From Chloroflexota bacterium (lineage in GTDB: Bacteria > Chloroflexota > Dehalococcoidia > Lucifugimonadales > Australimonadaceae): DNA of 64,000 bases. The stretch lies in NCBI GenBank assembly GCA_009838965.1, contig VXQP01000104.1, forward strand, positions 1 to 64,000, read 5' to 3'. Positions 1-64,000 of the stretch are shown in pieces. Numbering within the stretch: the stretch's first letter is position 1; every line of letters begins with the position of its first letter. Under the pieces are notes generated by a model, which saw only the letters and a program-made list of their open reading frames with translations, did not search any database and was not told the DNA's origin. The translations under genes and the position numbers were made by a program.

Positions 1-132
1 TTGTGGGGTTGGTGTTTTCATAATTCGTTTATTGTGTGCGTGTTGGGGTTTTGTGGGGGGTTGGTTTTATTTGTATCCGGGCTTTTTTTCTTCTTGGGGG
101 GGGCCCTCGTCGATGGGTGTTGTGTTCTCGCG

Positions 133-1014
133 CTACAGCATGCGCTGCACGATGCGGTCGGCCTGCTCCTCGGTGAGTCCTCCGGTGCGCTTGGCGACGG
201 GCCCGTCGCGCAGGACGGGTTCCAGCGCCGTGAGCGACTCTTTCTCGCTCTCTAGGTGGTAGAACTTACCGATGTAGATCTCGTCTCCCCAGACCATCGC
301 CTTCTCGCAGGCAGCGGCCCAGTCAGTGGCATCGTGGCCCTCGTCCTCCAGCTTCTTGATGCGTTCCTTGAAGAAGTTGTGGGTGTTGTCCAGGTTGAAG
401 GTAACGCACGGGCTGAAGATATCGATAAGGGCGAACCCCTGGTGTTCGATGCCTCCCTTGATGAGCTCGGTCAGGTGCCTTACGTCGCCGGAGTAGCCTC
501 TCGCAACGTAGGTCGCGCCGTTCATGATGGCGGAGGTGATGGGGTTGATGGGGTATTCCACGCTGCCGAACGGGGTGCTCTTGGTCTTCTGCCCCACCCT
601 GCTGGTCGGGGAAACCTGACCGGTGGTGAGGCCGTAGATCTGGTTGTTCATCACCACGTAGGTGAGGTCCACGTTGCGGCGGGCGGTGTGGGTGAAGTGG
701 TTGCCGCCGATGCCGTAGCCGTCGCCGTCGCCGCCGGTGGCGATGACGGTAAGTTCGTGGTTGGCCATCTTCACCCCCGTGGCGAACGCGAGTGAGCGTC
801 CATGGAGCGTGTGCGCCCCGTAGGTGTTGATGTAGCCCGGCAGGTTGGACGAACAGCCGATGCCGCTGACCGTCACGATCTCGTGCGGGCGCAGGCCAAG
901 CTCGGCGGCTGCGCGCTGCAGGCTGTTCAACACGCCGAAGTCACCGCAACCCGGGCACCAGTCAGGGTCGATCTTGCCCTTGAAGTCACGTGCTGTCAGT
1001 TGAATGGTGGTCAT
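133..1014 (-). CDS. korB: 2-oxoacid:ferredoxin oxidoreductase, beta subunit
   Basis: Translation MTTIQLTARDFKGKIDPDWCPGCGDFGVLN...GIGCSSNLPGYINTYGAHTLHGRSLAFATGVKMAN...GGDGDGYGIGGNHF; TPP-binding beta-subunit signature; start trimmed to the internal ATG. Confidence 0.93.
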   Translation of the reverse strand: MTTIQLTARDFKGKIDPDWCPGCGDFGVLNSLQRAAAELGLRPHEIVTVSGIGCSSNLPGYINTYGAHTLHGRSLAFATGVKMANHELTVIATGGDGDGYGIGGNHFTHTARRNVDLTYVVMNNQIYGLTTGQVSPTSRVGQKTKSTPFGSVEYPINPITSAIMNGATYVARGYSGDVRHLTELIKGGIEHQGFALIDIFSPCVTFNLDNTHNFFKERIKKLEDEGHDATDWAAACEKAMVWGDEIYIGKFYHLESEKESLTALEPVLRDGPVAKRTGGLTEEQADRIVQRML

Positions 1015-1030
1015 GGTGTCTTCTCCTTGG

Positions 1031-2815
1031 TTAGACGATGACTTCCTGGTAGGGGACGAAGACGCCGCCATCCCTGCCGAGCAGGTCTGCGACGCCGTCT
1101 GCTATGTGGTGAGGAGCGAACGGCTCACCGTCGTACTTGCGGATGTGGCCGTAGGCGCTCAGCCCCGTCTCGCTTCGCATGTAGCGGGCGAACTGGCCGG
1201 AGTAGTTGTTCTCTACGATGATGAACCTGTTGGCGCTCGTGAGGGCTGCCGTGATCTCGTCCGCGTGCAGGGGGATGAGCCATTTGACCGCCAGTTGGTT
1301 CGCAGTGATGCCGCGGTCCGCGAGCTGCTCGATAGCCTCCTGGATGACGCCCGCGGTGGAGCCCCAGCCGACGAGCGTCACCTCCGCGTTCGCGGGGCCC
1401 TCGATCTCCGGGGGCGCGATGAGGCTGGCCGCAGCCTCGAACTTCCGCGCGCGCTTCTCAACGGACGCGCGGCGGCGGTGCGGGTTCGTGAACTCGTCGG
1501 AGAGCAGCATCGAGTCTTCGTCGTGCTCGTCCGTCGCTACGGTGTGCACGTGCCCCTCGGTCCCCGGCACCGCTCGCGGGGAGACGCCGCTTGGCGTGTC
1601 CTTGTATCGCATGTAGGCGTCTCCGTTGGAGGTGCCTTCCGTGATGAGTTCGCCCCTGTCGATGTCGGGGTGGAAGTTGATGTCCCTTGTATTGATGCTG
1701 TACCTGCCCTCAGAGATGAGCAGGTCGGACAGGATGATGCCGGGGCATTGCAGCTTGTCCGCCAGGTTGAACAGCTCCGGCACGGTGTTGTAGGCGTCGA
1801 GGGCATCCTTCGGACTGACGACGAACCGCTCGAAGTCGCCCTGGCTTGCGCCGAGCGCCTGCCAGAGGTCACCCTGCTCGGTCTTGGTGGGGACGCCGGT
1901 GGACGGCCCTGCACGCTGCACGTTGATGAACACGCAGGGTATCTCCATCATCGCCGCAGCGCCGATCGCCTCGGTCATCAGGGCGAAGCCGCCGCCGGAG
2001 GTCGCGCACATCGCGCGGGCCCCGGTGTGGGCAGCGCCGACGACCATGTTCGCGACGCCGATCTCGTCTTCCACCTGCCGCACCATGATGCCCAGATTCC
2101 GGGCGTTCTGCGCCATCCAGTGAAGCACGCCTGTAGACGGGCTCATCGGGTAGGCCGCGTAGAACTTCACGCCCGCCGCGGCGCCGCCCATCGCGAGCGC
2201 CTCGTTACCGGACCAGACACCCAGCGGCTCGCCGCCTTCGGGCATCGGCATCGGGAACGGGGTGAAGTTCTCCTGCGCGTGCGTGTATCCCGCAAGAGCG
2301 ACCCGCACGTTCTCGTTCACCACGTCCTCGCCCTTGCGGGCGAACTGCTGGGTGATGCTCGCTTCGAGCAGCCCGAAGTCGAGGCCGAGCAGGTGCATCA
2401 TCGCGCCGAGGGCCACGGTGTTCTGGTTCAGTCCGGACCGCTGCGACCCGGTGAGGTCGTTCACCGGCAGCGGGCACAGCTGCACGCCGTCCGCGTAGTC
2501 GCCCGGAGAGATCGTGTCGCTGTTGTAGAGGGCCGCTGCGCCGGAGCCGAGCAACCGCAGGTGCCGGTTCATCGTGTCCTGGTTCAGCGCCAGCAGCATG
2601 TCCAGCTTGTCGCCGTGGCTGCGCACTTCCCTGTCAGAGACGCGCACGGTGAGGAAGATATGCCCTCCTCGGATGATGGACTGGTACGCGTTGTAGGTGG
2701 ACAGGTTCAACCCGCGCCGTACGACGATGCGGGCGAGCGTGTCACCCGGCGTAGCGATACCCTGACCGGCCTCGCCTCCTATCGCCAGGGCGAAGTCAAA
2801 GTTCCCATCGCTCAT
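1031..2815 (-). CDS. korA: 2-oxoacid:acceptor oxidoreductase, alpha (gamma-alpha fused) subunit
   Basis: MSDGNFDFALAIGGEAGQGIATPGDTLARIV...YPMSPSTGVLHWMAQ...EDEIGVANMVVGAAHTGARAMCATSGGGFALMTEA; immediately upstream of korB on the same strand. Confidence 0.93.
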   Translation of the reverse strand: MSDGNFDFALAIGGEAGQGIATPGDTLARIVVRRGLNLSTYNAYQSIIRGGHIFLTVRVSDREVRSHGDKLDMLLALNQDTMNRHLRLLGSGAAALYNSDTISPGDYADGVQLCPLPVNDLTGSQRSGLNQNTVALGAMMHLLGLDFGLLEASITQQFARKGEDVVNENVRVALAGYTHAQENFTPFPMPMPEGGEPLGVWSGNEALAMGGAAAGVKFYAAYPMSPSTGVLHWMAQNARNLGIMVRQVEDEIGVANMVVGAAHTGARAMCATSGGGFALMTEAIGAAAMMEIPCVFINVQRAGPSTGVPTKTEQGDLWQALGASQGDFERFVVSPKDALDAYNTVPELFNLADKLQCPGIILSDLLISEGRYSINTRDINFHPDIDRGELITEGTSNGDAYMRYKDTPSGVSPRAVPGTEGHVHTVATDEHDEDSMLLSDEFTNPHRRRASVEKRARKFEAAASLIAPPEIEGPANAEVTLVGWGSTAGVIQEAIEQLADRGITANQLAVKWLIPLHADEITAALTSANRFIIVENNYSGQFARYMRSETGLSAYGHIRKYDGEPFAPHHIADGVADLLGRDGGVFVPYQEVIV

Positions 2816-2875
2816 AGATCCCTCCACTCGGCCTGTGGGCCGTACTTCTATGTCGGTCTGCCGCCCGCCGCTCCG

Positions 2876-4234
2876 CTATACGGCGGCCAGCGCTGCTTCT
2901 TTCACTGCCTCGGACATGCTGGGATGGACGTTCACCAGCCTCCCGATCTCGACGTCCGTTCCGTCGAGCAGCCGGGCCATGCTCAGTTCGCCCAACAGCT
3001 CCGTTACTTCATGTCCTATCAGATGCGCGCCGAGCAACTCCCCGGTGGACGAGTCGGCCACGATTTTAGCGAATCCCTCCCTGTGTCCAACGGCGAGCGC
3101 CTTCCCGTTCGCGAGGAATGGGAACTTGCCCACCTTTATCGGATAGCCCTGCTCACGCGCCTCCGACTCTGTCAGCCCTATGCTCGCCACCTGCGGGTTG
3201 CAGTAAGTGGCGCGAGGCATGCCTGGGTAGTCTAACGCAGGAGGGTCCAATCCGCCGATGTGCTCTGCCGCGTAGACGCCCTCGGCGTGCGCTACGTGAG
3301 CGAGGGGCAGGCGTCCGTTCACGTCGCCCACCGCATAGACGTTCGCTCCGTTCACACGCAGGCGATCGTCCACCCGGATGAACCCGCGCTCCAGGGTGCC
3401 TCCAGCATTCTCAACGCCGAGCCCGTCCGTGTTCGGGGTTATGCCCGCGGCAACGAGAACGCGGTCCGCTTCGAGCTGGAGCGTCTCGTCCGCTGCAGCG
3501 ACGGTTACCCGCGCAGTGCCGTCCTGCACGGCAACGGCTGTGACCGAAGCGCCGGTAAGGAGGCGTATACCCTGGCTTCCCAGAGCGCGGGACAGCGCCT
3601 GCGATATCTCCTCGTCCTCTTTCGGCAGTATGCGCGGCAGGAACTCGACCAGGGTCACTTGAGCGCCGTAGACGTTGTAGAGGTAAGCGAACTCGATGCC
3701 GGTAGCTCCGCCGCCGACAATCACCACTCGACCGGGGACTTGTTCGTCGACGATGACCTCTCTGTACGTCACCACTACTTCGCCATCTGCGGCCAGGGGC
3801 GGGGGAAGGGCAGGCCGGGCTCCCGTTGCGATGATGATGTTCCGGCAACCGATCCGTTCACCATCCACGGAGAGCTCGCGGGGCCCGGTGATGGTCGCGT
3901 TGCCTTCCACATACGCAACCCCGTCGCGGCGGAAGAGGGAAGCGACGCCCTTGGTGAGGCGCTCCACGACCTTCCGGCTGCGGGCGACGCCGACCGCGTA
4001 GTTCGCCGTGACGTCGCTCACCTCGATGCCGTACTCAGAGGCGTTGCGGACGGTGCTCAACACTTCCGCGTTGCGGAGGAGCGCTTTGGAAGGGATGCAG
4101 CCCAGGTTGAGGCAGATGCCTCCGAGGAACTCGCGTTCGATGCAGACCGTGCTCAGTCCCAATTGGGCGGCTCGAATCGCAGCGGGATATCCACCCGGGC
4201 CCGAACCGATGACCGCAACGTCGTAGTCTGTCAT
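2876..4234 (-). CDS. lpdA: dihydrolipoyl dehydrogenase
   Basis: MTDYDVAVIGSGPGGYPAAIRAAQLG...GGICLNLGCIPSKALL; FAD/NAD motifs and redox disulphide; ATG at 4234 preferred over the longer ORF. Confidence 0.93.
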   Translation of the reverse strand: MTDYDVAVIGSGPGGYPAAIRAAQLGLSTVCIEREFLGGICLNLGCIPSKALLRNAEVLSTVRNASEYGIEVSDVTANYAVGVARSRKVVERLTKGVASLFRRDGVAYVEGNATITGPRELSVDGERIGCRNIIIATGARPALPPPLAADGEVVVTYREVIVDEQVPGRVVIVGGGATGIEFAYLYNVYGAQVTLVEFLPRILPKEDEEISQALSRALGSQGIRLLTGASVTAVAVQDGTARVTVAAADETLQLEADRVLVAAGITPNTDGLGVENAGGTLERGFIRVDDRLRVNGANVYAVGDVNGRLPLAHVAHAEGVYAAEHIGGLDPPALDYPGMPRATYCNPQVASIGLTESEAREQGYPIKVGKFPFLANGKALAVGHREGFAKIVADSSTGELLGAHLIGHEVTELLGELSMARLLDGTDVEIGRLVNVHPSMSEAVKEAALAAV

Positions 4235-4444
4235 AGACGAAATCTTTTGCTCGCGCCGGAATCGTTCCCCTCGCGTGGGGCGCCATGATGAGAGGGAAGG
4301 GGGTCCAGACGGGAGTCTCCGCAGTATATCGGTCTGGACGTACTGCGGCAAATGGAAAAGCAGATCTGGAGAGCCGAACGACCTCGAATACGTCAAGATA
4401 TAGATAATTTCTATAGCTTACGGCTTCAGTTATACGTTTGCTCT

Positions 4445-4707
4445 TTAGTTGGCGGATTCCGCAAACAACGGGAGGCGTGCTGTTCCAGGTACGGCAGGGA
4501 CGACGACGGCGACGCGCATTCCAACAGGCACGCCCCGGGCACGACTTCGACGGTCCCCATCATCCGCAGCCCGGCGTCCATGTCCACCACGACGATGCTG
4601 AAGGGGCGCCGGGCTGCGCCGCTGAGCGGTTCAGCAGCGGGTTGTGCTCGCGTCCGCATGACGCAGGGGCAGGTTAGAACCCCCGCTTCATGCGGACGGC
4701 ACGTGCA
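4445..4707 (-). pseudogene. frameshifted Zn-ribbon/OB-fold (DUF35-like) remnant
   Basis: One frame reads GVLTCPCVMRTRAQPAAEPLSGAARRPFSIVVVDMDAGLRMMGTVEVVP; after the CCCGGGG tract another frame reads RGVPVGMRVAVVVPAVPGTARLPLFAESAN*. Together these resemble a typical OB-fold tail. Confidence 0.5.
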
Positions 4708-5028
4708 TCAGGCTCCCGGAGCCCGGTAGGCCACGTCCTTGCCGATCGCTTCGTCTATCGTCTCCGGCGTCACCAGCACGGTGGTGCTGACGGTGAGTGC
4801 GCCGGCGGCGCCGACGTGCAACGAGACAGCTGCCGCCGCCGCGTCACCGGGAAGGTCAGCGACGATGTACAGATCGTTCTTCCCGAACGCATAGTAGAAC
4901 GACTCCAGCGTGCCGCCGACGCTTTCGATGGCCTCCGCGAGAGCTGCCCGCCGTTGCGTGCCCCCCTCCTTCAGCAGGCCGGTGGTGCCTCCCTGGGTGT
5001 AATCCGCCTCGAACAGGTACTTGCCCAC
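4708..5028 (-). CDS. GYD domain-containing protein
   Basis: VGKYLFEADYTQGGTTGLLKEGGTQRRAALAEAIESVGGTLESFYYAFGKNDLYIVADLPGDAAAAAVSLHVGAAGAL; GTG start with GGAGGAAGTTCC upstream. Confidence 0.85.
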   Translation of the reverse strand: MGKYLFEADYTQGGTTGLLKEGGTQRRAALAEAIESVGGTLESFYYAFGKNDLYIVADLPGDAAAAAVSLHVGAAGALTVSTTVLVTPETIDEAIGKDVAYRAPGA

Positions 5029-5173
5029 GGAACTTCCTCCAACAGGTGATGGTTCATGGTTATCAGCCCCGGTGGAGATGGTCAAGGCGACGGATCGTTA
5101 AGGCTGGGCGTTACGCGCGGAATGACATGCCTGATGCGTCCCAGCACGGCGACCCTCGGACTATAATGGAGGC

Positions 5174-5875
5174 ATGGACGAGCAGGACGTACGCCTCATG
5201 GAGGCCATCGCCAGTACCCGTGTCGTCAGGCCTCCCCAGCAGGGGCTCGCGACGTTCGGGTCGACCTCCGTTCGCTACTACCTGGTGACCGACCCCTCGT
5301 ACCGGGACCTCGACGCCCCTCAGGATGGACACGAGGAATCGGTCGTGCGCGAGGGTGTCGTGCGCGCGGAGCGTCCGCGGGTGGTTACGCCGTACTATCT
5401 GCTGCGCCACGAAGGCTTCGGCGACAACGCCGACCGCTACCTGCAGCGCCTTGCCGAGGAGATAGGGCCGGACCACCCGGGCCTGATGTACCACTACAAG
5501 AACGAGGGCGCAGAGACCGCCGTCGTCTCCGGCACGGTCGAAGAAGTGACGCGCAGGATCGTCGAGCGGCTGGACAAGGAGCGCAAGCCGCTGGAGGCGG
5601 TGATAACCGGCTCCGACGACCTGTGGGACCTTTCGCTGATGAAGTTCATCTACGAGTTCACGACCCAGTCTGCGCAGACGAATGTATCCGAGATGCGCGC
5701 CCAGGGACTGCTTCGCACGGAGGGCGGCGTTCCGATGGAAGCCCATCTGCACATCGAACGGATGCTCGAAGAGGCACGAAGCGGCCAGCGCGAGCCGCGC
5801 GACGTTCACCGGGAGATCGAACGCTGGGACCTGTTCGATGAGTACCAGGACCGCTTCTTTGCCCTCTTCCGGTGA
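5174..5875 (+). CDS. conserved hypothetical protein
   Basis: Complete 233-aa ORF with plausible composition; no recognised domain. Confidence 0.7.
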   Translation: MDEQDVRLMEAIASTRVVRPPQQGLATFGSTSVRYYLVTDPSYRDLDAPQDGHEESVVREGVVRAERPRVVTPYYLLRHEGFGDNADRYLQRLAEEIGPDHPGLMYHYKNEGAETAVVSGTVEEVTRRIVERLDKERKPLEAVITGSDDLWDLSLMKFIYEFTTQSAQTNVSEMRAQGLLRTEGGVPMEAHLHIERMLEEARSGQREPRDVHREIERWDLFDEYQDRFFALFR

Positions 5876-6526
5876 ATGATGAGGCGACGATTCAACCCGA
5901 TAGCAAGGGTCCGGGTTCCCCTCCGTCAGAAGGCTCAAACCCGTACAACGCGCCTTCCGGAACGCCGCTTCCGTCCCGCGCGTTGGAGGTCCCGCCTCAT
6001 CAATCCAAGGCTCACCCGCGGCGCGCGCGGCCGTATCCTGCTGCGCGTCTACTTCTTCCAGGTGGGGCTCGCCGCGGTATCGCTCATGCTGGCCCTCTGG
6101 GCGGCAGACCTCATCACCGGAGATAGCGTTGCCCGTGCTGTTCTCGTCGCCGCCATTGCCTCAACCGCGTTCATCCTCTTCATCGGCCCACGCAGCGTAA
6201 CGGCGCACCCGCGCCACAGCATCGGTGGGCACGCGGTGGCTGTCGTCGCTGCGTCACTGGTCGACTTCTTCGCCGAGTACGTCACCGGGACGCAGTTCAC
6301 CGGCGACTTCTCCCTGCTGTTCGGCTTCTACGCCGCCCTCGCTGTCGGCCTGGCGATGCTGCTGATGGCATTGACCGATACGGAGCACGCACCTGCTGCG
6401 GGTACCGCCCTTGCCATCGTCGCGCACGGTCTGGACTGGGAGCTGGCGGTGTTCCTGATGACGATGGTGCTGCTGCTTGCGGGCGTTCACGCCCTGCTCA
6501 AGGACCGCCTGCACGATTTCTTCTAA
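5876..6526 (+). CDS. putative membrane protein
   Basis: Follows the previous ORF directly; several hydrophobic segments (VYFFQVGLAAVSLMLALWAADLI..., AVLVAAIASTAFILFIG..., FLMTMVLLLAGVHALL). Confidence 0.6.
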   Translation: MMRRRFNPIARVRVPLRQKAQTRTTRLPERRFRPARWRSRLINPRLTRGARGRILLRVYFFQVGLAAVSLMLALWAADLITGDSVARAVLVAAIASTAFILFIGPRSVTAHPRHSIGGHAVAVVAASLVDFFAEYVTGTQFTGDFSLLFGFYAALAVGLAMLLMALTDTEHAPAAGTALAIVAHGLDWELAVFLMTMVLLLAGVHALLKDRLHDFF

Positions 6527-6888
6527 CGGTTGCGGAGGTCTCCCCGGAGTGGCGGCGTGAAATAGGCTGTTGGAGTGGAGAGGCGTCGACGCGCGTCATC
6601 CCAGTCCGGCGGTGCATCGCTGATGAACTCCGCGTAGCAGGAGCCCGGCGCGGCGAACTCCGCAACAACGGCAGCAGCTTCTGCGTGTGGCGCAGAGTGC
6701 ACGAACGCGGTCATCGCCTCGCGGTCTTCCCATATCGTGTAGCTGAAGAACTCGCCCCGCCACCACTTCGCGCGGATGCCCCCGGCGTAGTACCCCGGCG
6801 CCTCGCACGCCTCATGGTAGACGCGCATGGAGAGCCGCATGAACGCGAGGGTCTGGCTGCAGCGCCTGAGCCGCACGTACTCCACCAC
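6523..6888 (-). CDS. DUF3291/monooxygenase-like (dimeric alpha-beta barrel) protein
   Basis: MVEYVRLRRCSQTLAFMRLSMRVYHEACEAPGYYAGGIRAKWWRGEFFSYTIWEDREAMTAFVHSAPH; start uncertain, frame stays open back to the SDR stop. Confidence 0.55.
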   Translation of the reverse strand: MVEYVRLRRCSQTLAFMRLSMRVYHEACEAPGYYAGGIRAKWWRGEFFSYTIWEDREAMTAFVHSAPHAEAAAVVAEFAAPGSCYAEFISDAPPDWDDARRRLSTPTAYFTPPLRGDLRNR

Positions 6889-6948
6889 GTGGATACGCGG
6901 CTTGATCTCATACTCTTCGAACGACTCAACCAGCGCCGCTCTCTCCCG

Positions 6949-7770
6949 CTACGATATGTGTACGCCGCCGTTCACTTCGAGCAGCGCTCCTGTAACGTAG
7001 GTCGAGAGGTCGGAGCAGAGGAAGATGATCGGCCCGACGGCTTCCTCGACGGCCGCGGCGCGCTTCAGCGGTATCACTTCAAGCGCCCTGTTACGTGCGG
7101 CCTCCGGTATGCCTTGCGGCGCTCCGCGCACGAACTCGCTCTGCGACTCCATCGCGCGCGTCATCCGCGTGTCGATGAACCCGAACGCCATCGAGTTCGC
7201 CAGCACGTTGAACATCGCGCCTTCTATAGCGACCGTCCGCGTGAGCCCCGCGATCCCGGCCTTTGCCGCGGAGTAGTTCGCCTGGCCGAGGTTCCCGAAC
7301 CCGGAGAGCGACGAGATGGTCACGATGTGCCGAGCGGGCACGGCCTCGCCGCGCTCTTTCTCCCCTCGTGCGTGTTCCCGCATCACCTTGAACGAGTCGC
7401 GCACGACGCGGAACGTTCCGCCGAGGTGCACGTCGACGATGGCATTGAACTGTTCGTCCGTCATCCGGTGGATCATCCCGTCCCAGAGGAAGCCGGCCGC
7501 CGTTACGACGATGTGCAGCCCGCCGAACCGCTCCACCGCCAGCGACGCCAGCCGCTCGCCGATGTCCGCATCCGTGACGGATGCGGCGAGCCCGACAGCG
7601 GTGCCTCCCGCCTCTCCTATCTGCCGGAGGGTATCGTCCAGTGGGCCTTGATCGAGGTCGTTCGCCACGACGCTTGCGCCCTCTTTCGCCAGCCGCAGGG
7701 CGACGCCCTGCCCGATGCCGCGTCCCGCGCCGGTAACGATCGCCACGCGGCCTGCTATGCCTTCCACCAT
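6949..7770 (-). CDS. SDR family NAD(P)-dependent oxidoreductase
   Basis: GRVAIVTGAGRGIGQGVALRLAKEGA; YSAAKAGIAGLTRTVAIE. Confidence 0.92.
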   Translation of the reverse strand: MVEGIAGRVAIVTGAGRGIGQGVALRLAKEGASVVANDLDQGPLDDTLRQIGEAGGTAVGLAASVTDADIGERLASLAVERFGGLHIVVTAAGFLWDGMIHRMTDEQFNAIVDVHLGGTFRVVRDSFKVMREHARGEKERGEAVPARHIVTISSLSGFGNLGQANYSAAKAGIAGLTRTVAIEGAMFNVLANSMAFGFIDTRMTRAMESQSEFVRGAPQGIPEAARNRALEVIPLKRAAAVEEAVGPIIFLCSDLSTYVTGALLEVNGGVHIS

Positions 7771-7824
7771 GCTCCGTTCTCCCCTCTCGATGCGTCTGTC
7801 GTTCGCGTCATTCTACGCGAGCGG

Positions 7825-8568
7825 TCACGTGGTCGCAGTGCATATCCACAGGTACGCCTCGCTGCCGTTCTCGCTGTGGGGATAGTCGATGCGCTCCGCT
7901 TCGAAACCGGACTCGATGAGCAGCCGTTCCCAGGTGCCGACAGGAAAGAGCCCGGTCGTGTGGCGGTCCACCTCCACCCGCAACGCGCCGTTTTCCTCGA
8001 AGAAGAACACGTAGACCGTCTCGATCTGCGTGTCGCTCGGGTCGGGGTCCCACGAGTACTCGACGAACGTGAGCTCGGCTCCCTCCTTACGCTGCGTTTC
8101 GTGCCATATGCGCGGCGGAGTGAACGTCTCCACGTAATCGTCCGGCGCCATGAGCAGCAGGCCGCCGGGGCGCAGGTGCGCCTTCGCTGTAGTGAGGGCC
8201 GCGCGCAGGTCGTCTTCCGTCGTCATGTAGTCGACGGCGTCATGGATGAGCACGGCGTCGAACGTCTCACTGAGGCGGACGGTCCGCATGTCGCCCACGT
8301 GGTGCGTCACGTCCGGGTTCAGGCGGCGCGAGTGCGCGAGCATCCCTTCGGAGAGGTCCACCGCGGTCGCCTCGAAGCCGTCGGCGATGTGGTGCAGGAG
8401 GTGTCCGCCGCCCGTGCCGAGTTCGAGGATGCGCGCCCTGCCGGGGCCGAGACGCTTGCGGAGCTCGCCTCGCCAGCAGTCGCCCTCGTCCGCGTAGTCC
8501 TCCGGCGGGCTCATCAGCGGCCACAGGTGCGCAAGGTCGGCGTAGAGGCGGTTGGAAGCGGACGTCAT
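7825..8568 (-). CDS. class I SAM-dependent methyltransferase
   Basis: ARILELGTGGGHLLHHIADGFEATAVDLSEGMLAHSRRLNPDVTHHVGDMRTVRL. Confidence 0.9.
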   Translation of the reverse strand: MTSASNRLYADLAHLWPLMSPPEDYADEGDCWRGELRKRLGPGRARILELGTGGGHLLHHIADGFEATAVDLSEGMLAHSRRLNPDVTHHVGDMRTVRLSETFDAVLIHDAVDYMTTEDDLRAALTTAKAHLRPGGLLLMAPDDYVETFTPPRIWHETQRKEGAELTFVEYSWDPDPSDTQIETVYVFFFEENGALRVEVDRHTTGLFPVGTWERLLIESGFEAERIDYPHSENGSEAYLWICTATT

Positions 8569-8578
8569 CGCTGGCTCG

Positions 8579-10087
8579 TCAGGAAACCAGGCCGCTCGCG
8601 GCGGTGCGTGCGACCTCGAGCAGTCCGCCCGGCCAGAACCCAAGCACGAGGATAGCCGCCAGCGTTACCACCAGCGCGAGCCTTCCGGAGAACGCCGCGG
8701 CGATGGGTGTGGCTTCTCCCGTCGGCTGGCGCAGGTACATCGTCCGGATGATGCCGACGTAGTAGTACGCGGAGACGACCGAGTTGACCGCTCCAACGAC
8801 CGCAAGCCAGACGAGGCCCGAGTTCACGGCGGCGTTGAACAGGAACAGTTTGCCCATGAACCCCACCGTCGGCGGGATGCCGGTGAGACCCAGCAACGCG
8901 ACGGCCAGCGCAAGCGCAGCGAGCGGAGCGCGCTTCCCTATGCCCGCCATCGCCTCGATGCGCTCGTCTCCGCTGTGCTGCGTGAGCACGAGGACGGCGA
9001 AGAAGGCCGCCAGCGTCATCGCTGCGTAGCCAGCAAGGTAGAAGAGAACGCTCGAGATGCCGGATGCGTCCGGCGTCTCCTGTCCGTGCGCAGTCACGGC
9101 TGCCACGCCGATGAGCATGTAGCCCGCGTGGGCGATGGCGCTGTAGCCCAGCAGGCGCTTCACGTTGCTCTGCACGATCGCGACGAGGTTCCCTATCGTC
9201 ATCGTGATGGCCGCGAGCACTGCGAAGAGCGTCGACCAGTCTGCCGACGACCCGCCGAGCGCCTCGTAGAACAACCGCAGCACGACGGCGAATGCGGCGG
9301 CCTTGCTGGCCGTCGCCAGGAACGCGCCGACAGGCGTGGGCGCGCCTTCGTACACATCCGGCGTCCACATCTGGAAAGGGACCATGGAGAGCTTGAAGCC
9401 GAAACCGGCGGTCGCAAGGACGGCGCCCGCCATCACGGCCAGCCCTCCGAAGGGCACTGCTGCCGTACCTGCGGCGAGTGACTGCGCGATGGTTGGCGCG
9501 CTGCCGCTGCTCACCACCTGCATCGTTCCCGACGCGCCGTACAGGAACGCGAACCCGTACAGCAGGAATGCCGATGAGACGGCGGAGAGCAACAGGTACT
9601 TCACACCTGCCTCGATGGGCGCGACACGCATCCTGACGAACGCAGCCAGCGCCACGACCGGCAGCGTCGCGAGTTCCAGCGAGACGTAGATGGTGATGAG
9701 GTCGGCTGCGGCTGCCAGCAGCATGAGTCCACTCGCCGAGAAAAGCACCAACCCGCTGAACTCCGACTCATAGGGGCGGAAGCGCTCCGCGTACTCCAGA
9801 CCTGCGATGAGGACGAGGGCGGCGGTCCCGGCTACGAGGAATTTTATATACAGCGCGAACTTGTCGACGATGAGCGAGTCATTGAAGGCGGACTGCGCCC
9901 CGTTCGCGTGTACGTCGTCCCACAGCGCGATGCCGAATGCGAACGTCGCGGCGAGCCCGAGCAGCGCAAGCCCGAGCGTCAGCTGCCGCTGCCGGGAGAC
10001 CAGGCCGGAGAGCACCACGACGGTCGCGGCAACCACGAGCGCAAGCTCAGGTGCGATGAGGAAGAGGTCTTTGCCCGTGATGCCCAA
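8579..10087 (-). CDS. nuoN: NADH-quinone oxidoreductase subunit N
   Basis: Antiporter-like membrane subunit following nuoM; SMVPFQMWTPDVYEGAPTPVGAFLATASKAAAFAVVLR. Confidence 0.93.
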   Translation of the reverse strand: MGITGKDLFLIAPELALVVAATVVVLSGLVSRQRQLTLGLALLGLAATFAFGIALWDDVHANGAQSAFNDSLIVDKFALYIKFLVAGTAALVLIAGLEYAERFRPYESEFSGLVLFSASGLMLLAAAADLITIYVSLELATLPVVALAAFVRMRVAPIEAGVKYLLLSAVSSAFLLYGFAFLYGASGTMQVVSSGSAPTIAQSLAAGTAAVPFGGLAVMAGAVLATAGFGFKLSMVPFQMWTPDVYEGAPTPVGAFLATASKAAAFAVVLRLFYEALGGSSADWSTLFAVLAAITMTIGNLVAIVQSNVKRLLGYSAIAHAGYMLIGVAAVTAHGQETPDASGISSVLFYLAGYAAMTLAAFFAVLVLTQHSGDERIEAMAGIGKRAPLAALALAVALLGLTGIPPTVGFMGKLFLFNAAVNSGLVWLAVVGAVNSVVSAYYYVGIIRTMYLRQPTGEATPIAAAFSGRLALVVTLAAILVLGFWPGGLLEVARTAASGLVS

Positions 10088-10090
10088 GCG

Positions 10091-11602
10091 CTAGCCTCCG
10101 CGTCCTGCAACGAAGGACGCGCTTTCGGCGAAGGACGCGATGATGGGCGCGATACCGGCGTCGAACACGTCCGTCAGCAGCGCCGGATAGACCCCGAACA
10201 CGAAGATGGGCACGATCAGTACGCCCATCGCGGCGACGTCCACGCGTGTCGCATCCTGGAGGTGCGCCCACCGCTCCAGAGGCGGGCCGAACATCGTGCG
10301 CTGTGCCGTCCACAGGATGTAGCCCGCCGCGAGCACGACGCCGAACGCGCACAGCGCGGTCGCCAGCCCGTATGCCGGGAACGTGCCGAGGAACACCATG
10401 ATCTCCGCGGCGAAGCCGCTTGTCGTCGGCAGGCCGAGCGACGCCAGCCCCGCGACCATGAAACCGATGGCGATGAGCGGCATGCGGCCCGAGAGCCCGC
10501 CCATGTCCGCGATGTGCCGGGTGTGGGCGCGGTCGTAGACCAGCCCGACGACCACGAACAGCAGTCCCGTGATCGTCCCGTGGGTGAACAGCTGCATCGC
10601 CGCCCCGTTCAGCCCCGTGCCGTCCAACTGCGCCGCCCCTGCGCCGACCGACGCCAGTCCCAGCACAACGAACCCCATATGGCTCACGCTGCTGTACGCG
10701 ACGAGGCGTTTCAGGTCGGTCTGGCGCATGACGATGAACGCGCCGTACAAGACGTTCACGACCGCGAGCATCGCCAGCAGCGGCGCGGCTGCAGCGAGTT
10801 CGTCCGGGAACATGCCCGCGTTGATGCGGAGGAGGCCGTAGCCACCCATCTTCAGGAGCACGCCCGCGAGCATCACGCTCACGGCCGTCGGCGCGTCCGT
10901 GTGCGCGTCCGGCAGCCACGTGTGCAGCGGCACGATGGGCAGCTTCACCGCGAACGCGACCAGGAATCCGCTGAACACGAGCGACGACGGCACGATGAGG
11001 TTCGTCAGGTCCTTGTGGATGAGCGCGGTCATGTCGAACGTGCGCTCGCCCGCCGGGAACGAGAAGTAGAGCGCGAGGATGGCCGCGAACATGAACGCCG
11101 AGCCGAGGAACGTGAACAGCAGGAACTTCATCGCCGAGTAGTCCTTGCGCCCCGTCCCCCAGATGGAGATGAGGAAGAACATCGGCACGAGTTCCAGCTC
11201 CCAGAATATGAAGAACAGGATCAGGTCGAGCGACGCGAAGACGCCCATGACCGCGCCCTGCAGCAGCAGCAGCCACATGAAGTACTCGCGGACGCGCGTC
11301 TCTACCCGCCACGATACCAGCACAGCCGCCACGCCGAGGATGCCGTTCAGCAGCACCAGCGGCGCGCTCAGGCCGTCCACGCCCATCAGGAACTCGATGC
11401 CGAACGCGGAGACCCACGGCGCGCGCTGCACGAACTGATATGTGTCTCCCTGCGCGTTGAAGATGACGTACATGGAGATGGTCAGCCCCAGCTCCGCCAG
11501 CACGGTCGTCAGCGCGATGAGCCGCGTCGTCCGTGCGGAGCCGCGCACCGCCATCGCCAGCGCGGCGCCGATCATCGGTACGAATGTGATTGCGGTCAGC
11601 AT
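10091..11602 (-). CDS. nuoM: NADH-quinone oxidoreductase subunit M
   Basis: KLPIVPLHTWLPDAHTDAPTAVSVMLAGVLLKMGGYGLLRI; VAYSSVSHMGFVVLG. Confidence 0.95.
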   Translation of the reverse strand: MLTAITFVPMIGAALAMAVRGSARTTRLIALTTVLAELGLTISMYVIFNAQGDTYQFVQRAPWVSAFGIEFLMGVDGLSAPLVLLNGILGVAAVLVSWRVETRVREYFMWLLLLQGAVMGVFASLDLILFFIFWELELVPMFFLISIWGTGRKDYSAMKFLLFTFLGSAFMFAAILALYFSFPAGERTFDMTALIHKDLTNLIVPSSLVFSGFLVAFAVKLPIVPLHTWLPDAHTDAPTAVSVMLAGVLLKMGGYGLLRINAGMFPDELAAAAPLLAMLAVVNVLYGAFIVMRQTDLKRLVAYSSVSHMGFVVLGLASVGAGAAQLDGTGLNGAAMQLFTHGTITGLLFVVVGLVYDRAHTRHIADMGGLSGRMPLIAIGFMVAGLASLGLPTTSGFAAEIMVFLGTFPAYGLATALCAFGVVLAAGYILWTAQRTMFGPPLERWAHLQDATRVDVAAMGVLIVPIFVFGVYPALLTDVFDAGIAPIIASFAESASFVAGRGG

Positions 11603-11606
11603 CTGC

Positions 11607-13616
11607 TCAGCGTTGCATCAGGTAGAAGATGAGGATCACCGCCGCGCCCATCGAGACCCCCACGCCGTACACCTGGATGTGGCCTGTCTGGAGCTGGGCG
11701 ATGGCGCGTCCGCTGTTGCGCCCCAGCCAGCCTGCCAGGTCGGCCACGCCGTCCACGATCCGGCGGTCGAACCAGTCGGAAACGAGGAACAGCCCGCGGT
11801 AGAGCGCGCGGCGGACGATGAGGTCCTCGTACAGCGCGTCCATGTAGAAGCGCTCCGCCAGCAGGCGGTGTCCCCACCGCCACAGGCGTCCGAGCCCGTC
11901 GAACGACACGGTGCGGGTTCCGTAAACGAGCACCGCCAGCCCTATCCCGGCGACCGCCACCACGGTGGACGCGAGCGCGATGCCGATGTTGAATTTCGGC
12001 GCGTCCTCGTGCAGCAGGTGCGAGAACCAGTGCGCGGGCACCGGCCCGAGATCGATGAGTGAGTTCGCCACGAACCCGGAGCCGACCGCGAACACCGCCA
12101 GCACGATGAGCGGCAGCGTCATCACGCGCGACGACTCGTGCTGGTGCACCTCGTGGTGCGCCTCGTCCGGTATGCGCTCCTCGTGCGGGACCGAATCGAT
12201 GCCGCCCCGGAACTCGCCGTGGAACGACATGATGATGAGGCGGAAGACGTAGAACGCTGTCATGAACGCCGCGGCGAGCGCCAGCCAGAACACGAGCTGC
12301 GAGACGCCGGTGTTCGCCGCGTGCGCTCCGCTCCACGCCGTGGTCAGGATCTCGTCCTTGCTCCAGAAGCCTGCGAGCGGGAATATCCCCGCGAGACTCA
12401 GCCCGCCGACGAGTGTCGTCAGGTACGTGATGGGCATCCAGCGCCGGATGCCGCCCATGTACCGCATGTCGAACGTGTGCACCGAGTGGTGCACCGAGCC
12501 TGCGCCCAGGAAGAGCAGGCACTTGAAGAAGGCGTGATTGAACAGGTGGAACATCGCCACGCCCGGCGCGCCCACCCCCAGTGCAAGGAACATATAGCCC
12601 AGCTGGCTGACGGTCGAGAACGCGAGCACGCGCTTGATGTCGTTCGCTGCCAATCCCATGGCAGCCGCGAACACGGCGGTGAACCCACCGATGATGGCGA
12701 CCGTGTTCATCGCCGCCGCGCTCTCCTCGAACAGCCCGAACAGCCGCGCGACGAGGAACACGCCGGCGGCGACCATCGTGGCCGCGTGGATCAGCGAACT
12801 GACCGGCGTCGGGCCCTCCATCGCGTCCGGCAGCCACGTGTGCAGCGGGAACTGCGCCGACTTGCCAGCCGCGCCCGCGAACAGCCCCAGCGCCACCCAG
12901 GTCGCAATGCCTGCCGACAGCATCGGCGCGGCATCGAGGATGGCCGGTATCTCGAACGGGTTCAGCCCCAGCGCCGTGAACTCGCCCCGGTTCAGGAACA
13001 GGTAGAGGATGCCGAGCATGAACCCGAAGTCCCCGATCCTCGTGACGATGAACGCCTTCTTAGCCGCCGCGGCCGCTGCCGGGCGGTGGTACCAGAACCC
13101 GATGAGCAGGTAGGAGAAGAGCCCCACCAGCTCCCAGAACACGAACAGCTGGATGAGGTTGTACGCCAGCACCAGCCCCAGCATGGAGGCGGTGAACAGC
13201 GACATGTAGGTGAAGTAGCGGGGGTAGTCGCTCCACGTGCCGTTCGCGTCGTGCTCGTCCTTGCGCATGTAGCCGAGCGAGAACACCTGCACGACCGTGC
13301 TGACGCCCGAGACGACCGCCGCCATGATGGCCGAGAGCGGGTCCAGCAGGATGCCCACCGTCATCCGGAAGCCGTCCTGGGCCCCGATGGCGCCGACGGC
13401 GAACCACGCATGCGGCTCGTAGCCCGCGTCGCCGTTCCCCATCGCGCCGTTGACGGCGATGAGGCTCAGCACGAACGCAGCGCCGGTGCCGGCGATGCCC
13501 ACGTATCCGGCGTACTGCCAGAGCGAGCGGCTCCACGGCCGGAGCACGGCGATGCTGAACACCCCCGCGAGGAGCGGCAGGCCGATGATGAGCCAGGCTG
13601 CTGCTTCGGGGAGCAT
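11607..13616 (-). CDS. nuoL: NADH-quinone oxidoreductase subunit L
   Basis: GKSAQFPLHTWLPDAMEGPTPVSSLIHAATMVAAGVFLVARL. Confidence 0.95.
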   Translation of the reverse strand: MLPEAAAWLIIGLPLLAGVFSIAVLRPWSRSLWQYAGYVGIAGTGAAFVLSLIAVNGAMGNGDAGYEPHAWFAVGAIGAQDGFRMTVGILLDPLSAIMAAVVSGVSTVVQVFSLGYMRKDEHDANGTWSDYPRYFTYMSLFTASMLGLVLAYNLIQLFVFWELVGLFSYLLIGFWYHRPAAAAAAKKAFIVTRIGDFGFMLGILYLFLNRGEFTALGLNPFEIPAILDAAPMLSAGIATWVALGLFAGAAGKSAQFPLHTWLPDAMEGPTPVSSLIHAATMVAAGVFLVARLFGLFEESAAAMNTVAIIGGFTAVFAAAMGLAANDIKRVLAFSTVSQLGYMFLALGVGAPGVAMFHLFNHAFFKCLLFLGAGSVHHSVHTFDMRYMGGIRRWMPITYLTTLVGGLSLAGIFPLAGFWSKDEILTTAWSGAHAANTGVSQLVFWLALAAAFMTAFYVFRLIIMSFHGEFRGGIDSVPHEERIPDEAHHEVHQHESSRVMTLPLIVLAVFAVGSGFVANSLIDLGPVPAHWFSHLLHEDAPKFNIGIALASTVVAVAGIGLAVLVYGTRTVSFDGLGRLWRWGHRLLAERFYMDALYEDLIVRRALYRGLFLVSDWFDRRIVDGVADLAGWLGRNSGRAIAQLQTGHIQVYGVGVSMGAAVILIFYLMQR

Positions 13617-13619
13617 CGC

Positions 13620-13814
13620 TTACAGCTTCCTCAGTATCTCGTCAGCCACGTGCTCGCGGCCTCGCGGCACCATGACGCGGAACGCCGACGTCTCGCTGTA
13701 TTCGAGGAGGCCGCCTTCCGGCAGCAGGCGCACGGGCAGGCCCTCGCCCTCGAGGATCTCCTTCCACATCTCGGCGAGCATCAGGTTCGGCGCCTTCTTG
13801 TAGTCAACCCACAT
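13620..13814 (-). CDS. small DUF2007-like protein embedded in the nuo operon
   Basis: MWVDYKKAPNLMLAEMWKEILEGEGLPVRLLPEGGLLEYSETSAFRVMVPRGREHVADEILRKL; tightly packed between nuoK and nuoL. Confidence 0.65.
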   Translation of the reverse strand: MWVDYKKAPNLMLAEMWKEILEGEGLPVRLLPEGGLLEYSETSAFRVMVPRGREHVADEILRKL

Positions 13815-13824
13815 ACGAGTCCCG

Positions 13825-14169
13825 CTAACGCCGCAGCGTGCTCAAGTCTGAGATATGGATAGTGTCGCGTCTTCGGGCCAGCGCGATGATGAGCGCGAGC
13901 CCCAGCGCGACCTCCGCCGCCGCGACGACGATGACGAACACCGCCAGCGTCTGCCCCTCCAGCACGAAACGCTCCACGTCCGTGCCCGCTCCGGGGAACC
14001 GCAACGACGCCGGAACCGTGTAGCGCGAGAACGCGACCAGCGCCACGTTCACCGCGTTGAACATGATCTCCACGGACATGATCACGGCGATGATGTGCCT
14101 GCGCGACAGCACCCCGTACAGTCCGATACAGAACAGGACCGCTGAGATGATGAGCAGCCGCTCAAGCAT
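13825..14169 (-). CDS. nuoK: NADH-quinone oxidoreductase subunit K
   Basis: IISAVLFCIGLYGVLSRRHIIAVIMSVEIMFNAVNVALVAFSR. Confidence 0.92.
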   Translation of the reverse strand: MLERLLIISAVLFCIGLYGVLSRRHIIAVIMSVEIMFNAVNVALVAFSRYTVPASLRFPGAGTDVERFVLEGQTLAVFVIVVAAAEVALGLALIIALARRRDTIHISDLSTLRR

Positions 14170-14689
14170 CGTGCCGCTCCCGTACGAGCGAAAGCGCTCC
14201 GATGACTGCCGCGAGCAGCAGTACGCCCGCGACCTCGAACGCCAGCACGTAGTCGCTCAGCAGCAGCCGCCCCAGCTGGGTCGGCGTCTCCACGAACACC
14301 GTGGCGATCGGCCCCGGCAGCGAGTCCGGCAGCAGCGCCCACTCCGCCTGCACGATGCTGTACGCGAGCGCTCCGAGCAGTGCTATGCCCATCATCAGCG
14401 CCACGGGCTGCACGGCGGTCGAGCGGTTCCCGGTGTCCACGTCGCGCGTCATCATCACCGCGAATATCACCAGCACCGCGATGCCGCCGCCGTAGACCAG
14501 CACCTGTACGACCGCGAGGAACTCGGCGTTCACCATCGCGAAGATCCCCGCGATGCCCAGGAAGCTCACGACGAGCATGAGCGCCGCCCGGAAGATGCTG
14601 CGCAGGTGCACCACCAGCGCAGCCGACCCGATGGTGACCACCGCCAGAGCCCAGAACACGATCTCGGAGAAGAGGTTGTCGAACGCCAC
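14162..14689 (-). CDS. nuoJ: NADH-quinone oxidoreductase subunit J
   Basis: VAFDNLFSEIVFWALAVVTIGSAALVVHLRSIFRAALMLVVSFLGIAGIFAMVNAEFLAVVQVLVYGGGIAVLVIFAVMMTRD; GTG start inferred at 14689. Confidence 0.9.
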   Translation of the reverse strand: MAFDNLFSEIVFWALAVVTIGSAALVVHLRSIFRAALMLVVSFLGIAGIFAMVNAEFLAVVQVLVYGGGIAVLVIFAVMMTRDVDTGNRSTAVQPVALMMGIALLGALAYSIVQAEWALLPDSLPGPIATVFVETPTQLGRLLLSDYVLAFEVAGVLLLAAVIGALSLVRERHDA

Positions 14690-14691
14690 GG

Positions 14692-15285
14692 CTAACGCTC
14701 GCCTCCGTAGTCGCCCGCGGCGCTGGACCGGTGGTCCATCTCTTCCGGCATCTGTCCGGGACGCTTGGGATGCCAGAGGAACGGCTCGCGTCCGACGCTC
14801 TCCCACTCCTGGGGCGCGTCGTGGTGCGGGTCTGCCTTCTCGCGCTCCAGCTGAGGCCGGAACCAGGTGCTCGGGTGCTTCTCCCGCTCCTTGAGCGTGT
14901 CGATATCGATCACGAGGTCGGCCCGGCGGTAACGCGCGGCTTCGAAACCGGAGCCCATGTGCAGCGCGTCGTAGGGACATGCCTCGACGCACAGCCCGCA
15001 GTACATGCAGCGCGCCTGGTCTATGTCGAACACGTCCACCTTGTAGCTGCCGCCGTCCTGCTCGTTGCCCCCGTCCGGGTCGGTGACGATGCGGATGATG
15101 CCGAGCGGGCAGTACTTCGCGCAGCTCGCGCAGCCCGTGCACCGCTGCTCGTACCACGTGAACTCCTGCCCGCGGAAGCGCGGGTGCTGCGGGATGCGCG
15201 CCTCCGGGTACTGGACCGTGAACGGGCGCCGCACGAGGTTGCGGAGCGTCACGCCCAGCCCGCGCAGGATGCCTTCGCCGTACAT
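14692..15285 (-). CDS. nuoI: NADH-quinone oxidoreductase subunit I
   Basis: Two 4Fe-4S motifs CTGCASCAKYCP and CMYCGLCVEACP; ATG at 15285 inside a longer read-through ORF. Confidence 0.93.
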   Translation of the reverse strand: MYGEGILRGLGVTLRNLVRRPFTVQYPEARIPQHPRFRGQEFTWYEQRCTGCASCAKYCPLGIIRIVTDPDGGNEQDGGSYKVDVFDIDQARCMYCGLCVEACPYDALHMGSGFEAARYRRADLVIDIDTLKEREKHPSTWFRPQLEREKADPHHDAPQEWESVGREPFLWHPKRPGQMPEEMDHRSSAAGDYGGER

Positions 15286-16457
15286 CAGCGGCCCTCCGTC
15301 GAGAACGCCGCTGCTACCGGTGGTGCGGTGCGCAGCGACACGACCTTCGACCAGAGCACTGCCGCCGGTATCGTGACGGCCCAGTTGATCGCCGACATGA
15401 TGCCCAGCTCCGCCGTGCTCGGCTCCGGCCAGACGATGATCTCCGCTGCGAGCAGCAGCACGTTGATCAGGCTCAGCGGGAAGAGGTACTTCCACGCGAC
15501 TGCGAGTATCTGGTCGAGCCGGTATCGCGGCAGCGTCGCGCGCACCCATATCGCCACGAACACGAAGCCCGCCACCTTGAGGAGGAACCAGACGTGGGAC
15601 GGCAGGATCGGCCACTCCCAGCCCTGCAGGAAGAGCACGGCGAAGATGGCTCCTGCCACGACGGTGTTCGTGAACTCCGCCAGCATGAACACGCCGTACT
15701 TCATCCCGCTGTACTCGGTCATGTACCCCGCGACCAGCTCCGATTCCGCCTCTGTGACGTCGAACGGCGCGCGGTTGAGCTCCGCCGACACGGCTGCGAG
15801 GAAGATGAGCGCCCCCAGCGGCGTCACGATCAGGAACGGCAGCGCCTGCGCCTCCACCACGTCGACCAGCGACATCGACTGTGCAAGCACCGTGACGCCC
15901 AGCAGCGCCATAACCAGCGGCACCTCGTAGCTCACCAGCATCGCTACCGCGCGCATGCTCCCGAACAGCGAGAAGCTGTTGGGCGACGCGTACCCCGCCA
16001 TCATCACCGCTATCGTCGAGATGCCGCTCACCGCCGCGATGTACAGCACCGCGACGTTCAGGTCGGCGACCCACGAGCCCGCGCCGAACGGGATGACCGC
16101 CAGCACGAGCAGCGTCGGAGCGAGCATCACTACGGGCGCGAGCGTGAACACGATGCGGTCGGCGCCCAGCGCGATGATGTCTTCTTTCGTGATGAGTTTG
16201 ATCGCGTCGGCTATGGGCTGGAGCACGCCGAACGGCCCTGCCCGGTTCGGTCCCAATCTCCCCTGGAAGCGGCCGAGCAGCCTGCGCTCGAACCACGTGT
16301 ACAACGTTCCGATGGCCATGACGGCGTTCGTGACCAGCAGGATGATGGCCATTCCCGCAGCCGCGTACGCGACCCACGACCACTCCTCGCCCAGCAGGTC
16401 CTGCACGAACTGGTAGACGTTCCGGTAGATGACGTTCCCTGCGAGCGTCTCGCCCAT
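15285..16457 (-). CDS. nuoH: NADH-quinone oxidoreductase subunit H
   Basis: WFERRLLGRFQGRLGPNRAGPFGVLQPIADAIKLITKED; FDVTEAESELVAGYMTEYSG. Confidence 0.95.
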   Translation of the reverse strand: MGETLAGNVIYRNVYQFVQDLLGEEWSWVAYAAAGMAIILLVTNAVMAIGTLYTWFERRLLGRFQGRLGPNRAGPFGVLQPIADAIKLITKEDIIALGADRIVFTLAPVVMLAPTLLVLAVIPFGAGSWVADLNVAVLYIAAVSGISTIAVMMAGYASPNSFSLFGSMRAVAMLVSYEVPLVMALLGVTVLAQSMSLVDVVEAQALPFLIVTPLGALIFLAAVSAELNRAPFDVTEAESELVAGYMTEYSGMKYGVFMLAEFTNTVVAGAIFAVLFLQGWEWPILPSHVWFLLKVAGFVFVAIWVRATLPRYRLDQILAVAWKYLFPLSLINVLLLAAEIIVWPEPSTAELGIMSAINWAVTIPAAVLWSKVVSLRTAPPVAAAFSTEGR

Positions 16458-17563
16458 CAGCGGTCAACCTCGCCCATGTTGAAGTCGAGGCTGCCGAGCG
16501 TCACGATGGCGTCCGCCAGCTTCCATCCCACGAGCATCTCCCTGAACAGCGTGAGACTCATGAAGGACGGGGAGCGCACGTGGCAGCGGTACGGCGCTAT
16601 CGTGCCGTCGCTCACGAGGTAGAACCCCAGTTCGCCCTTGGGCGCCTCGATGGGCACGTACGCTTCGCCCGGAGGCGGACGGAAGAGCATCGCCATCGTC
16701 GTCCGCACCGGCCCCGGCTCGATCTGCTCGCAGCACTGCTCGATGATGCGGAGCGACTGCCGCACCTCCAGCATCCGCACCCAGAACCGGTCGTAGTTGT
16801 CGCCGCCCTCGCACGTCGGCACGTCGAACTCGACGCGGTCGTACACGTCGTAGGGCGCGGCCTTGCGCCAGTCCCATTCGACGCCGGACGCCCGCAGGAT
16901 GGGGCCCGTGAACGACGCTGCGATGGCGTCCTCCGCCGAGACCGGTGCGACACCTATGGCGCGACTCCGCACGATCTCGCTGTCGAACACCAGCGCCTGC
17001 AACTCGTCCGCGTAGCCCGGCATGTCGTCCAGGAAGGAGCGCAGGGCGGGCCAGAACTCGTCCGGGGTGTCCTGCAGCACGCCTCCGATGCGCATGTACG
17101 TGAGTGTGATGCGCGCACCGCACAGCATCTCGAACATGTCCAGGATGCGCTCGCGCTCGCGGAACGCGTACATCAGCGCCGTTCCGCCGAACACGCCGAG
17201 TTCCTGCAGGAAGAACCCCACGCCGATGAGATGGCTCGCGATGCGCTGCAGTTCCGCAGCGATGACGCGCAGGTACTTCCCGCGGTCCGGCGGCTCGATG
17301 CCCACCAGACGCTCGCACGAGAGCACGAAGGCCTGGTTGTTCGTCATCGACGCGACGTAGTCCAGCCGGTCGGTGAGCGTGATGACCTGGGTGTACTGCC
17401 GCTCCTCCGCCAGCTTCTCCGTGCCCCGGTGCAGGTAGCCGATGACCGGCTCGGCGTCGAGGATGTTCTCGCCGTCGAACGTCAGCTTCATGCGGAACAC
17501 GCCGTGAGTGCTCGGGTGATGCGGCCCCACGTTGACGACGACGGGCTCGGTGCGCATCGTCAT
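16457..17563 (-). CDS. nuoD: NADH-quinone oxidoreductase subunit D
   Basis: VVVNVGPHHPSTHGVFRMKLTFDGENILDAEPVIGYLHRGTEKLAE; C-terminal SLDFNMGEVDR. Confidence 0.95.
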   Translation of the reverse strand: MTMRTEPVVVNVGPHHPSTHGVFRMKLTFDGENILDAEPVIGYLHRGTEKLAEERQYTQVITLTDRLDYVASMTNNQAFVLSCERLVGIEPPDRGKYLRVIAAELQRIASHLIGVGFFLQELGVFGGTALMYAFRERERILDMFEMLCGARITLTYMRIGGVLQDTPDEFWPALRSFLDDMPGYADELQALVFDSEIVRSRAIGVAPVSAEDAIAASFTGPILRASGVEWDWRKAAPYDVYDRVEFDVPTCEGGDNYDRFWVRMLEVRQSLRIIEQCCEQIEPGPVRTTMAMLFRPPPGEAYVPIEAPKGELGFYLVSDGTIAPYRCHVRSPSFMSLTLFREMLVGWKLADAIVTLGSLDFNMGEVDR

Positions 17564-17565
17564 CG

Positions 17566-18042
17566 TCAGCCCCCCTGCGGCCACGAGTACGGGAGCGGCG
17601 GCTCCAGGTAGTCCCGCCGGAGCGGGTGGCCCTGGAACCCCTCCCATGTGAGGATGCGCTTGAGGTTCGGGTGGCCGTCGAAGCCCACGCCCATCAGGTC
17701 CCACGCCTCGCGCTCCTGGAGCGTCGCGCCGCGCCATACGCCGGTGACGCTCGGCAGCGAGACGTCGTCGCGCCCGTACACCCGGGCCTTCAGGATGGCG
17801 GTCGCGTTCCTGCTAAGGGACGTGAGGTGGTAGACGACCTCGAAGTACTCGACGTAGTCCACCGCCGTGAGCGACCCGAGCATCTGGTAGTCGTGCGCGG
17901 GGTCGTCCCGGAGGAACGCGCACACGTCCGCTATCGCGCTCGGCTCGATCCACACGGCGCTCTCGTCCGACTCGACGACGGCGTCCGGGAACGGGGAGCG
18001 CAGCGACTCGGCGAGCGCGTTGCCTGCCGTCGCGGTCGTCAT
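17566..18042 (-). CDS. nuoC: NADH-quinone oxidoreductase subunit C
   Basis: [73 protein letters not shown]. Confidence 0.93.
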
Positions 18043-18713
18043 GCGCGGTCCACTCCGGCGGCGTCCTGCCCGACGCTGTACCGCTTGATCTTCTCGTGCA
18101 ACTGCATGATGCCGTAGAGCAGGGCGTCTGGGCGGGGCGGGCATCCCGGCACGTACACGTCCACAGGTACGATGTGGTTCACTCCCGGCACGACGCTGTA
18201 ACCCTGGTAGTACGGGCCGCCGCTGGTCGCACAGACGCCCATCGCGATGACCCACTTCGGCTCCGCCATCTGGTCGTAGATGCGGCGCACGGCAGGCGCC
18301 ATCTTCCACGTGAGCGTGCCGGACACGATGAGCAGGTCGGCCTGGCGGGGCGTCGCGCGCATCGCTTCCATGCCGAATCGCGCGAGGTCGAACCGCGACA
18401 TCGCCGAGGCGATCATCTCGAACACGCAGCACGCGAGCCCGAACGCCACGGGCCACACCGCGGAGCGGCGGCCCCAGTTCAGCAGCGCGTCCACAGACGT
18501 GACCGCCACATTATTGGCGATATCTTCGGGTATCCGGATGGCGGGGTCGGGGAACGCTTCCTGCGCGTTCCACTTCAACTGCTCGACCGCCTCGCCTTCG
18601 ATGCGGTCGACGTCCCAGCCGGGCATCGTCTGCCCGTAGACCGCGCCGTGCTCCTCCGCTCCGGTCAGGAGAGAAGGCGCGGACAGAGGCGCGTGCTCGT
18701 TCGGGTTGACCAT
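18039..18713 (-). CDS. nuoB: NADH-quinone oxidoreductase subunit B
   Basis: [58 protein letters not shown]; start could be further downstream. Confidence 0.93.
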
Positions 18714-18824
18714 GGCCTGCTCGGCAGACTCCCTCCCGGTGGGGTTTGAACCCCACGGATTCAGGGGTGACCACGAGCGCGAGCATAGCACAGCAGGAGC
18801 GTAAGTGAAACGCTGCACAATCGT

Positions 18825-18883
18825 CCCCGTCATTCCCGCGAAGGCGGGAATCCAGAGTGCCCGACAGGGCGCACGGAGGTGTG
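18825..18883 (+). repeat. dispersed intergenic repeat R1, copy a
   Basis: CCCCGTCATTCCCGCGAAGGCGGGAATCCAGAGTG core also at 41280 (same core), 41796 (variant) and inverted near 60739. Confidence 0.85.
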
Positions 18884-18901
18884 TTGCGGGGCGGTCTGGT
18901 C

Positions 18902-18960
18902 CCCACTCCCTTGAAGAGAGAGGGTTAGGGAGAGAGTGAACCGGCGGAATGGAGTGGGGA
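18902..18960 (+). repeat. dispersed intergenic repeat R4, copy a
   Basis: CCACTCCCTTGAAGAGAGAGGGTTAGGGAGAGAGTGAACCGGCGGAATGGAGTGGGG; similar to 41911-41976. Confidence 0.55.
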
Positions 18961-18991
18961 GTGGAACTGTCCTTCTGCTAGGCTATGCCGC

Positions 18992-19645
18992 ATGGACGAC
19001 GCAGCCGCCAATACGCAGTCCCGCATCGACGAGATAGCCGCCCTCTCACTCGACGAGTTCCGAGCCAAACACGAGCGGCGCGAGCAGGCGATCAAGGTTT
19101 CACGCGAGGTCGTGCGGACCTCCGCGAACGCCATACGCGCCATCCATCGCAACGAGCTTGACGAGGCTCGCGAGCTCATCGGTGCGGCGGGTGCGCTCGT
19201 CCGCGAGACCCAGCAGACCCTCGAGGGCCACCCGGACCTCTATTTCACCGGCTACACCCAGGACGCCCAGAAGGAGTACGCGGAGGCATGCGCCGTGCTC
19301 GCGTTCATCGCCCGCACGGAGCTCCCGCTCCCGGCAGACATCGGCGTCGAGACGCCGTCCTACCTCAACGGGCTTGCCGAGGCCGCGAGCGAACTGCGGC
19401 GCTACATCCTCGACTCCCTCCGCCGCGACGACGACTCCCGTGCCGAGGAGCTGATGCGCTACATGGACGACGTCTACAACATCCTCGTCGTCATGGACTT
19501 CCCGGACGCCCTCACCTCCGGCCTCCGCCGCACCACCGACCAGCTGCGCGGCGTCCTCGAGCGCACCCGCGGTGACCTCACCATGACCATGCGCCAGCGC
19601 CGCCTCGAGCGGCTGCTCAACGACCGCTCTTGGGATTCTCGATAG
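18992..19645 (+). CDS. translin family protein (3' end altered by insertion)
   Basis: REVVRTSANAIRAIHRNELDEARELIGAAG...GHPDLYFTGYTQDAQKEYAEACAVLAF...YLNGLAEAASELRRYILDSLRRDD...MDDVYNILVVMDFPDALTSGLRRTTDQLRGVLERTRGDLTMT; translin-like signature. Terminates ...LLNDRSWDSR*, whereas the repeat copy at 23.57 kb reads ...LLNDRSAT*. Confidence 0.78.
   Translation: MDDAAANTQSRIDEIAALSLDEFRAKHERREQAIKVSREVVRTSANAIRAIHRNELDEARELIGAAGALVRETQQTLEGHPDLYFTGYTQDAQKEYAEACAVLAFIARTELPLPADIGVETPSYLNGLAEAASELRRYILDSLRRDDDSRAEELMRYMDDVYNILVVMDFPDALTSGLRRTTDQLRGVLERTRGDLTMTMRQRRLERLLNDRSWDSR
19587..19629 (+). repeat. left direct repeat (attL-like) of the translin insertion
   Basis: CCATGCGCCAGCGCCGCCTCGAGCGGCTGCTCAACGACCGCTC. 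Confidence 0.85.
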
Positions 19646-20399
19646 CAGACTCCGCGCCTGATGGGGCCAGTTCATCTGCTATGGGGTCGAGTACCTTGCA
19701 GATCTCCGCATATAAGTCCTCGTCGGAGTAGTGCACAGGACGCTTTGCGGAACCTGGGCCACGCCCGGGAAAGCGGGTTGCTAATGCCCTTGCAAGTGGC
19801 AAGAAGTTCCCCGGTTTCGTCAATGTCAAACGTTGCGAGGGCTCCAACTCTTCGAACCAACGTGCAAGCACATCGCGTACGTTCTTGGTTCTGATGGCTC
19901 CTCGTCGATAGATTTCCCTGGCGTTGGTGCGACTGCCTCCGAATGCCATCATAGCTGTGGCAAGCTCCTGCTCCTGTAGCCAAAGCCCGACAGCGAAGAC
20001 ATCGCGCTCCAGCCTAGTGGGGTCAGGTTCTCGATTCGGGGTTAGTTCTTGCCAAGCCTTCTCTGAGCTTCCGTCTGCACGCACACCAAGCCTGCACTTG
20101 CGGGCTATTGCCTGCCAAAGCGACATCTGCTCGCCTGGGTCAAGGTGTTTAGATTGCACAAGCCCCGATTCCATCAACGCCCGGCCGACCGCCCATCGCT
20201 TGACGAAAGCACGTTGCTCGGCCTCGGCTGTCTTTACATCAGCAGCCAATGCCACGGCTCGGTCAAGCATCTCGTCAATCTCACGGTCCAGCGCTTCCGC
20301 TTCGGCTCGGAACAACTCTCCACGTAGGCTCGCCGGACGGACGGTCTCCACCACGCTGCTCAGCGTACTGTCGGCTCGATTCCATATCTTGACCGGCAT
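19617..20399 (-). CDS. unknown protein encoded in the insertion
   Basis: MPVKIWNRADSTLSSVVETVRPASLRGELFRAEAEALDREIDEMLDRAVALAADVKTAEAEQRAFVKRWAVGRAL...; ATG overlaps the stop of the upstream ORF. Confidence 0.7.
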   Translation of the reverse strand: MPVKIWNRADSTLSSVVETVRPASLRGELFRAEAEALDREIDEMLDRAVALAADVKTAEAEQRAFVKRWAVGRALMESGLVQSKHLDPGEQMSLWQAIARKCRLGVRADGSSEKAWQELTPNREPDPTRLERDVFAVGLWLQEQELATAMMAFGGSRTNAREIYRRGAIRTKNVRDVLARWFEELEPSQRLTLTKPGNFLPLARALATRFPGRGPGSAKRPVHYSDEDLYAEICKVLDPIADELAPSGAESAIENPKSGR

Positions 20400-21013
20400 T
20401 AATCGCGCTCCTCGAATAGGCTCAGCGAACGTGAAGCGCAGTCCCTTGCGAGCCTGTTGTACTCGTCCAAGTGTCCAGTGTAACCCCGCAGAGCCGCCAA
20501 CTCGTGCATCTTGTCGCTGTAGTTCTCCCAACGATCGGGGTTGGCACCGGCCGGTGTGCCACTTAACAAGTCGTCCAACCGAGAGAGGTCTCCTTCGTCT
20601 ACGGGGTCCATGACCCACTCAATGATGCCCTCGGCACAGACATCTACGACGAAAGCCGAAACACCAGACAAACGCTGGGTGGTGCGAACCGGGCCCGTAT
20701 CCAACGCCCTATAAAGAGGGTAACCCGAGGGATAGCGCAGTACCCAACTGGTGGGGTCGCTCTTGTCAAACTGCCAGCGGGGGTGGGGGTCATCACTGGA
20801 GATCTGTTCGATTCTGAATGGTGGCCAGTCCTGGGACTGCGCAGGGTCAACCTCTATGTCTAATGTGCGGCTGGCGTGGGCCACCACGTCGCCGCTGAGG
20901 TAGAGGTCTGCGCGCAACGTGTGGCGCCCTGGCGGCAGAGCAACTGACTGCATTGAAGGCTCAGGGGGCACAGTGGGATTAACTGTAATGCGGGCCTTGG
21001 ACACCGGGCACAC
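20399..21013 (-). CDS. Ig/CARDB-like segment plus unknown C-terminus; probably the separated 3' part of the GHKL ATPase gene
   Basis: GTG start; KARITVNPTVPPEPSMQSVALPPGRHTLRADLYLSGDVVAHASRTLDIEVDPA continues the beta-sandwich pattern interrupted at the end of 20979-22946. Confidence 0.55.
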   Translation of the reverse strand: MCPVSKARITVNPTVPPEPSMQSVALPPGRHTLRADLYLSGDVVAHASRTLDIEVDPAQSQDWPPFRIEQISSDDPHPRWQFDKSDPTSWVLRYPSGYPLYRALDTGPVRTTQRLSGVSAFVVDVCAEGIIEWVMDPVDEGDLSRLDDLLSGTPAGANPDRWENYSDKMHELAALRGYTGHLDEYNRLARDCASRSLSLFEERD

Positions 21014-22946
21014 GGGAAGGAGTTGCTCCGGCAGGGATTCCCTGCGTCACAACAGGTGCCATGTCTGCGAGGAGGAGGTCTCCGAGGCTTGCAGTCAACT
21101 GCAGCGTTTGGCTCTCTGCCGTGTGGTTGGTGACACTTATCTGGACTCCGACGGTATCGCCACTGTTGATGCGGCGTTGTCCGGTGGAGTGGTTCTCCAC
21201 GGATATGGATATCGTGTATGGCTTGGAATGGCGCTCAGGCGGGTCCTCGTTCACGAACATACTCCGGGATGCTTGAGCGACCTGCACGCCACTTGCTTCG
21301 ACCCTCGCCACAAGTCTCCATTTCCCATCACGCGCACACTGCAACTTTCCTTGAGTCGGTGTGCCGTTGATGACCTGATAATCCCCGAAACGCGCGATTC
21401 CCTCTCCATTCCGCCACTCCACCTCCCGGCTTGCGACGAGTGTGCGCGACTCTGATTCGTCGGCTTTCATCAATTCCAAGGATACGACGGCGCGCTTGGA
21501 GGCAGGTGGTTCGAGTCTAGTGATGACCTCTAGATTGCGGATGTATTGCCCCCTGTTGACGCGCGTAGACCTAGAATCGGGGTACTCCAGATGTAGTTCG
21601 CATGACCAGCGCTCAGACAACCCGGGAAGCAATTGAGAAGGTGCTGACGCTCTTCCGCGATCGCCTCGTGGTGACCGCGTTCGGGGATTCAGGAATCGTA
21701 GGAACTCCATAGCTGCGTCACGCTCTGCCTCTGGGGCTTGGCGAATGGACTCCTGCGTGCCCCATCCTTGTTCCGTTGCGAACTCTTCCACCTTGCTTAC
21801 GATGACCGAGAGCATGGGTCTGATTCCTGACGAGCGCCGGTCGAACCGTTCGTGCTGTGAACTCTCCGCCCTACGAAGTTCAGGTTCAGAGGCTTGGTCG
21901 AATTCAACGAAGCCCCGAAATCCCGGCCGCTTGTCACGAGGGACGTAGTCTGACAGAGTCTCCGTCCCCAAGGTTTCTATCCATTGCTGACCCCTCAGCA
22001 GTTGGACACCCCAGAATTGCGCACTAGCCCCTTCGATGTCGGGTTCATTTAGCGATTCATCGTAGAGGAGGACGATACGCTTGATCTTCAACCCGGCAAC
22101 ATCCACATTCTCGTAGGTTCGAACTCGGGGCGTTGACCTTCTCCACGGCTCGGACTCCCACCACTCTGGAACCGAAACAGCCTGGCGGATTCCGTCCTCG
22201 TCAACCAAGCTGATGCTCATGCCAACCTGAATGGCCCGCCACCAGCACCGCTGGAGCCACGAATGGAGTTCGCCAGACTGGAAGGCTTCGAGAGCTTCAT
22301 GAGACAAGTGGGGCACTATGACGCGAGTGCCCACTTGAGTGAGTGGTTCCAGCCCTAGCTGAATATCCGTGCCGTCGGCAGATGTGTAATGAGAGGACAC
22401 TATTCGGCGAGCTTCTTCAGCGCTGAAGGGCGGCGTCAGCACGGTATCGAACGGGCTGGCATAACGGACGCCTAGGCGATACGTACCATCTGAGAGAAGC
22501 GTGTCGTAGAGAATCATCATCCGGTCTTGTTGGGAAGAAGCCACCCTCGGTAACGCTGAGTGGTACAAGAAGGCAGCTTTGCCCTGCCCTCGCGAACCCA
22601 AGGCCGCGTCGTCTTCCTTGGTGTACCCCATGCCTTCAAACGCGGCCCAATTCTCGTCTGCGCGAAGCACATTACCCCTCGCTTGAATCTCGTCCAAGGT
22701 GAGGGCGGGACCTCGGAGCCCCGTAGTGTTGGAGTCGGTGACGGTAAGCATGTAGGCACGGGTGCCGTCCAAGAGAGGACGTTGGTACAATCGGTATTCC
22801 ACTTGAGCATGACCTCGGGCAGCATCCTTGGAGTTTTGCACTGGCTCTTGCGCCAGTGCGCGGATAGGGCCCATTCCGTAGCCCTCGATGATGTTGCGCA
22901 CGATGGTGACCATGTTAGTGACGGTCGGTACGAACTGAGATGTCAT
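20979..22946 (-). CDS. GHKL (Hsp90/MORC-like) ATPase-domain protein
   Basis: N-box QEPVQNSKDA (ExxxNxxDA), G1-like VTDSNTTGL, G2-like GSRGQGKAAFLYHS. Confidence 0.72.
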   Translation of the reverse strand: MTSQFVPTVTNMVTIVRNIIEGYGMGPIRALAQEPVQNSKDAARGHAQVEYRLYQRPLLDGTRAYMLTVTDSNTTGLRGPALTLDEIQARGNVLRADENWAAFEGMGYTKEDDAALGSRGQGKAAFLYHSALPRVASSQQDRMMILYDTLLSDGTYRLGVRYASPFDTVLTPPFSAEEARRIVSSHYTSADGTDIQLGLEPLTQVGTRVIVPHLSHEALEAFQSGELHSWLQRCWWRAIQVGMSISLVDEDGIRQAVSVPEWWESEPWRRSTPRVRTYENVDVAGLKIKRIVLLYDESLNEPDIEGASAQFWGVQLLRGQQWIETLGTETLSDYVPRDKRPGFRGFVEFDQASEPELRRAESSQHERFDRRSSGIRPMLSVIVSKVEEFATEQGWGTQESIRQAPEAERDAAMEFLRFLNPRTRSPRGDRGRASAPSQLLPGLSERWSCELHLEYPDSRSTRVNRGQYIRNLEVITRLEPPASKRAVVSLELMKADESESRTLVASREVEWRNGEGIARFGDYQVINGTPTQGKLQCARDGKWRLVARVEASGVQVAQASRSMFVNEDPPERHSKPYTISISVENHSTGQRRINSGDTVGVQISVTNHTAESQTLQLTASLGDLLLADMAPVVTQGIPAGATPSRVPGVQGPHYS

Positions 22947-22987
22947 GGCATCGCTCCCGAAGTACGTGGTCGTCTACTCGTTGAGGG

Positions 22988-23473
22988 TTACCCAGTACGC
23001 CGTCGGCGCTGCCTTCGCGCTCCGACGTTGCGGGCATTGGGGTAATCCCTGCGCAGAGCGTAGAACCCTTTAGCAGTAGGGCGGACAAAGCGGGGGTCCT
23101 GGACCATGCGGGCGGTCAGGTTGGCCCATGGAGTCGCTCCATAGAGGTCTCCTCCACGTCTGATGACCTCCTGTGCCAGCTCCTTGTAGTACATTGGCTC
23201 TCCGTTCCGTTCACTCAGCACTGCCTCGGCGATATCACACACATGGCTGCGGTTGCCAGTATTGTAGTTGTGTTGTGTCTGTGGCATAGCATCTTGGCTT
23301 TCAGATGACTCTTGGTCGTCTAGGAGCGCTCGTACATGCTCTAGGCGTCGCTGCACGAGTGAGAGGCGTTCTTGGGCTTCCCGGACTCTCATCTGAAGAT
23401 CTGCTGCCTCCGCTTCCAGGTGTTGGCGCTCAGTGGCTAGCAGACTGTTTAGGTTACCTTCCATATCGTGCAT
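22988..23473 (-). CDS. coiled-coil plus HARE-HTH-like (winged helix) protein
   Basis: AEAVLSERNGEPMYYKELAQEVIRRGGDLYGATPWANLTARMVQDPRFVRPTAKGFYALRRDYP fits the HARE-HTH pattern; N-terminal heptad-like region. ATG 23473 or 23464. Confidence 0.65.
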   Translation of the reverse strand: MHDMEGNLNSLLATERQHLEAEAADLQMRVREAQERLSLVQRRLEHVRALLDDQESSESQDAMPQTQHNYNTGNRSHVCDIAEAVLSERNGEPMYYKELAQEVIRRGGDLYGATPWANLTARMVQDPRFVRPTAKGFYALRRDYPNARNVGARRQRRRRTG

Positions 23474-23502
23474 CCTTTCACTACCTGGAGGTTTGGCAAA
23501 TG

Positions 23503-23530
23503 ACTATAACAGAATGTAATACGGTGTCAA
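23503..23530 (-). promoter_or_regulatory. sigma70-like promoter of the insertion operon
   Basis: On the minus strand TTGACA-N16-TATAGT, just upstream of the HARE-HTH ORF. Confidence 0.7.
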
Positions 23531-23567
23531 TAGGGAGAATAATGGTGGATGTATTACGGCAGCGGCC

Positions 23568-23610
23568 CCATGCGCCAGCGCCGCCTGGAACGCCTGCTCA
23601 ACGACCGCTC
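23568..23610 (+). repeat. right direct repeat (attR-like), carrying the probable native translin 3' end
   Basis: CCATGCGCCAGCGCCGCCTGGAACGCCTGCTCAACGACCGCTC, then CGCCACGTGA; encodes MRQRRLERLLNDRSAT*. Confidence 0.85.
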
Positions 23611-23753
23611 CGCCACGTGACGGAGCGGGAGTGTCCGGTGTCGCCGGTTTGACCTTGGGGCGCTCTGGCGCAGACAATAGCGCACTGCCGGACTCCGGCG
23701 AGAATCACATGTGCGGGGCAGTGGTGGGCCGTGCCCATGCCCCCGGGAGGTAG

Positions 23754-25829
<2,076 letters not shown>

Positions 25830-25907
25830 GAGAGCGGAGAGTCTGCCAGGATAATCGGGGCGGTTGCATCGCAGCCGCCCCGATCGCTTCAACCACGGAG
25901 GAGGACC

Positions 25908-26708
25908 ATGGACCTCGGCATAACCGGCAAGCGAGCGCTCGTAACCGGAGGCACGCGCGGCATCGGCTACGCCATCGCATGGGAACTGGCGCGAGAGGGC
26001 GTCGACGTGGCGCTCTGCGCCCGCGACGAGTCCGCGGCCCGCGACGTCGCCGCTGAGATCGCCGCCGGGACCGGCGTGCGCGTGGTCGGCTTCCGCGCCG
26101 ACACCGGCATCGCGGAGGACGTGATGCGGCTCGTGGCGGACACGGCGGACACGCTTGGCGGGCTGGACATCCTCGTGAACAACGCCGCGCGCGTCGGCTT
26201 CGCAGGCGGCCCGGACACCCTCACGCAGCTGAACGAGGAGATGCTGCGTGACGACTTCGACGTGAAGATCATGGGTTACCTGCGCTGCGCTCAGCAGGCC
26301 GCGCCTTACATGGAGCGCGCCGGGTGGGGGCGCATCGTCAACATGGACGGCATGGCCGCGCGCAACGCCGCCGGCATCAGCGGCGGTTTGCGCAACGCCG
26401 CCGTGATGAACTTCACCAAGGTCATGTCCGAGGAGCTTGGCCCCAAGGGGATCACCGTCAACGCCGTCCACCCTGCCCTGAGCCGGACGGAAGCTTTGGT
26501 CGAGCGGCTGCAGGGCACTGCCGAGCGCGAGGGCATCACCCTCGCGGAGGCGGAGCAGCGCATCGCCAGGAACAACGCGATACGCCGCCTCGTGACGGTC
26601 GAGGAGATCGCGTCAATCGTCGTTTTCCTCTGCTCGGAGCAGGCGGGCTGCATCACCGGCGAGGCTGTCGCTCCCGCGGGCGGCAACTCCCGCGCCGTGT
26701 TCTACTAG
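25908..26708 (+). CDS. SDR family oxidoreductase
   Basis: [36 protein letters not shown]. Confidence 0.9.
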
Positions 26709-26718
26709 CGGAGCCGCC

Positions 26719-27105
26719 ATGCCACGCACGAACGTCAGCGGCAACAGCCCGTACGAAGGCTCCATCGGCTTCTCACGCGCCGTGCGTGTGGGGAACTCCG
26801 TCTACGTCTCCGGCACCGTCGCGACCGCAGCCGACGGCTCTGTGGCGGGCGTCAGTGACGCCTACGCGCAGACGGTGCAGACGTTGCGCAACATCGAGAC
26901 AGCGCTGCAGAAGGCGGGGGCATCTCTGAGTGACGTAGTGCGGACACGGATGTACGTGACCGACATCGCCAACTGGGAGGCCGTTGCTCGCGCACACGGT
27001 GAGTTCTTCCGCGACGTGCGTCCCGCCTCGACGATGGTGGAGGTGAGCCGCCTCATCGACCCCGCGATGCTCGTCGAGATCGAGGCCGACGCTCTCATCG
27101 AATAG
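26719..27105 (+). CDS. RidA family protein
   Basis: [19 protein letters not shown]...[30 protein letters not shown]...[28 protein letters not shown]. Confidence 0.92.
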
Positions 27106-27115
27106 ACTCCCGCGT

Positions 27116-28144
27116 CTACTGCAAAGGCAGCGGCGGCTGCAGCCACGCGCCCGTCGTGTTGACCTCTATCCGGGTGATCCACTTCACCCACTCGAACCCG
27201 CGCTTCCCCGGCACCACCAGGCGCACCGGCGCGCCGTGACCGTGCGACAGCCGTTCGCCGCCGACGTGCGTTGCGAGCAGCAGCCCTTCCGCATGCCGGA
27301 GGCCGAAGCGGCGGTAGTACCCCGTCGCCGACGTAACCGTGATGCTTGCCGCCGAGGTCTGGGGACGCGCCCGCTCCAGCAACTCCCCGAGCCGTACGCC
27401 GCGCCACGTCTGCGTCGAGTGCCACCCGCCCGTGCAGTCGAGCACCACGGTCTCCTCTTCCGTGCCCGTCACGTCGTCGTATCTGATGGTCTGCGGAGCG
27501 TCGACCGCGCCGTCTATCGTGAGCGTCCACGTCTCGCGGTCGATCGGTTCGAGCCTGTCGTTCAGCCACGACGTGGTGGGGAAGGCGTTGCCCGTGAAGT
27601 CGCCCGCCGCGTAGGAGCCGGTGAACCGTTTGGCCTGCGCGATGCCCGTCACGCCGTCGATCCGCGCCCCGACCTGCCACAGCACCGTGCCCGCGAGCGC
27701 CAGCCCGCCCAGCCGCAGCACGGAGCGCCGCTCGGCCCAGTAGCGCGGGCGCAGCAGTTTCCGGTAACGCGCCAGGTGCCACACGATCATCGGCACGATG
27801 AGGAATACGAGCAGCGCGTGCCACGTCATGCCGGATGAGCCGAGGTAGGAGAACCGCCCGATGTGCGACCACGCCACGCCCAGCATGATGTCGGTCAGCA
27901 GGAGTGAGAGCGCCCCCACCGCCACCCAGTCCTGGCCCGTCCATGCGCCCCAGCGCCGCTTGAGTGGCCGGAGCAGGTTCGGCACCTTCCACACCAGCAC
28001 TGCCACCACCGCCAGCCCTGCCGCGCGGTGTGCGCTCGTCTGCCACGCCTGCTCCGGCTCAGCCGCGACGAATGCGTAGTAGCCCGTCACGACCGAGCCG
28101 GTGGCGATCAGCAGGATGAACATGTTTGCCCACGGATGCTTCAT
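27116..28144 (-). CDS. membrane-anchored sulfite-oxidase-fold molybdopterin oxidoreductase
   Basis: N-terminal multi-TM segment with histidines, then ...VVLDCTGGWHSTQTWRGVRLGELLERA and HGAPVRLVVPGKRGFEWVKWITRIEV. Confidence 0.85.
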   Translation of the reverse strand: MKHPWANMFILLIATGSVVTGYYAFVAAEPEQAWQTSAHRAAGLAVVAVLVWKVPNLLRPLKRRWGAWTGQDWVAVGALSLLLTDIMLGVAWSHIGRFSYLGSSGMTWHALLVFLIVPMIVWHLARYRKLLRPRYWAERRSVLRLGGLALAGTVLWQVGARIDGVTGIAQAKRFTGSYAAGDFTGNAFPTTSWLNDRLEPIDRETWTLTIDGAVDAPQTIRYDDVTGTEEETVVLDCTGGWHSTQTWRGVRLGELLERARPQTSAASITVTSATGYYRRFGLRHAEGLLLATHVGGERLSHGHGAPVRLVVPGKRGFEWVKWITRIEVNTTGAWLQPPLPLQ

Positions 28145-28268
28145 CGCGCGCTCGCCTGCCTACCGACTATGGTACGCCCGCCGCGCCGGTATGGCTCTTC
28201 CCGCTGCCCCGCGTGCAGTGTGCCAACCGCTGCTAGAATAGCGCGCGCTATACCGGGAAGAGGGGCAG

Positions 28269-28862
28269 ATGACGGTTCTGAGCGACCGGACGATACGTGA
28301 GGAGTTGAAGAGCGGGAACATCGTGATAGACCCGCTCATGGAGGGCTGCATCCAGCCCGCCAGCGTCGATCTCCACCTCGGACGCAGTTTCCTCGTGTTC
28401 CGGAATAACCACGTGCCGTTCATAGACGTTCGCGCGATGAACGAGACGCTCACAGAGCAGGTCACCGTGGGCGATGACGTGCCCTTCATGCTCCACCCCG
28501 GTGAGTTCGTGCTCGGCAGCACCCTCGAGCACGTCGAGGTGCCCGCGGACCTCGTGGCGCGGCTCGAGGGCAAGAGCTCGCTCGGGCGGGTGGGACTGCT
28601 CATCCACTCGACCGCGGGCTACGTCGACCCCGGCTGGAAGGGACGCCTGACGCTGGAGCTGAGCAATGTCTCCAACCTCCCCATCACGCTCTACTACCGC
28701 ATGAAGATCGGCCAGATATCGTTCCTGCGCCTCTCCACTCCGGCGGAGCGCCTCTACGGCTCGGCTGAGCTCGGCTCCAAGTACCAGGGCCAGCAGGAAC
28801 CCACGCCCAGCCGCATCCAGATGGACTTCGATCCGTCCCCCGGTGCCCCGCCTTCCTCCTGA
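28269..28862 (+). CDS. dcd: dCTP deaminase
   Basis: MTVLSDRTIREELKSGNIVIDPLMEGCIQPASVDLHLG...GKSSLGRVGLLIHSTAGYVDPGWKGRLTLELSN. Confidence 0.95.
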   Translation: MTVLSDRTIREELKSGNIVIDPLMEGCIQPASVDLHLGRSFLVFRNNHVPFIDVRAMNETLTEQVTVGDDVPFMLHPGEFVLGSTLEHVEVPADLVARLEGKSSLGRVGLLIHSTAGYVDPGWKGRLTLELSNVSNLPITLYYRMKIGQISFLRLSTPAERLYGSAELGSKYQGQQEPTPSRIQMDFDPSPGAPPSS

Positions 28863-28925
28863 GACGCCCCGTTATACTTACCTCTGAGGCCCGAATGTAC
28901 GGCAGCCTCGGAGGGATGTCGCGCC

Positions 28926-30014
28926 GTGACCGCCACGGACCACATGCAGCGGGCCGTCGAACTCGCCCGTGAGGCGGTTGGGAACACCAGTCCCAACCCG
29001 CCCGTTGGCGCGGTGCTCGTTCGCGACGGACGCGTCGTTGGCGAGGGGCGCACCCAGCCTCCCGGCGGCCTGCACGCCGAGGCCGAAGCGCTCCGCATGG
29101 CCGGCGATGCCGCTCGCGGCGCAGACCTCTACGTCACCCTCGAGCCGTGCGCGCACCACGGTCGGACCCCACCCTGCGCTGATGCGCTCGTCGAGGCGGG
29201 AGTCGCGTCGGTGCATGTCGCCGCGATGGACCCCGCGCCGCACACTGCAGGCCGGGGCGTCGAACACCTGCGCGAGGCGGGCATCCCCGTGACCGTCGAC
29301 GGCGGCTCATCGGAGGCACAGCAGCTCGTTGAGGCGTTCGCGAAGCACATCAACACCGGCTTGCCGTTCGTGGTAGCGAAGTTCGCCATGAGCCTGGACG
29401 GCAAGATAGCCGCCCGCTCCGGCGACTCCCGCTGGATTTCGAACGAGACTTCGCGGCGGGAGGCGCACCGCCTGCGTGCGGAAGCCGACGCCGTCATGGT
29501 CGGCATCGGCACGGCGCTTGCCGACGACCCTCTCCTGACCGTGCGCGACGCTCCGCTGCCTGCTCGCGGCCAGCCGCTCCGCGTCGTCGTGGACAGCGCA
29601 GGACGCCTCCCCGCGAGCGCCGCCATGCTCACTGAAGAAGGCACGACGCTCCTCGCAGTGGCCTCGGCAGAGGCAGCCCGTGCCGTCGAGGCGCTTGGCG
29701 CGGAGACTATCGCGGCTCCCGGAGTGGATGGCCGCACCGACCTGCCCCAACTGCTCGCGGAACTCGGTGCGCGGGACGTGATGTCGCTTCTCGTGGAGGG
29801 CGGGGCTGCGCTCCATGGGGCGCTGTTCGAAAGCGGACTCGTCGACAAGGTCGTCGCGTTCATCGCGCCGGTCGTCATCGGCGGGGACGGCGTGCCCGGC
29901 CCCATCGGCGGTGCGGGAGCCGAGCGCATGGCCGACGCACTGCGTCTCCGCGATGTAACGTACACGGAGCTGGACGGCGATATGATGGTCGTCGGCTACC
30001 CCGCTCGGGAGTGA
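28926..30014 (+). CDS. ribD: bifunctional diaminohydroxyphosphoribosylaminopyrimidine deaminase / 5-amino-6-(5-phosphoribosylamino)uracil reductase
   Basis: GTG start; TSPNPPVGAVLVRDGRVVGEG...GGLHAEAEAL...VTLEPCAHHGRTPPCADAL; reductase domain with SLDGKIAARSGDSRWISNE. Confidence 0.95.
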   Translation: MTATDHMQRAVELAREAVGNTSPNPPVGAVLVRDGRVVGEGRTQPPGGLHAEAEALRMAGDAARGADLYVTLEPCAHHGRTPPCADALVEAGVASVHVAAMDPAPHTAGRGVEHLREAGIPVTVDGGSSEAQQLVEAFAKHINTGLPFVVAKFAMSLDGKIAARSGDSRWISNETSRREAHRLRAEADAVMVGIGTALADDPLLTVRDAPLPARGQPLRVVVDSAGRLPASAAMLTEEGTTLLAVASAEAARAVEALGAETIAAPGVDGRTDLPQLLAELGARDVMSLLVEGGAALHGALFESGLVDKVVAFIAPVVIGGDGVPGPIGGAGAERMADALRLRDVTYTELDGDMMVVGYPARE

Positions 30015-30022
30015 GAACCCGG

Positions 30023-30616
30023 ATGTTCACAGGCATCGTAGAAGAGGTTGGAGAAGTAGTGGAGACCGCTCCGCACCGCCTGCGCATCGCGGGCGGCTCA
30101 GTCATGGACGCGCTCGCCGTGAGCGACTCCATCGCCGTCAACGGCGTCTGCCTCACCGTGACCGAGCGCACGGACAGCGAGTTCGCCGTAGATGTCGTGG
30201 AAGAGACGCTCTCCCGCACCAACCTCGGCGACCTCGCACCCGGCGGAACGGTCAACCTGGAGCGTGCGCTTACTCCTTCGTCCCGGATGGGCGGCCACGT
30301 TGTGCAGGGCCACATTGACGGCACCGGCGAGGTCGTCTCATTCGGTGGCCAACCGGAAGAACGTGTGCTGCGCATCGATCTTTCGGCGGAACTTGCGCGC
30401 TACGTGGTCGAGAAAGGCTTCGTTGCGTTGGACGGTATCAGCCTCACCGTAGCCTCGCAGGAAGGAGCCGGGTTCTCGGTCGCCGTGATACCGTATACGA
30501 TGCAGCACACCGTGCTGCGGGTGAGAAAACCCGGCGACCGAGTTAACATCGAGGTTGATATCCTCGCGAAGTATGTAGAGCGTCTCACGGCCTCCCAGGC
30601 GCTCGGCGGGAGATGA
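30023..30616 (+). CDS. ribE: riboflavin synthase
   Basis: [12 protein letters not shown]...VNGVCLTV...[15 protein letters not shown]...[10 protein letters not shown]. Confidence 0.95.
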
Positions 30617-30620
30617 TTGC

Positions 30621-31838
30621 ATGCCGGTCATCAGTGTTGAACAGGCGATAGAGGACTTCCGCACCGGCAAACTCGTCATCATCGTGGACGACGAGGACCG
30701 GGAGAACGAGGGAGACTTCGCCATCGCCGCCTCGTGGGTCACGCCGGAGGCCATCAACCTCATGGCGACGCACGGACGCGGGCTCATCTGCGCCCCGATG
30801 ACTGGTGAACGCCTGCGGGAGCTCGACCTCGACATGATGGTCGAGCGCAACACCTCCAAGCACACCACCGCCTTCACCGTCTCCGTGGACATAGACAATG
30901 GCGGCACCGGCATCTCCGTGCACGACCGCGCAGCCACCGTGAAAGCGCTCATCGAGCCCGGCACGAAGCCGTCCGACCTCGCGCGGCCAGGCCACATCTT
31001 CCCCCTCCGTGCCCAACCGGGCGGCGTCCTGGTCCGCGCGGGGCAGACCGAGGCCAGCGTCGACCTCGCCCGCATGGCCGGGCTCCCGCCGGGCGCGGTC
31101 GTCTGCGAGATCATGAACGCCGACGGAACGATGGCCCGTATGCCGCAGCTGGAGGAGGTCTCCCGCGAACTCGATATCGACATCGTCACCATCGCCGATA
31201 TCATCGCCTACCGCCTCGAACACGAGCGCCTCGTCGAGCGCGTCGCCGAGGCCAGGCTCCCGACCCAGTACGGCACCGCCCGCGCCTTCGCCTACCGCTC
31301 CTCCGTCGACTCGGCGGAGCACGTTGCGCTCGTGTTCGGCAACGTCCGCACCAAGCAGCCCGTCCTCGTGCGCGTGCACAGCGAGTGCCTCACCGGCGAC
31401 GTGTTCGGCAGCCTGCGGTGCGACTGCGGCGTGCAGCGCGAGATCGCGATAAAGGCCATCGCGGAGGCGGGCCGCGGCGTCTTCCTCTACATGCGCCAGG
31501 AAGGGCGCGGCATCGGCCTACACAACAAGATCAAGGCGTACGCCCTGCAGGACAACGGGGCCGACACTGTAGAAGCGAACCGCCAGCTCGGCTTCCCGCC
31601 GGACCTCCGCCACTACGGCGTCGGCGCGCAGATCCTCGTGGACCTCGGCGTCCGTAACATGCGCCTCATGACCAACAACCCCAAGAAGGTTGTCGGCCTG
31701 GAGAGCTACGGCCTCTCCATCGAAGAGCGCGTGCCCATCGTCGTCGAGGCCAACGAGGAGAACGAGTTCTACCTGCGGACGAAGCAGGAACTCCTCGGCC
31801 ATCTCCTCGACCCGCACAACGCCGACCCGGCGGAGTGA
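30621..31838 (+). CDS. ribBA: bifunctional 3,4-dihydroxy-2-butanone-4-phosphate synthase / GTP cyclohydrolase II
   Basis: [59 protein letters not shown]. Confidence 0.96.
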
Positions 31839-31881
31839 ACCAACCCCCCACGACGGACGCGCAGCAGGCTAGAATACCTGC

Positions 31882-32370
31882 ATGGCCTTGGAGATCAGTG
31901 GAAGTCTCGACGCGCAGGGGCTGCGGCTCGGCATCATCGTTGCGCAGTTCAACGAGGCGCTGACCTCCCGGCTGCTGCGCGGCGCCCGTGAGGCTGCCGC
32001 CCGCCACGGCGTGAAGGAAGACGCGCTCGCCGTCGTCCACGTCCCCGGCTCATTCGAACTCCCGCAGGCCGCGGAGCGGATGGCGCGCAGCGGCGCATGG
32101 GACGCTCTCGTCGCCCTCGGCTGCGTCATTCGCGGCGAGACCGCCCACTTCGACTTCGTCGCCGCCGAGGCCGCACGAGGCATCGCTCAGGTCGCGCGCG
32201 AGACCGGTGTGCCCGTCGCCTTCGGCGTGCTCACGACCAACAACACCGACCAGGCCCTGGCCCGCTCCGGCGGCGCGCAGGGCAACCGGGGTTTCGACGC
32301 GGTCGAGGCCGCCATCAAGATGGCGAGCGTCCACCGCCAGCTGAGCGCGGCGGCGTCTGACAAGGAGTAA
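31882..32370 (+). CDS. ribH: 6,7-dimethyl-8-ribityllumazine synthase
   Basis: GIIVAQFNEALTSRLLRGA...HVPGSFELPQAAERMA...ALGCVIRGETAHFDFV. Confidence 0.95.
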   Translation: MALEISGSLDAQGLRLGIIVAQFNEALTSRLLRGAREAAARHGVKEDALAVVHVPGSFELPQAAERMARSGAWDALVALGCVIRGETAHFDFVAAEAARGIAQVARETGVPVAFGVLTTNNTDQALARSGGAQGNRGFDAVEAAIKMASVHRQLSAAASDKE

Positions 32371-32380
32371 GACAGACCCG

Positions 32381-32833
32381 ATGTCCATCACGGAACAACT
32401 CGTCGAAGACCTGAAGACCGCCATGAAGGCGCAGGACGAGGTCACGAAGGGCGCGATTCGCCTGATCCGCGCCGCCGTCAAGAACGCCGAGATCGAGAAG
32501 GGCGGCGAACTCGACGACGAGGCTGCACTGGAGGTGCTCGGCCGCATGGCGAAGCAGCACCGCGACAGCATCGCCGCCTACCGCCAGCACGGGCGCGAGG
32601 ACCTCGCGGCGCAGGAGGAAGCGGAGCTGGCCGTCGTCTCCCGCTACCTGCCGGAGCAGATGGGCGAGGACGAGATACGCGCGCTCGCGCAGCAGGTCGT
32701 GGCCGAGTTGGGTGCGTCCGGCCCCGGCGACCGCGGCAAGGTGATGGGCAGGCTCATGCCCCAGCTCAAGGGGCGTGCCGACGGCAGCGCAGTCAATCGC
32801 ATCGTCGGCGAACTGCTGGGGCAGGGGGCCTGA
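32381..32833 (+). CDS. GatB/YqeY domain-containing protein
   Basis: [38 protein letters not shown]...[53 protein letters not shown]. Confidence 0.92.
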
Positions 32834-33552
32834 TGACTGCTTCCTACGGCGTTATCGTCTTTCCCGGCACCTGGTCCGACGCCGATTGGCGCGACGCCAT
32901 CGAGGGCGTGCTCGGCGCGCATACCGAGTACGTCTTTCACAAGGAGACTGACGTCTCGCGGTTCGACTGTCTCGTCATCCCCGGCGGCTTCTCCTACGGC
33001 GACTACCTGCGGCCCGGCGCCATCGCCCGCTTCTCTCCCGTGATGCGCGCGCTCTCCGAGTTCGCCGCGGCGGGCGGCCCTGTGATCGGCAGCTGCAACG
33101 GCTTCCAGGTGCTCTGCGAGTCCGGCCTGCTCCCCGGCGCACTCATGCGCAACGCCAGCCTGGAGTTCCGCTGCCAGCCGCAGCACCTCAAGGTGGAGCG
33201 CGTTGCCGCCCCGTTCACCTCCCTCATGCGCGAGGGCGAGGTGCTCGCGATTCCCGTCTCCCACGGCGACGGCAACTACTACGCGGACGCCGAAACCCTC
33301 ACCCGCATCGAAGCGAACGGCCAGATCGCCTTCCGCTACTGCGACGAGGCCGGGGCTGTGACGCTCGAGGCCAACCCCAACGGCTCGCTCGACAACATCG
33401 CGGGGGTGACGAACGAGGCCGGGAACGTGCTGGGGCTCATGCCGCACCCGGAGCGGGTTGTGGAAGAGGCGCTGGGTGGCACGGACGGCCTCCGCATCCT
33501 GCTGTCGATCGACGAGGCGCTCCACGAGCGCTCCCATAGTGTCAGCGCATAG
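32833..33552 (+). CDS. purQ: phosphoribosylformylglycinamidine synthase subunit PurQ
   Basis: [13 protein letters not shown]...[26 protein letters not shown]...[22 protein letters not shown]. Confidence 0.95.
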
Positions 33553-33996
33553 ATGAGCCTCGGTATCCTGCTCGCTATCGTGGCCACGCTCGGGTGGGGA
33601 GCGGGCGACGTGTTCGTCCGGCGAGCGATGTTCGCCGTGTCCCCTGAGCTCGTGGTCGTCGTGGTCGTGGGGATGGTGGCGGCCGTGCTGGGTATCGTGG
33701 CCGTCTCGACCGAGGGGGTTGCGGCGTTCGGCAGTGTCGAGTTGGCCGCCTTGGGCACCATAGCGGTGATGGGGGCATTGGCCTGGGTTACCGGCAACCT
33801 CTTCTACTTCCACGGATTGAGGCGCGCGGGGGTGACCCTCGCTGCGCCCATTCTGGGAGCAGCGCCGCTCTTTGCCATCGCGCTCGCCGTGGTCTTTGCC
33901 GGGGAGCGTCCGAACCTGCTGACGGTGGTCGGCGCGTTCGTCGTAGTGATCGGAGTAGCCGTCATCCTCACGGACCGCAACCGGGTGCTGCGGTGA
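33553..33996 (+). CDS. half-size EamA/DMT family membrane protein
   Basis: LLAIVATLGWGAGDVFVRRAM...FYFHGLRRAGVTLAAPILGAAPLFAIALAVVFAGERPN. Confidence 0.8.
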   Translation: MSLGILLAIVATLGWGAGDVFVRRAMFAVSPELVVVVVVGMVAAVLGIVAVSTEGVAAFGSVELAALGTIAVMGALAWVTGNLFYFHGLRRAGVTLAAPILGAAPLFAIALAVVFAGERPNLLTVVGAFVVVIGVAVILTDRNRVLR

Positions 33997-34457
33997 GCGC
34001 CATGGCCGGGAATCCGGATACCCGCCGTATCACGATCGGTCTCGTGTTCACGGTGCTCGCGATGCTCTCGTTCGTGACGGTCGGCCTGCTGGCGAACCAT
34101 CTCGTGGACAGGGGAAACCCGCCGGTGGTCGTCGCGTCCTACGAGGCGCTGTTCGGTCTCGCGCTAACCCTGGGGATCAGGGCGCGCGGGTTGCGTTCGG
34201 GCCGTTCTCCGGTTGGTTCCGGGTTGGGATGGATGCTCGGGGCCGGCGTCCTGTTCGCGCTGGCATCCGGCAGCTTCTACACGGCGCTCGCTCGGTTAGA
34301 CTACAGCGTTGCCGCCCCCATCACCGGGGCCGTGCCGCTCGTCTCATACGTGTTCGTGCTGCTGCTTCTGCGCGGCTATGAACGCCTGACGCTGCGGGTG
34401 GTGTTCGGCGCGACGCTCGTGGTCGCCGGAGTAGGTCTCATAGGAGTCGCCAACTGA
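33993..34457 (+). CDS. half-size EamA/DMT family membrane protein (second half)
   Basis: Overlaps the preceding gene; FYTALARLDYSVAAPITGAVPLVSYVFVLLLLRGYERLTLRVVFGATLVVAGVGLIGV. Confidence 0.75.
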   Translation: MSAMAGNPDTRRITIGLVFTVLAMLSFVTVGLLANHLVDRGNPPVVVASYEALFGLALTLGIRARGLRSGRSPVGSGLGWMLGAGVLFALASGSFYTALARLDYSVAAPITGAVPLVSYVFVLLLLRGYERLTLRVVFGATLVVAGVGLIGVAN

Positions 34458-36664
34458 TGCCTGTCTCACAAGAAACGCTTGACGAGATCGCCCTCACCCG
34501 TGAGGAGTACGACCTCATCGTCAGCAGGATCGAGCGGGAGCCCAACGGCGTCGAATTGGGCCTGTTCGGCGCGCTCTGGAGCGAGCACTGCGGCTACAAG
34601 CACTCGAAGCCGCTCCTGCGCGGGTTTCCCACCACCGGCGAGGCTGTGCGCGTGCAGGCAGGCGAGGAGAACGCAGGCGTCGTCGACATCGGCGGCGGCC
34701 TCGCCGTCGTCTTCAAGATTGAATCGCACAACCACCCGTCCGCCGTCGAGCCCTACCAGGGCGCTGCGACGGGTGTCGGGGGCATCGTCCGCGACATCCT
34801 CGCGATGGGTGCGCGCCCCATAGCGCTCCTGAACTCGCTGCGCTTCGGCCCGCTCGACACCGCGCGCAACCGCTACCTCTTCCAGGGCGTCGTCGCCGGC
34901 ATCTCCGGCTACGGCAACTGCATCGGCGTGCCGGACGTGGGCGGCGAGACGATGTTCGCGCCTACCTACAGCGGCAACCCCCTCGTGAACGCGATGTGCG
35001 TCGGCCTGCTCCCGCACGGAGCGCTCATGCGCGCCGCCGCCGCGAATCCCGGCTCCCTCTTCCTGCTCGCAGGCTCCGCCACCGGCAGGGATGGCATCCA
35101 CGGCGCGTCCGGCCTCGCCTCCCGGACATTCGAGGAGGAGCGCGAGATGCGGCCCACTGTCCAGGTTGGGGACCCGTTCCTGGAGAAGGTGCTCATCGAG
35201 GCCTGCCTCGAAGCCGCCGCGAGCGGGCTGCTCGACGGCATGCAGGACCTTGGGGCGGCGGGACTCACCAGCTCCGTGATGGAGTGCGCCGCGAGGGGCG
35301 GCACCGGCGTCGAGATAGACGTTGCGCTCGTTCCTCGTCGCGAGGATGGCATGACCCCCTACGAGGTGATGCTCTCCGAGTCCCAGGAGCGGATGCTCCT
35401 CATCGTCAAACCGGAGAACGAGGACGCCGTTCGCCGCATCTTCGACCGGTGGGACGTACCCCTCACCGCCATCGGTACCGTCACCGGCGACGGCGTGGCG
35501 CGCGTCTACGACGGCCCCGAGCTCGCCGCCGAGGTCAACATCGCGACGCTCGTCGAAGCGCCGCAGTACCGCCCCGGCGGGACGCGCCCTGCGTACCTCG
35601 ACGCGCTGCACACCGCGCCGATGCCTCCGGCCACCGATCCGGGGGAAGCAGGACGCATCCTTCGCGACCTCCTCGCCTCCCCCAACGTCGCCAGCAAGCG
35701 CGCCGTCTACCGCCGCTACGACCACGAGGTGCAGACCCGCACGATGGTCAAACCCGGCGCGGGCGACGCCGCTGTCCTCCGGCTACGGGAGATACCGAAG
35801 GCGCTCGCCCTCGCCGTTGACGGCAACGGACGTCTCGTCTGGCTCGACCCCTACACCGGGGGAGCGATGGCCGTCGCCGAGGCGTGCCGCAATGTCGCCG
35901 CATCCGGCGCGACGCCTCTGGCCGTCACCGACTGCCTCAACTTCGGCAACCCGCAGAAGCCGGAGGTCTACTACCAGTTGGATGAATGCATCCGGGGCAT
36001 GGCCGACGCCTGCCGCGCCTTGGGCGTCCCCGTCGTGAGCGGCAACGTCTCGCTCTACAACGAGACACAGGGCGAGGCCGTCTACCCCACGCCCGTCGTC
36101 GGCGCCGTGGGCCTGCTCGACGACGCCCGCAACGCGCTCGGCGCCGCGTTCGCCCGCGAGAGTGATGCCGTCCTTCTGCTCGGCGCGTCGCCGGCGGACG
36201 ATGGCGCGCTCGCCGGGAGCGAGTACCTCGCCCTCGAGCACGGCACGGTCGCGGGCAGACCGACCATCGACCTCGATGCCGAGGCCCGCCTGCAGCGCCT
36301 CCTCGTTGGCCTCGCACGCGAGCGCCTGCTGAGCTCCGCCCACGACTGCTCGGACGGCGGGCTCGCCGTCGCGCTGGCGGAGAGCGCCGTCCTCGGCGGC
36401 GTTGGCTTCACTGGCGCGGGCAACTTGCCGGAAGGACGCTGGGACGCCGCCCTCTTCGGCGAGACGCCGTCGCGCGCCGTCGTCAGCTGCGCGGAAACGG
36501 ACGCCGCCCGCGTCGAGGCCGCCGCTCGGGAAGCGGGCGTTCCCTGCGCACGGCTGGGCGTCGCAGGCGGTACACGGTTCACCATCCCCGGCCTCGTTGA
36601 TGAATCGCTCGCAGACCTCGCCGACGCCTTCTTCGGCGGCCTGGAGCGCGCGCTGAACGCCTAG
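34457..36664 (+). CDS. purL: phosphoribosylformylglycinamidine synthase subunit PurL
   Basis: GLFGALWSEHCGYKHSKPLL...VVFKIESHNHPSAVEPYQGAATGVGGIVRDI. Confidence 0.96.
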   Translation: MPVSQETLDEIALTREEYDLIVSRIEREPNGVELGLFGALWSEHCGYKHSKPLLRGFPTTGEAVRVQAGEENAGVVDIGGGLAVVFKIESHNHPSAVEPYQGAATGVGGIVRDILAMGARPIALLNSLRFGPLDTARNRYLFQGVVAGISGYGNCIGVPDVGGETMFAPTYSGNPLVNAMCVGLLPHGALMRAAAANPGSLFLLAGSATGRDGIHGASGLASRTFEEEREMRPTVQVGDPFLEKVLIEACLEAAASGLLDGMQDLGAAGLTSSVMECAARGGTGVEIDVALVPRREDGMTPYEVMLSESQERMLLIVKPENEDAVRRIFDRWDVPLTAIGTVTGDGVARVYDGPELAAEVNIATLVEAPQYRPGGTRPAYLDALHTAPMPPATDPGEAGRILRDLLASPNVASKRAVYRRYDHEVQTRTMVKPGAGDAAVLRLREIPKALALAVDGNGRLVWLDPYTGGAMAVAEACRNVAASGATPLAVTDCLNFGNPQKPEVYYQLDECIRGMADACRALGVPVVSGNVSLYNETQGEAVYPTPVVGAVGLLDDARNALGAAFARESDAVLLLGASPADDGALAGSEYLALEHGTVAGRPTIDLDAEARLQRLLVGLARERLLSSAHDCSDGGLAVALAESAVLGGVGFTGAGNLPEGRWDAALFGETPSRAVVSCAETDAARVEAAAREAGVPCARLGVAGGTRFTIPGLVDESLADLADAFFGGLERALNA

Positions 36665-36879
36665 GATCGGCGTCCCGGAAAACGCAAGCGTACGGATCAT
36701 CGGAATTCGGCGAACTGCTTCGCGTGGGGTTTGCGGAGCCGATGTGTGAACATCCACCCCGTGCAGGAACTGCACGCCGCAACTGCGACACGAGCCACTT
36801 GCGCAACGAACGCGCGGGGGAGGAGCCTGTCCGGTGGTATGATGTTTGTTCATACCCCAACAGTGCGAGGAACAGCGAG

Positions 36880-37494
36880 ATGAAAGTCATCTTTCTCGAA
36901 GACGTGGCCGGCGCCGCTGATGCAGGCGAGGTCAAAGACGTGAAGAACGGGTTCGCCCGCAACTACCTTCTGCCCCGCGGGCTTGCCGCCCCGGCGACCC
37001 CCGGACAGTTGCAGCGCATACGCGCCATCGAAGCAGCGGCAAAGCAGAAGCGCCTCCAGTACTCCGAGGAGTGGGGGGAGGTCGCCGCGCTGATCCGGGG
37101 CATGGAAGTGCCCGTTGAGGTGCGCGTCGGTCCGAACGGACGGCTCTTCGGCTCCGTCACCGGGCGCCACATCGCCGACCGGCTCTCCGCCGCCACCGGG
37201 CGCACGATCGACCACCGGCAGGTGCTCCTCGGCGCCGCCATCCATGAACCCGGCGACTACCCCGTCAACATCCGCCTCTACCGCGAAGTGACCGCCGAGA
37301 TAACGGTCTCCGTCGTTCCCGAAGGCTACGAGGCTGCCCAGGCCGCCGATGCCGAATCGGAGGACGACGCACCCGCGTCCGAAGAGAGCGCCTACGAAGA
37401 GTACGAGGAAGAAGTCCAGTCCCCCGACGACGACTACGACGAAGACGAAGACGAGCCCGGGGACGGCATAACCGGAGAAGAAGAGGAGCCGTAG
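36880..37494 (+). CDS. rplI: 50S ribosomal protein L9 with acidic C-terminal extension
   Basis: MKVIFLEDVAGAADAGEVKDVKNGFARNYLLPRGLA; ends with an Asp/Glu-rich ~50-aa tail. Confidence 0.93.
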   Translation: MKVIFLEDVAGAADAGEVKDVKNGFARNYLLPRGLAAPATPGQLQRIRAIEAAAKQKRLQYSEEWGEVAALIRGMEVPVEVRVGPNGRLFGSVTGRHIADRLSAATGRTIDHRQVLLGAAIHEPGDYPVNIRLYREVTAEITVSVVPEGYEAAQAADAESEDDAPASEESAYEEYEEEVQSPDDDYDEDEDEPGDGITGEEEEP

Positions 37495-37506
37495 GAACGA
37501 GGCAGG

Positions 37507-38871
37507 ATGTATGCGGAGAAGCTTCCACCACATGACGCGGATGCGGAAGAAGCGGTCATCGGCTCACTCCTCATAGATGGGGAGGTGATCAACCGCATCG
37601 CGCCGCTCGTAGCGGTAGACGACTTCTACCGCGAGCGTAACCGGTGGTGCTACCAGGCCTGTCAGTCCCTCTACCAGCGCGGCGAACCCATAGACCAGAT
37701 CAGCGTTGCCCGTGAGCTTTCGCTCAAGGAGCGGCTTGACGAGGTCGGCGGCCCCGGCTACCTCAGCCACGTCATCGCAGCCGTTCCCACGTCCGTACAC
37801 GCTGAGCACTTCGCCCGCATCGTCAACCGCACCGCCACCATGCGGAGGCTCATACAGGCCGCGGGAGACATCGCCACCATCGGTTACGAGGATTCCCCCG
37901 ATACGGAGCAGGCCCTCGAACGGGCGGAGGACATCCTCTTCCGCGTCCGCAACACCCACGTCACGCGCGACTTCGTCACGATTCGGGAAGTGCTGGACCA
38001 GTACCTGGAGGAGGCGTCCGATACCGCGCCGCTCGATCACGGCGTCGCGCCCATCCCCACCGGCTTCATCGACCTCGACAACGCCCTCGGACGCCTGCAG
38101 CGCGGCGATCTCTTCATCCTCGCGGCACGTCCCGCGCTCGGTAAGTCGACCCTCGCGATGAACATCGCCCGCAACGCGGCGGGGCAGGGCGCTGTCGCCG
38201 CCGTCGTCAGCCTTGAGATGAGCCGCGAGCAGCTCGCGCTCCGCCTCCTCTCCGCCGAGGCGGAGGTCGACAGCCACCTCCTGCGCATCGGCCTCCTCGG
38301 CGACACCGCACAGGCCCGCGTCATACACGGCATCGGCGCTCTCTCCGACCTCGCCGTCTACATGGACGACTCGCCCGCGCAGACCGTCCTGGAGATGCGC
38401 TCCAAGCTCCGCCGGCTGCATACCGGGAGGAGCATCGACCTCGTCATCGTCGACTACCTCCAGCTCATATCGGGAAGGGAGAACCGGGGCGAGAACCGCG
38501 TGCAGGAGTTGAGCGACATCACCCGCCAGTTGAAGGCCATCGCTCGCGACCTCAACGTGCCGGTCATCGCCATCTCCCAGCTCTCCCGCGCCATCGAGCA
38601 GCGCCCCGACCACCATCCGCAACTCTCCGACCTCCGTGAGTCCGGCAGCATCGAGCAGGACGCCGACGTCGTCGCCTTCATCCATCGCGACGACAAGTAC
38701 ATGAGTCCCGAGCAATGGGAGCAGCGCCACCCGACTGACCCCTATCCGGAGAACCTCGCGCAACTGGTCATCGCCAAGAACCGCCACGGCCCCACGCGCT
38801 CCATCCACCTCTACTTCGACGGCAAGTATTCGCGCTTCCTGAACCTGGCGACCGAACCGGCGACCCTATGA
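37507..38871 (+). CDS. dnaB: replicative DNA helicase
   Basis: KLPPHDADAEEAVIGSLLID...GDLFILAARPALGKSTLAMNIARNAA...DLVIVDYLQLISG. Confidence 0.96.
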   Translation: MYAEKLPPHDADAEEAVIGSLLIDGEVINRIAPLVAVDDFYRERNRWCYQACQSLYQRGEPIDQISVARELSLKERLDEVGGPGYLSHVIAAVPTSVHAEHFARIVNRTATMRRLIQAAGDIATIGYEDSPDTEQALERAEDILFRVRNTHVTRDFVTIREVLDQYLEEASDTAPLDHGVAPIPTGFIDLDNALGRLQRGDLFILAARPALGKSTLAMNIARNAAGQGAVAAVVSLEMSREQLALRLLSAEAEVDSHLLRIGLLGDTAQARVIHGIGALSDLAVYMDDSPAQTVLEMRSKLRRLHTGRSIDLVIVDYLQLISGRENRGENRVQELSDITRQLKAIARDLNVPVIAISQLSRAIEQRPDHHPQLSDLRESGSIEQDADVVAFIHRDDKYMSPEQWEQRHPTDPYPENLAQLVIAKNRHGPTRSIHLYFDGKYSRFLNLATEPATL

Positions 38872-39521
38872 CCGAGTCGACGTTTCCCGGGTTCGGCGCT
38901 GCTGTGAAGCGGTTGCCTGTCCCTGCGCCGCTGCTCGCGTCTCTCCTGGCCGACATCGCCGACTGCGCCGAACTGAAGTGCACACTGCGCTTCCTCTGGT
39001 ACGAGGCTCAGCAGAGCGGTGCCCCGAAACGCGTTCCGGTCTTCGCCCTGCGAACGGACGGCGTTCTGCTGGGAGCCCTCGGCTCCGAGAGCGAGATCGA
39101 GCGCGGCATCGCGCTGGCGGTCGAGCGCGGCACCCTCATCGAAGCGGGAAACTGGCTCCTGCTCCGCACGCCGCAGAACGAACGCGCCGCCGAACGGTTC
39201 GGCCTCGCTCCGGCGCAGACTGCAGTTGCGTATCCGTCCGAACGCCCCAACATCTTTCGGTTGTACGAAGAGAACATTGGTATGCTGACGCCGTTGGTCG
39301 CCGACGAGCTGCGCGCCGCCGAGGAGGATTACCCTTCCGGGTGGGTGGAGGCGGCCATACGCGAGGCGGCTGCGGGTAACGTCCGCAGTTGGCGCTACGC
39401 AGCGGCAGTGCTGGAACGCTGGAAACGCGAAGGGAGAGGAACGAGATCGAGTGGAAAGCCTGGGAGACATTCTGAGGCGCTTACAGCAGAGGAACTTCTC
39501 GAACGTCGCCGCCGTTCCTGA
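38868..39521 (+). CDS. DnaD-domain replication protein
   Basis: NIFRLYEENIGMLTPLVADELRAAEEDYPSGWVEAAIREAAAGNVRSWRYAAAVLERW. Confidence 0.85.
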   Translation: MTESTFPGFGAAVKRLPVPAPLLASLLADIADCAELKCTLRFLWYEAQQSGAPKRVPVFALRTDGVLLGALGSESEIERGIALAVERGTLIEAGNWLLLRTPQNERAAERFGLAPAQTAVAYPSERPNIFRLYEENIGMLTPLVADELRAAEEDYPSGWVEAAIREAAAGNVRSWRYAAAVLERWKREGRGTRSSGKPGRHSEALTAEELLERRRRS

Positions 39522-40845
39522 GTGGGTGCAGCAGCTCGACGCCGAGTCCGCTTATGCTGATGTCTGTCCGACCTGCGGAGGCCAGGGCTGGGTGCGCCGC
39601 GACGTGCCCGTCGGACATCCGGATTTCGGGCGCGCTTTCCCGTGCCTCTGTCAGATCCAGCGCAGCGAAACGGACCGCCTTGCCCGCCTGCAGCGCTACA
39701 GCAACCTCGGCGTGCTCCACAACGTCACCTTCGAGACGCTTGCCCCGAGCGGCCCCGGCGTCGGGCCCGAAGCCAACGCCCGCTATGATGCCGCTCTCCG
39801 TGCAGCGCGGGCCTTCGCCGAGGCGCCGGACGGCTCGCTGCTCCTCACGGGCGGCCACGGGACCGGCAAGACCTGTCTTGGCGCCGCTGCCGCCAACCGC
39901 CTGATGGCGCAGGGACACCCCGTCCTCTTCACGTTCGTGCCGGACCTGCTCGACCAGCTCCGGGGCGGCTATGCGGACGACGCGGAGCTCTCCCACGACG
40001 AGGTGTTCGAGCAGGTCAAGAATGTCTCCGTGCTCGTCCTGGACGACATCGGCGCGCATAACGGCACCCCCTGGGCTGAGGAGAAGCTCTTCCAGGTCGT
40101 CAACCACCGCTACCTCAACGGCCTTCCCACCATCCTCACCTCAGCCGTTCCCCTCGAACGGCTGGACGGACGCCTTCAGAGCAAGCTCACAGACCCGCGC
40201 AACGCGCTCGTGATCGACATGGGCGGCGCTACCGGCGCGAGGACCATGAGCCTCGGCGGCATCCCTCATGCCATGCTCAGCGGCATGACCTTCGACTCCT
40301 TCGAACGTCAGGGCCGTGCCAGGACGAGAGAGGACAGGGAGACGCTTGCTGCTGCCCTCTACGCCTCGCGGGCCTTCGCTGAGGAGCCGGACGGCTGGCT
40401 CGTCCTCGTGGGTGGCCCCGGCTGCGGCAAGACCCACCTCGCCGTTGCCGTTGCCAACCGGCAACTCGAACAGGGCGGCGATGTCTTCTTCGCCTTCGTG
40501 CCCGACCTGCTCGACCACCTCCGCTACACCTTCAGCCCGGACAGCCGCGTCACGTACGACGAGCTGTTCGACCGCATCAAGCAGGCGCCGCTGCTCATCA
40601 TGGACGACCTGGGCTCCGAAAGCTCCACGTCCTGGGCGGACGAGAAGCTCTACCAGATCATCGTCCACCGGCATAACGCCCGCCTCCCCACCGTCATCAC
40701 CATGCGCACCCTCCCATCCGGCCCGGCCGACCCCGTTGCCTCACGCCTCAACGATGCCCGGATGGTGACGGAGGTCCCCATCACCGCGCCGGACTATCGT
40801 CAGACGGGGCGCGTCCGGCAGGAGCCCCGACGCGATGTCTCATAG
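39451..40845 (+). CDS. tandem-AAA DnaC/DnaI-like ATPase (putative helicase loader)
   Basis: GTG start; CPTCGGQGW...CLC Zn-binding-like region; two P-loops GGHGTGKTCL and GGPGCGKTHL; two Walker B LVLDDIG and LIMDDLG. Confidence 0.85.
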   Translation: MESLGDILRRLQQRNFSNVAAVPEWVQQLDAESAYADVCPTCGGQGWVRRDVPVGHPDFGRAFPCLCQIQRSETDRLARLQRYSNLGVLHNVTFETLAPSGPGVGPEANARYDAALRAARAFAEAPDGSLLLTGGHGTGKTCLGAAAANRLMAQGHPVLFTFVPDLLDQLRGGYADDAELSHDEVFEQVKNVSVLVLDDIGAHNGTPWAEEKLFQVVNHRYLNGLPTILTSAVPLERLDGRLQSKLTDPRNALVIDMGGATGARTMSLGGIPHAMLSGMTFDSFERQGRARTREDRETLAAALYASRAFAEEPDGWLVLVGGPGCGKTHLAVAVANRQLEQGGDVFFAFVPDLLDHLRYTFSPDSRVTYDELFDRIKQAPLLIMDDLGSESSTSWADEKLYQIIVHRHNARLPTVITMRTLPSGPADPVASRLNDARMVTEVPITAPDYRQTGRVRQEPRRDVS

Positions 40846-41272
40846 CGCCCCTCCGGGCGGTTCGGGTGAGTGCGCGTTCTGCGGCATCGCCTCCGGCGCG
40901 CTCCCACGACGCATCCGCTATCAGGACGACGAGCTCGTCGCCTTCGACAATGCACTCGATTGGGCGCCGCTCATGTACCTCGTTGCGCCGGTCGTTCACA
41001 TGAGCCAGACCGAGTTCTGGCGGTCGCCCCTCTTCTCCCGCGCCGCGCAACTTGCCGTCGAACTCGGCGAGTCCGATGCGCCCGGAGGCTTCCGCATCGT
41101 CTCCAACTTCGGCGCCGACGCGATGCAATCCCAACCACACGGCCACCTCCACGTGCTCGGCGGAGCGCACCTCGGCCTCTACATGGACTTCCCCGGCAAG
41201 AGCGACTTCTGGCTCCGCTTCTACGGCAGCGAACAGCACGACCCCCTCACCTTCCGGAAGCGCCACCCGTGA
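40835..41272 (+). CDS. HIT family protein
   Basis: CAFCGIASGALPRRIRYQDDELVAFDN...QPHGHLHVLGG (HxHxH-type motif). Confidence 0.88.
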   Translation: MSHSAPPGGSGECAFCGIASGALPRRIRYQDDELVAFDNALDWAPLMYLVAPVVHMSQTEFWRSPLFSRAAQLAVELGESDAPGGFRIVSNFGADAMQSQPHGHLHVLGGAHLGLYMDFPGKSDFWLRFYGSEQHDPLTFRKRHP

Positions 41273-41279
41273 GCGCCGC

Positions 41280-41340
41280 CCCCGTCATTCCCGCGAAGGC
41301 GGGAATCCAGAGTGGCCGGCAGGCCACACGGTGTGGTGTG
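41280..41340 (+). repeat. dispersed intergenic repeat R1, copy b
   Basis: CCCCGTCATTCCCGCGAAGGCGGGAATCCAGAGTGGCCGGCAGGCCACACGG. Confidence 0.85.
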
Positions 41341-41356
41341 GTGTGGTGCGGTGGCG

Positions 41357-41399
41357 GTTGTCATTTCGAGCGGAGCGCAGCGGAGTCGAGGAATCCCTC
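41357..41399 (+). repeat. dispersed intergenic repeat R3, copy a
   Basis: TTGTCATTTCGAGCGGAGCGCAGCGGAGTCGAGGAATCCC; inverted relative at 58652-58700. Confidence 0.8.
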
Positions 41400-41417
41400 C
41401 GGGGTCCGGCATAACCC

Positions 41418-41795
41418 ATGACTGACGTCCTCCTCGTCGGCGTGGGCGGCTTCATCGGCGCGGCGTCGCGCTACGGCGTGATCCTTGGCGTGTCGCGCGT
41501 GCTGGGGCAGCCGTCCTTCCCGTGGGGAGTGCTCGCCGTCAACGTCCTCGGCTCCCTGCTCATCGGCGTGCTCGCGGGCCTCGCGGAGACGCGCCAGCTC
41601 TTCGGGCCGGGCGCGCGCCTCTTCCTCTTCGTCGGCGTGCTCGGCGGGTTCACCACCTTCTCCGCCATAACCAACGACACCCTCACGCTCCTGCGCAGCG
41701 CCGCATACCTCTCCGCCGCCGCGAACGTCCTCCTCACCGTCGCCCTCGGCCTCGCCGCCGTCGCCGTCGGCTACGCCGCTGCCCGCGCCATCTAG
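41418..41795 (+). CDS. crcB: fluoride efflux transporter CrcB/FluC
   Basis: GGFIGAASRYGVILGV...FPWGVLAVNVLGSLLIGVLAG...VGVLGGFTTFSAITNDTLTLL. Confidence 0.9.
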   Translation: MTDVLLVGVGGFIGAASRYGVILGVSRVLGQPSFPWGVLAVNVLGSLLIGVLAGLAETRQLFGPGARLFLFVGVLGGFTTFSAITNDTLTLLRSAAYLSAAANVLLTVALGLAAVAVGYAAARAI

Positions 41796-41850
41796 CCCCG
41801 TCATTCCCGCACCGGCGGGAATCCAGGTGCGCGGGCAGCGCACACCGCGC
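41796..41850 (+). repeat. dispersed intergenic repeat R1, copy c
   Basis: CCCCGTCATTCCCGCACCGGCGGGAATCCAGGTGCGCGGGCAGCGCACACCGCG. Confidence 0.8.
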
Positions 41851-41869
41851 CGCGAAGCGGACGCTCAAG

Positions 41870-41907
41870 CCCGTCGTTCCTGTGCAGGCAGGAACCTCGC
41901 AGCCCTG
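41870..41907 (+). repeat. dispersed intergenic repeat R2, copy a
   Basis: CCCGTCGTTCCTGTGCAGGCAGGAACCTCGCAGCCCTG; inverted copy near 60770-60807. Confidence 0.8.
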
Positions 41908-41910
41908 TTC

Positions 41911-41976
41911 GGTCCCTTCCCCCTCGATGGGGGAAGGTTAGGATGGGGGTGAATCGGTGGAGCGGGGTGTTGGAGG
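41911..41976 (+). repeat. dispersed intergenic repeat R4, copy b
   Basis: GTCCCTTCCCCCTCGATGGGGGAAGGTTAGGATGGGGGTGAATCGGTGGAGCGGGG; similar to 18902-18960. Confidence 0.55.
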
Positions 41977-42075
41977 GGCCGGGGTGAGCGCCTGCCCCGC
42001 GCTTGACCGGCGTGCCTTGGGGGAACATACTCTGCCCGTCAGCCATACATTCGAGGGAGACTGAGGAGGGCCAGC

Positions 42076-43188
42076 ATGGGACGCGTAGTGGACGTAGACA
42101 CGCACATAGCCGAACCGCCGGAGATGTGGGACTTCCTCGACCCGGAGTGGCACAAGCGCCGGCCCGTCGTCGTGCAGGTGCCCGATGACACGCTCTACGG
42201 CCGCGTGGACCACATGTGGCTGATAGACGGCCAGATCTACCCGCGCCCCGCCGGAAGAGGCGGCAATTTCCTCGTCACTCCCACCGCCCAGGCAAACGTG
42301 CGCGACCGCGTCGACAGGAAGGCGCGCGAACTGCTCGACCTCCCGATGCGGTTCGAGGACATGCAGGCCACCAACGTGGACTCCCAGGTCGTCTACCCGA
42401 CGCTCTTCCTGGCGTACCTCACCCACGACGCCGCCTACGAGGTCGAGCTGTGCAAGGCCTACAACCGCTTCCTTGCCGACGTCTGGGCGAAGGCGGAAGA
42501 CCGCATCCGCTACGTCGTCATCCCCCCGCTCCGCAACATCGACGCCGCGGTCAGCGAGCTCCGCTTCGGCAAGGAGCACGGCGCGTGCGGCGTCTTCTTC
42601 CGCGGCATCGAGGGCGACAAGACGCTCGACGACCCGTACTTCTACCCGGTCTACGAGGAGGCGCAGTCGCTCGGCCTGCCCATCTGCATCCACCAGGGTC
42701 AGGGCGCTCCCGCGCTCAACTTCCTGGTAGACGTCAGCCGCAGCCACACGTTCACGCACGGGCGTATCCCGCCCGTCGTCGCCTTCCGCAACCTCGTCTC
42801 GAACAAGGTCCCGGAGCTCTTCCCGGACCTCCGCTGGGGCTTCATTGAGACCGGCGCTACCTGGGTGCCGTTCGCCATGTACCAGCTGCGCGGCACGCTT
42901 CGCGCCGACCGGGACTTCTGGGGCCCCCGCCTCTTCGACGAGTACAACATGTGGGTCTCCTACGAGGTCGAGGAGGACCTGCCCTACCTGATGCAGTACG
43001 TCGGTGAGGACCACTTGGTCGTTGGCACCGACTACGGACACCACACCCCCGGTACGACCGACCGCCTCGCCGCCGACCCGTCGGCCCAGGTGCACTGCGT
43101 CAGCCAGATGCGCTCGCGCGACGACATCTCCTCGGCAACCGCGGAGAAGATACTGACGGACAACGCCACGGCGCTCTACGGCGTGTAA
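42076..43188 (+). CDS. amidohydrolase family protein
   Basis: VDVDTHIAEPPEMWDFLDPEW...GVFFRGIEGDKTLDDPYFYPVYEEAQSLGLPICIHQG...HLVVGTDYGHHTPG. Confidence 0.88.
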   Translation: MGRVVDVDTHIAEPPEMWDFLDPEWHKRRPVVVQVPDDTLYGRVDHMWLIDGQIYPRPAGRGGNFLVTPTAQANVRDRVDRKARELLDLPMRFEDMQATNVDSQVVYPTLFLAYLTHDAAYEVELCKAYNRFLADVWAKAEDRIRYVVIPPLRNIDAAVSELRFGKEHGACGVFFRGIEGDKTLDDPYFYPVYEEAQSLGLPICIHQGQGAPALNFLVDVSRSHTFTHGRIPPVVAFRNLVSNKVPELFPDLRWGFIETGATWVPFAMYQLRGTLRADRDFWGPRLFDEYNMWVSYEVEEDLPYLMQYVGEDHLVVGTDYGHHTPGTTDRLAADPSAQVHCVSQMRSRDDISSATAEKILTDNATALYGV

Positions 43189-43209
43189 GGCGAGGACAGT
43201 TCCGTATCC

Positions 43210-44202
43210 ATGCGGCGGGTGGAGAGGCGGCCTGCGAGGCCGGGCGGGCGTTCGCGCCGGCTTACGGTGCTCATCGTAACGCTGGGTGCGCTTGTTCTCG
43301 TGACCGGGCCGCTCATCGGCTTCTTCCTTGTCTACACCGCGCCGAGCCAGCAGTGGTTCGCCCGCGTCAACGGCGTCGAGATACCGCGCGCCACCCTCGT
43401 CGATGTGCTCCGCGCCAACCAGATAGACGCGCTGCTCCAGCGGCAGCGGTTCGACCCCGGTACACAGGCGTTCGATACCGCCGGGCTGCTCATCGACAAC
43501 GAGGTGCTGCGCCAGACGGCGGGCACGCTCGGCGTCACCGTGAGCGAGGCGGAGGTCGAGCGCGAACTCGCGGCGCAGCTCACCCCGCAGTTGGACGCTG
43601 GGAACCTTGACGCTTCGGCCCGCGCCGAGCTCGCCGAGGCGAAGCGGCAGTACGCCGACCTGCGGCGTCTCGACGTCGCAGAACTGGAGAAGCTGGCTGA
43701 AGGGGAGTCGCTTCGACGGAAGGTCACGGAGACGCTCGGACGCTCCATCGTCGACCCGCAGCCACAGATACGCCTGCACTCAATCGTGGTCGCCGACGTG
43801 GAGACCGCCACGCGTATCCAGAGTGAGGCAGTGCAGGGAGTGCCGTTCGAGGAGCTGGCGCGCCGCTATTCGCTCGACCCCGCTTCCGGCGACCTCGGCT
43901 GGCTGCCCTATGCGGCGCTTCCGCCTGCTGCCGCGGACCTGCTGTGGAACCTCCCCGCGTCGGAACTCTCGCCGCCGTTCCAGCGCGGCGACGGCGCGAT
44001 CGTCGTCTACGTCATCAGTGGACGCGACCCCTCTCTCGCGCTCGACCCGGTCGCCCGTCAGTTGTTGGAGGAGGCCGAGTTCGAGTCGTGGCTCGGGCAG
44101 ACGCGTGCGGAGCAGGACATCGAACTCCGGCTGGACTCGGAGACGCTGGAGTGGGTAGCCGACCAGCTCGAACAGACGAGGAGTGTTGCCCCGCAGGGCT
44201 GA
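43210..44202 (+). CDS. SurA/PpiC-like peptidylprolyl isomerase, membrane anchored
   Basis: N-terminal TM; QIRLHSIVVADVETATRIQSEAVQGVPFEELARRYSLDPASGDLGWLPYAALPPAAADLLW (parvulin-like). Confidence 0.85.
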   Translation: MRRVERRPARPGGRSRRLTVLIVTLGALVLVTGPLIGFFLVYTAPSQQWFARVNGVEIPRATLVDVLRANQIDALLQRQRFDPGTQAFDTAGLLIDNEVLRQTAGTLGVTVSEAEVERELAAQLTPQLDAGNLDASARAELAEAKRQYADLRRLDVAELEKLAEGESLRRKVTETLGRSIVDPQPQIRLHSIVVADVETATRIQSEAVQGVPFEELARRYSLDPASGDLGWLPYAALPPAAADLLWNLPASELSPPFQRGDGAIVVYVISGRDPSLALDPVARQLLEEAEFESWLGQTRAEQDIELRLDSETLEWVADQLEQTRSVAPQG

Positions 44203-44218
44203 CGCAGGGCGCAGGCGC

Positions 44219-45160
44219 TTATCGCTGGCGGTTAGCCCGCCGCCCCAGCCAGTCGCCCAGCAGGAGCGACGAGAAGCTCTGGCGCTCCATGACTGGAGCG
44301 TGCGCCGGCGGAGCCTCGCGCAGTCGGTCCACTCGCGCCTCGATCAGTTCCGTGAGCCGCTTCGCCGCTTCCGCGTAGTCCGGCTTCGCGAACGCGGCCT
44401 CCCGCAGGCCGTCCGTGGCTCCTGCGAGCCGGTCCAGCCACGAAGTGAATGTCTCCGGCGCGTATTCCAGCACAACGGCAAGCTCCTCCGGGTCGAGCTC
44501 GGCAGCCGTTCGCAAGGCCTGGGTGAACGCGTCTCCCTGCAGACGGCGCACGTCGCGCCAGACGGGGCTTGCAGAGACGGCGTCCACCGCTGCGCCAGAG
44601 GCGATGCGCGGCAGGTACTCGGTGGCGATGACGAAGCTGTCGTGCTCTGCCGCATCGAGGAAGAATGGACTCGCGCCGACGGCCCTGGCGAGTCCGGTCA
44701 CAGCTTCAACGGCATCCCCCGAGGCGGTCGCCGATGGGATGATGGCGTAGTCGGTTCCGTCGAACGATGCTTCCGCGCCTCCGCTGAACGTACGAGGCAC
44801 GGGACGCCCACCGACGAAGTGCATCCCGTCCGGCAGGCGCTCTTCCGCCCAGCGCAGCAGGGGGGCCTTCAACGGGCACGTGTCCGTGACGACACACCCG
44901 GATGGAGCGAACTCGCCGATGATGCGCAACGCGTCGCTTGCGGAGGCGAGCGGCGAGGAGAGGACGACGAGTTTCGCGCCTGCCAGCGCTGCTGCTGCGC
45001 TCCTCGGCGCATCGTCTATCGCGCCGGTCTCGAGCGCACGCCTTCCCGTCCCGGAGTCAGGGTCGAAGCCTGCTATGGAGATGCCTTGCACACCGGACCT
45101 GATCGCACGCCCAAGCGCGATGCCCAGCGGGCTGAGGCCGATGATGGCGATGTCCGGCAT
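44219..45160 (-). CDS. prephenate dehydrogenase-like protein
   Basis: MPDIAIIGLSPLGIALGRAIRSG (Rossmann); KLVVLSSPLASASDALRIIGEF...VVTDTCPLKAPLLRWAEERLPDGMHFVGGRPVP. Confidence 0.75.
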   Translation of the reverse strand: MPDIAIIGLSPLGIALGRAIRSGVQGISIAGFDPDSGTGRRALETGAIDDAPRSAAAALAGAKLVVLSSPLASASDALRIIGEFAPSGCVVTDTCPLKAPLLRWAEERLPDGMHFVGGRPVPRTFSGGAEASFDGTDYAIIPSATASGDAVEAVTGLARAVGASPFFLDAAEHDSFVIATEYLPRIASGAAVDAVSASPVWRDVRRLQGDAFTQALRTAAELDPEELAVVLEYAPETFTSWLDRLAGATDGLREAAFAKPDYAEAAKRLTELIEARVDRLREAPPAHAPVMERQSFSSLLLGDWLGRRANRQR

Positions 45161-45176
45161 GATGCGCGCCGGTGCC

Positions 45177-46109
45177 CTACGACCCGGAGCGGTAGCCGCC
45201 GCCGGTACCGCGCATGCGGGGGTCGAGCAAGTCGCGGAGTGCGTCGCCGAGCACGTTCCAGCCGAACACGGTCAGGCTAAGGAAGACGCCTGGCCAGATG
45301 GCAAGCCACGGTGCGATCTCCATGTACGTCCGCGACTCTGAACTGAGCATCCGGCCCCAGGACGGGAACGGCGGCGGGACACCGTAGCCGAGGAAGCTGA
45401 GCGATGCCTCGATAAGGATCACCTGCCCCAGGCGCAGGCTCGCCAGGATGATGATGGGCACCATCACGTTCGGCAGGACGTGCCGTACCAGGATGCGCAG
45501 GGTGGTCGCGCCATTGACGCGCGCCGCCTCCACGAACGGCTGCTCCTTGAGCGCCAGTACCGCGCCGCGCAGTACACGGCTCTCGCGTATGGCGACAAGC
45601 CCCAGCACGAGGGTCACGTTCAGTGTGCTCGGTCCCAGGATGGACATCACGAACAGCAGCAGGAGCAGTGGGGGCACGCTCATCCACGCATCCACGAGGC
45701 GCTGCACCAGCGTGTCGAACTTCCCACCCATGTAGCCGCTCGTGATGCCGATCAGGGCCGCGAGTATGCTGCCGAGTGCGACCGAACCGAGCGCCACGAC
45801 GATGGAGACCCGGGCGCCGTGCACGAGCCTGCTGAACAGGTCCCGCCCGATGAAGTCGGTGCCCAGGAAGTAGCTGAAGCTCGACCCCTGCAATGCGTCG
45901 GAGAAGTGTGGTTCGTCATACGGGTAGGGCGCTATCCAGTTGGCGAACACGGCCATGAGCAGCATGATCATGACGATGACTGCGCCGACTGCTCCCAAAG
46001 GCTTCTCGGTGAACAGCCTCGTCACCAGCCCGATGAAGCCTCCGCTCGCACGGCGTGGCAGCCTCGCCGCAGCAGGCGCTCCTTGTGGTCTTGTGCTCTC
46101 GACAGCCAT
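45177..46109 (-). CDS. ABC transporter permease (DppC/OppC family)
   Basis: FLGTDFIGRDLFSRLVHGARVSIVVALGSVALGSILAALIGITSGYMGG; EAARVNGATTLRILVRHVLPNVMVPIIILASLRLGQVILIEASLSFLGYGVPPPFPSWGRML. Confidence 0.92.
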   Translation of the reverse strand: MAVESTRPQGAPAAARLPRRASGGFIGLVTRLFTEKPLGAVGAVIVMIMLLMAVFANWIAPYPYDEPHFSDALQGSSFSYFLGTDFIGRDLFSRLVHGARVSIVVALGSVALGSILAALIGITSGYMGGKFDTLVQRLVDAWMSVPPLLLLLFVMSILGPSTLNVTLVLGLVAIRESRVLRGAVLALKEQPFVEAARVNGATTLRILVRHVLPNVMVPIIILASLRLGQVILIEASLSFLGYGVPPPFPSWGRMLSSESRTYMEIAPWLAIWPGVFLSLTVFGWNVLGDALRDLLDPRMRGTGGGYRSGS

Positions 46110-46112
46110 GAC

Positions 46113-47057
46113 TTACGTGTACTTTATCCGTGGGTCGAGGACGCCGTAGAGGAGGTCCACGATGAGGTTGATGAGCACGGTGGCCGCTGCAAAGGTGAGG
46201 ATGATGGTCTGTGCGGGGACATAGTCCCGGTTCTGGAGTGACTGCAGCATGTAGATGCCCATGCCGGGCAGGTTGAATATCTGTTCGATGATTACCGTAC
46301 CGCCCAGCAGGAACGGGATCTGCAGGCCGATGAGCGACAGCACGGGGATGAGCGCGTTCCGCACCGCGTGCCGGTACCAGATGGTTTGCGGCTGCAGGCC
46401 CTTCGCCCATGCGGTGCGGATGTAGTCCTGTCGCACGACTTCCAGCAGCATGGCGCGGGTCATCCGGATCGTGCCGCCCATGAGCGGTATGCCCACGATG
46501 ACTCCCGGCAGCACCATCACGCTCAGGTTCTTGATGGGGTCCTCCGTGAACGGCACGTAGCTCAGCGGCGGAGCCCAACCGAAGAACAGCGCTGGGAGGG
46601 TCACGACGATGGTGCCTATCCAGAGGATGGGCACTGCCACGAGGCCGATGGAGACGGAGCGCAGTGCGTAGTCTATCCACGTGTCCTGCCGAACGGCGGT
46701 GATGATGCCGATGGGGATGGAGAGCACCGTGCTCACGACCAGCGCGATGATCGAGAGTTCCAGCGTCACGGGGTAGCGTCGCCCAAGCTCGTGCGTGACG
46801 GTGTTCCCCGTCCAGAGTGACTGCCCGAGGTCACCTACGAACAATCCGCCGAACCATTCGCCGAACTGGACGTAGAACGGCCTGTGCAGCCCCAACTCTC
46901 GCAGGATCGCGTCCCGGTCTGCGGCATAGCCGAAATCGGAAAGCATCAGGTCAACGATGTCGCCGGGGATCAGGCGCAGCATGAAGAACGTGAGCACGCT
47001 CACGACGAGCATCGTGAGCGCGGCAAGCATCAGACGGCGTATGACGAAGCGGTACAC
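46113..47057 (-). CDS. ABC transporter permease (DppB/OppB family)
   Basis: LTFFMLRLIPGDIVDLMLSD...RAMLLEVVRQDYIRTAWAKGLQPQTIWYRHAVRNALIPVLSLIGLQIPFLLGGTVIIEQIFNLPGMG. Confidence 0.92.
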   Translation of the reverse strand: MYRFVIRRLMLAALTMLVVSVLTFFMLRLIPGDIVDLMLSDFGYAADRDAILRELGLHRPFYVQFGEWFGGLFVGDLGQSLWTGNTVTHELGRRYPVTLELSIIALVVSTVLSIPIGIITAVRQDTWIDYALRSVSIGLVAVPILWIGTIVVTLPALFFGWAPPLSYVPFTEDPIKNLSVMVLPGVIVGIPLMGGTIRMTRAMLLEVVRQDYIRTAWAKGLQPQTIWYRHAVRNALIPVLSLIGLQIPFLLGGTVIIEQIFNLPGMGIYMLQSLQNRDYVPAQTIILTFAAATVLINLIVDLLYGVLDPRIKYT

Positions 47058-47207
47058 GGCGGTTCGGGCTCCAGAGTGCCTCCAGACACGCTGGGGCGAG
47101 TCTACGGCGCAGCGTAACCGGAATCAAATCCGGTAGGCTCTACGGACGCGATTCACTATCCTCAAGGGTCGAACCGCGATAACAGACCTCTATGGAGAAC
47201 AGGCAGA

Positions 47208-48173
47208 TTGGCTGACCGGATGATCGAGGTTGAAGGACTCACGAAGTTCTACGGTGATTTCCTCGCCGTGAGCGGCGTCTCCTTCTCCGTAGACAGGGGC
47301 GAGACGGTTGGTCTGCTCGGCACCAACGGCTCTGGAAAGACCACGACCATGCGCGTGCTCACCGGCTACATGCCGCCTACATCAGGGACGGTCCGCATCG
47401 CAGGTCACGACCTTGCCGCCGACTCACTGGAAGCGCGGCGGCACATCGGCTATCTGCCTGAATCGGTGCCGCTCTACAGCGATATGACCGTCGCTGCCTC
47501 GTTGCGGTTCTTCGGGCGTGTCCACTCGATGGACACCGCAAGCCTTGCGTCCTCGATCGACCGCGTCCTCGATGCGTTCGACCTCGTCGATTACCGCGAC
47601 ACGCTCGTCGGCAAACTATCCAAGGGGTACCGCCAGCGACTGGGGCTGGCCCTTGCGGTGCTCCATGAGCCGGAGGTCCTCGTACTTGACGAACCGACCG
47701 TGAGCATAGACCCGGTGCAGGTCGTGGAAGCTCGGGACCTCATACGGCGCCTGGGCAAAGAACACACGGTGCTCCTGAGTACGCATCAACTCGCTGAAGC
47801 CTCCACCCTCTGTGAGCGCGTCATCATCCTGCACGACGGGGTTCTCGTTGCGGAAGGTCATCCGGATGAGATAGCGGAGCGCCTCCAGGGGGCGCAGCGC
47901 ATCAGGGTAGAGGCGCGTGGCGCTGCCGAACAGACGGGTGCCGCTCTCGCCACTGTGCCGGGCGTCCGTTCCGTTGGAACGGCCACACTCATCGAGGAGG
48001 GAGTCTACGCGTTCGAGATCGCTGCTCCGTTGCGCTCGGACTTGCGGGAAGCCATTGCCCATGCGATGAATGCTGCGGGGATCGGGCTGCGCGGTCTTGC
48101 CCGCTCCTCCGTGGACCTGGAGGAGGTCTTCCTGCAGATCACGCGAGGCGAGCGGGAGAACCCCGATGCGTAA
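47208..48173 (+). CDS. ABC transporter ATP-binding protein (GldA-like)
   Basis: IEVEGLTKFYGDFLAVSGVSFSVDRGETVGLLGTNGSGKTTTMRVLTGYMPPTSG; LSKGYRQRLGLALAVLHEPEVLVLDEPT; TTG 47208 or ATG 47220. Confidence 0.92.
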   Translation: MADRMIEVEGLTKFYGDFLAVSGVSFSVDRGETVGLLGTNGSGKTTTMRVLTGYMPPTSGTVRIAGHDLAADSLEARRHIGYLPESVPLYSDMTVAASLRFFGRVHSMDTASLASSIDRVLDAFDLVDYRDTLVGKLSKGYRQRLGLALAVLHEPEVLVLDEPTVSIDPVQVVEARDLIRRLGKEHTVLLSTHQLAEASTLCERVIILHDGVLVAEGHPDEIAERLQGAQRIRVEARGAAEQTGAALATVPGVRSVGTATLIEEGVYAFEIAAPLRSDLREAIAHAMNAAGIGLRGLARSSVDLEEVFLQITRGERENPDA

Positions 48174-48879
48174 CGTCTTGCTCCTCGCGTGGAAGGAGAC
48201 CCGCTCCTATTACGGTTCACCGATGGCCTACGTCGTAAGCGCTGCATTCCTTGCGCTCACGGGCCAGTTCTACGTGTCCGGCGTCTCGGAACTGCTGCCG
48301 GAAGCTTCTCTCCGTGCTGTCTTCACGCCCATGATGTTCGCGCTCATCCTCTGGGCTCCCATCGCGAGCATGCGGCTCCTGGCGGAGGAACAGAAACTCG
48401 GGACGCTGGAGCTGCTGCTCACTGCTCCGCTGCGCGACTGGGAGATCGTGACAGGGAAGTTCTGCGCGCTCGTAGCGATGCTCCTCGGCATCATCGTCCC
48501 GACGCTCGTCTACGTGGTGCTGCTCTACTGGTACGCCTCGCCGGACGGTGGACCGCTCCTTACCGGATATCTTGGCCTGCTCCTGTACGGCTCTGCCGCT
48601 GCGTCGCTGGGGTTGTTCACATCCTCGCTCACTGGCAACCAGATCGTGGCCGGAGTGACGGCAGCCGTCGCGTTGCTCTTCCTCACGCTGGCGAGCGAGG
48701 CCTCCGGCCTCGTATCCGGCTTGCCGTCTGCACTGCTTGCCGGCGTTTCCCTGCCAGCCCACTACACCGCGTTCGTCGCGGGTGTGATCGAACTGCGGAA
48801 CGTCGTCTACTTCATCACCTTCATCGTGCTCTTCCTCTTCCTGACCACGCTCAGCCTGGAGTCTCGGCGATGGCGGTGA
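48166..48879 (+). CDS. ABC-2 type transporter permease (GldF-like)
   Basis: MRNVLLLAWKETRSYYGSPMAYVVSAAFLALTGQFY...LLAEEQKLGTLELLLTAPLRDWEIVTGKF. Confidence 0.88.
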   Translation: MRNVLLLAWKETRSYYGSPMAYVVSAAFLALTGQFYVSGVSELLPEASLRAVFTPMMFALILWAPIASMRLLAEEQKLGTLELLLTAPLRDWEIVTGKFCALVAMLLGIIVPTLVYVVLLYWYASPDGGPLLTGYLGLLLYGSAAASLGLFTSSLTGNQIVAGVTAAVALLFLTLASEASGLVSGLPSALLAGVSLPAHYTAFVAGVIELRNVVYFITFIVLFLFLTTLSLESRRWR

Positions 48880-50531
48880 ACGGACAGCCACCGTTGGGGA
48901 GTGGGGTTGCCGAGCGACTGCGAGGCTGGAGCCTGCTCCTTGCGGCGCTTGGAGGCATCGGCGCGCTCGGAGGACTGCTCCTCGTCGTATGGGCCCCCGA
49001 ACTCCGCCCGTTCGCCGTACCGACACTCGTTGCTGCAGGCGTGTTGCTGGCGCTCGCTGCCGCAGGTTCGATGGGCTACCTCGTTGGTGCAGTCACCGGC
49101 CGCAGAGGCCGTCTTTCCTGGGTGAGCCTTGGCAGTGCCGCCGCCGCACTGGCAATCGTGGTCGTGCTGAATGTCATCGCCTCGGCGACTGACGCATCCT
49201 GGGACTTCACCGCGACGCGCCAATTCGGGATAGCTCCACAGACCGTGCAGGCTCTGGCTGCACTCCCTGCGGATGTGGACGTTACCGGATTCGTCGTGAC
49301 GGATGAGGATGGCCTGCATTACCAGGGAACGGCGGAAGGCTACCTGCGGCAGTTCGCCAAGCATGCCGGCGACAGGCTCTCCTACAGATTCGTCGATCCT
49401 GAACTGGAACCTGCCACCGCGCGTGAGTTCGGCGTGGTCAGCGCTCCACTGCTGCTCTTCACTGCACCTGCTACAGGTCTCCGTGCCTCTGTAGGCGCTG
49501 GCGAGCTCTCAGAGCAGCAGTTGCTCACTGCCATCCTCACGGCCACCGGGGCTCAACAGCACGTCATCTACTTCCTCACCGGCTACGGTGAGCGAAGCAT
49601 CACCGACCTCCGCTCAGGCGGCTCCGGGTTGGGGCTGGCCGCCGCCGGGCTCCGAGCCGACGGCTATCGCGTCGAGTCACTCATGCTGGCGGACACCGGA
49701 AGCGTGCCGGACGACGCCTCGCTGCTCGTGGTTGCCGCGCCCCGCCAACCGATCCCGGACGTCGAGGAGCAGGCGATCATCCGTTGGCTGGCGGACGGAG
49801 GACGAGCGCTATTCATGCTCGACGCGTCCTCCGAAACGCGGGACACGATGGCCGGCCTGCTCGCGGCGTGGGGGCTCGAAACGGTGCCCGGCACGCTCGT
49901 TGACCTCGGGCGCTCCGCCGCCGGAGACGCGCGCACACTTACGGTGCAGCGTGACCAATACCTGGGACAGACCTCGGTCACCGAGGGGGGCGCTATCGTT
50001 GAACCGCTTGGCGCAACGCTCTTCCCGGGCGCCATCGCGTTCCGTCCAGGGGGTGTCGTCGCGGCACGTATCGAACGCGGCGATCCCGTGCCCGTGCGGT
50101 TCGAGCCGCTGGTGACCACGTCCGGCGACTCCTGGGCCGTGGAGGGAATGGAGGAAGACCCTGTTGCCGGCCGTGACATCCCCGGCCCCCATACGGCGCA
50201 TCTCATCGCACAGGCGTCCGCCCTCGCTACGGATGCTCCGTCGCAAGCGTTCGACCCCGCGTCCGTCCGCACAACGCTTGCCGTTCTTGGAGATGCAGAC
50301 TTTGCCAGCAACCGCCACTTCGGCAACGTGAGCAACGCGGACTTCTTCCTGAACACGGTGAACTGGCTGCTGGAGGACAGGTCGCTCATCGCCGTGCGCC
50401 CGAAGCAAGAGGTCTTCCGCCCTCTCGTGCTTACGGTGCCGGAGTACAACCTCGTGCGTTACGTCAGCTGGTTCCTGTTGCCCGCGCTGATCGCCGCCGC
50501 TGGCGTCGTCGTGTGGTGGCGGCGGCGTTAG
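48870..50531 (+). CDS. GldG-like gliding-motility auxiliary/ABC-type substrate-binding-like protein
   Basis: WDFTATRQFGIAPQTVQALAALPADVDVTGFV...VIYFLTGYGERSITDLRSGGSGLGLAAAGLRADGYRVESLML; adjacent to GldA/F-like genes. Confidence 0.82.
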   Translation: MAVNGQPPLGSGVAERLRGWSLLLAALGGIGALGGLLLVVWAPELRPFAVPTLVAAGVLLALAAAGSMGYLVGAVTGRRGRLSWVSLGSAAAALAIVVVLNVIASATDASWDFTATRQFGIAPQTVQALAALPADVDVTGFVVTDEDGLHYQGTAEGYLRQFAKHAGDRLSYRFVDPELEPATAREFGVVSAPLLLFTAPATGLRASVGAGELSEQQLLTAILTATGAQQHVIYFLTGYGERSITDLRSGGSGLGLAAAGLRADGYRVESLMLADTGSVPDDASLLVVAAPRQPIPDVEEQAIIRWLADGGRALFMLDASSETRDTMAGLLAAWGLETVPGTLVDLGRSAAGDARTLTVQRDQYLGQTSVTEGGAIVEPLGATLFPGAIAFRPGGVVAARIERGDPVPVRFEPLVTTSGDSWAVEGMEEDPVAGRDIPGPHTAHLIAQASALATDAPSQAFDPASVRTTLAVLGDADFASNRHFGNVSNADFFLNTVNWLLEDRSLIAVRPKQEVFRPLVLTVPEYNLVRYVSWFLLPALIAAAGVVVWWRRR

Positions 50532-50547
50532 AAGAGGGCACACCGGG

Positions 50548-51531
50548 ATGAAGAGCGCAATTGTCAGGTTTGTATTGCTGCTGATCGTTGCGTTTGCAGT
50601 TGTTGCTGCGTGGCTGTTGGTGTCGGGTGACGCCGACGAACCAGAAGCAACGCCGCTCCGCGCCCGTCTCTACACTGCATCTCAGGACGACATCGTGAAC
50701 GTCACCGTGCAGACGGAGGCGGGCACCGTCATGTTCGAACGGCGGGATGACGGCTGGTATTTCGCCGATTCTCCGGTGCCCGTGAACCTGGACCGATGGG
50801 GCGGTGTCGTGTTGCTGCTCTCGGGCCCTGAAGTAGAGCGCCAGCTGGCTGCGCCGGTTGCGCTGTCGGAGTTCGGACTGGACGAACCGGACATCGTCAG
50901 CGTCGGCCTGGAGGGGGGGAGTCGCGTCGAGGTTCGACTCGGCGCTGAGACACCGGATGGACGCAACGTCTACACGCAACTGGAAGGAAAGCCCGAGGCG
51001 GCGCTCGTCAACGAACCGTGGGCGCGGGTATTGCGCCGCCTCGCCGCCGAACCGCCGCTGCCGTACTGGTACTACTGCGTCGATTCGGCGCTTGTGCGGC
51101 TCTTCGAGGTCGAGAGCGCGGACGGTATCGTGACGTTCCTGCTTGGTCTGGCCGGGTCCGACGGTGGACCGCCCGACAGGGTGGTGCAGGGTGACGCGGC
51201 GTCGGACCTGACCGATGCTCAGCGCGACGCGGTACTGAGCGTTGCAGGCGGGCCTCCCGGCTTTGACCCGGCAATCTGGCCGGAGGGTCTGACACCGGAA
51301 AACGCGGGCCTGCAGCCACCCCGCGCCGTCATTCGGGTTACTTACGAGTTGGCGGTCCCGTTGGAGGACAAGAGAGCCGTGAGCGCGGTGTATGCGGTCG
51401 GAGAGCGGAGCGCGGCCGGCGATGGTTACTACGCGGCAACGCCGGACTCGCCGCTGCTCCTCACATTCGATGCGGCATGGGTGGAAGAAGCGCTGTCCCT
51501 GGTGGGGCGAGAGTTCGCCGGGGGAGGCTGA
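50548..51531 (+). CDS. DUF4340 domain-containing protein
   Basis: N-terminal TM; ...APVALSEFGLDEPDIVSVGLEGGSRVEVRLGAETPDGRNVYTQLEGKPEAALV...; follows the GldG-like gene. Confidence 0.75.
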   Translation: MKSAIVRFVLLLIVAFAVVAAWLLVSGDADEPEATPLRARLYTASQDDIVNVTVQTEAGTVMFERRDDGWYFADSPVPVNLDRWGGVVLLLSGPEVERQLAAPVALSEFGLDEPDIVSVGLEGGSRVEVRLGAETPDGRNVYTQLEGKPEAALVNEPWARVLRRLAAEPPLPYWYYCVDSALVRLFEVESADGIVTFLLGLAGSDGGPPDRVVQGDAASDLTDAQRDAVLSVAGGPPGFDPAIWPEGLTPENAGLQPPRAVIRVTYELAVPLEDKRAVSAVYAVGERSAAGDGYYAATPDSPLLLTFDAAWVEEALSLVGREFAGGG

Positions 51532-51622
51532 GGAACGTCCCTGCGTAGGAAAGCACGGGAGACAACGATAGGCGGGTCAACACTGACCCGCCTATGCCTG
51601 TTTCCCGATAGCAGCCCGGGAG

Positions 51623-51859
51623 TCAGGGTTCGCTGCGGTCCTTGTTGATCTCGATGAAGCGGGCCTGGTCGGCAGGAAGCGCGTCTTCGGCGAAGATTGC
51701 GGCGACGGGACAGACCGGCTCGCACGCTGCGCAGTCGATGCACTCATCGGGCTCGATGTAGAACATGCGGTCGCCCTCGTAGATGCAGTCCACGGGGCAG
51801 ACGTCAACGCACGACGCATCCTTCACGTCAACGCAGGGTTCGGCGATTATGTAGGCCAT
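51623..51859 (-). CDS. ferredoxin family protein (7Fe/8Fe type)
   Basis: AYIIAEPCVDVKDASCVDVCPVDCIYEGDRMFYIEPDECIDCAACEPVCPVAAI. Confidence 0.93.
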   Translation of the reverse strand: MAYIIAEPCVDVKDASCVDVCPVDCIYEGDRMFYIEPDECIDCAACEPVCPVAAIFAEDALPADQARFIEINKDRSEP

Positions 51860-51961
51860 CTTGGAAGTGCCCCTCCCATTAAGCTAGGCCCGTTCGGGCC
51901 CCCTCCCTCCCAGGAAGGTGAGTGCATTCTAGCAGACGTGTTCAGGGGTGTGAACACGTTA

Positions 51962-52423
51962 TCAACTCTCGTCCTGGGGGATGAAATCTCCTACGTTCTT
52001 CTTGATCGACAGGTTGATGAACGTCTCAGTCTGCCGGACGCCCGTGATATCGCCAACCCGGTTCCTGAGGAAGTCGGAGAGTTCGAGCGGAGAGCCGAGG
52101 CTTACGCGGCAGAAGACGTCGAACGCGCCGGTCGTAACCGCCGCATAGTGCACCTCTTCCATCTTTGCCAGCTCCTCCGCCGCCGACTGCACGTGGGCGG
52201 GGTCTACCTTCAGGCCGACGAGCGCGGACATGCGCCGCCCCAGTTTGGAGGTGTCCGGGATGGCGACGACGCGGATGACTTCTTCCTGAACGAGGTTGCG
52301 GAAACGCCGCCGGATCGTTCCTTCGCTTACGCCGGTCTTGCGCGCCAGTTCGATGTTGGAGGCGCGTCCATCGCGCTGCAGCAGCTCTATGAGCTTCGTG
52401 TCGAGCTCGTCAAGGGGAGCCAT
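51962..52423 (-). CDS. Lrp/AsnC family transcriptional regulator
   Basis: LDELDTKLIELLQRDGRASNIELARKTGVSEGTIRRRFRNLVQEEVIRVVAI. Confidence 0.92.
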   Translation of the reverse strand: MAPLDELDTKLIELLQRDGRASNIELARKTGVSEGTIRRRFRNLVQEEVIRVVAIPDTSKLGRRMSALVGLKVDPAHVQSAAEELAKMEEVHYAAVTTGAFDVFCRVSLGSPLELSDFLRNRVGDITGVRQTETFINLSIKKNVGDFIPQDES

Positions 52424-52522
52424 GGCTACCTCCTCGTGAAAATTCGCACAATAGGATTATGGTACGCCTTGCACACCCGCGGTGGCAAGGCATGCAGGCG
52501 TGTGCGGTGCACAGGTCGGAAT

Positions 52523-52711
52523 CTAGGCTGACAGGAACCGCGCGGGATCGTCCGCGAACGCAGTGCGGCATCCGGGAGCGCAGAAGTAGTACGTTTCCCC
52601 TTCGTGCTCGGCGGTCCCACCGGGTGGGTCGGCTTTCGGCACCACCATCTTGCAGATGGGGTCTATGGCCGTATCACCCGGTTTCCCAAAGATCACGTCA
52701 AGCCGGTTCAT
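52523..52711 (-). CDS. YHS domain-containing protein
   Basis: AIDPICKMVVPKADPPGGTAEHEGETYYFCAPGCRTAFADDPARFL. Confidence 0.9.
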   Translation of the reverse strand: MNRLDVIFGKPGDTAIDPICKMVVPKADPPGGTAEHEGETYYFCAPGCRTAFADDPARFLSA

Positions 52712-52757
52712 GCACCCTTCTCCCCTGTGTGCCGGAGGCCCAGCGGACACTGACATT

Positions 52758-55259
52758 CTAAGGCATCCACCTCTTCAGGCGCAGGCTGTTCGTCACGACA
52801 GACACAGAGCTGAGCGCCATCGCGAAAGCGGCGAGCATGGGGTTCAGGAAGCCATGCTCGCCGAGCGCCCAGCGCCACGCCTCCGGCACGCCGCCGTTCC
52901 CGAACACGAGGTGGAGAACGCCCGCTGCGACCGGTATCAACAGGAGGTTGTAGCCGAACGCCCAGCCGAGGTTCTGCCGGATGATGCGCATCGTGGAACG
53001 GGAGAGGTGCACGGCGGCGCCCGCGAGCCGGACGTCCGCTGTCATGAGCGCAACGTCGGCTGCTTCCAGTGCCGCGTCCGTACCGGAACCGATGGCGATA
53101 CCCACGTCTGCCTGGGTCAGTGCGGGGGCATCATTCACGCCATCCCCCACCATCCCTACACGCTTCCCTTCCCTCTGGAGGCGCTCGATCTCGGCAGCCT
53201 TGGCGCTCGGGAGCACCTCTGCCATAACCCGCTGAATGCCGAGTTGCGCCGCGATGCCCTCAGCGACGGGCCGCACGTCGCCGGAGAGTATCGCCACTTC
53301 CAGTCCCATCGCCTTGAGCGCTGTGACTGCTTCCGCCGATTCATCCCTCACGATGTCCGCGACGCCCAGGATGCCGATGACGAGGTTGTTCCGTAGCACG
53401 ACCAGAGGTGTCCTGCCGCGCTCTGCCAGTACGCGAACCGCCGATTCCGCCGTTCCACCGAGAGCGATGTCTGCGCTCCGCACCAGCCCAAGCCCGCCGA
53501 CAGTGATGGCATCCACGTCCACAGTTGCGCGCACACCGAGTCCGGGCGCAGATTGGAAGTCCGAGGCACGAGGAAGATCGAGGCCTCTGTCCTTCGCTGC
53601 CTGCACGACCGCGGCCGCGATGGGATGCTCGCTCTGCTGCTCCACTGCAGCAGCGAAGGAGAGCAGCTCATCTTCGGAGATGCCGCGCGGGAGTACGTCT
53701 GTAACCTGGGGCTCTCCCTTCGTCAAGGTCCCCGTCTTGTCAAAGACGACAACCTTCAGCTTGTGGGCCTGCTCCAACGCCTCGGCCCCGCGTATGAGCA
53801 CGCCGTGCCGGGCGCCCGAGCCTGCGCCGACCATGATGGCGGTCGGCGTGGCAAGTCCGAGTGCACAGGGGCACGCGATGATGAGCACGGCGATGGCGTT
53901 GAGCATCGCCGTATCCAGCGCGGGCTGCGGACCGAGTTGCCACCATGCGAGGAAAGTAAGTGCGGCGATGGTGAGCACACCCGGAACGAAGTAAGCCGCC
54001 ACGGTATCGGCGAGCCGCTGCACGGGCGCGCGGGAACCTTGCGCCTCCTGCACCATCCTGATGATCTGCGCGATGGCAGTTGCACTTCCGACTTTGGTCG
54101 CTTCGATGGAAATGCCCCCCGACGTGTTCACGGAACCTCCGAACACCACGTCGCCCGCCTGCTTATCGACCGGAATGCTCTCGCCGGTGAGCATGGACTC
54201 GTCGACGGCGGTCGTTCCTTCGGTCACGACGCCGTCCACGGGGATGCGCTCGCCAGGACGAATCATGACGGCGTCGCCGGGGACGACGTCACTCGCGGGT
54301 ACGTCCCGCTCCTCGCCGTTCCGCGTGACGCGGGCGGTCTGGGGCTGCATTCCGATGAGCGTTCGGATGGCGTCCGACGCGCTGCCCTTCGCTCTGGCCT
54401 CCAGCAGCCTGCCGAAGAGGACGAGAGCGATGATGGCTGTAGAGGTGTCGAAGTACGTCTCACCGCTCCCTATAGCGCTGCCCGAAAAGGTCACGACCGC
54501 GCTGTAGAAGTAGGCCGTCGAGGAGCCCAGTGCGATGAGAGTGTTCATGTTGGAGGTGCGGTGCCGCAGGGCGCCCCACGCACTCGCATATATCTGCCGT
54601 GCGGCCCGGAACTGCACCGGTGTCGCGACCACGAGGGCGATGGCGTTGCCCCACGGCATGCCCACACCACGCTCGATGGCAGGAATGAGCATGAGCAGCA
54701 TGATCGCCGCCGCGCTCGCGATGCTGAAGGCTGCGCGGTTCCTGAGGTCGCGTATCTCCACCCGTCGTGACAGCCGCTCCAGCTCAGCGTCCATAGCGTC
54801 TGCGCCAGTCACGTAGGCGCCGCTGAATCCTGCCGCCGTCGCGGCATCCCGCAGCACGCCGGGTGAGACTGTACCGGGGATGAGGGTCACCGTGATCTGT
54901 TCCGCCGCGAGATTCGCGTCCGTGCGGAGCACACCGTCTATCCCCCCGAGCCATGCCTCGAGGGGCCTGGCCGAGTCAGTGTCAGCCAGGCCGGGAACGG
55001 TGAGCACGGCGGTCTCCTCCACCATGCCATAGCCCACCGACCGCACAGCGTCCCGCATCGCTGCGATGCGCTGCCCGGTTGGCGCGAACGTCACCGCTGC
55101 CGTCTCCGACGCGAGGTTCACAACCACCCCGGACACGCCGTCGACGTGGGCTATGGCGTTCGTCACCGTACTCACGCACGCGGCGCACGTCATGCCCTCG
55201 ATGGGCAGTACGACGCTCCGTTCGTGATGCTGCTGGTGCTGCCCGGTTGCTGTGGACAT
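52758..55259 (-). CDS. copA: copper-translocating P-type ATPase
   Basis: GMTCAACV HMA motif, IACPCALGLATPTAIMVG, FDKTGTLTKGEPQVTDV, GDGVNDAPALTQADVGIAIGSGTD. Confidence 0.94.
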   Translation of the reverse strand: MSTATGQHQQHHERSVVLPIEGMTCAACVSTVTNAIAHVDGVSGVVVNLASETAAVTFAPTGQRIAAMRDAVRSVGYGMVEETAVLTVPGLADTDSARPLEAWLGGIDGVLRTDANLAAEQITVTLIPGTVSPGVLRDAATAAGFSGAYVTGADAMDAELERLSRRVEIRDLRNRAAFSIASAAAIMLLMLIPAIERGVGMPWGNAIALVVATPVQFRAARQIYASAWGALRHRTSNMNTLIALGSSTAYFYSAVVTFSGSAIGSGETYFDTSTAIIALVLFGRLLEARAKGSASDAIRTLIGMQPQTARVTRNGEERDVPASDVVPGDAVMIRPGERIPVDGVVTEGTTAVDESMLTGESIPVDKQAGDVVFGGSVNTSGGISIEATKVGSATAIAQIIRMVQEAQGSRAPVQRLADTVAAYFVPGVLTIAALTFLAWWQLGPQPALDTAMLNAIAVLIIACPCALGLATPTAIMVGAGSGARHGVLIRGAEALEQAHKLKVVVFDKTGTLTKGEPQVTDVLPRGISEDELLSFAAAVEQQSEHPIAAAVVQAAKDRGLDLPRASDFQSAPGLGVRATVDVDAITVGGLGLVRSADIALGGTAESAVRVLAERGRTPLVVLRNNLVIGILGVADIVRDESAEAVTALKAMGLEVAILSGDVRPVAEGIAAQLGIQRVMAEVLPSAKAAEIERLQREGKRVGMVGDGVNDAPALTQADVGIAIGSGTDAALEAADVALMTADVRLAGAAVHLSRSTMRIIRQNLGWAFGYNLLLIPVAAGVLHLVFGNGGVPEAWRWALGEHGFLNPMLAAFAMALSSVSVVTNSLRLKRWMP

Positions 55260-55338
55260 GGCTGGACGGATGTTAGAGGAAGGTTAATGGCGGATGCGGA
55301 GATAGTACCACCGGTTCGCCAGCCCTATACTTGCGCGG

Positions 55339-55542
55339 ATGAATGGCATGATGGCGATAGGAATCATCCTCATAGTCGGACTGGGGGTGCTTGCGGCGCT
55401 GGTAGTGCTGCTTGCTCTGCTCACGCCGCTGCCGTGGTGGGGAGCGCTTATCCTGCTCCCCTTGCTCGATGCGGTGCTCATCCTCTGGGCGCGCCGCAGG
55501 CTGAAGCGCCCGGCGCGCGCCTCCGGTGACGCCGGGGCCTAG
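55339..55542 (+). CDS. small membrane protein
   Basis: 67 aa with two hydrophobic segments and a basic tail. Confidence 0.5.
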   Translation: MNGMMAIGIILIVGLGVLAALVVLLALLTPLPWWGALILLPLLDAVLILWARRRLKRPARASGDAGA

Positions 55543-56105
55543 AGGGGCATCCCCCAGATGGGGTACCACTCCTTGATGGCGCGCGAGGTGGGGATGTCCT
55601 TCCGGGATGCCTGCTCCATCCGCAGTTCCAGCGGGTGGTCACGGGTCTCCGGCTCACCGCCCGTCGCCGGGGCGAACGGCGTGAACGCCCTGATGCGTGG
55701 CTGGTAGATCCAGTAGATCTCCTGCTCCTTCCATCTGAACGCATAGACCGCGGCGAGCACCCGCGGACCGATGCCCATCGACACGAGTGTTTCCCCGATG
55801 ATACGGGTCGAGTTTGCCAGCGCGGGCAGCCCGGAATCCCGCACGATGATCCATGGATGGGGATGCTCGGAGTCGTCCAGCACGACGTCCCACCGAGCCT
55901 CGGAGGACTTCAGGTGCGCCAGGGCACGCTCCAGTTCCGCCTTGGCCTGGACCGCGTCCTGGTCCTCGGATGGGCGGACGAGCACGCCGGCCTTGCCGGT
56001 CGTGAAGGTGTCGAGCACTTCCTCGAACACCTGCGTGGCGCCGGCCATCGCCTCGTTCGCCTCGCTCCATTCTGCGGTATGCGGTCGGGAGAGGAACTTG
56101 CACAT
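55539..56105 (-). CDS. PspA-associated protein PspAB-like
   Basis: ...STRIIGETLVSMGIGPRVLAAVYAFRWKEQEIYWIYQPRIRAFTPFAPATGG...WYPIWGMPL; PspAB-like C-terminal pattern and adjacency to htpX. Confidence 0.65.
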   Translation of the reverse strand: MCKFLSRPHTAEWSEANEAMAGATQVFEEVLDTFTTGKAGVLVRPSEDQDAVQAKAELERALAHLKSSEARWDVVLDDSEHPHPWIIVRDSGLPALANSTRIIGETLVSMGIGPRVLAAVYAFRWKEQEIYWIYQPRIRAFTPFAPATGGEPETRDHPLELRMEQASRKDIPTSRAIKEWYPIWGMPL

Positions 56106-56110
56106 AGGGA

Positions 56111-57025
56111 CTACCCGGTCAGCATCCCTGTCCGCTCCAGTTCGAGCAGGCGCTCGATGCGGCGGGCCATCGGGGGGTGTGTCGAGAAGAGGCTGGCGAA
56201 ACCGTCGCCGATCGCGGGCATGATGAAGAAGGCGTTGAGCGTCTCGGCGCGGCGGAGGTCGTTCTGGGGCAGGCCGGTGAGGGAGCCGCTGATCCGCTGG
56301 AGTGCGTTCGCGAGGTCGCGGGGGCGGTTGGTGAGGATGGCGGCGCCGCGGTCAGCCGCGTACTCGCGGTACCGCGAGAGCGCGGCGATGAGCACCTGGC
56401 TGATGACCCAGACGAGGATGGTGACGATGTAAGCGATCATGATGTAGCTGCCCGCACTGCCGCCCCTGCTGCGCCCGAAGCCTCCGCCGAAGAGCGCCGA
56501 CCAGAAGAAGAGGCTCATGAGCGTGGAGGCGACGACGGAGAGGAAGCTGGCGTAGGTCATCACCTGTACGTCGCGCGAGGCGATGTGGCTTATCTCGTGG
56601 GCGAGTACGCCTTCGAGCTCCCGCTCGTTCAAGACGCCCAGCAGCCCGGTGGTGACGGCTACCGCTGCATGCTTCTGGCTGCGCCCGGTGGCGAACGCGT
56701 TCGGGACACTCATGTCCGCGACAGCGACCTTCGGCTTGGGGATGCCCGCCGTCATCGCAAGCCGGTCGATCATCGCGTGTAACTCCGGCGCTTCCTCCGG
56801 CGTCACGACCTTCGCGCGCATCGAAGTGAGCACGAGCTTGTCGGAGAGGAAGAACTGCACGAGCACGAGCACGACGGCGAAGCCGAGCATGACGGTCGCG
56901 CCCGCCACGGATATGAGGAACCAGAGGAAGAGACCGTACACGAGGCCGAGCAGCAGCATCGTGAAGAGCATGCGCGCCCGGAGCTGGTTATCCCGGCCTA
57001 CGCGGCGCGGTTGGAACATCGTCAT
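56111..57025 (-). CDS. htpX: M48 family metalloprotease HtpX
   Basis: GLLGVLNERELEGVLAHEISHIASRDVQVMTYASFLSVVAS (HExxH); SLFSTHPPMARRIERLLELE. Confidence 0.94.
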   Translation of the reverse strand: MTMFQPRRVGRDNQLRARMLFTMLLLGLVYGLFLWFLISVAGATVMLGFAVVLVLVQFFLSDKLVLTSMRAKVVTPEEAPELHAMIDRLAMTAGIPKPKVAVADMSVPNAFATGRSQKHAAVAVTTGLLGVLNERELEGVLAHEISHIASRDVQVMTYASFLSVVASTLMSLFFWSALFGGGFGRSRGGSAGSYIMIAYIVTILVWVISQVLIAALSRYREYAADRGAAILTNRPRDLANALQRISGSLTGLPQNDLRRAETLNAFFIMPAIGDGFASLFSTHPPMARRIERLLELERTGMLTG

Positions 57026-57108
57026 GCTTCCATCTCCCTCTTCATTCCAGGGACATCGATCCCATGATAGCGCGTCCGTCTGTGCGTTGCCTCTCTCAGG
57101 CGGCCTCG

Positions 57109-58302
57109 CTACGGTGTACCCAGCTTGTTGATGGCTGCGCGGAAGCCGGGTGCTGCGCCTTCCAGCGCGGACCGGTGGACGCAATAGGAGATGCGGAAGT
57201 AGCCCGGCATGCCGAACCCGCGTCCCGGAACGACGAGCACCCCCTCCTCCTGCAGGGCCTGGATGAGCAGCATCTCATCTTCTACCGGCGACTGCGGGAA
57301 GAGGTAGAACGCACCTTCGGGCTTGCGGACGTTGTAGCCCGCCGACGTGAGCACGTCGCAGAGGTAGTCCCGCTTCGCCTGGTAGTCGCTGACGTCCACG
57401 GTCACGCGCTGCAGGCCGCGCACGAGATGCTGCATGATGGCAGGCGCGTTCACGAACCCGAGCACGCGGTTGCAGAAGACGAACGCGTCCAGCAGCTCGC
57501 CCGCCTCCTCGCAGGCGGGGTGCACGGCCAGGTAGCCGATGCGGTCACCGGGGAGGGCGAGGTCCTTGGCATGCGATGTCGCGGTGATGGTGCGCTCGTA
57601 CTCGTGCTGCGGGAACGGGTAGGCGAGGCCGTCGTAGATGATGCGGCGGTACGGCTCGTCGCTCACGAGGTAGATGGCCGTGCCGTGCTCCTCGCTCTTG
57701 CGCCGCAGCAGCGCAGCGAGTTCGGCTATGAACGACTGGGGGTAGATGACGCCGGAGGGGTTGTTCGGCGAGTTGAGGATGACGATCCTGGAGCGCGGGG
57801 TGAGCTTGCGCTCCAGCTCATCGAGGTCCGGTGTGAAGTCGTCACCGCAGCCGACGACGATGGGCGTCGCGCCGTAGTTGTAGGTGTAGAAGAGGTACTC
57901 TGCGAAATACGGTGTCAGGATGACGACCTCGTCGCCGGGGTCGCAGAGTGAGCGTATGGCGACGTTGAGCGCGGCTGCCGCGCCGCACGTCATCAGCACG
58001 TGCTGGGCTCCATAGGGAAGGCCGGACTCCTCGGCGAGCGAGTCGGCGACGGCCTGGCGCGTCTCCGGATAGCCCGCGTTGGGCATATAGCGGTGCGCGC
58101 CGGGCGCCGGGGTGTCGGCCAGGCTGCGCAGCGCGTCGAAGAACTCGGACGGCGGCTCAACGACGGGGTTGCCGAGCGAGAGGTCGAAGACGTTCTCCTC
58201 GCCGCGCTCGCGCTTGAGGGCGATGCCGAGCTCGAACATGCGCCGTATCCACGAGCTGTTCTCCATGTGCTGCCTGACGTTCGACGCTATGGCCACGCTC
58301 AC
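57109..58302 (-). CDS. pyridoxal phosphate-dependent aminotransferase (class I/II)
   Basis: VFDLSLGNPVVEPPSEFFDAL...ILNSPNNPSGVIYPQSFIAELAALL...SHAKDLALPGDRIGYLA. Confidence 0.92.
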   Translation of the reverse strand: MSVAIASNVRQHMENSSWIRRMFELGIALKRERGEENVFDLSLGNPVVEPPSEFFDALRSLADTPAPGAHRYMPNAGYPETRQAVADSLAEESGLPYGAQHVLMTCGAAAALNVAIRSLCDPGDEVVILTPYFAEYLFYTYNYGATPIVVGCGDDFTPDLDELERKLTPRSRIVILNSPNNPSGVIYPQSFIAELAALLRRKSEEHGTAIYLVSDEPYRRIIYDGLAYPFPQHEYERTITATSHAKDLALPGDRIGYLAVHPACEEAGELLDAFVFCNRVLGFVNAPAIMQHLVRGLQRVTVDVSDYQAKRDYLCDVLTSAGYNVRKPEGAFYLFPQSPVEDEMLLIQALQEEGVLVVPGRGFGMPGYFRISYCVHRSALEGAAPGFRAAINKLGTP

Positions 58303-58391
58303 CTCCTGCAGTGTGGGCTGCCGCGTACGCGGTGCGCCTGCCCGCCTCTGCTAACATTGCTCCGGTTAACCCTACGATACCGGAGGGACGG

Positions 58392-58643
58392 ATGGCTGCG
58401 GAGACCGGCAAGCGTCTGGAGTGCGCCGACCTGGGCGCGCAGTACATGATTACGAAGGGCGGGGACGGGGAGCTGTCCTGCGCCTCCGCCGCGGACGGCG
58501 AGGCCGACCAGTTAGGCAAGCGCTACCAGGACGAGGCGACGGGCATCATGGTGCTGTGCACGAAGGCGGGCTCGTCCCGCATCCACTGCGACGGGCGCCC
58601 CATGGCGATGCTGGAGGCGCGCAAGCTGCCCTCGTCCGATTGA
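58392..58643 (+). CDS. small conserved hypothetical protein (cysteine-containing, rubredoxin-like pattern)
   Basis: MAAETGKRLECADLGAQYMITKGGDGELSC...GKRYQDEATGIMVLCTKAG...IHCDGRPMAMLEARKLPSSD. Confidence 0.6.
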   Translation: MAAETGKRLECADLGAQYMITKGGDGELSCASAADGEADQLGKRYQDEATGIMVLCTKAGSSRIHCDGRPMAMLEARKLPSSD

Positions 58644-58651
58644 GCATCCTT

Positions 58652-58705
58652 CCCCGAGAGATTCCTCGACTCCGCTGCGCTCCGCTCGGAATGACAACCT
58701 GTCAG
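58652..58705 (-). repeat. dispersed intergenic repeat R3, inverted copy
   Basis: CCCCGAGAGATTCCTCGACTCCGCTGCGCTCCGCTCGGAATGACAACCTGTCA. Confidence 0.8.
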
Positions 58706-59154
58706 TCCTTGAGCCACTCGTAGAGGTGGTAGTGCTCGCGGGTCATGCCGAGCGCCTCGTAGACGCGCTGGGCGGGCTCGTTGCGCTTGTCGACGTAGAG
58801 GCGCAGCCCCATGAGCTCATCGGAGCGCTCGACCTGTGAACGGAGGTGGGCGTAGAGCGTCGAGTAGACCCCGCGCCGACGCGCCTCAGGCACGACGTAG
58901 ACCGAGTGTATCCAGAGCACGACACCGTTCCGCCAGTCGCTCCACTCGGTGACGGTCATCAGCATGCCGACGGGCGTCTCGTCCTCCTCGGCGAGCCAGT
59001 ACTCGGCGTGGACCCGGTCCTCCAGCACGGCGCGTACGCCCTCCGTGAGTGTCGCACGGTCGAGCTCCGCGCCCTCGCTCTCAACGGCCATCGCCATCTG
59101 CGCATCGACGATGAACAGGAGGTCGTCGCGGTTGGCGCGGCGGACGACGATCAT
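58702..59154 (-). CDS. GNAT family N-acetyltransferase
   Basis: VVRRANRDDLLFIVDAQMAMA...VLWIHSVYVVPEARRRGVYSTLYAHL...LYVDKRNEPAQRVYEALGM. Confidence 0.9.
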   Translation of the reverse strand: MIVVRRANRDDLLFIVDAQMAMAVESEGAELDRATLTEGVRAVLEDRVHAEYWLAEEDETPVGMLMTVTEWSDWRNGVVLWIHSVYVVPEARRRGVYSTLYAHLRSQVERSDELMGLRLYVDKRNEPAQRVYEALGMTREHYHLYEWLKD

Positions 59155-59161
59155 GGCGCTG

Positions 59162-59809
59162 CTACGCGGCGACCTTGCGCATTACGGCGACGACCTTGCC
59201 GTGCACCTGGACGCTGTCCGCGGGGACGATGATGGGCTCCATCGCGGGGTTCGCGGGCATGAGGCGCACGTTCTCGCCCTCGAGGTAGAAGTGCTTGAGC
59301 GTGGCCTCCTCCTGCATGGGGAGCCACGCCGCGACCATCTCGCCGTTGCGGGCGTCGCGCGTGTGACGCAGCACCACGATGTCGCCGTCGGTTACGAACG
59401 CGTCGATCATCGAGTAGCCCTTGACGCGCAGGGCGTAGAGGTTGTCGGGGTCGCGGGGCGTCAGCTCGGGCGGGAGAGCGAACGAGTCGTGGTCGCCGCC
59501 GGCGTAGGCGCTCGCCTCGGGGACGGGGATCGGCTCGCCTGCGGCGATCGCGCCGAGCACCGGGATGCGGGCGACCTCGACGAGGTCCGCCTCCGACTCG
59601 CCGACGAGCTCGATGGCGCGGGAGATGTCGGGGTCGCGGCGGATGTAGCCGTCGCGCTCGAGCAGGCGGAGGTTGTAGTCGACGACCGAGGTGGAGCTGA
59701 TGCCGCAGGCGAGCTGGATCTCGCGAATGGACGGCATGTAGCTGCGATCGGTGTGGTACTCGCGCAGGAAGTCGAGGATCTGCTGCTGGCGCGTCGAGAT
59801 GGCTGACAT
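59162..59809 (-). CDS. lexA: LexA repressor
   Basis: STRQQQILDFLREYHTDRSYMPSIREIQLACGISSTSVVDYNLRLLERDGYI; VLGAIAAGEPIPV cleavage-site region; VKGYSMIDAFVTDGDIVVLR. Confidence 0.95.
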   Translation of the reverse strand: MSAISTRQQQILDFLREYHTDRSYMPSIREIQLACGISSTSVVDYNLRLLERDGYIRRDPDISRAIELVGESEADLVEVARIPVLGAIAAGEPIPVPEASAYAGGDHDSFALPPELTPRDPDNLYALRVKGYSMIDAFVTDGDIVVLRHTRDARNGEMVAAWLPMQEEATLKHFYLEGENVRLMPANPAMEPIIVPADSVQVHGKVVAVMRKVAA

Positions 59810-59831
59810 GGGCGGCCTCCGGCTCGGATTA

Positions 59832-59843
59832 GAACGAACGTTC
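59832..59843. promoter_or_regulatory. SOS box (LexA operator)
   Basis: GAACGAACGTTC = GAAC-N4-GTTC, 23 nt upstream of the lexA ATG. Confidence 0.8.
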
Positions 59844-59846
59844 TGT

Positions 59847-59876
59847 AGAATAGGAGGCCGCGCTCGCGACTGTCAA
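59847..59876 (-). promoter_or_regulatory. lexA promoter
   Basis: Minus strand TTGACA-N18-TATTCT immediately upstream of the SOS box. Confidence 0.7.
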
Positions 59877-59917
59877 CCGGGTGGTGTCACAGTTTGCGCG
59901 GGTTGCGGACGGGGCTG

Positions 59918-60169
59918 CTACTCGGCGGCAGCGTTGAGCCGCTTGGTGAGGCGTGACTTGCTCCGGGCTGCGGCGTTTCGGTGGACGATGCCCTTGGAGA
60001 CGGCGCGGTCGAGCCTGCTGACCGCCGTGAGGACGGCGCTGCCCGCCGCCTCGTTGTGGGTGTTGAGCGCGCGGACGGCCTTCTTGACCGCCGTGCGCGT
60101 GCTGGAGCGGACGCGCCGGTTGACGATGCGGCGGCGCTCTTGGACTCTCGCTGCTTTCTTCGCTGGCAT
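59918..60169 (-). CDS. rpsT: 30S ribosomal protein S20
   Basis: MPAKKAARVQERRRIVNRRVRSSTRTAVKKAVRALNTHNEAAGSAVLTAVSRLDRAVSKGIVHRNAAARSKSRLTKRLNAAAE. Confidence 0.93.
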   Translation of the reverse strand: MPAKKAARVQERRRIVNRRVRSSTRTAVKKAVRALNTHNEAAGSAVLTAVSRLDRAVSKGIVHRNAAARSKSRLTKRLNAAAE

Positions 60170-60322
60170 TGGTGCTCCGTGAGACTCTTTCTTGTCGCTG
60201 ACGGCCTATTATCGCTCACCGGGGCCTCGTTTGGCCAGAGGCGGAGACCCACAAGAGGGGAGGGAGAGGGTGTCAACGCGGCGCACGACGGTAGAGTTTT
60301 TCGCGGTTCACTCGTAACGAGG

Positions 60323-60423
60323 GGCTCATTAAGGCTCATTCACTCCTGGGAGATGCGCCCCCAATGAGCCCTGGGGAGGCTCATAAAGGCTCATTCTGCA
60401 TGTTTTTTGAGCCCTTGTGAGCC
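60323..60423. repeat. cluster of seven GGCTCA/TGAGCC hexamers
   Basis: Motifs at 60323, 60333, 60365, 60378, 60388, 60408 and 60418; mixed orientation. Confidence 0.75.
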
Positions 60424-60738
60424 TTTCTGAGCGCTCCATCCCAAGGGGCATCGCGCCGTGCCCTCGCCCGGCATCCGCGCCGGTGGAGACAGAGTACGCG
60501 GTCCGGGCGCAACCGCGAAAGAGGCGCGTGTCACGGGTACAGCCCTCACCCACGCGCTAAAGCGCGTTGCCCTCTCCCAGGGGGCGAGGGGAGTCGGCAC
60601 CCCCCTACGTCGCCCCCGGTGAGAGGATGCTGCGCGCTAAGCGCGGGACTCCGCGTGCGGCTGCGCTCAACATGACAACCCTCACTCCACCAGCCCCACC
60701 GCGTGCGCTGCTGCGAACGTGTGGCCTAAGGGCCACTA

Positions 60739-60766
60739 GGGATTACCGCCGGTGCGGGAATGACGG
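60739..60766 (-). repeat. dispersed intergenic repeat R1, inverted variant copy
   Basis: GGATTACCGCCGGTGCGGGAATGACGGG. Confidence 0.7.
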
Positions 60767-60769
60767 GCA

Positions 60770-60807
60770 AGGGCTGCGAGGTTCCTGCCTTCGCAGGAAC
60801 GACGGAG
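60770..60807 (-). repeat. dispersed intergenic repeat R2, inverted copy
   Basis: AGGGCTGCGAGGTTCCTGCCTTCGCAGGAACGACGG. Confidence 0.8.
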
Positions 60808-60808
60808 T

Positions 60809-61534
60809 CTACCGCACCAGCAGCGAGATCGCCGCGGCGACGATGACGATCTCGACGATGTAGACGAACGCCTTGTCGGAGACGCGGTTGGTAATCGCGC
60901 CGCCGACGTACGCGCCCGCTACCATGACGAGGCCAAGCGAGAGGGCGAGGAGCAGGGCGCTCGTGTCGACCAGGGCGAACGAGCCGTAGATGCCGATCTT
61001 GACGACGTTGATGATGGTCATGCCTGAGGCCATCGTGCCGACGAACGCGCCGCGCCGGAGTCCGTAGGCGAGGAAGAACGACGCACCGAACGGCCCGGCG
61101 CCGCCGAAGAGTGCGGAGAGGAAGCCCTGGCCCGCGCCGACCCCCGCGAACGACCGCGCGCTCATCCGCATCCCGCCTTGCGCCAGCGGCGTATGCCGGA
61201 AGGCGACGATGAGCAGCAGGAAGACGGCGAACGCCCTTTGCAGCAGGTCGGCCGGGAGGTTGGCGAACGCCGTTGCGCCGACGATGGAGGTCGGCAGCGC
61301 GCCGATGAAGAACCACTTGACGACGCTGCGGTCGATGAGGTGGCGGTTCACCCAGATGCGCGACCAGGTCTGCATCATGACGGCGATGGTGGCGATGGGG
61401 ACGGCCTCGCGGATGCCGACGGCGAACGTGAGCGCCGGGATCATGATGATGGCGGAGCCGAGGCCCGCGAGCCCGCCGATGACGGCGGAGAAGAAGGCGA
61501 TGCCGCCGAGCGCAACGAGGACGACCGGGTCCAC
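60809..61534 (-). CDS. sulfite exporter TauE/SafE family protein
   Basis: FFSAVIGGLAGLGSAIIMIPALTFAVGIREAVPIATIAVMMQTWSRIWVNRHLIDRSVVKWFFIGALPTSIVGA. Confidence 0.88.
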   Translation of the reverse strand: MDPVVLVALGGIAFFSAVIGGLAGLGSAIIMIPALTFAVGIREAVPIATIAVMMQTWSRIWVNRHLIDRSVVKWFFIGALPTSIVGATAFANLPADLLQRAFAVFLLLIVAFRHTPLAQGGMRMSARSFAGVGAGQGFLSALFGGAGPFGASFFLAYGLRRGAFVGTMASGMTIINVVKIGIYGSFALVDTSALLLALSLGLVMVAGAYVGGAITNRVSDKAFVYIVEIVIVAAAISLLVR

Positions 61535-61536
61535 AG

Positions 61537-62277
61537 CTATCCCGTCGCCAGGAGGAGCAGGCCCGAGACGATCATGAAGAACTCCACCGCGTAGATGAAG
61601 AGGCGCTCCGGCACGTGCTTGACGATGTGCGCGCCGGCGTACGCTCCCACGGCCATGACGAGGCCGATGCCGACGGCGATGAGGAACGTCTCCACGGTGA
61701 AGAGCGAGAAGCCGCCGTAGACCACCGTCTTGACGATGCTGACGAGGAACGTGCCGACGGCGACGGTGCCGACGAACGCGTTCTTGGTGAGGCCGTAGGC
61801 CATGAAGAAGTGCGCGCCGAACGGGCCTGCGCCGCCGAAGAGCGCCGAGAAGAAGCCCTGGCCGATGCCGACGGGCAGGAAGGCGCGCAGGGGCATCGCA
61901 CGCCCCGCAATCAGGGGTATGTGGCGGTAGACGACGAGCGCGAGCAGGAAGACGCCGAGCCCTCTCGCGAGCCAGTCCGTGGGGATGTTCGCGAAGACCA
62001 CGCCGCCGACCGCGGCGGCGGGCACCGCGCCGAGGCTGTACCAGCGGGCGACGCGCCAGTCGACGTAGTCGCGGTTCGCGACGGAGCGAGAGAGCGTGTT
62101 GAGCAGCATCGCGACCGTGACGATGGGGACGGCGAGGCGTATGCCGAACGCAAAGATGAGGACGGGGATGGCGATGATGCCGGTGCTCATGCCGGTGACG
62201 CCGCCGATGAGCGCGGCTATCAGCGACGTCGCGACAACCGCCGCGGCTACGGGCGCGCTGATGTCGACATCGAGCAT
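61537..62277 (-). CDS. sulfite exporter TauE/SafE family protein (paralogue)
   Basis: LIAALIGGVTGMSTGIIAIPVLIFAFGIRLAVPIVTVAMLLNTLSRSVANRDYVDWRVARWYSLGAVPAAAVGG. Confidence 0.88.
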   Translation of the reverse strand: MLDVDISAPVAAAVVATSLIAALIGGVTGMSTGIIAIPVLIFAFGIRLAVPIVTVAMLLNTLSRSVANRDYVDWRVARWYSLGAVPAAAVGGVVFANIPTDWLARGLGVFLLALVVYRHIPLIAGRAMPLRAFLPVGIGQGFFSALFGGAGPFGAHFFMAYGLTKNAFVGTVAVGTFLVSIVKTVVYGGFSLFTVETFLIAVGIGLVMAVGAYAGAHIVKHVPERLFIYAVEFFMIVSGLLLLATG

Positions 62278-62286
62278 CGGCGCGGC

Positions 62287-63387
62287 CTACAGCCGCTCGA
62301 GGATCATATCGGTCATGTGCTGGGTGGTGGAGAACTCCGCGCCGGGAGGGGCGAGATCGGCGGTACGGTGGCCGTCGTTCAGGGCGCTCTCGACCGCCGC
62401 GTTGATGGCGGCGGCCTCCTCTGCGAGGCCGAACGAGTACTGCAGCATGAACGCGGAGCTGAGGATGGAGCCGACGGGATTGGCCTTGCCCTGACCCGCG
62501 ATGTCGGGCGCGCTGCCGTGGCTGGGCTCGTAGAGGCCCTTCACCTTGCGCGTCCTGCCCTTCGCGTCCCTGCCGGGGAGTCCGGCGAGGCTGGCGGACG
62601 GCAGCATGCCGAGCGAGGCGGAGAGGACGGCGGCCTCGTCCGAGATGATGTCGCCGAACATGTTCTCCATGACCATCACGTCGAAGCTCGTGGGGCGTGT
62701 GATGAGGACCATCGCGCAGGAGTCGACCAGCTGGTGCTCGAGCTCGACGTCCGGGTAGTCCTTGGAGACCTCAATGGCGATCTCGCGCCAGAGGCGCGAG
62801 GACTGGAGGACGTTCGCCTTGTCGACCGAGGTGAGCTTCTTGCGGCGGGAGCGGGCGAGCTCGAAGCCGACGCGCAGGATGCGCTCGATCTCCTTCTCGG
62901 TGTAGAGGAGGGTGTCGACGCCCTTGCGTCCGGCCTTCGTCTCCCATCGCTTCTTGGGCGGGGCGTAGTAGAGGCCGCCGGTGAGTTCGCGCAGGATGAC
63001 CATGTCCGCGCCGCGCACGCGGTCGTCCTTGAGCGGGCTTGCGGGCTCCATGCCGGGGAAGACCTTGACCGGGCGGATGTTGGCGTAGAGGCCGAGCGCC
63101 TTCCGCAGGCCCAGGATGGCCGCCTCAGGACGGACGGGCTCGTTGTCCCACTTGGGGCCGCCGACCGCACCGAAGAGCACGGCGTTCGCGCGCCTGGCGG
63201 CACGGACGGTCTCGTCGCGCAGGGGCGTGCCGTAGGCGTCGATCGCGCCTCCGCCCACCGTGTCGGTCTGGTAGCGGAAGTTGTGCTTCCAGCGGGCGGC
63301 GACGGCGTCCAGCACCTGCTGCGACGCTCCGGTGACCTCCGGGCCGATGCCGTCGCCCGGCAGAACCATGATGTCGAAAGTGGCCAT
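62287..63387 (-). CDS. leuB: 3-isopropylmalate dehydrogenase
   Basis: MVLPGDGIGPEVTGASQQVLDAVA...LFGAVGGPKWDNEPVRPEAAILGLRKALGLYANIRPVK...YEPSHGSAPDIAGQGKANPVGSILS. Confidence 0.96.
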   Translation of the reverse strand: MATFDIMVLPGDGIGPEVTGASQQVLDAVAARWKHNFRYQTDTVGGGAIDAYGTPLRDETVRAARRANAVLFGAVGGPKWDNEPVRPEAAILGLRKALGLYANIRPVKVFPGMEPASPLKDDRVRGADMVILRELTGGLYYAPPKKRWETKAGRKGVDTLLYTEKEIERILRVGFELARSRRKKLTSVDKANVLQSSRLWREIAIEVSKDYPDVELEHQLVDSCAMVLITRPTSFDVMVMENMFGDIISDEAAVLSASLGMLPSASLAGLPGRDAKGRTRKVKGLYEPSHGSAPDIAGQGKANPVGSILSSAFMLQYSFGLAEEAAAINAAVESALNDGHRTADLAPPGAEFSTTQHMTDMILERL

Positions 63388-63435
63388 GTGCGTACCTCGG
63401 GTGTGCCGGCGTATTCGCGGCGGAGTGGGGGCGGG

Positions 63436-64000
63436 TCAGGAGTGCGTGCTCTCGAAGGCGTCTATCGCCCCCTCGTTCTGGAGCGTCAGGCCGATGTCGT
63501 CCAGCCCCTGCACGAGGTTCTCCTTGCGGAAGGGGTCGATGTCGAACGACGCGGCGAGGCCGAGGCTGTCGGTAACCTGCTGCGTCTCGAGGTCGACGGT
63601 CAGCTCGTAGCCCTGGACCTCCTGGGCGCGGGCGATGATGGTGTCGACCTCGGCGGCGTCGAGCATGACGGGGAGGAGGCCGTTCTGGTAGCAGTTGTTG
63701 CGGAAGATGTCGCCGAAACTCGGCGCGATGACGACGCGGAAGCCGTACTGCTGGATCGCCCACGGCGCGTGCTCGCGGGAGGAGCCGATGCCGAACTGCG
63801 GTCCGCTCACGAGGATGGTGCCACCGGCGTACTGCGGCTGGTTCAGGATGAAGCCGGGCTTGGGGGAGCCGTCCTCCTCGTAGCGCAGCTCGTAGAAGAG
63901 CAGCTCGCCGAACCCGACGCGGTCGATCTTCTTGAGGAAGCGCGCCGGGATGATCTGGTCGGTGTCGACGTTCGGCATGTCGTAGGGAACGACCTTGCCG
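63436..64000 (-). CDS. leuD: 3-isopropylmalate dehydratase small subunit (5' end outside the window)
   Basis: MPNVDTDQIIPARFLKK...GGTILVSGPQFGIGSSREHAPWAIQQYGFRVVIAPSFGDIFRNNCYQNGLLPV; frame open to the window edge. Confidence 0.95.
   Translation of the reverse strand, partial: GKVVPYDMPNVDTDQIIPARFLKKIDRVGFGELLFYELRYEEDGSPKPGFILNQPQYAGGTILVSGPQFGIGSSREHAPWAIQQYGFRVVIAPSFGDIFRNNCYQNGLLPVMLDAAEVDTIIARAQEVQGYELTVDLETQQVTDSLGLAASFDIDPFRKENLVQGLDDIGLTLQNEGAIDAFESTHS

Follow-up and report, generated by a model that had tools for sequence, protein, structure and literature searches.

A recombinase-free cargo operon at the 3′ end of a translin-family gene in a Chloroflexota bacterium, flanked by two copies of the gene end

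Results

Organisation of the translin-hppA locus

The window analysed here is a stretch of 64,000 nucleotides from the genome of a Chloroflexota bacterium, which we refer to as G000; G001 to G005, G007 and G014 denote the genomes of relatives. The genomes compared are metagenome assemblies, one per species. Within the window a translin-family gene is followed by a block of three genes on the opposite strand and then by hppA, with the following features.

18992..19645, plus strand: translin-family gene, target of the insertion; the final codons, ...RSWDSR and the stop past the left repeat, are insert-derived
19587..19629, plus strand: left copy of the translin 3′ end, within the intact gene
19617..20399, minus strand: third operon gene, encoding a 260-aa all-helical protein; its final codons lie inside the left repeat
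19630..23567, no strand: inserted cassette of about 3.9 kb, GC 0.578, without a recombinase; missing from G003 and G004
20399..22946, minus strand: second operon gene, encoding a GHKL-type ATPase with beta-sandwich domains; split by a frameshift into ORFs 20979-22946 and 20399-21013
22988..23473, minus strand: first operon gene, encoding a 161-aa HARE-HTH protein with an N-terminal coiled-coil-like stretch (Pfam PF05066, E 4.1e-8)
23474..23567, no strand: AT-rich stretch closing the cassette on the right and lying upstream of the operon, a probable promoter region
23568..23610, plus strand: right copy of the translin 3′ end, now separated from its gene; its frame runs through RSAT and a stop to 23620
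23754..25829, plus strand: hppA (membrane pyrophosphatase), the native downstream neighbour

The 3′ end of the translin gene is present twice, in copies that lie 3981 nt apart and are identical at 40 of 43 nt. This duplication, first noted in the original prediction, was re-found by self-comparison (BLAST E 5e-11). Read in frame, the two copies encode the same residue at 14 of 14 codons, with four synonymous differences at third positions. The left copy reads on into ...RSWDSR and the right copy into ...RSAT, with its stop at 23618-23620, endings that had been called correctly; hppA begins about 130 bp further on. Pfam supports the translin assignment weakly (E 2.5e-5, 24.8 bits, below the cut-off of 25.9), and homologues of the gene were found in 29 of 39 related genomes.

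The block between the copies also differs in composition. Its GC content is 0.578, compared with 0.667 for the remainder of the window, which bears out the earlier impression of a lower value, and in a sample of the genome only about 0.9% of 4-kb stretches were as low in GC and 0.8% deviated as far in tetranucleotide usage. As had also been supposed, a Pfam scan of its ORFs identified no recombinase. The window holds no tRNA, and a tRNA attachment site was discarded as an explanation.

The cargo is a conserved three-gene operon

The opposite-strand operon that had been described is present, but it consists of three genes rather than four, since two of the ORFs represent one frame broken by a frameshift. 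In most relatives the GHKL gene is a single frame of 844-887 aa, and it is the window copy that is shifted near 20980-21013. The break may reflect either a decaying gene or an assembly error; with its frame broken, this copy may be inactive. Of 17 related public Chloroflexota loci, 16 have the HARE-HTH, GHKL and 260-aa genes in the same order, and the contig of the other ends inside the operon.

The GHKL protein contains conserved EPVQNxxDA and GxRGQGK motifs, corresponding to the N-box and the glycine-rich lid. Its structural model, which is of moderate confidence (pTM 0.46), resembles HSP90 (E 4.5e-11) and topoisomerase VI-B (E 4e-8), and carries beta-sandwich domains in its second half. The 260-aa protein was modelled by AlphaFold2 with a pLDDT of 86, and the model returned no fold match in the PDB at E<=0.001; searched by sequence against the PDB, neither of these two proteins gave a convincing match. 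Among the families in PADLOC-DB, PDC-M33A weakly matched the N-terminus of the GHKL protein in 11 of 14 relatives (best E 1.7e-5), a match confined to residues 20-56 in the intact protein of G002. The likeness to PDC-M33A is limited to this similarity, the HARE-HTH and 260-aa partners having no convincing PADLOC match, and no described defence family in PADLOC matched across the operon. A role of the operon in defence is plausible.

Ten Chloroflexota loci, several of them titled Anaerolineae (L055, L056, L058, L059, L060, L061, L062, L063, L065 and L067), have the same operon in a stable position, next to nuoB and/or ahead of rpoB. The insertion in the window is itself one gene away from nuoB.

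The translin-hppA junction is empty or differently filled in relatives

An uninterrupted translin-hppA junction had been proposed as something to look for in relatives, and we found it in two members of the same genus; occupation of the site in all relatives was not seen. In G003 and G004 the two genes are directly joined and translin ends in NDRSGA and NDRPDS, respectively, each followed by its stop. A third member of the genus, G002, which is identical to public contig JAPOOH010000348.1, contains a diverged version of the three-gene operon at this position; the right copy there is decayed and carries an in-frame stop. In G005, also of this genus, two translin 3′ ends flank an ImmA/IrrE-HTH gene and a PIN-domain gene. 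Given the empty junctions, the diverged operon and the different cassette, comparison of these genomes identifies the 4-kb block as an insertion at the translin 3′ end.

Three further genomes of the family carry other DNA between translin and hppA, namely a split DUF4011 helicase with an MTES_1575 nuclease domain in G001, a DNA methylase with an Mrr domain in G007 and an unassigned membrane-like protein in G014. A clear second copy of the translin 3′ end was not found in these three genomes. By eye, a possible degenerate 3′ end (about RLKQLLTARD) can be made out upstream of hppA in G014 (L033, around 7580-7620). At least four different cargos thus occupy the junction among the relatives while other junctions are empty, and the combination of empty sites and differing cassettes makes translin a hotspot.

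With metagenome assemblies, a repeat of this kind might be thought an assembly error or a chance duplication. We consider this very improbable, as the independent assembly of G002 also shows this operon with the translin gene end on both sides, G005 holds other cargo at the same site, and the self-comparison gave the repeat the low E-value quoted above.

Similarity to the left copy stops at differing points in G000, G002 and G005, and the left tail of G005 past the stop (GTGACGGAGCGGG) matches the downstream DNA of G000 better than the right copy of G005 itself. At fourfold-degenerate sites G000 and G002 differ by 0.43-0.59 in the cargo, as against 0.34 in translin and 0.26 in hppA. This excess suggests that the cargo of the two genomes arrived separately, with faster evolution of the cargo as the alternative.

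Gene-end duplications recur at other genes

We screened about 1.2 Mb of the 3.0-Mb genome (about 40%) for direct repeats and classified the hits by eye. A single opposite-strand HNH nuclease gene lies between 46-nt copies, 93% identical, of the 3′ end of an NMT1-like gene (contig C1), and at a helicase gene (C5) 55-nt copies, 87% identical, flank 3.5 kb containing an ADP-ribosylglycohydrolase gene and an OGG-like gene. In G005 the NMT1-like gene is followed by an ArsR-glyoxalase cassette flanked by 117-nt copies. Similar ArsR-glyoxalase genes follow the same NMT1-like gene in G004, in the opposite orientation to those of G005, and there a second copy was not seen (L176, L177).

The situation at alaX (C8) is more complex. 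Relatives share a methyltransferase gene after alaX, and a copy of the alaX 3′ end followed by a DUF433-PIN pair occurs only in G000. This copy and pair (L127:10365-11712) follow the methyltransferase gene and not alaX directly, possibly through successive insertions. The methyltransferase itself was rejected as a cassette, as four relatives have it after alaX without a second copy. By eye, we assigned the remaining repeats of the screen to paralogous genes or to dispersed repeats between genes.

Across sites the repeats range from about 30 to 117 nt, and those at four genes share no common motif or inverted-repeat core beyond codon-shuffled controls. The cargo at duplicated or reused sites includes HNH, PIN, ImmA/IrrE and MTase-Mrr genes, and also ArsR-glyoxalase genes. 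Pfam scans of the ORFs examined detected neither a tyrosine nor a serine recombinase in any of these inserts. A search for gene-end duplications accompanying the cassette operon elsewhere came back empty: around its other loci with usable flanks none were seen, so the duplication goes with the target site and not with the operon. With the same pattern at other genes, varied cargo and no integrase, the short gene-end copies appear to act as handles for the movement of cargo.

Recombinases in the genus

Integrative and cis-mobilisable elements can target gene 3′ ends, and the original prediction had likened the locus to a site-specific integrative element. Insertion at the translin 3′ end is upheld; site-specific attachment at translin is not, as the targets are unrelated and share no motif. 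In the broader form of this explanation, circular cassettes enter gene 3′ ends as attachment sites under the action of a site-specific recombinase that is supplied in trans or has since been lost. It would account for the restored gene ends, the direct repeats at both borders, the empty sites and the hotspot with varied cargo, and candidate enzymes exist. Of the three tyrosine recombinase matches in G000, two recur in most or all of the genus and one is extra; G000 also has six serine recombinase matches, G003 10 and G005 13. The serine matches of G000 are located elsewhere than the inserts. Among the family genomes inspected, none showed an element with an integrase at the translin 3′ end that might mobilise such a cassette.

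Several observations weigh against this explanation. Two defining traits, an own recombinase (in the inserts examined) and one conserved attachment motif (in the repeats at four genes), were both lacking; there are several unrelated targets in one genome, and the repeats are dissimilar and of variable length. In G001, which has an insert at translin, serine recombinases are missing and tyrosine recombinases number only two. The shared core left by large serine integrases is usually very short. No viral contig matched the translin 3′ end, and a phage or virus targeting it was set aside. From the unrelated targets, the repeats of variable length without a motif and the lack of a recombinase in the inserts examined, a translin-specific recombinase is unlikely, and an integrative or cis-mobilisable element in general also seems to us a rather unlikely source of the inserts.

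The serine recombinases of about 550 aa form a dispersed family that is abundant in the genus and lies in differing surroundings (L103, L104, L106, L107 and L114-L121). Two loci in G005 contain convergent pairs of them with an identical spacing of 3088 nt. We discounted these proteins as the trans-acting enzyme, as they are dispersed, their surroundings differ and none was seen at the duplicated sites.

Discussion

A possible route of insertion

The extra gene end could derive from an incoming donor gene or from the recipient itself. We favour the former, and propose that a cargo operon free of recombinases was inserted with a long target duplication through a single crossover of an imported gene 3′ end, an account we hold to be evenly poised between right and wrong. 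The imported DNA would consist of the translin 3′ end of a related strain joined to the operon. One crossover within this short gene end would integrate it, whether the DNA had first been religated into a circle or underwent homology-facilitated illegitimate recombination, presumably with the use of RecA. The resident gene would thereby gain the last codons of the donor, from which the left tail would originate, and the resident 3′ end would be pushed beyond the cargo. Once two direct copies are present, recombination between them could delete or re-create the insert. The same route is proposed for the insertions at the NMT1-like and helicase genes. ComEC and Ku were found in six of six genus members and would make uptake and circularisation possible, with Ku perhaps closing the circle.

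The alternative is capture of foreign DNA where the gene end undergoes a staggered double break or a template switch; the site would be filled in and joined around the incoming fragment in a Ku-dependent manner, so that both copies stem from the recipient. The variable length of the duplication, the unrelated targets and the occurrence of Ku throughout the genus are all consistent with such an event, as is the right copy in G002, which is decaying neutrally with its in-frame stop. In G000, on the other hand, the right copy keeps all its residues despite the four synonymous differences, and the left tail of G005 resembles another strain. The differences between copies are also unevenly placed. 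Of the 47 differences in seven repeat pairs, third codon positions account for 28, compared with about 46% estimated for the capture model (p about 0.04), whereas such a bias is expected if both copies had been coding alleles. We therefore regard capture as doubtful. The third-position excess and the left tail of G005 would favour a donor gene end carried in with the cargo, neither being decisive.

The single-crossover account has its own difficulties. With a homology of 30-60 nt, RecA would be working close to its lower limit. Integrase targets, too, typically lie at gene 3′ ends, although selection keeping the gene intact would lead to the same preference. The third-position excess fits a target duplication only slightly worse. 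Neither a circular form nor a donor molecule nor an excision product came to light, and a single-step insertion does not account for the alaX case.

Relation to described systems

The pattern fits "insertion with long target duplication", known for restriction-modification genes (Nobusato et al. 2000, Gene 259:99, as described in PMC1643837 and PMC3031569), better than it fits a translin-specific integrative element. As far as those two descriptions go, the likeness lies in accessory, often restriction-related genes and in long direct target duplications of variable length; here these are 43 nt at translin and 46, 55 and 117 nt elsewhere, with uninserted alleles in G003 and G004. Measured against the same descriptions, our case differs in that the target is repeatedly a gene 3′ end, the translin copies differ mostly synonymously, sites are reused and the cargo extends beyond restriction-modification.

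The minimal mobile elements of Neisseria (Saunders and Snyder 2002; definition in PMC3082526) are varied whole-gene cassettes between two conserved genes, exchanged by homologous recombination without mobility genes. The different cassettes at one conserved gene pair, translin and hppA, and the lack of mobility genes are shared with them. In the definition cited, however, they are not characterised by duplicated gene ends, and a double crossover in the flanks would leave none.

In E. coli, imported DNA with homology at one end mostly gave rise to partial gene duplications of 109-950 bp through a single crossover of recircularised molecules (PMC3240628), and type VI effector and Rhs loci offer known examples of displaced 3′ ends (PMC5361080). 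Both resemble the translin locus in one-ended homology and in a partial gene-end copy that is duplicated or displaced. The laboratory duplications are longer than the 30-117 nt found here, and the gene targeted here is of an ordinary kind, not a variable toxin. Integrative and cis-mobilisable elements share the 3′-end target, the restored gene and the direct repeats; they are set apart by the absence of a recombinase, the several unrelated targets per genome and the variable repeats of our inserts.

Implications

Much defence and accessory cargo occupies hotspots without a visible mobility gene, and its route of arrival is a question for the field. Gene-end duplications at several genes, with varied cargo and empty sister sites, provide a sequence signature open to genome-wide counts and to bench experiments. 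It would be a rather long step, and one we think unlikely to hold, to a genus-wide cassette system free of recombinases, in which portable 3′-end homology handles move defence and toxin-antitoxin cargo into many conserved genes while leaving the genes unbroken, possibly with a dedicated host factor. The cargo block in the window is possibly an anti-phage system, and the three-gene HARE-HTH/GHKL/260-aa operon, to which no described defence system was matched here, is a conserved candidate system in its own right.

What the first reader, a model, noticed from the sequence alone, without database searches (positions are those of the whole stretch)
20399..23473. Candidate conflict/defence-type operon: HARE-HTH-like protein plus GHKL ATPase plus unknown effector
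The cassette encodes a coiled-coil protein with a HARE-HTH-like winged helix (a domain known from restriction-associated and chromatin proteins). It also encodes a protein with a canonical GHKL N-box (ExxxNxxDA) and G2-like loop, and a third protein of no recognised family. GHKL ATPases paired with DNA-recognition modules occur in predicted prokaryotic conflict systems. I cannot match this combination to a named system, so the defence role is inference.
Basis: partly seen in the sequence, partly recalled or inferred. Interest (0 to 1): 0.72.

Follow-up and report, generated by a model that had tools for sequence, protein, structure and literature searches.

The report
Accessory HARE–GHKL–D defence-like gene cassette
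This is a compact set of three co-transcribed bacterial genes that comes and goes at fixed chromosome sites. It pairs a probable modified-DNA reader with a DNA-clamp-type ATPase and an unknown helper protein, and it looks like an uncatalogued relative of restriction-type anti-virus systems.

Summary
HARE-HTH is real (Pfam). GHKL is supported by conserved motifs and a predicted fold resembling topoisomerase VI-B, although no Pfam model recognises it. The 'third protein' is not a gene: in relatives it is the C-terminus of the GHKL protein (one ~845-aa ORF), cut off here by a frameshift. The real third gene, D (19617-20399, TAATG overlap), was missed. D has a confident helical model without structural matches.

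A-B-D recurs in 18 loci, all assigned to Chloroflexota where a phylum is named; an actinobacterial relative has B-D only. A sister clade, including other phyla, has B-D-C5 methylase-HhH glycosylase. In the window the cassette is bounded by 43-bp, 93% identical direct repeats at a translin-like gene's 3' end. Two same-genus genomes have the empty site and one carries a toxin-antitoxin-like cassette there. In Anaerolineae it is present or absent between nuoA and rpoB. No integrase is encoded.

Best reading: an accessory, restriction-like anti-invader system, probably reading DNA modification. Defence is inferred; no nuclease was identified and nothing was tested. New variant of the paraMORC/GHKL kind.

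The parts
22988..23473 (-). Gene A: 161-aa coiled-coil + HARE-HTH winged-helix protein, first gene of the operon
   Evidence: ORF; Pfam HARE-HTH 4.1e-8; 18-row alignment with conserved basic tail
23078..23236 (-). HARE-HTH domain (residues 80-132 of A)
20979..22946 (-). Gene B, first reading frame: GHKL ATPase + S5-like transducer + start of the Ig-like domains (655 aa before the frameshift stop)
   Evidence: ORF; alignments; fold
22818..22847 (-). GHKL N-box EPVQNSKDAA
22716..22748 (-). GHKL G1-like motif (TDSNTTGL; TDxGTxGL in most homologues)
22578..22601 (-). GHKL ATP-lid/G2 motif LGSRGQGK, invariant G, G, G, K
20991..20998 (-). Site of the extra base (CAAGGCCC versus CAATCCC in G393) that breaks gene B
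20399..21013 (-). 'Third protein' of the finding: C-terminal part of gene B in the shifted frame (end of Ig-like domain plus helical C-terminal domain)
   Evidence: one ORF with B in L020/L027 and L023; tblastn L020 residues 642-843; dN/dS about 0.1
19617..20399 (-).
   Evidence: model mean pLDDT 89 without PDB or viral fold match
19587..19629 (+). Left copy of the 43-bp direct repeat, inside the 3' end of the translin-like gene; also holds the D stop codon
23568..23610 (+). Right copy of the 43-bp direct repeat (93% identical)
   Evidence: single copy at the empty sites of G221 and G282
18992..19645 (+). Translin-like host gene whose 3' end is the insertion site (context, not cargo)

Best explanation
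A three-gene accessory anti-invader cassette, A-B-D. B (one ~845-aa protein when intact) is a GHKL ATPase of the topoisomerase-VI-B/MutL/paraMORC type with two Ig-like arms and a helical tail, so it probably works as an ATP-gated dimeric clamp on DNA. A (coiled coil + HARE-HTH) probably recruits or licenses the clamp by reading the DNA, most likely base modification of incoming DNA. D is an obligate partner that couples the clamped state to the outcome, either cleavage through an unrecognised active site or blocking of the DNA. It works like a restriction system that needs no methylase of its own (type-IV-like); the sister clade instead carries a C5 methylase and a mismatch-type glycosylase and looks like a conventional restriction-modification system. 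Shown here: gene structure, HARE domain, GHKL motifs and predicted fold, conserved A-B-D order, presence/absence at fixed sites, alternative cargo at the same site, faster divergence than the flanks. Inferred: clamp action, modification reading, defence, the effector step. In the window genome B is frameshifted, so this copy may be inactive unless the extra base is an assembly error.
For: HARE-HTH in A. GHKL motifs invariant and Topo VI-B-like predicted fold with Ig-like domains. Order A-B-D conserved in 18 loci. B-D with C5 methylase + HhH-GPD in 5 loci from Dehalococcoidia, LCP-89 and Atribacteria. Precise insertion with 43-bp repeats and two empty sites; an alternative XRE/ImmA-PIN cassette flanked by the same repeat in G179. 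Presence/absence between nuoA and rpoB in Anaerolineae: 10 present, 16 empty of 30. dS of the cassette 0.8-2.1 versus 0.32-0.43 for flanking genes, dN/dS about 0.1. Precedent: paraMORC in R-M (PMC2292703); a GHKL-nuclease protein needs both active sites against phage (PMC12137116); HARE-HTH proposed to sense cytosine modification (cited in PMC11037411, PMC10853773).
Against: No nuclease motif or fold found in A, B or D. Not recognised by PADLOC as any system; 10 of 25 B homologues hit PDC-M33A weakly, and where checked only over the N-box region. No relatives of B in viral contigs or plasmids. The HARE group's neighbours at the best-sampled site are housekeeping genes (nuo, rpoB), not a defence island. 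The window genome has a C5 methylase of its own, so a simple anti-5mC system would need motif specificity. The window copy of B is broken.
Confidence: 0.5

Rival explanations
1. MORC-like silencing or compaction: A-B-D loads as a topological clamp on foreign DNA and blocks its transcription or replication without cutting it.
For: No nuclease found in any of the three proteins; GHKL + transducer + Ig-like architecture; [quoted passage not shown]
Against: Sister-clade operons carry methylase and glycosylase, the hallmark of cutting R-M systems; D may hide a new active site.
Confidence: 0.22
2. A DNA-repair or mismatch-type accessory system (MutL/Vsr-like) rather than defence: the B-D pair assists repair of deaminated methylcytosine with the HhH glycosylase in one clade and a HARE reader in the other.
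For: HhH-GPD glycosylase with an endonuclease-III iron-sulphur motif (PF10576) and C5 methylase in the sister clade; MutL-family resemblance.
Against: HARE-type loci lack methylase and glycosylase; presence/absence at hotspots, fast divergence and repeated breakage are atypical for repair genes.
Confidence: 0.1
3. A selfish or addiction cassette (toxin-antitoxin-like) whose product mainly maintains itself at the site.
For: Same-site alternative cargo in G179 is XRE/ImmA-PIN; small, integrase-free, repeat-bounded.
Against: No toxin fold among A, B, D; B is found broken while A and D stay intact, without an obvious neutraliser among the remaining genes.
Confidence: 0.08
4. Chromosomal regulator of the neighbouring respiratory/nuo region (HARE is also an RNA polymerase delta domain).
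For: HARE resembles RNAP delta (NCBIfam weak hit); cassettes lie near nuo genes in the window and in Anaerolineae.
Against: Other loci are in unrelated contexts (L028, L029, L035, L043) and most relatives at the nuoA-rpoB site lack it.
Confidence: 0.05

Closest known systems
paraMORC / prokaryotic MORC GHKL ATPases in restriction-modification systems (Iyer, Abhiman & Aravind 2008, PMC2292703)
   Same: N-terminal GHKL + S5-like module, sporadic and laterally mobile distribution, linkage to C5 methylases in the sister clade, no homology to a cellular housekeeping GHKL family
   Different: B is not recognised by Pfam GHKL models, has two Ig-like domains and a helical tail, always pairs with D, and in the HARE clade has neither helicase, REase nor methylase
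VcSduA, Shedu type I-D / paraMORC3 (PMC12137116)
   Same: GHKL ATPase of an accessory locus with tested anti-phage role; clamp-like architecture
   Different: no PD-(D/E)xK/DUF4263 nuclease domain in B or D
HEF_HK/Response_reg_2 paraMORC-like pairs next to C5 methylases (PMC8011034)
   Same: two-gene GHKL + partner unit next to C5 methylases
   Different: B and D match neither Pfam HEF_HK nor Response_reg_2
HARE-HTH-REase fusions in modification-dependent defence (PMC10853773; Aravind & Iyer 2012 cited there)
   Same: HARE-HTH as probable modified-DNA reader in a conflict locus
   Different: HARE is on a coiled-coil protein without a nuclease, beside a GHKL ATPase
Topoisomerase VI-B (1z59, 9o8p)
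   Same: GHKL + transducer + Ig-like predicted fold
   Different: no Top6A (Spo11-like) cleavage subunit, sequence identity only about 10%

Membership tests
GHKL ATPase superfamily | N-box (E/D)xxxN and glycine-rich lid motifs | tested here: met
   Q37, N38, D72, G77, G118, G121, G123, K124 invariant in 25 homologues
GHKL ATPase superfamily | Bergerat fold | tested here: met
   AlphaFold model of an intact relative; Foldseek to Topo VI-B, Topo IV, Grp94
HARE-HTH | score above Pfam gathering cut-off | tested here: met
   33.9 vs 25.9 bits; 37.8 bits in an orthologue
MORC proper | GhXhhpXXRhl motif in the S5 domain (PMC2292703) | not tested
   not searched systematically; B not placed in a tree with MORCs
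paraMORC1-5 (as a kind) | GHKL + S5 in an R-M-type gene neighbourhood | tested here: inconclusive
   GHKL + transducer-like fold met; methylase neighbourhood met only in the sister clade, not in the HARE clade; no direct comparison with paraMORC sequences
Shedu type I-D | DUF4263 PD-(D/E)xK nuclease domain | tested here: not met
   Pfam and PADLOC scans negative
Restriction-modification system | cognate methyltransferase in the locus | tested here: not met
   none in HARE-type loci; present in 5 sister-clade loci
Restriction-modification system | nuclease | tested here: inconclusive
   none recognised; D fold has no match
Type IV (modification-dependent) restriction | selective action on modified DNA | not testable with these tools
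   inferred only from the HARE domain
Known catalogued defence system (PADLOC 2.0) | component HMM hits | tested here: not met
   only weak PDC-M33A hits, confined to the N-box region in the members inspected
Integrative element with own integrase | att-like direct repeats and empty sites | tested here: met
   43-bp repeats, empty sites in G221 and G282
Integrative element with own integrase | encoded recombinase | tested here: not met
   no recombinase among A, B, D; host has 3 tyrosine recombinases, all on other contigs

The most novel reading that the evidence does not exclude
A new family of GHKL-clamp immune systems built on an obligate B-D core. Its recognition module has been exchanged: a self-marking methylase + glycosylase in one clade (with archaeal and candidate-phylum relatives of the core), a HARE modification reader in the Chloroflexota clade. 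D would be a new effector fold, and the cassette moves without an integrase through repeats of a host gene's 3' end.
Probability: 0.3. Interest if true: 0.78.

Novelty: new variant of a known kind. Interest (0 to 1): 0.6.

Why it matters
If the reading is right, it adds an uncatalogued GHKL-based defence architecture. Defence scanners miss it because B lacks a recognised GHKL model and D has no family at all. The same B-D core with either a methylase or a HARE reader would make it possible to test how a restriction-modification system and a modification-dependent system interconvert. The B protein offers a bacterial parallel to MORC and topoisomerase VI clamps. The integrase-free, repeat-bounded cassettes at the translin 3' end point to an unexplained route of defence-gene turnover in Chloroflexota.

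Tried and rejected
Three separate proteins plus an 'unknown effector': rejected, the third ORF is the C-terminus of B. Programmed frameshifting of B: rejected, because the lesions in window, L023, L031, L034, L042 and L044 lie at different places and are of different kinds. D as a DUF1016/YhcG-like domain (idea from memory, suggested by a W..GR.. pattern): no Pfam support. D or B in phages or plasmids: nothing found for B; D could not be scanned in viral contigs because no stretch was conserved enough. Flanking direct repeats for the other cassettes: none above chance in L028-L044 or the methylase type, so the att-like repeats are specific to the translin site. Vertical inheritance of the cassette between window and G393: disfavoured by dS. 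Translin 3' end as an insertion site outside the genus: no repeat duplication in 25 loci from the rest of the order. Sequence searches of the PDB with the B, D and A profiles gave nothing useful. Literature: no held paper mentions HARE-HTH together with GHKL, or GHKL with HhH-GPD and methyltransferase; this covers open-licence PMC papers only.
Full report
What is there. On the minus strand the window holds one operon of three genes, not three plus an unknown. A (22988-23473) is a 161-aa coiled-coil protein with a HARE-HTH domain (Pfam 4.1e-8, above cut-off). B (start 22946) is a large GHKL protein. D (19617-20399) is a 260-aa protein whose ATG overlaps the preceding stop (TAATG). The window differs from G393 by one extra base in a GGCCC run near 20995, which shifts the frame. 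Both halves have dN/dS of about 0.1 against G393, so the break is recent or an assembly error. D lies outside the coordinates given.

Is B a GHKL ATPase? Pfam and NCBIfam give no hit for the window or G393 protein; one distant homologue has a weak HATPase_c_3 match. Across 25 homologues the N-box, the TD(x)GT(x)G loop and the G(S)RG(Q/R)GK lid are invariant or nearly so. An AlphaFold model of the intact relative (mean pLDDT 83, pTM 0.52) shows GHKL, an S5-like transducer, two beta-sandwich domains and a helical C-terminal domain. Foldseek finds topoisomerase VI-B first (5e-9), then Topo IV and Grp94; Ig-like proteins match the beta-sandwiches. The low pTM means the relative placement of the domains is not reliable.

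D. The D family is confidently modelled (mean pLDDT 89, pTM 0.85) as an almost all-helical protein with no PDB or viral-structure match (best E 0.41 and 0.18) and no credible Pfam, NCBIfam, PHROG or PADLOC family. Conserved residues in the HARE clade include W69, W95, W140, a run of acidic residues in the first long helix and a GxG(S/A)A..P.H loop. No known catalytic motif is recognisable.

Conservation. A scan of about 85,000 species genomes with a six-sequence profile gave 32 loci. Eighteen independent HARE-type loci, counting the window, have A-B(-D) in this order; all that carry a phylum name are Chloroflexota. D is missing only where the contig ends (L030), and one actinobacterial locus (L035) has B-D without A. 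A separate, strongly supported clade has B-D followed by a C5 cytosine methylase and an HhH-GPD glycosylase in Dehalococcoidia, LCP-89 and Atribacteria (L045, L046, L048, L049, L050), with archaeal relatives. So B-D is the core and the recognition module differs between clades.

Mobility. The cassette is bounded by 43-bp direct repeats, 93% identical (19587-19629 and 23568-23610), scoring 31 against a best shuffled score of 14. The left copy is the 3' end of a translin-like gene. Two same-genus genomes, G221 and G282, have the uninterrupted site with a single repeat copy. G179 has a different cargo, XRE/ImmA peptidase plus a PIN-like protein, between copies of the same repeat. G264 has a DUF4011 helicase and an MTES_1575 nuclease protein at this place, without a detected second repeat. 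The A-B-D copies of the window and G393 are far more diverged at silent sites (dS 0.8-2.1) than the flanking genes (0.32-0.43), so they were probably acquired or replaced independently. No recombinase is encoded in the cassette; the genome has three tyrosine recombinases, all on other contigs. In Anaerolineae the cassette sits between nuoA and rpoB: of 30 relatives, 10 have it, 16 have an empty site, one has a B fragment beside an IS1-like insertion, and three are uninformative or different. Three of the ten were genomes already known to carry it (one of them the centre of the search). There it has no flanking repeats above chance, so the movement mechanism is not established in general.

Breakage. 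B is disrupted in six of 19 HARE-clade loci: window frameshift, L023/L041 TGA, L031 TAG, L034 TAG, L042 and L044 frameshifts. A and D are intact where complete. This could mean B is costly, but B is about twice as long as A and D together, so six versus none is not statistically strong; some cases could be assembly errors.

Interpretation. GHKL proteins of this broad kind (paraMORCs) were predicted in 2008 to act in laterally mobile restriction systems (PMC2292703), and one GHKL-nuclease protein, VcSduA, has since been shown to need ATPase and nuclease function for phage defence (PMC12137116). HARE-HTH is proposed to sense modified DNA, more likely cytosine than adenine (statements in PMC11037411 and PMC10853773). 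The most economical reading is an accessory anti-invader system in which a B clamp, gated by ATP and directed by the HARE protein, acts with D on incoming DNA. Whether DNA is cut is unknown. The step from 'reader instead of methylase' to 'type-IV-like' is an inference.

Verdict. The defence interpretation is plausible, strengthened by comparative evidence, and untested. I rate it a new variant of a known kind (GHKL/paraMORC conflict systems), with an interesting unknown partner protein.

Noticed in passing
L019:1233-3077 (G179): At the same translin 3' end, a 1.8-kb cassette of XRE/ImmA (Peptidase_M78) plus a PIN-like protein lies between 64-nt direct repeats (91% identical), again without an integrase.
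   Followed up: partly
L022:1367-5433 (G264): DUF4011/AAA helicase and AAA + REase_MTES_1575 proteins, a defence-like cargo, sit between the translin-like gene and hppA; no second repeat was detected.
   Followed up: partly
L031, L032, L034, L036-L040, L042, L044; L091-L120: The nuoA-rpoB interval of an Anaerolineae group is a presence/absence site for the A-B-D cassette. Nuo proteins are mostly over 90% identical (NuoC lower) while B is mostly 59-63% identical.
   Followed up: yes
L045, L046, L048, L049, L050: Conserved operon of GHKL protein, D-like protein, C5 cytosine methylase and HhH-GPD glycosylase in several phyla: an apparently uncatalogued R-M-like system.
   Followed up: partly
L025:11519-11791 (-), L047:1627-1854, L050:7699-7938: A 75-90-aa protein of no Pfam family (conserved stretch RTNEVLKRLKILGNCSN in L050) precedes B in the non-HARE clade, in the position of the HARE gene.
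   Followed up: no
window 20995; L023:8420; L031:8094; L034:9234; L042:10513-10523; L044:8729: B is broken at different positions in 6 of 19 HARE-clade loci while A and D stay open.
   Followed up: partly
L090:1486-1632 (G747); L100: Remnants of the D 3' end (43 aa in G747; 46 bp in the empty nuoA-rpoB site of L100) suggest past loss of the cassette.
   Followed up: partly
L024, L026: Non-HARE B-D operons lie in the topA-xerC/D-pepP-efp region in two different Dehalococcoidia, at two different points of it: possibly another insertion hotspot.
   Followed up: no
L099:27-873: B C-terminus followed by an IS1-like transposase fragment at the nuoA site.
   Followed up: no
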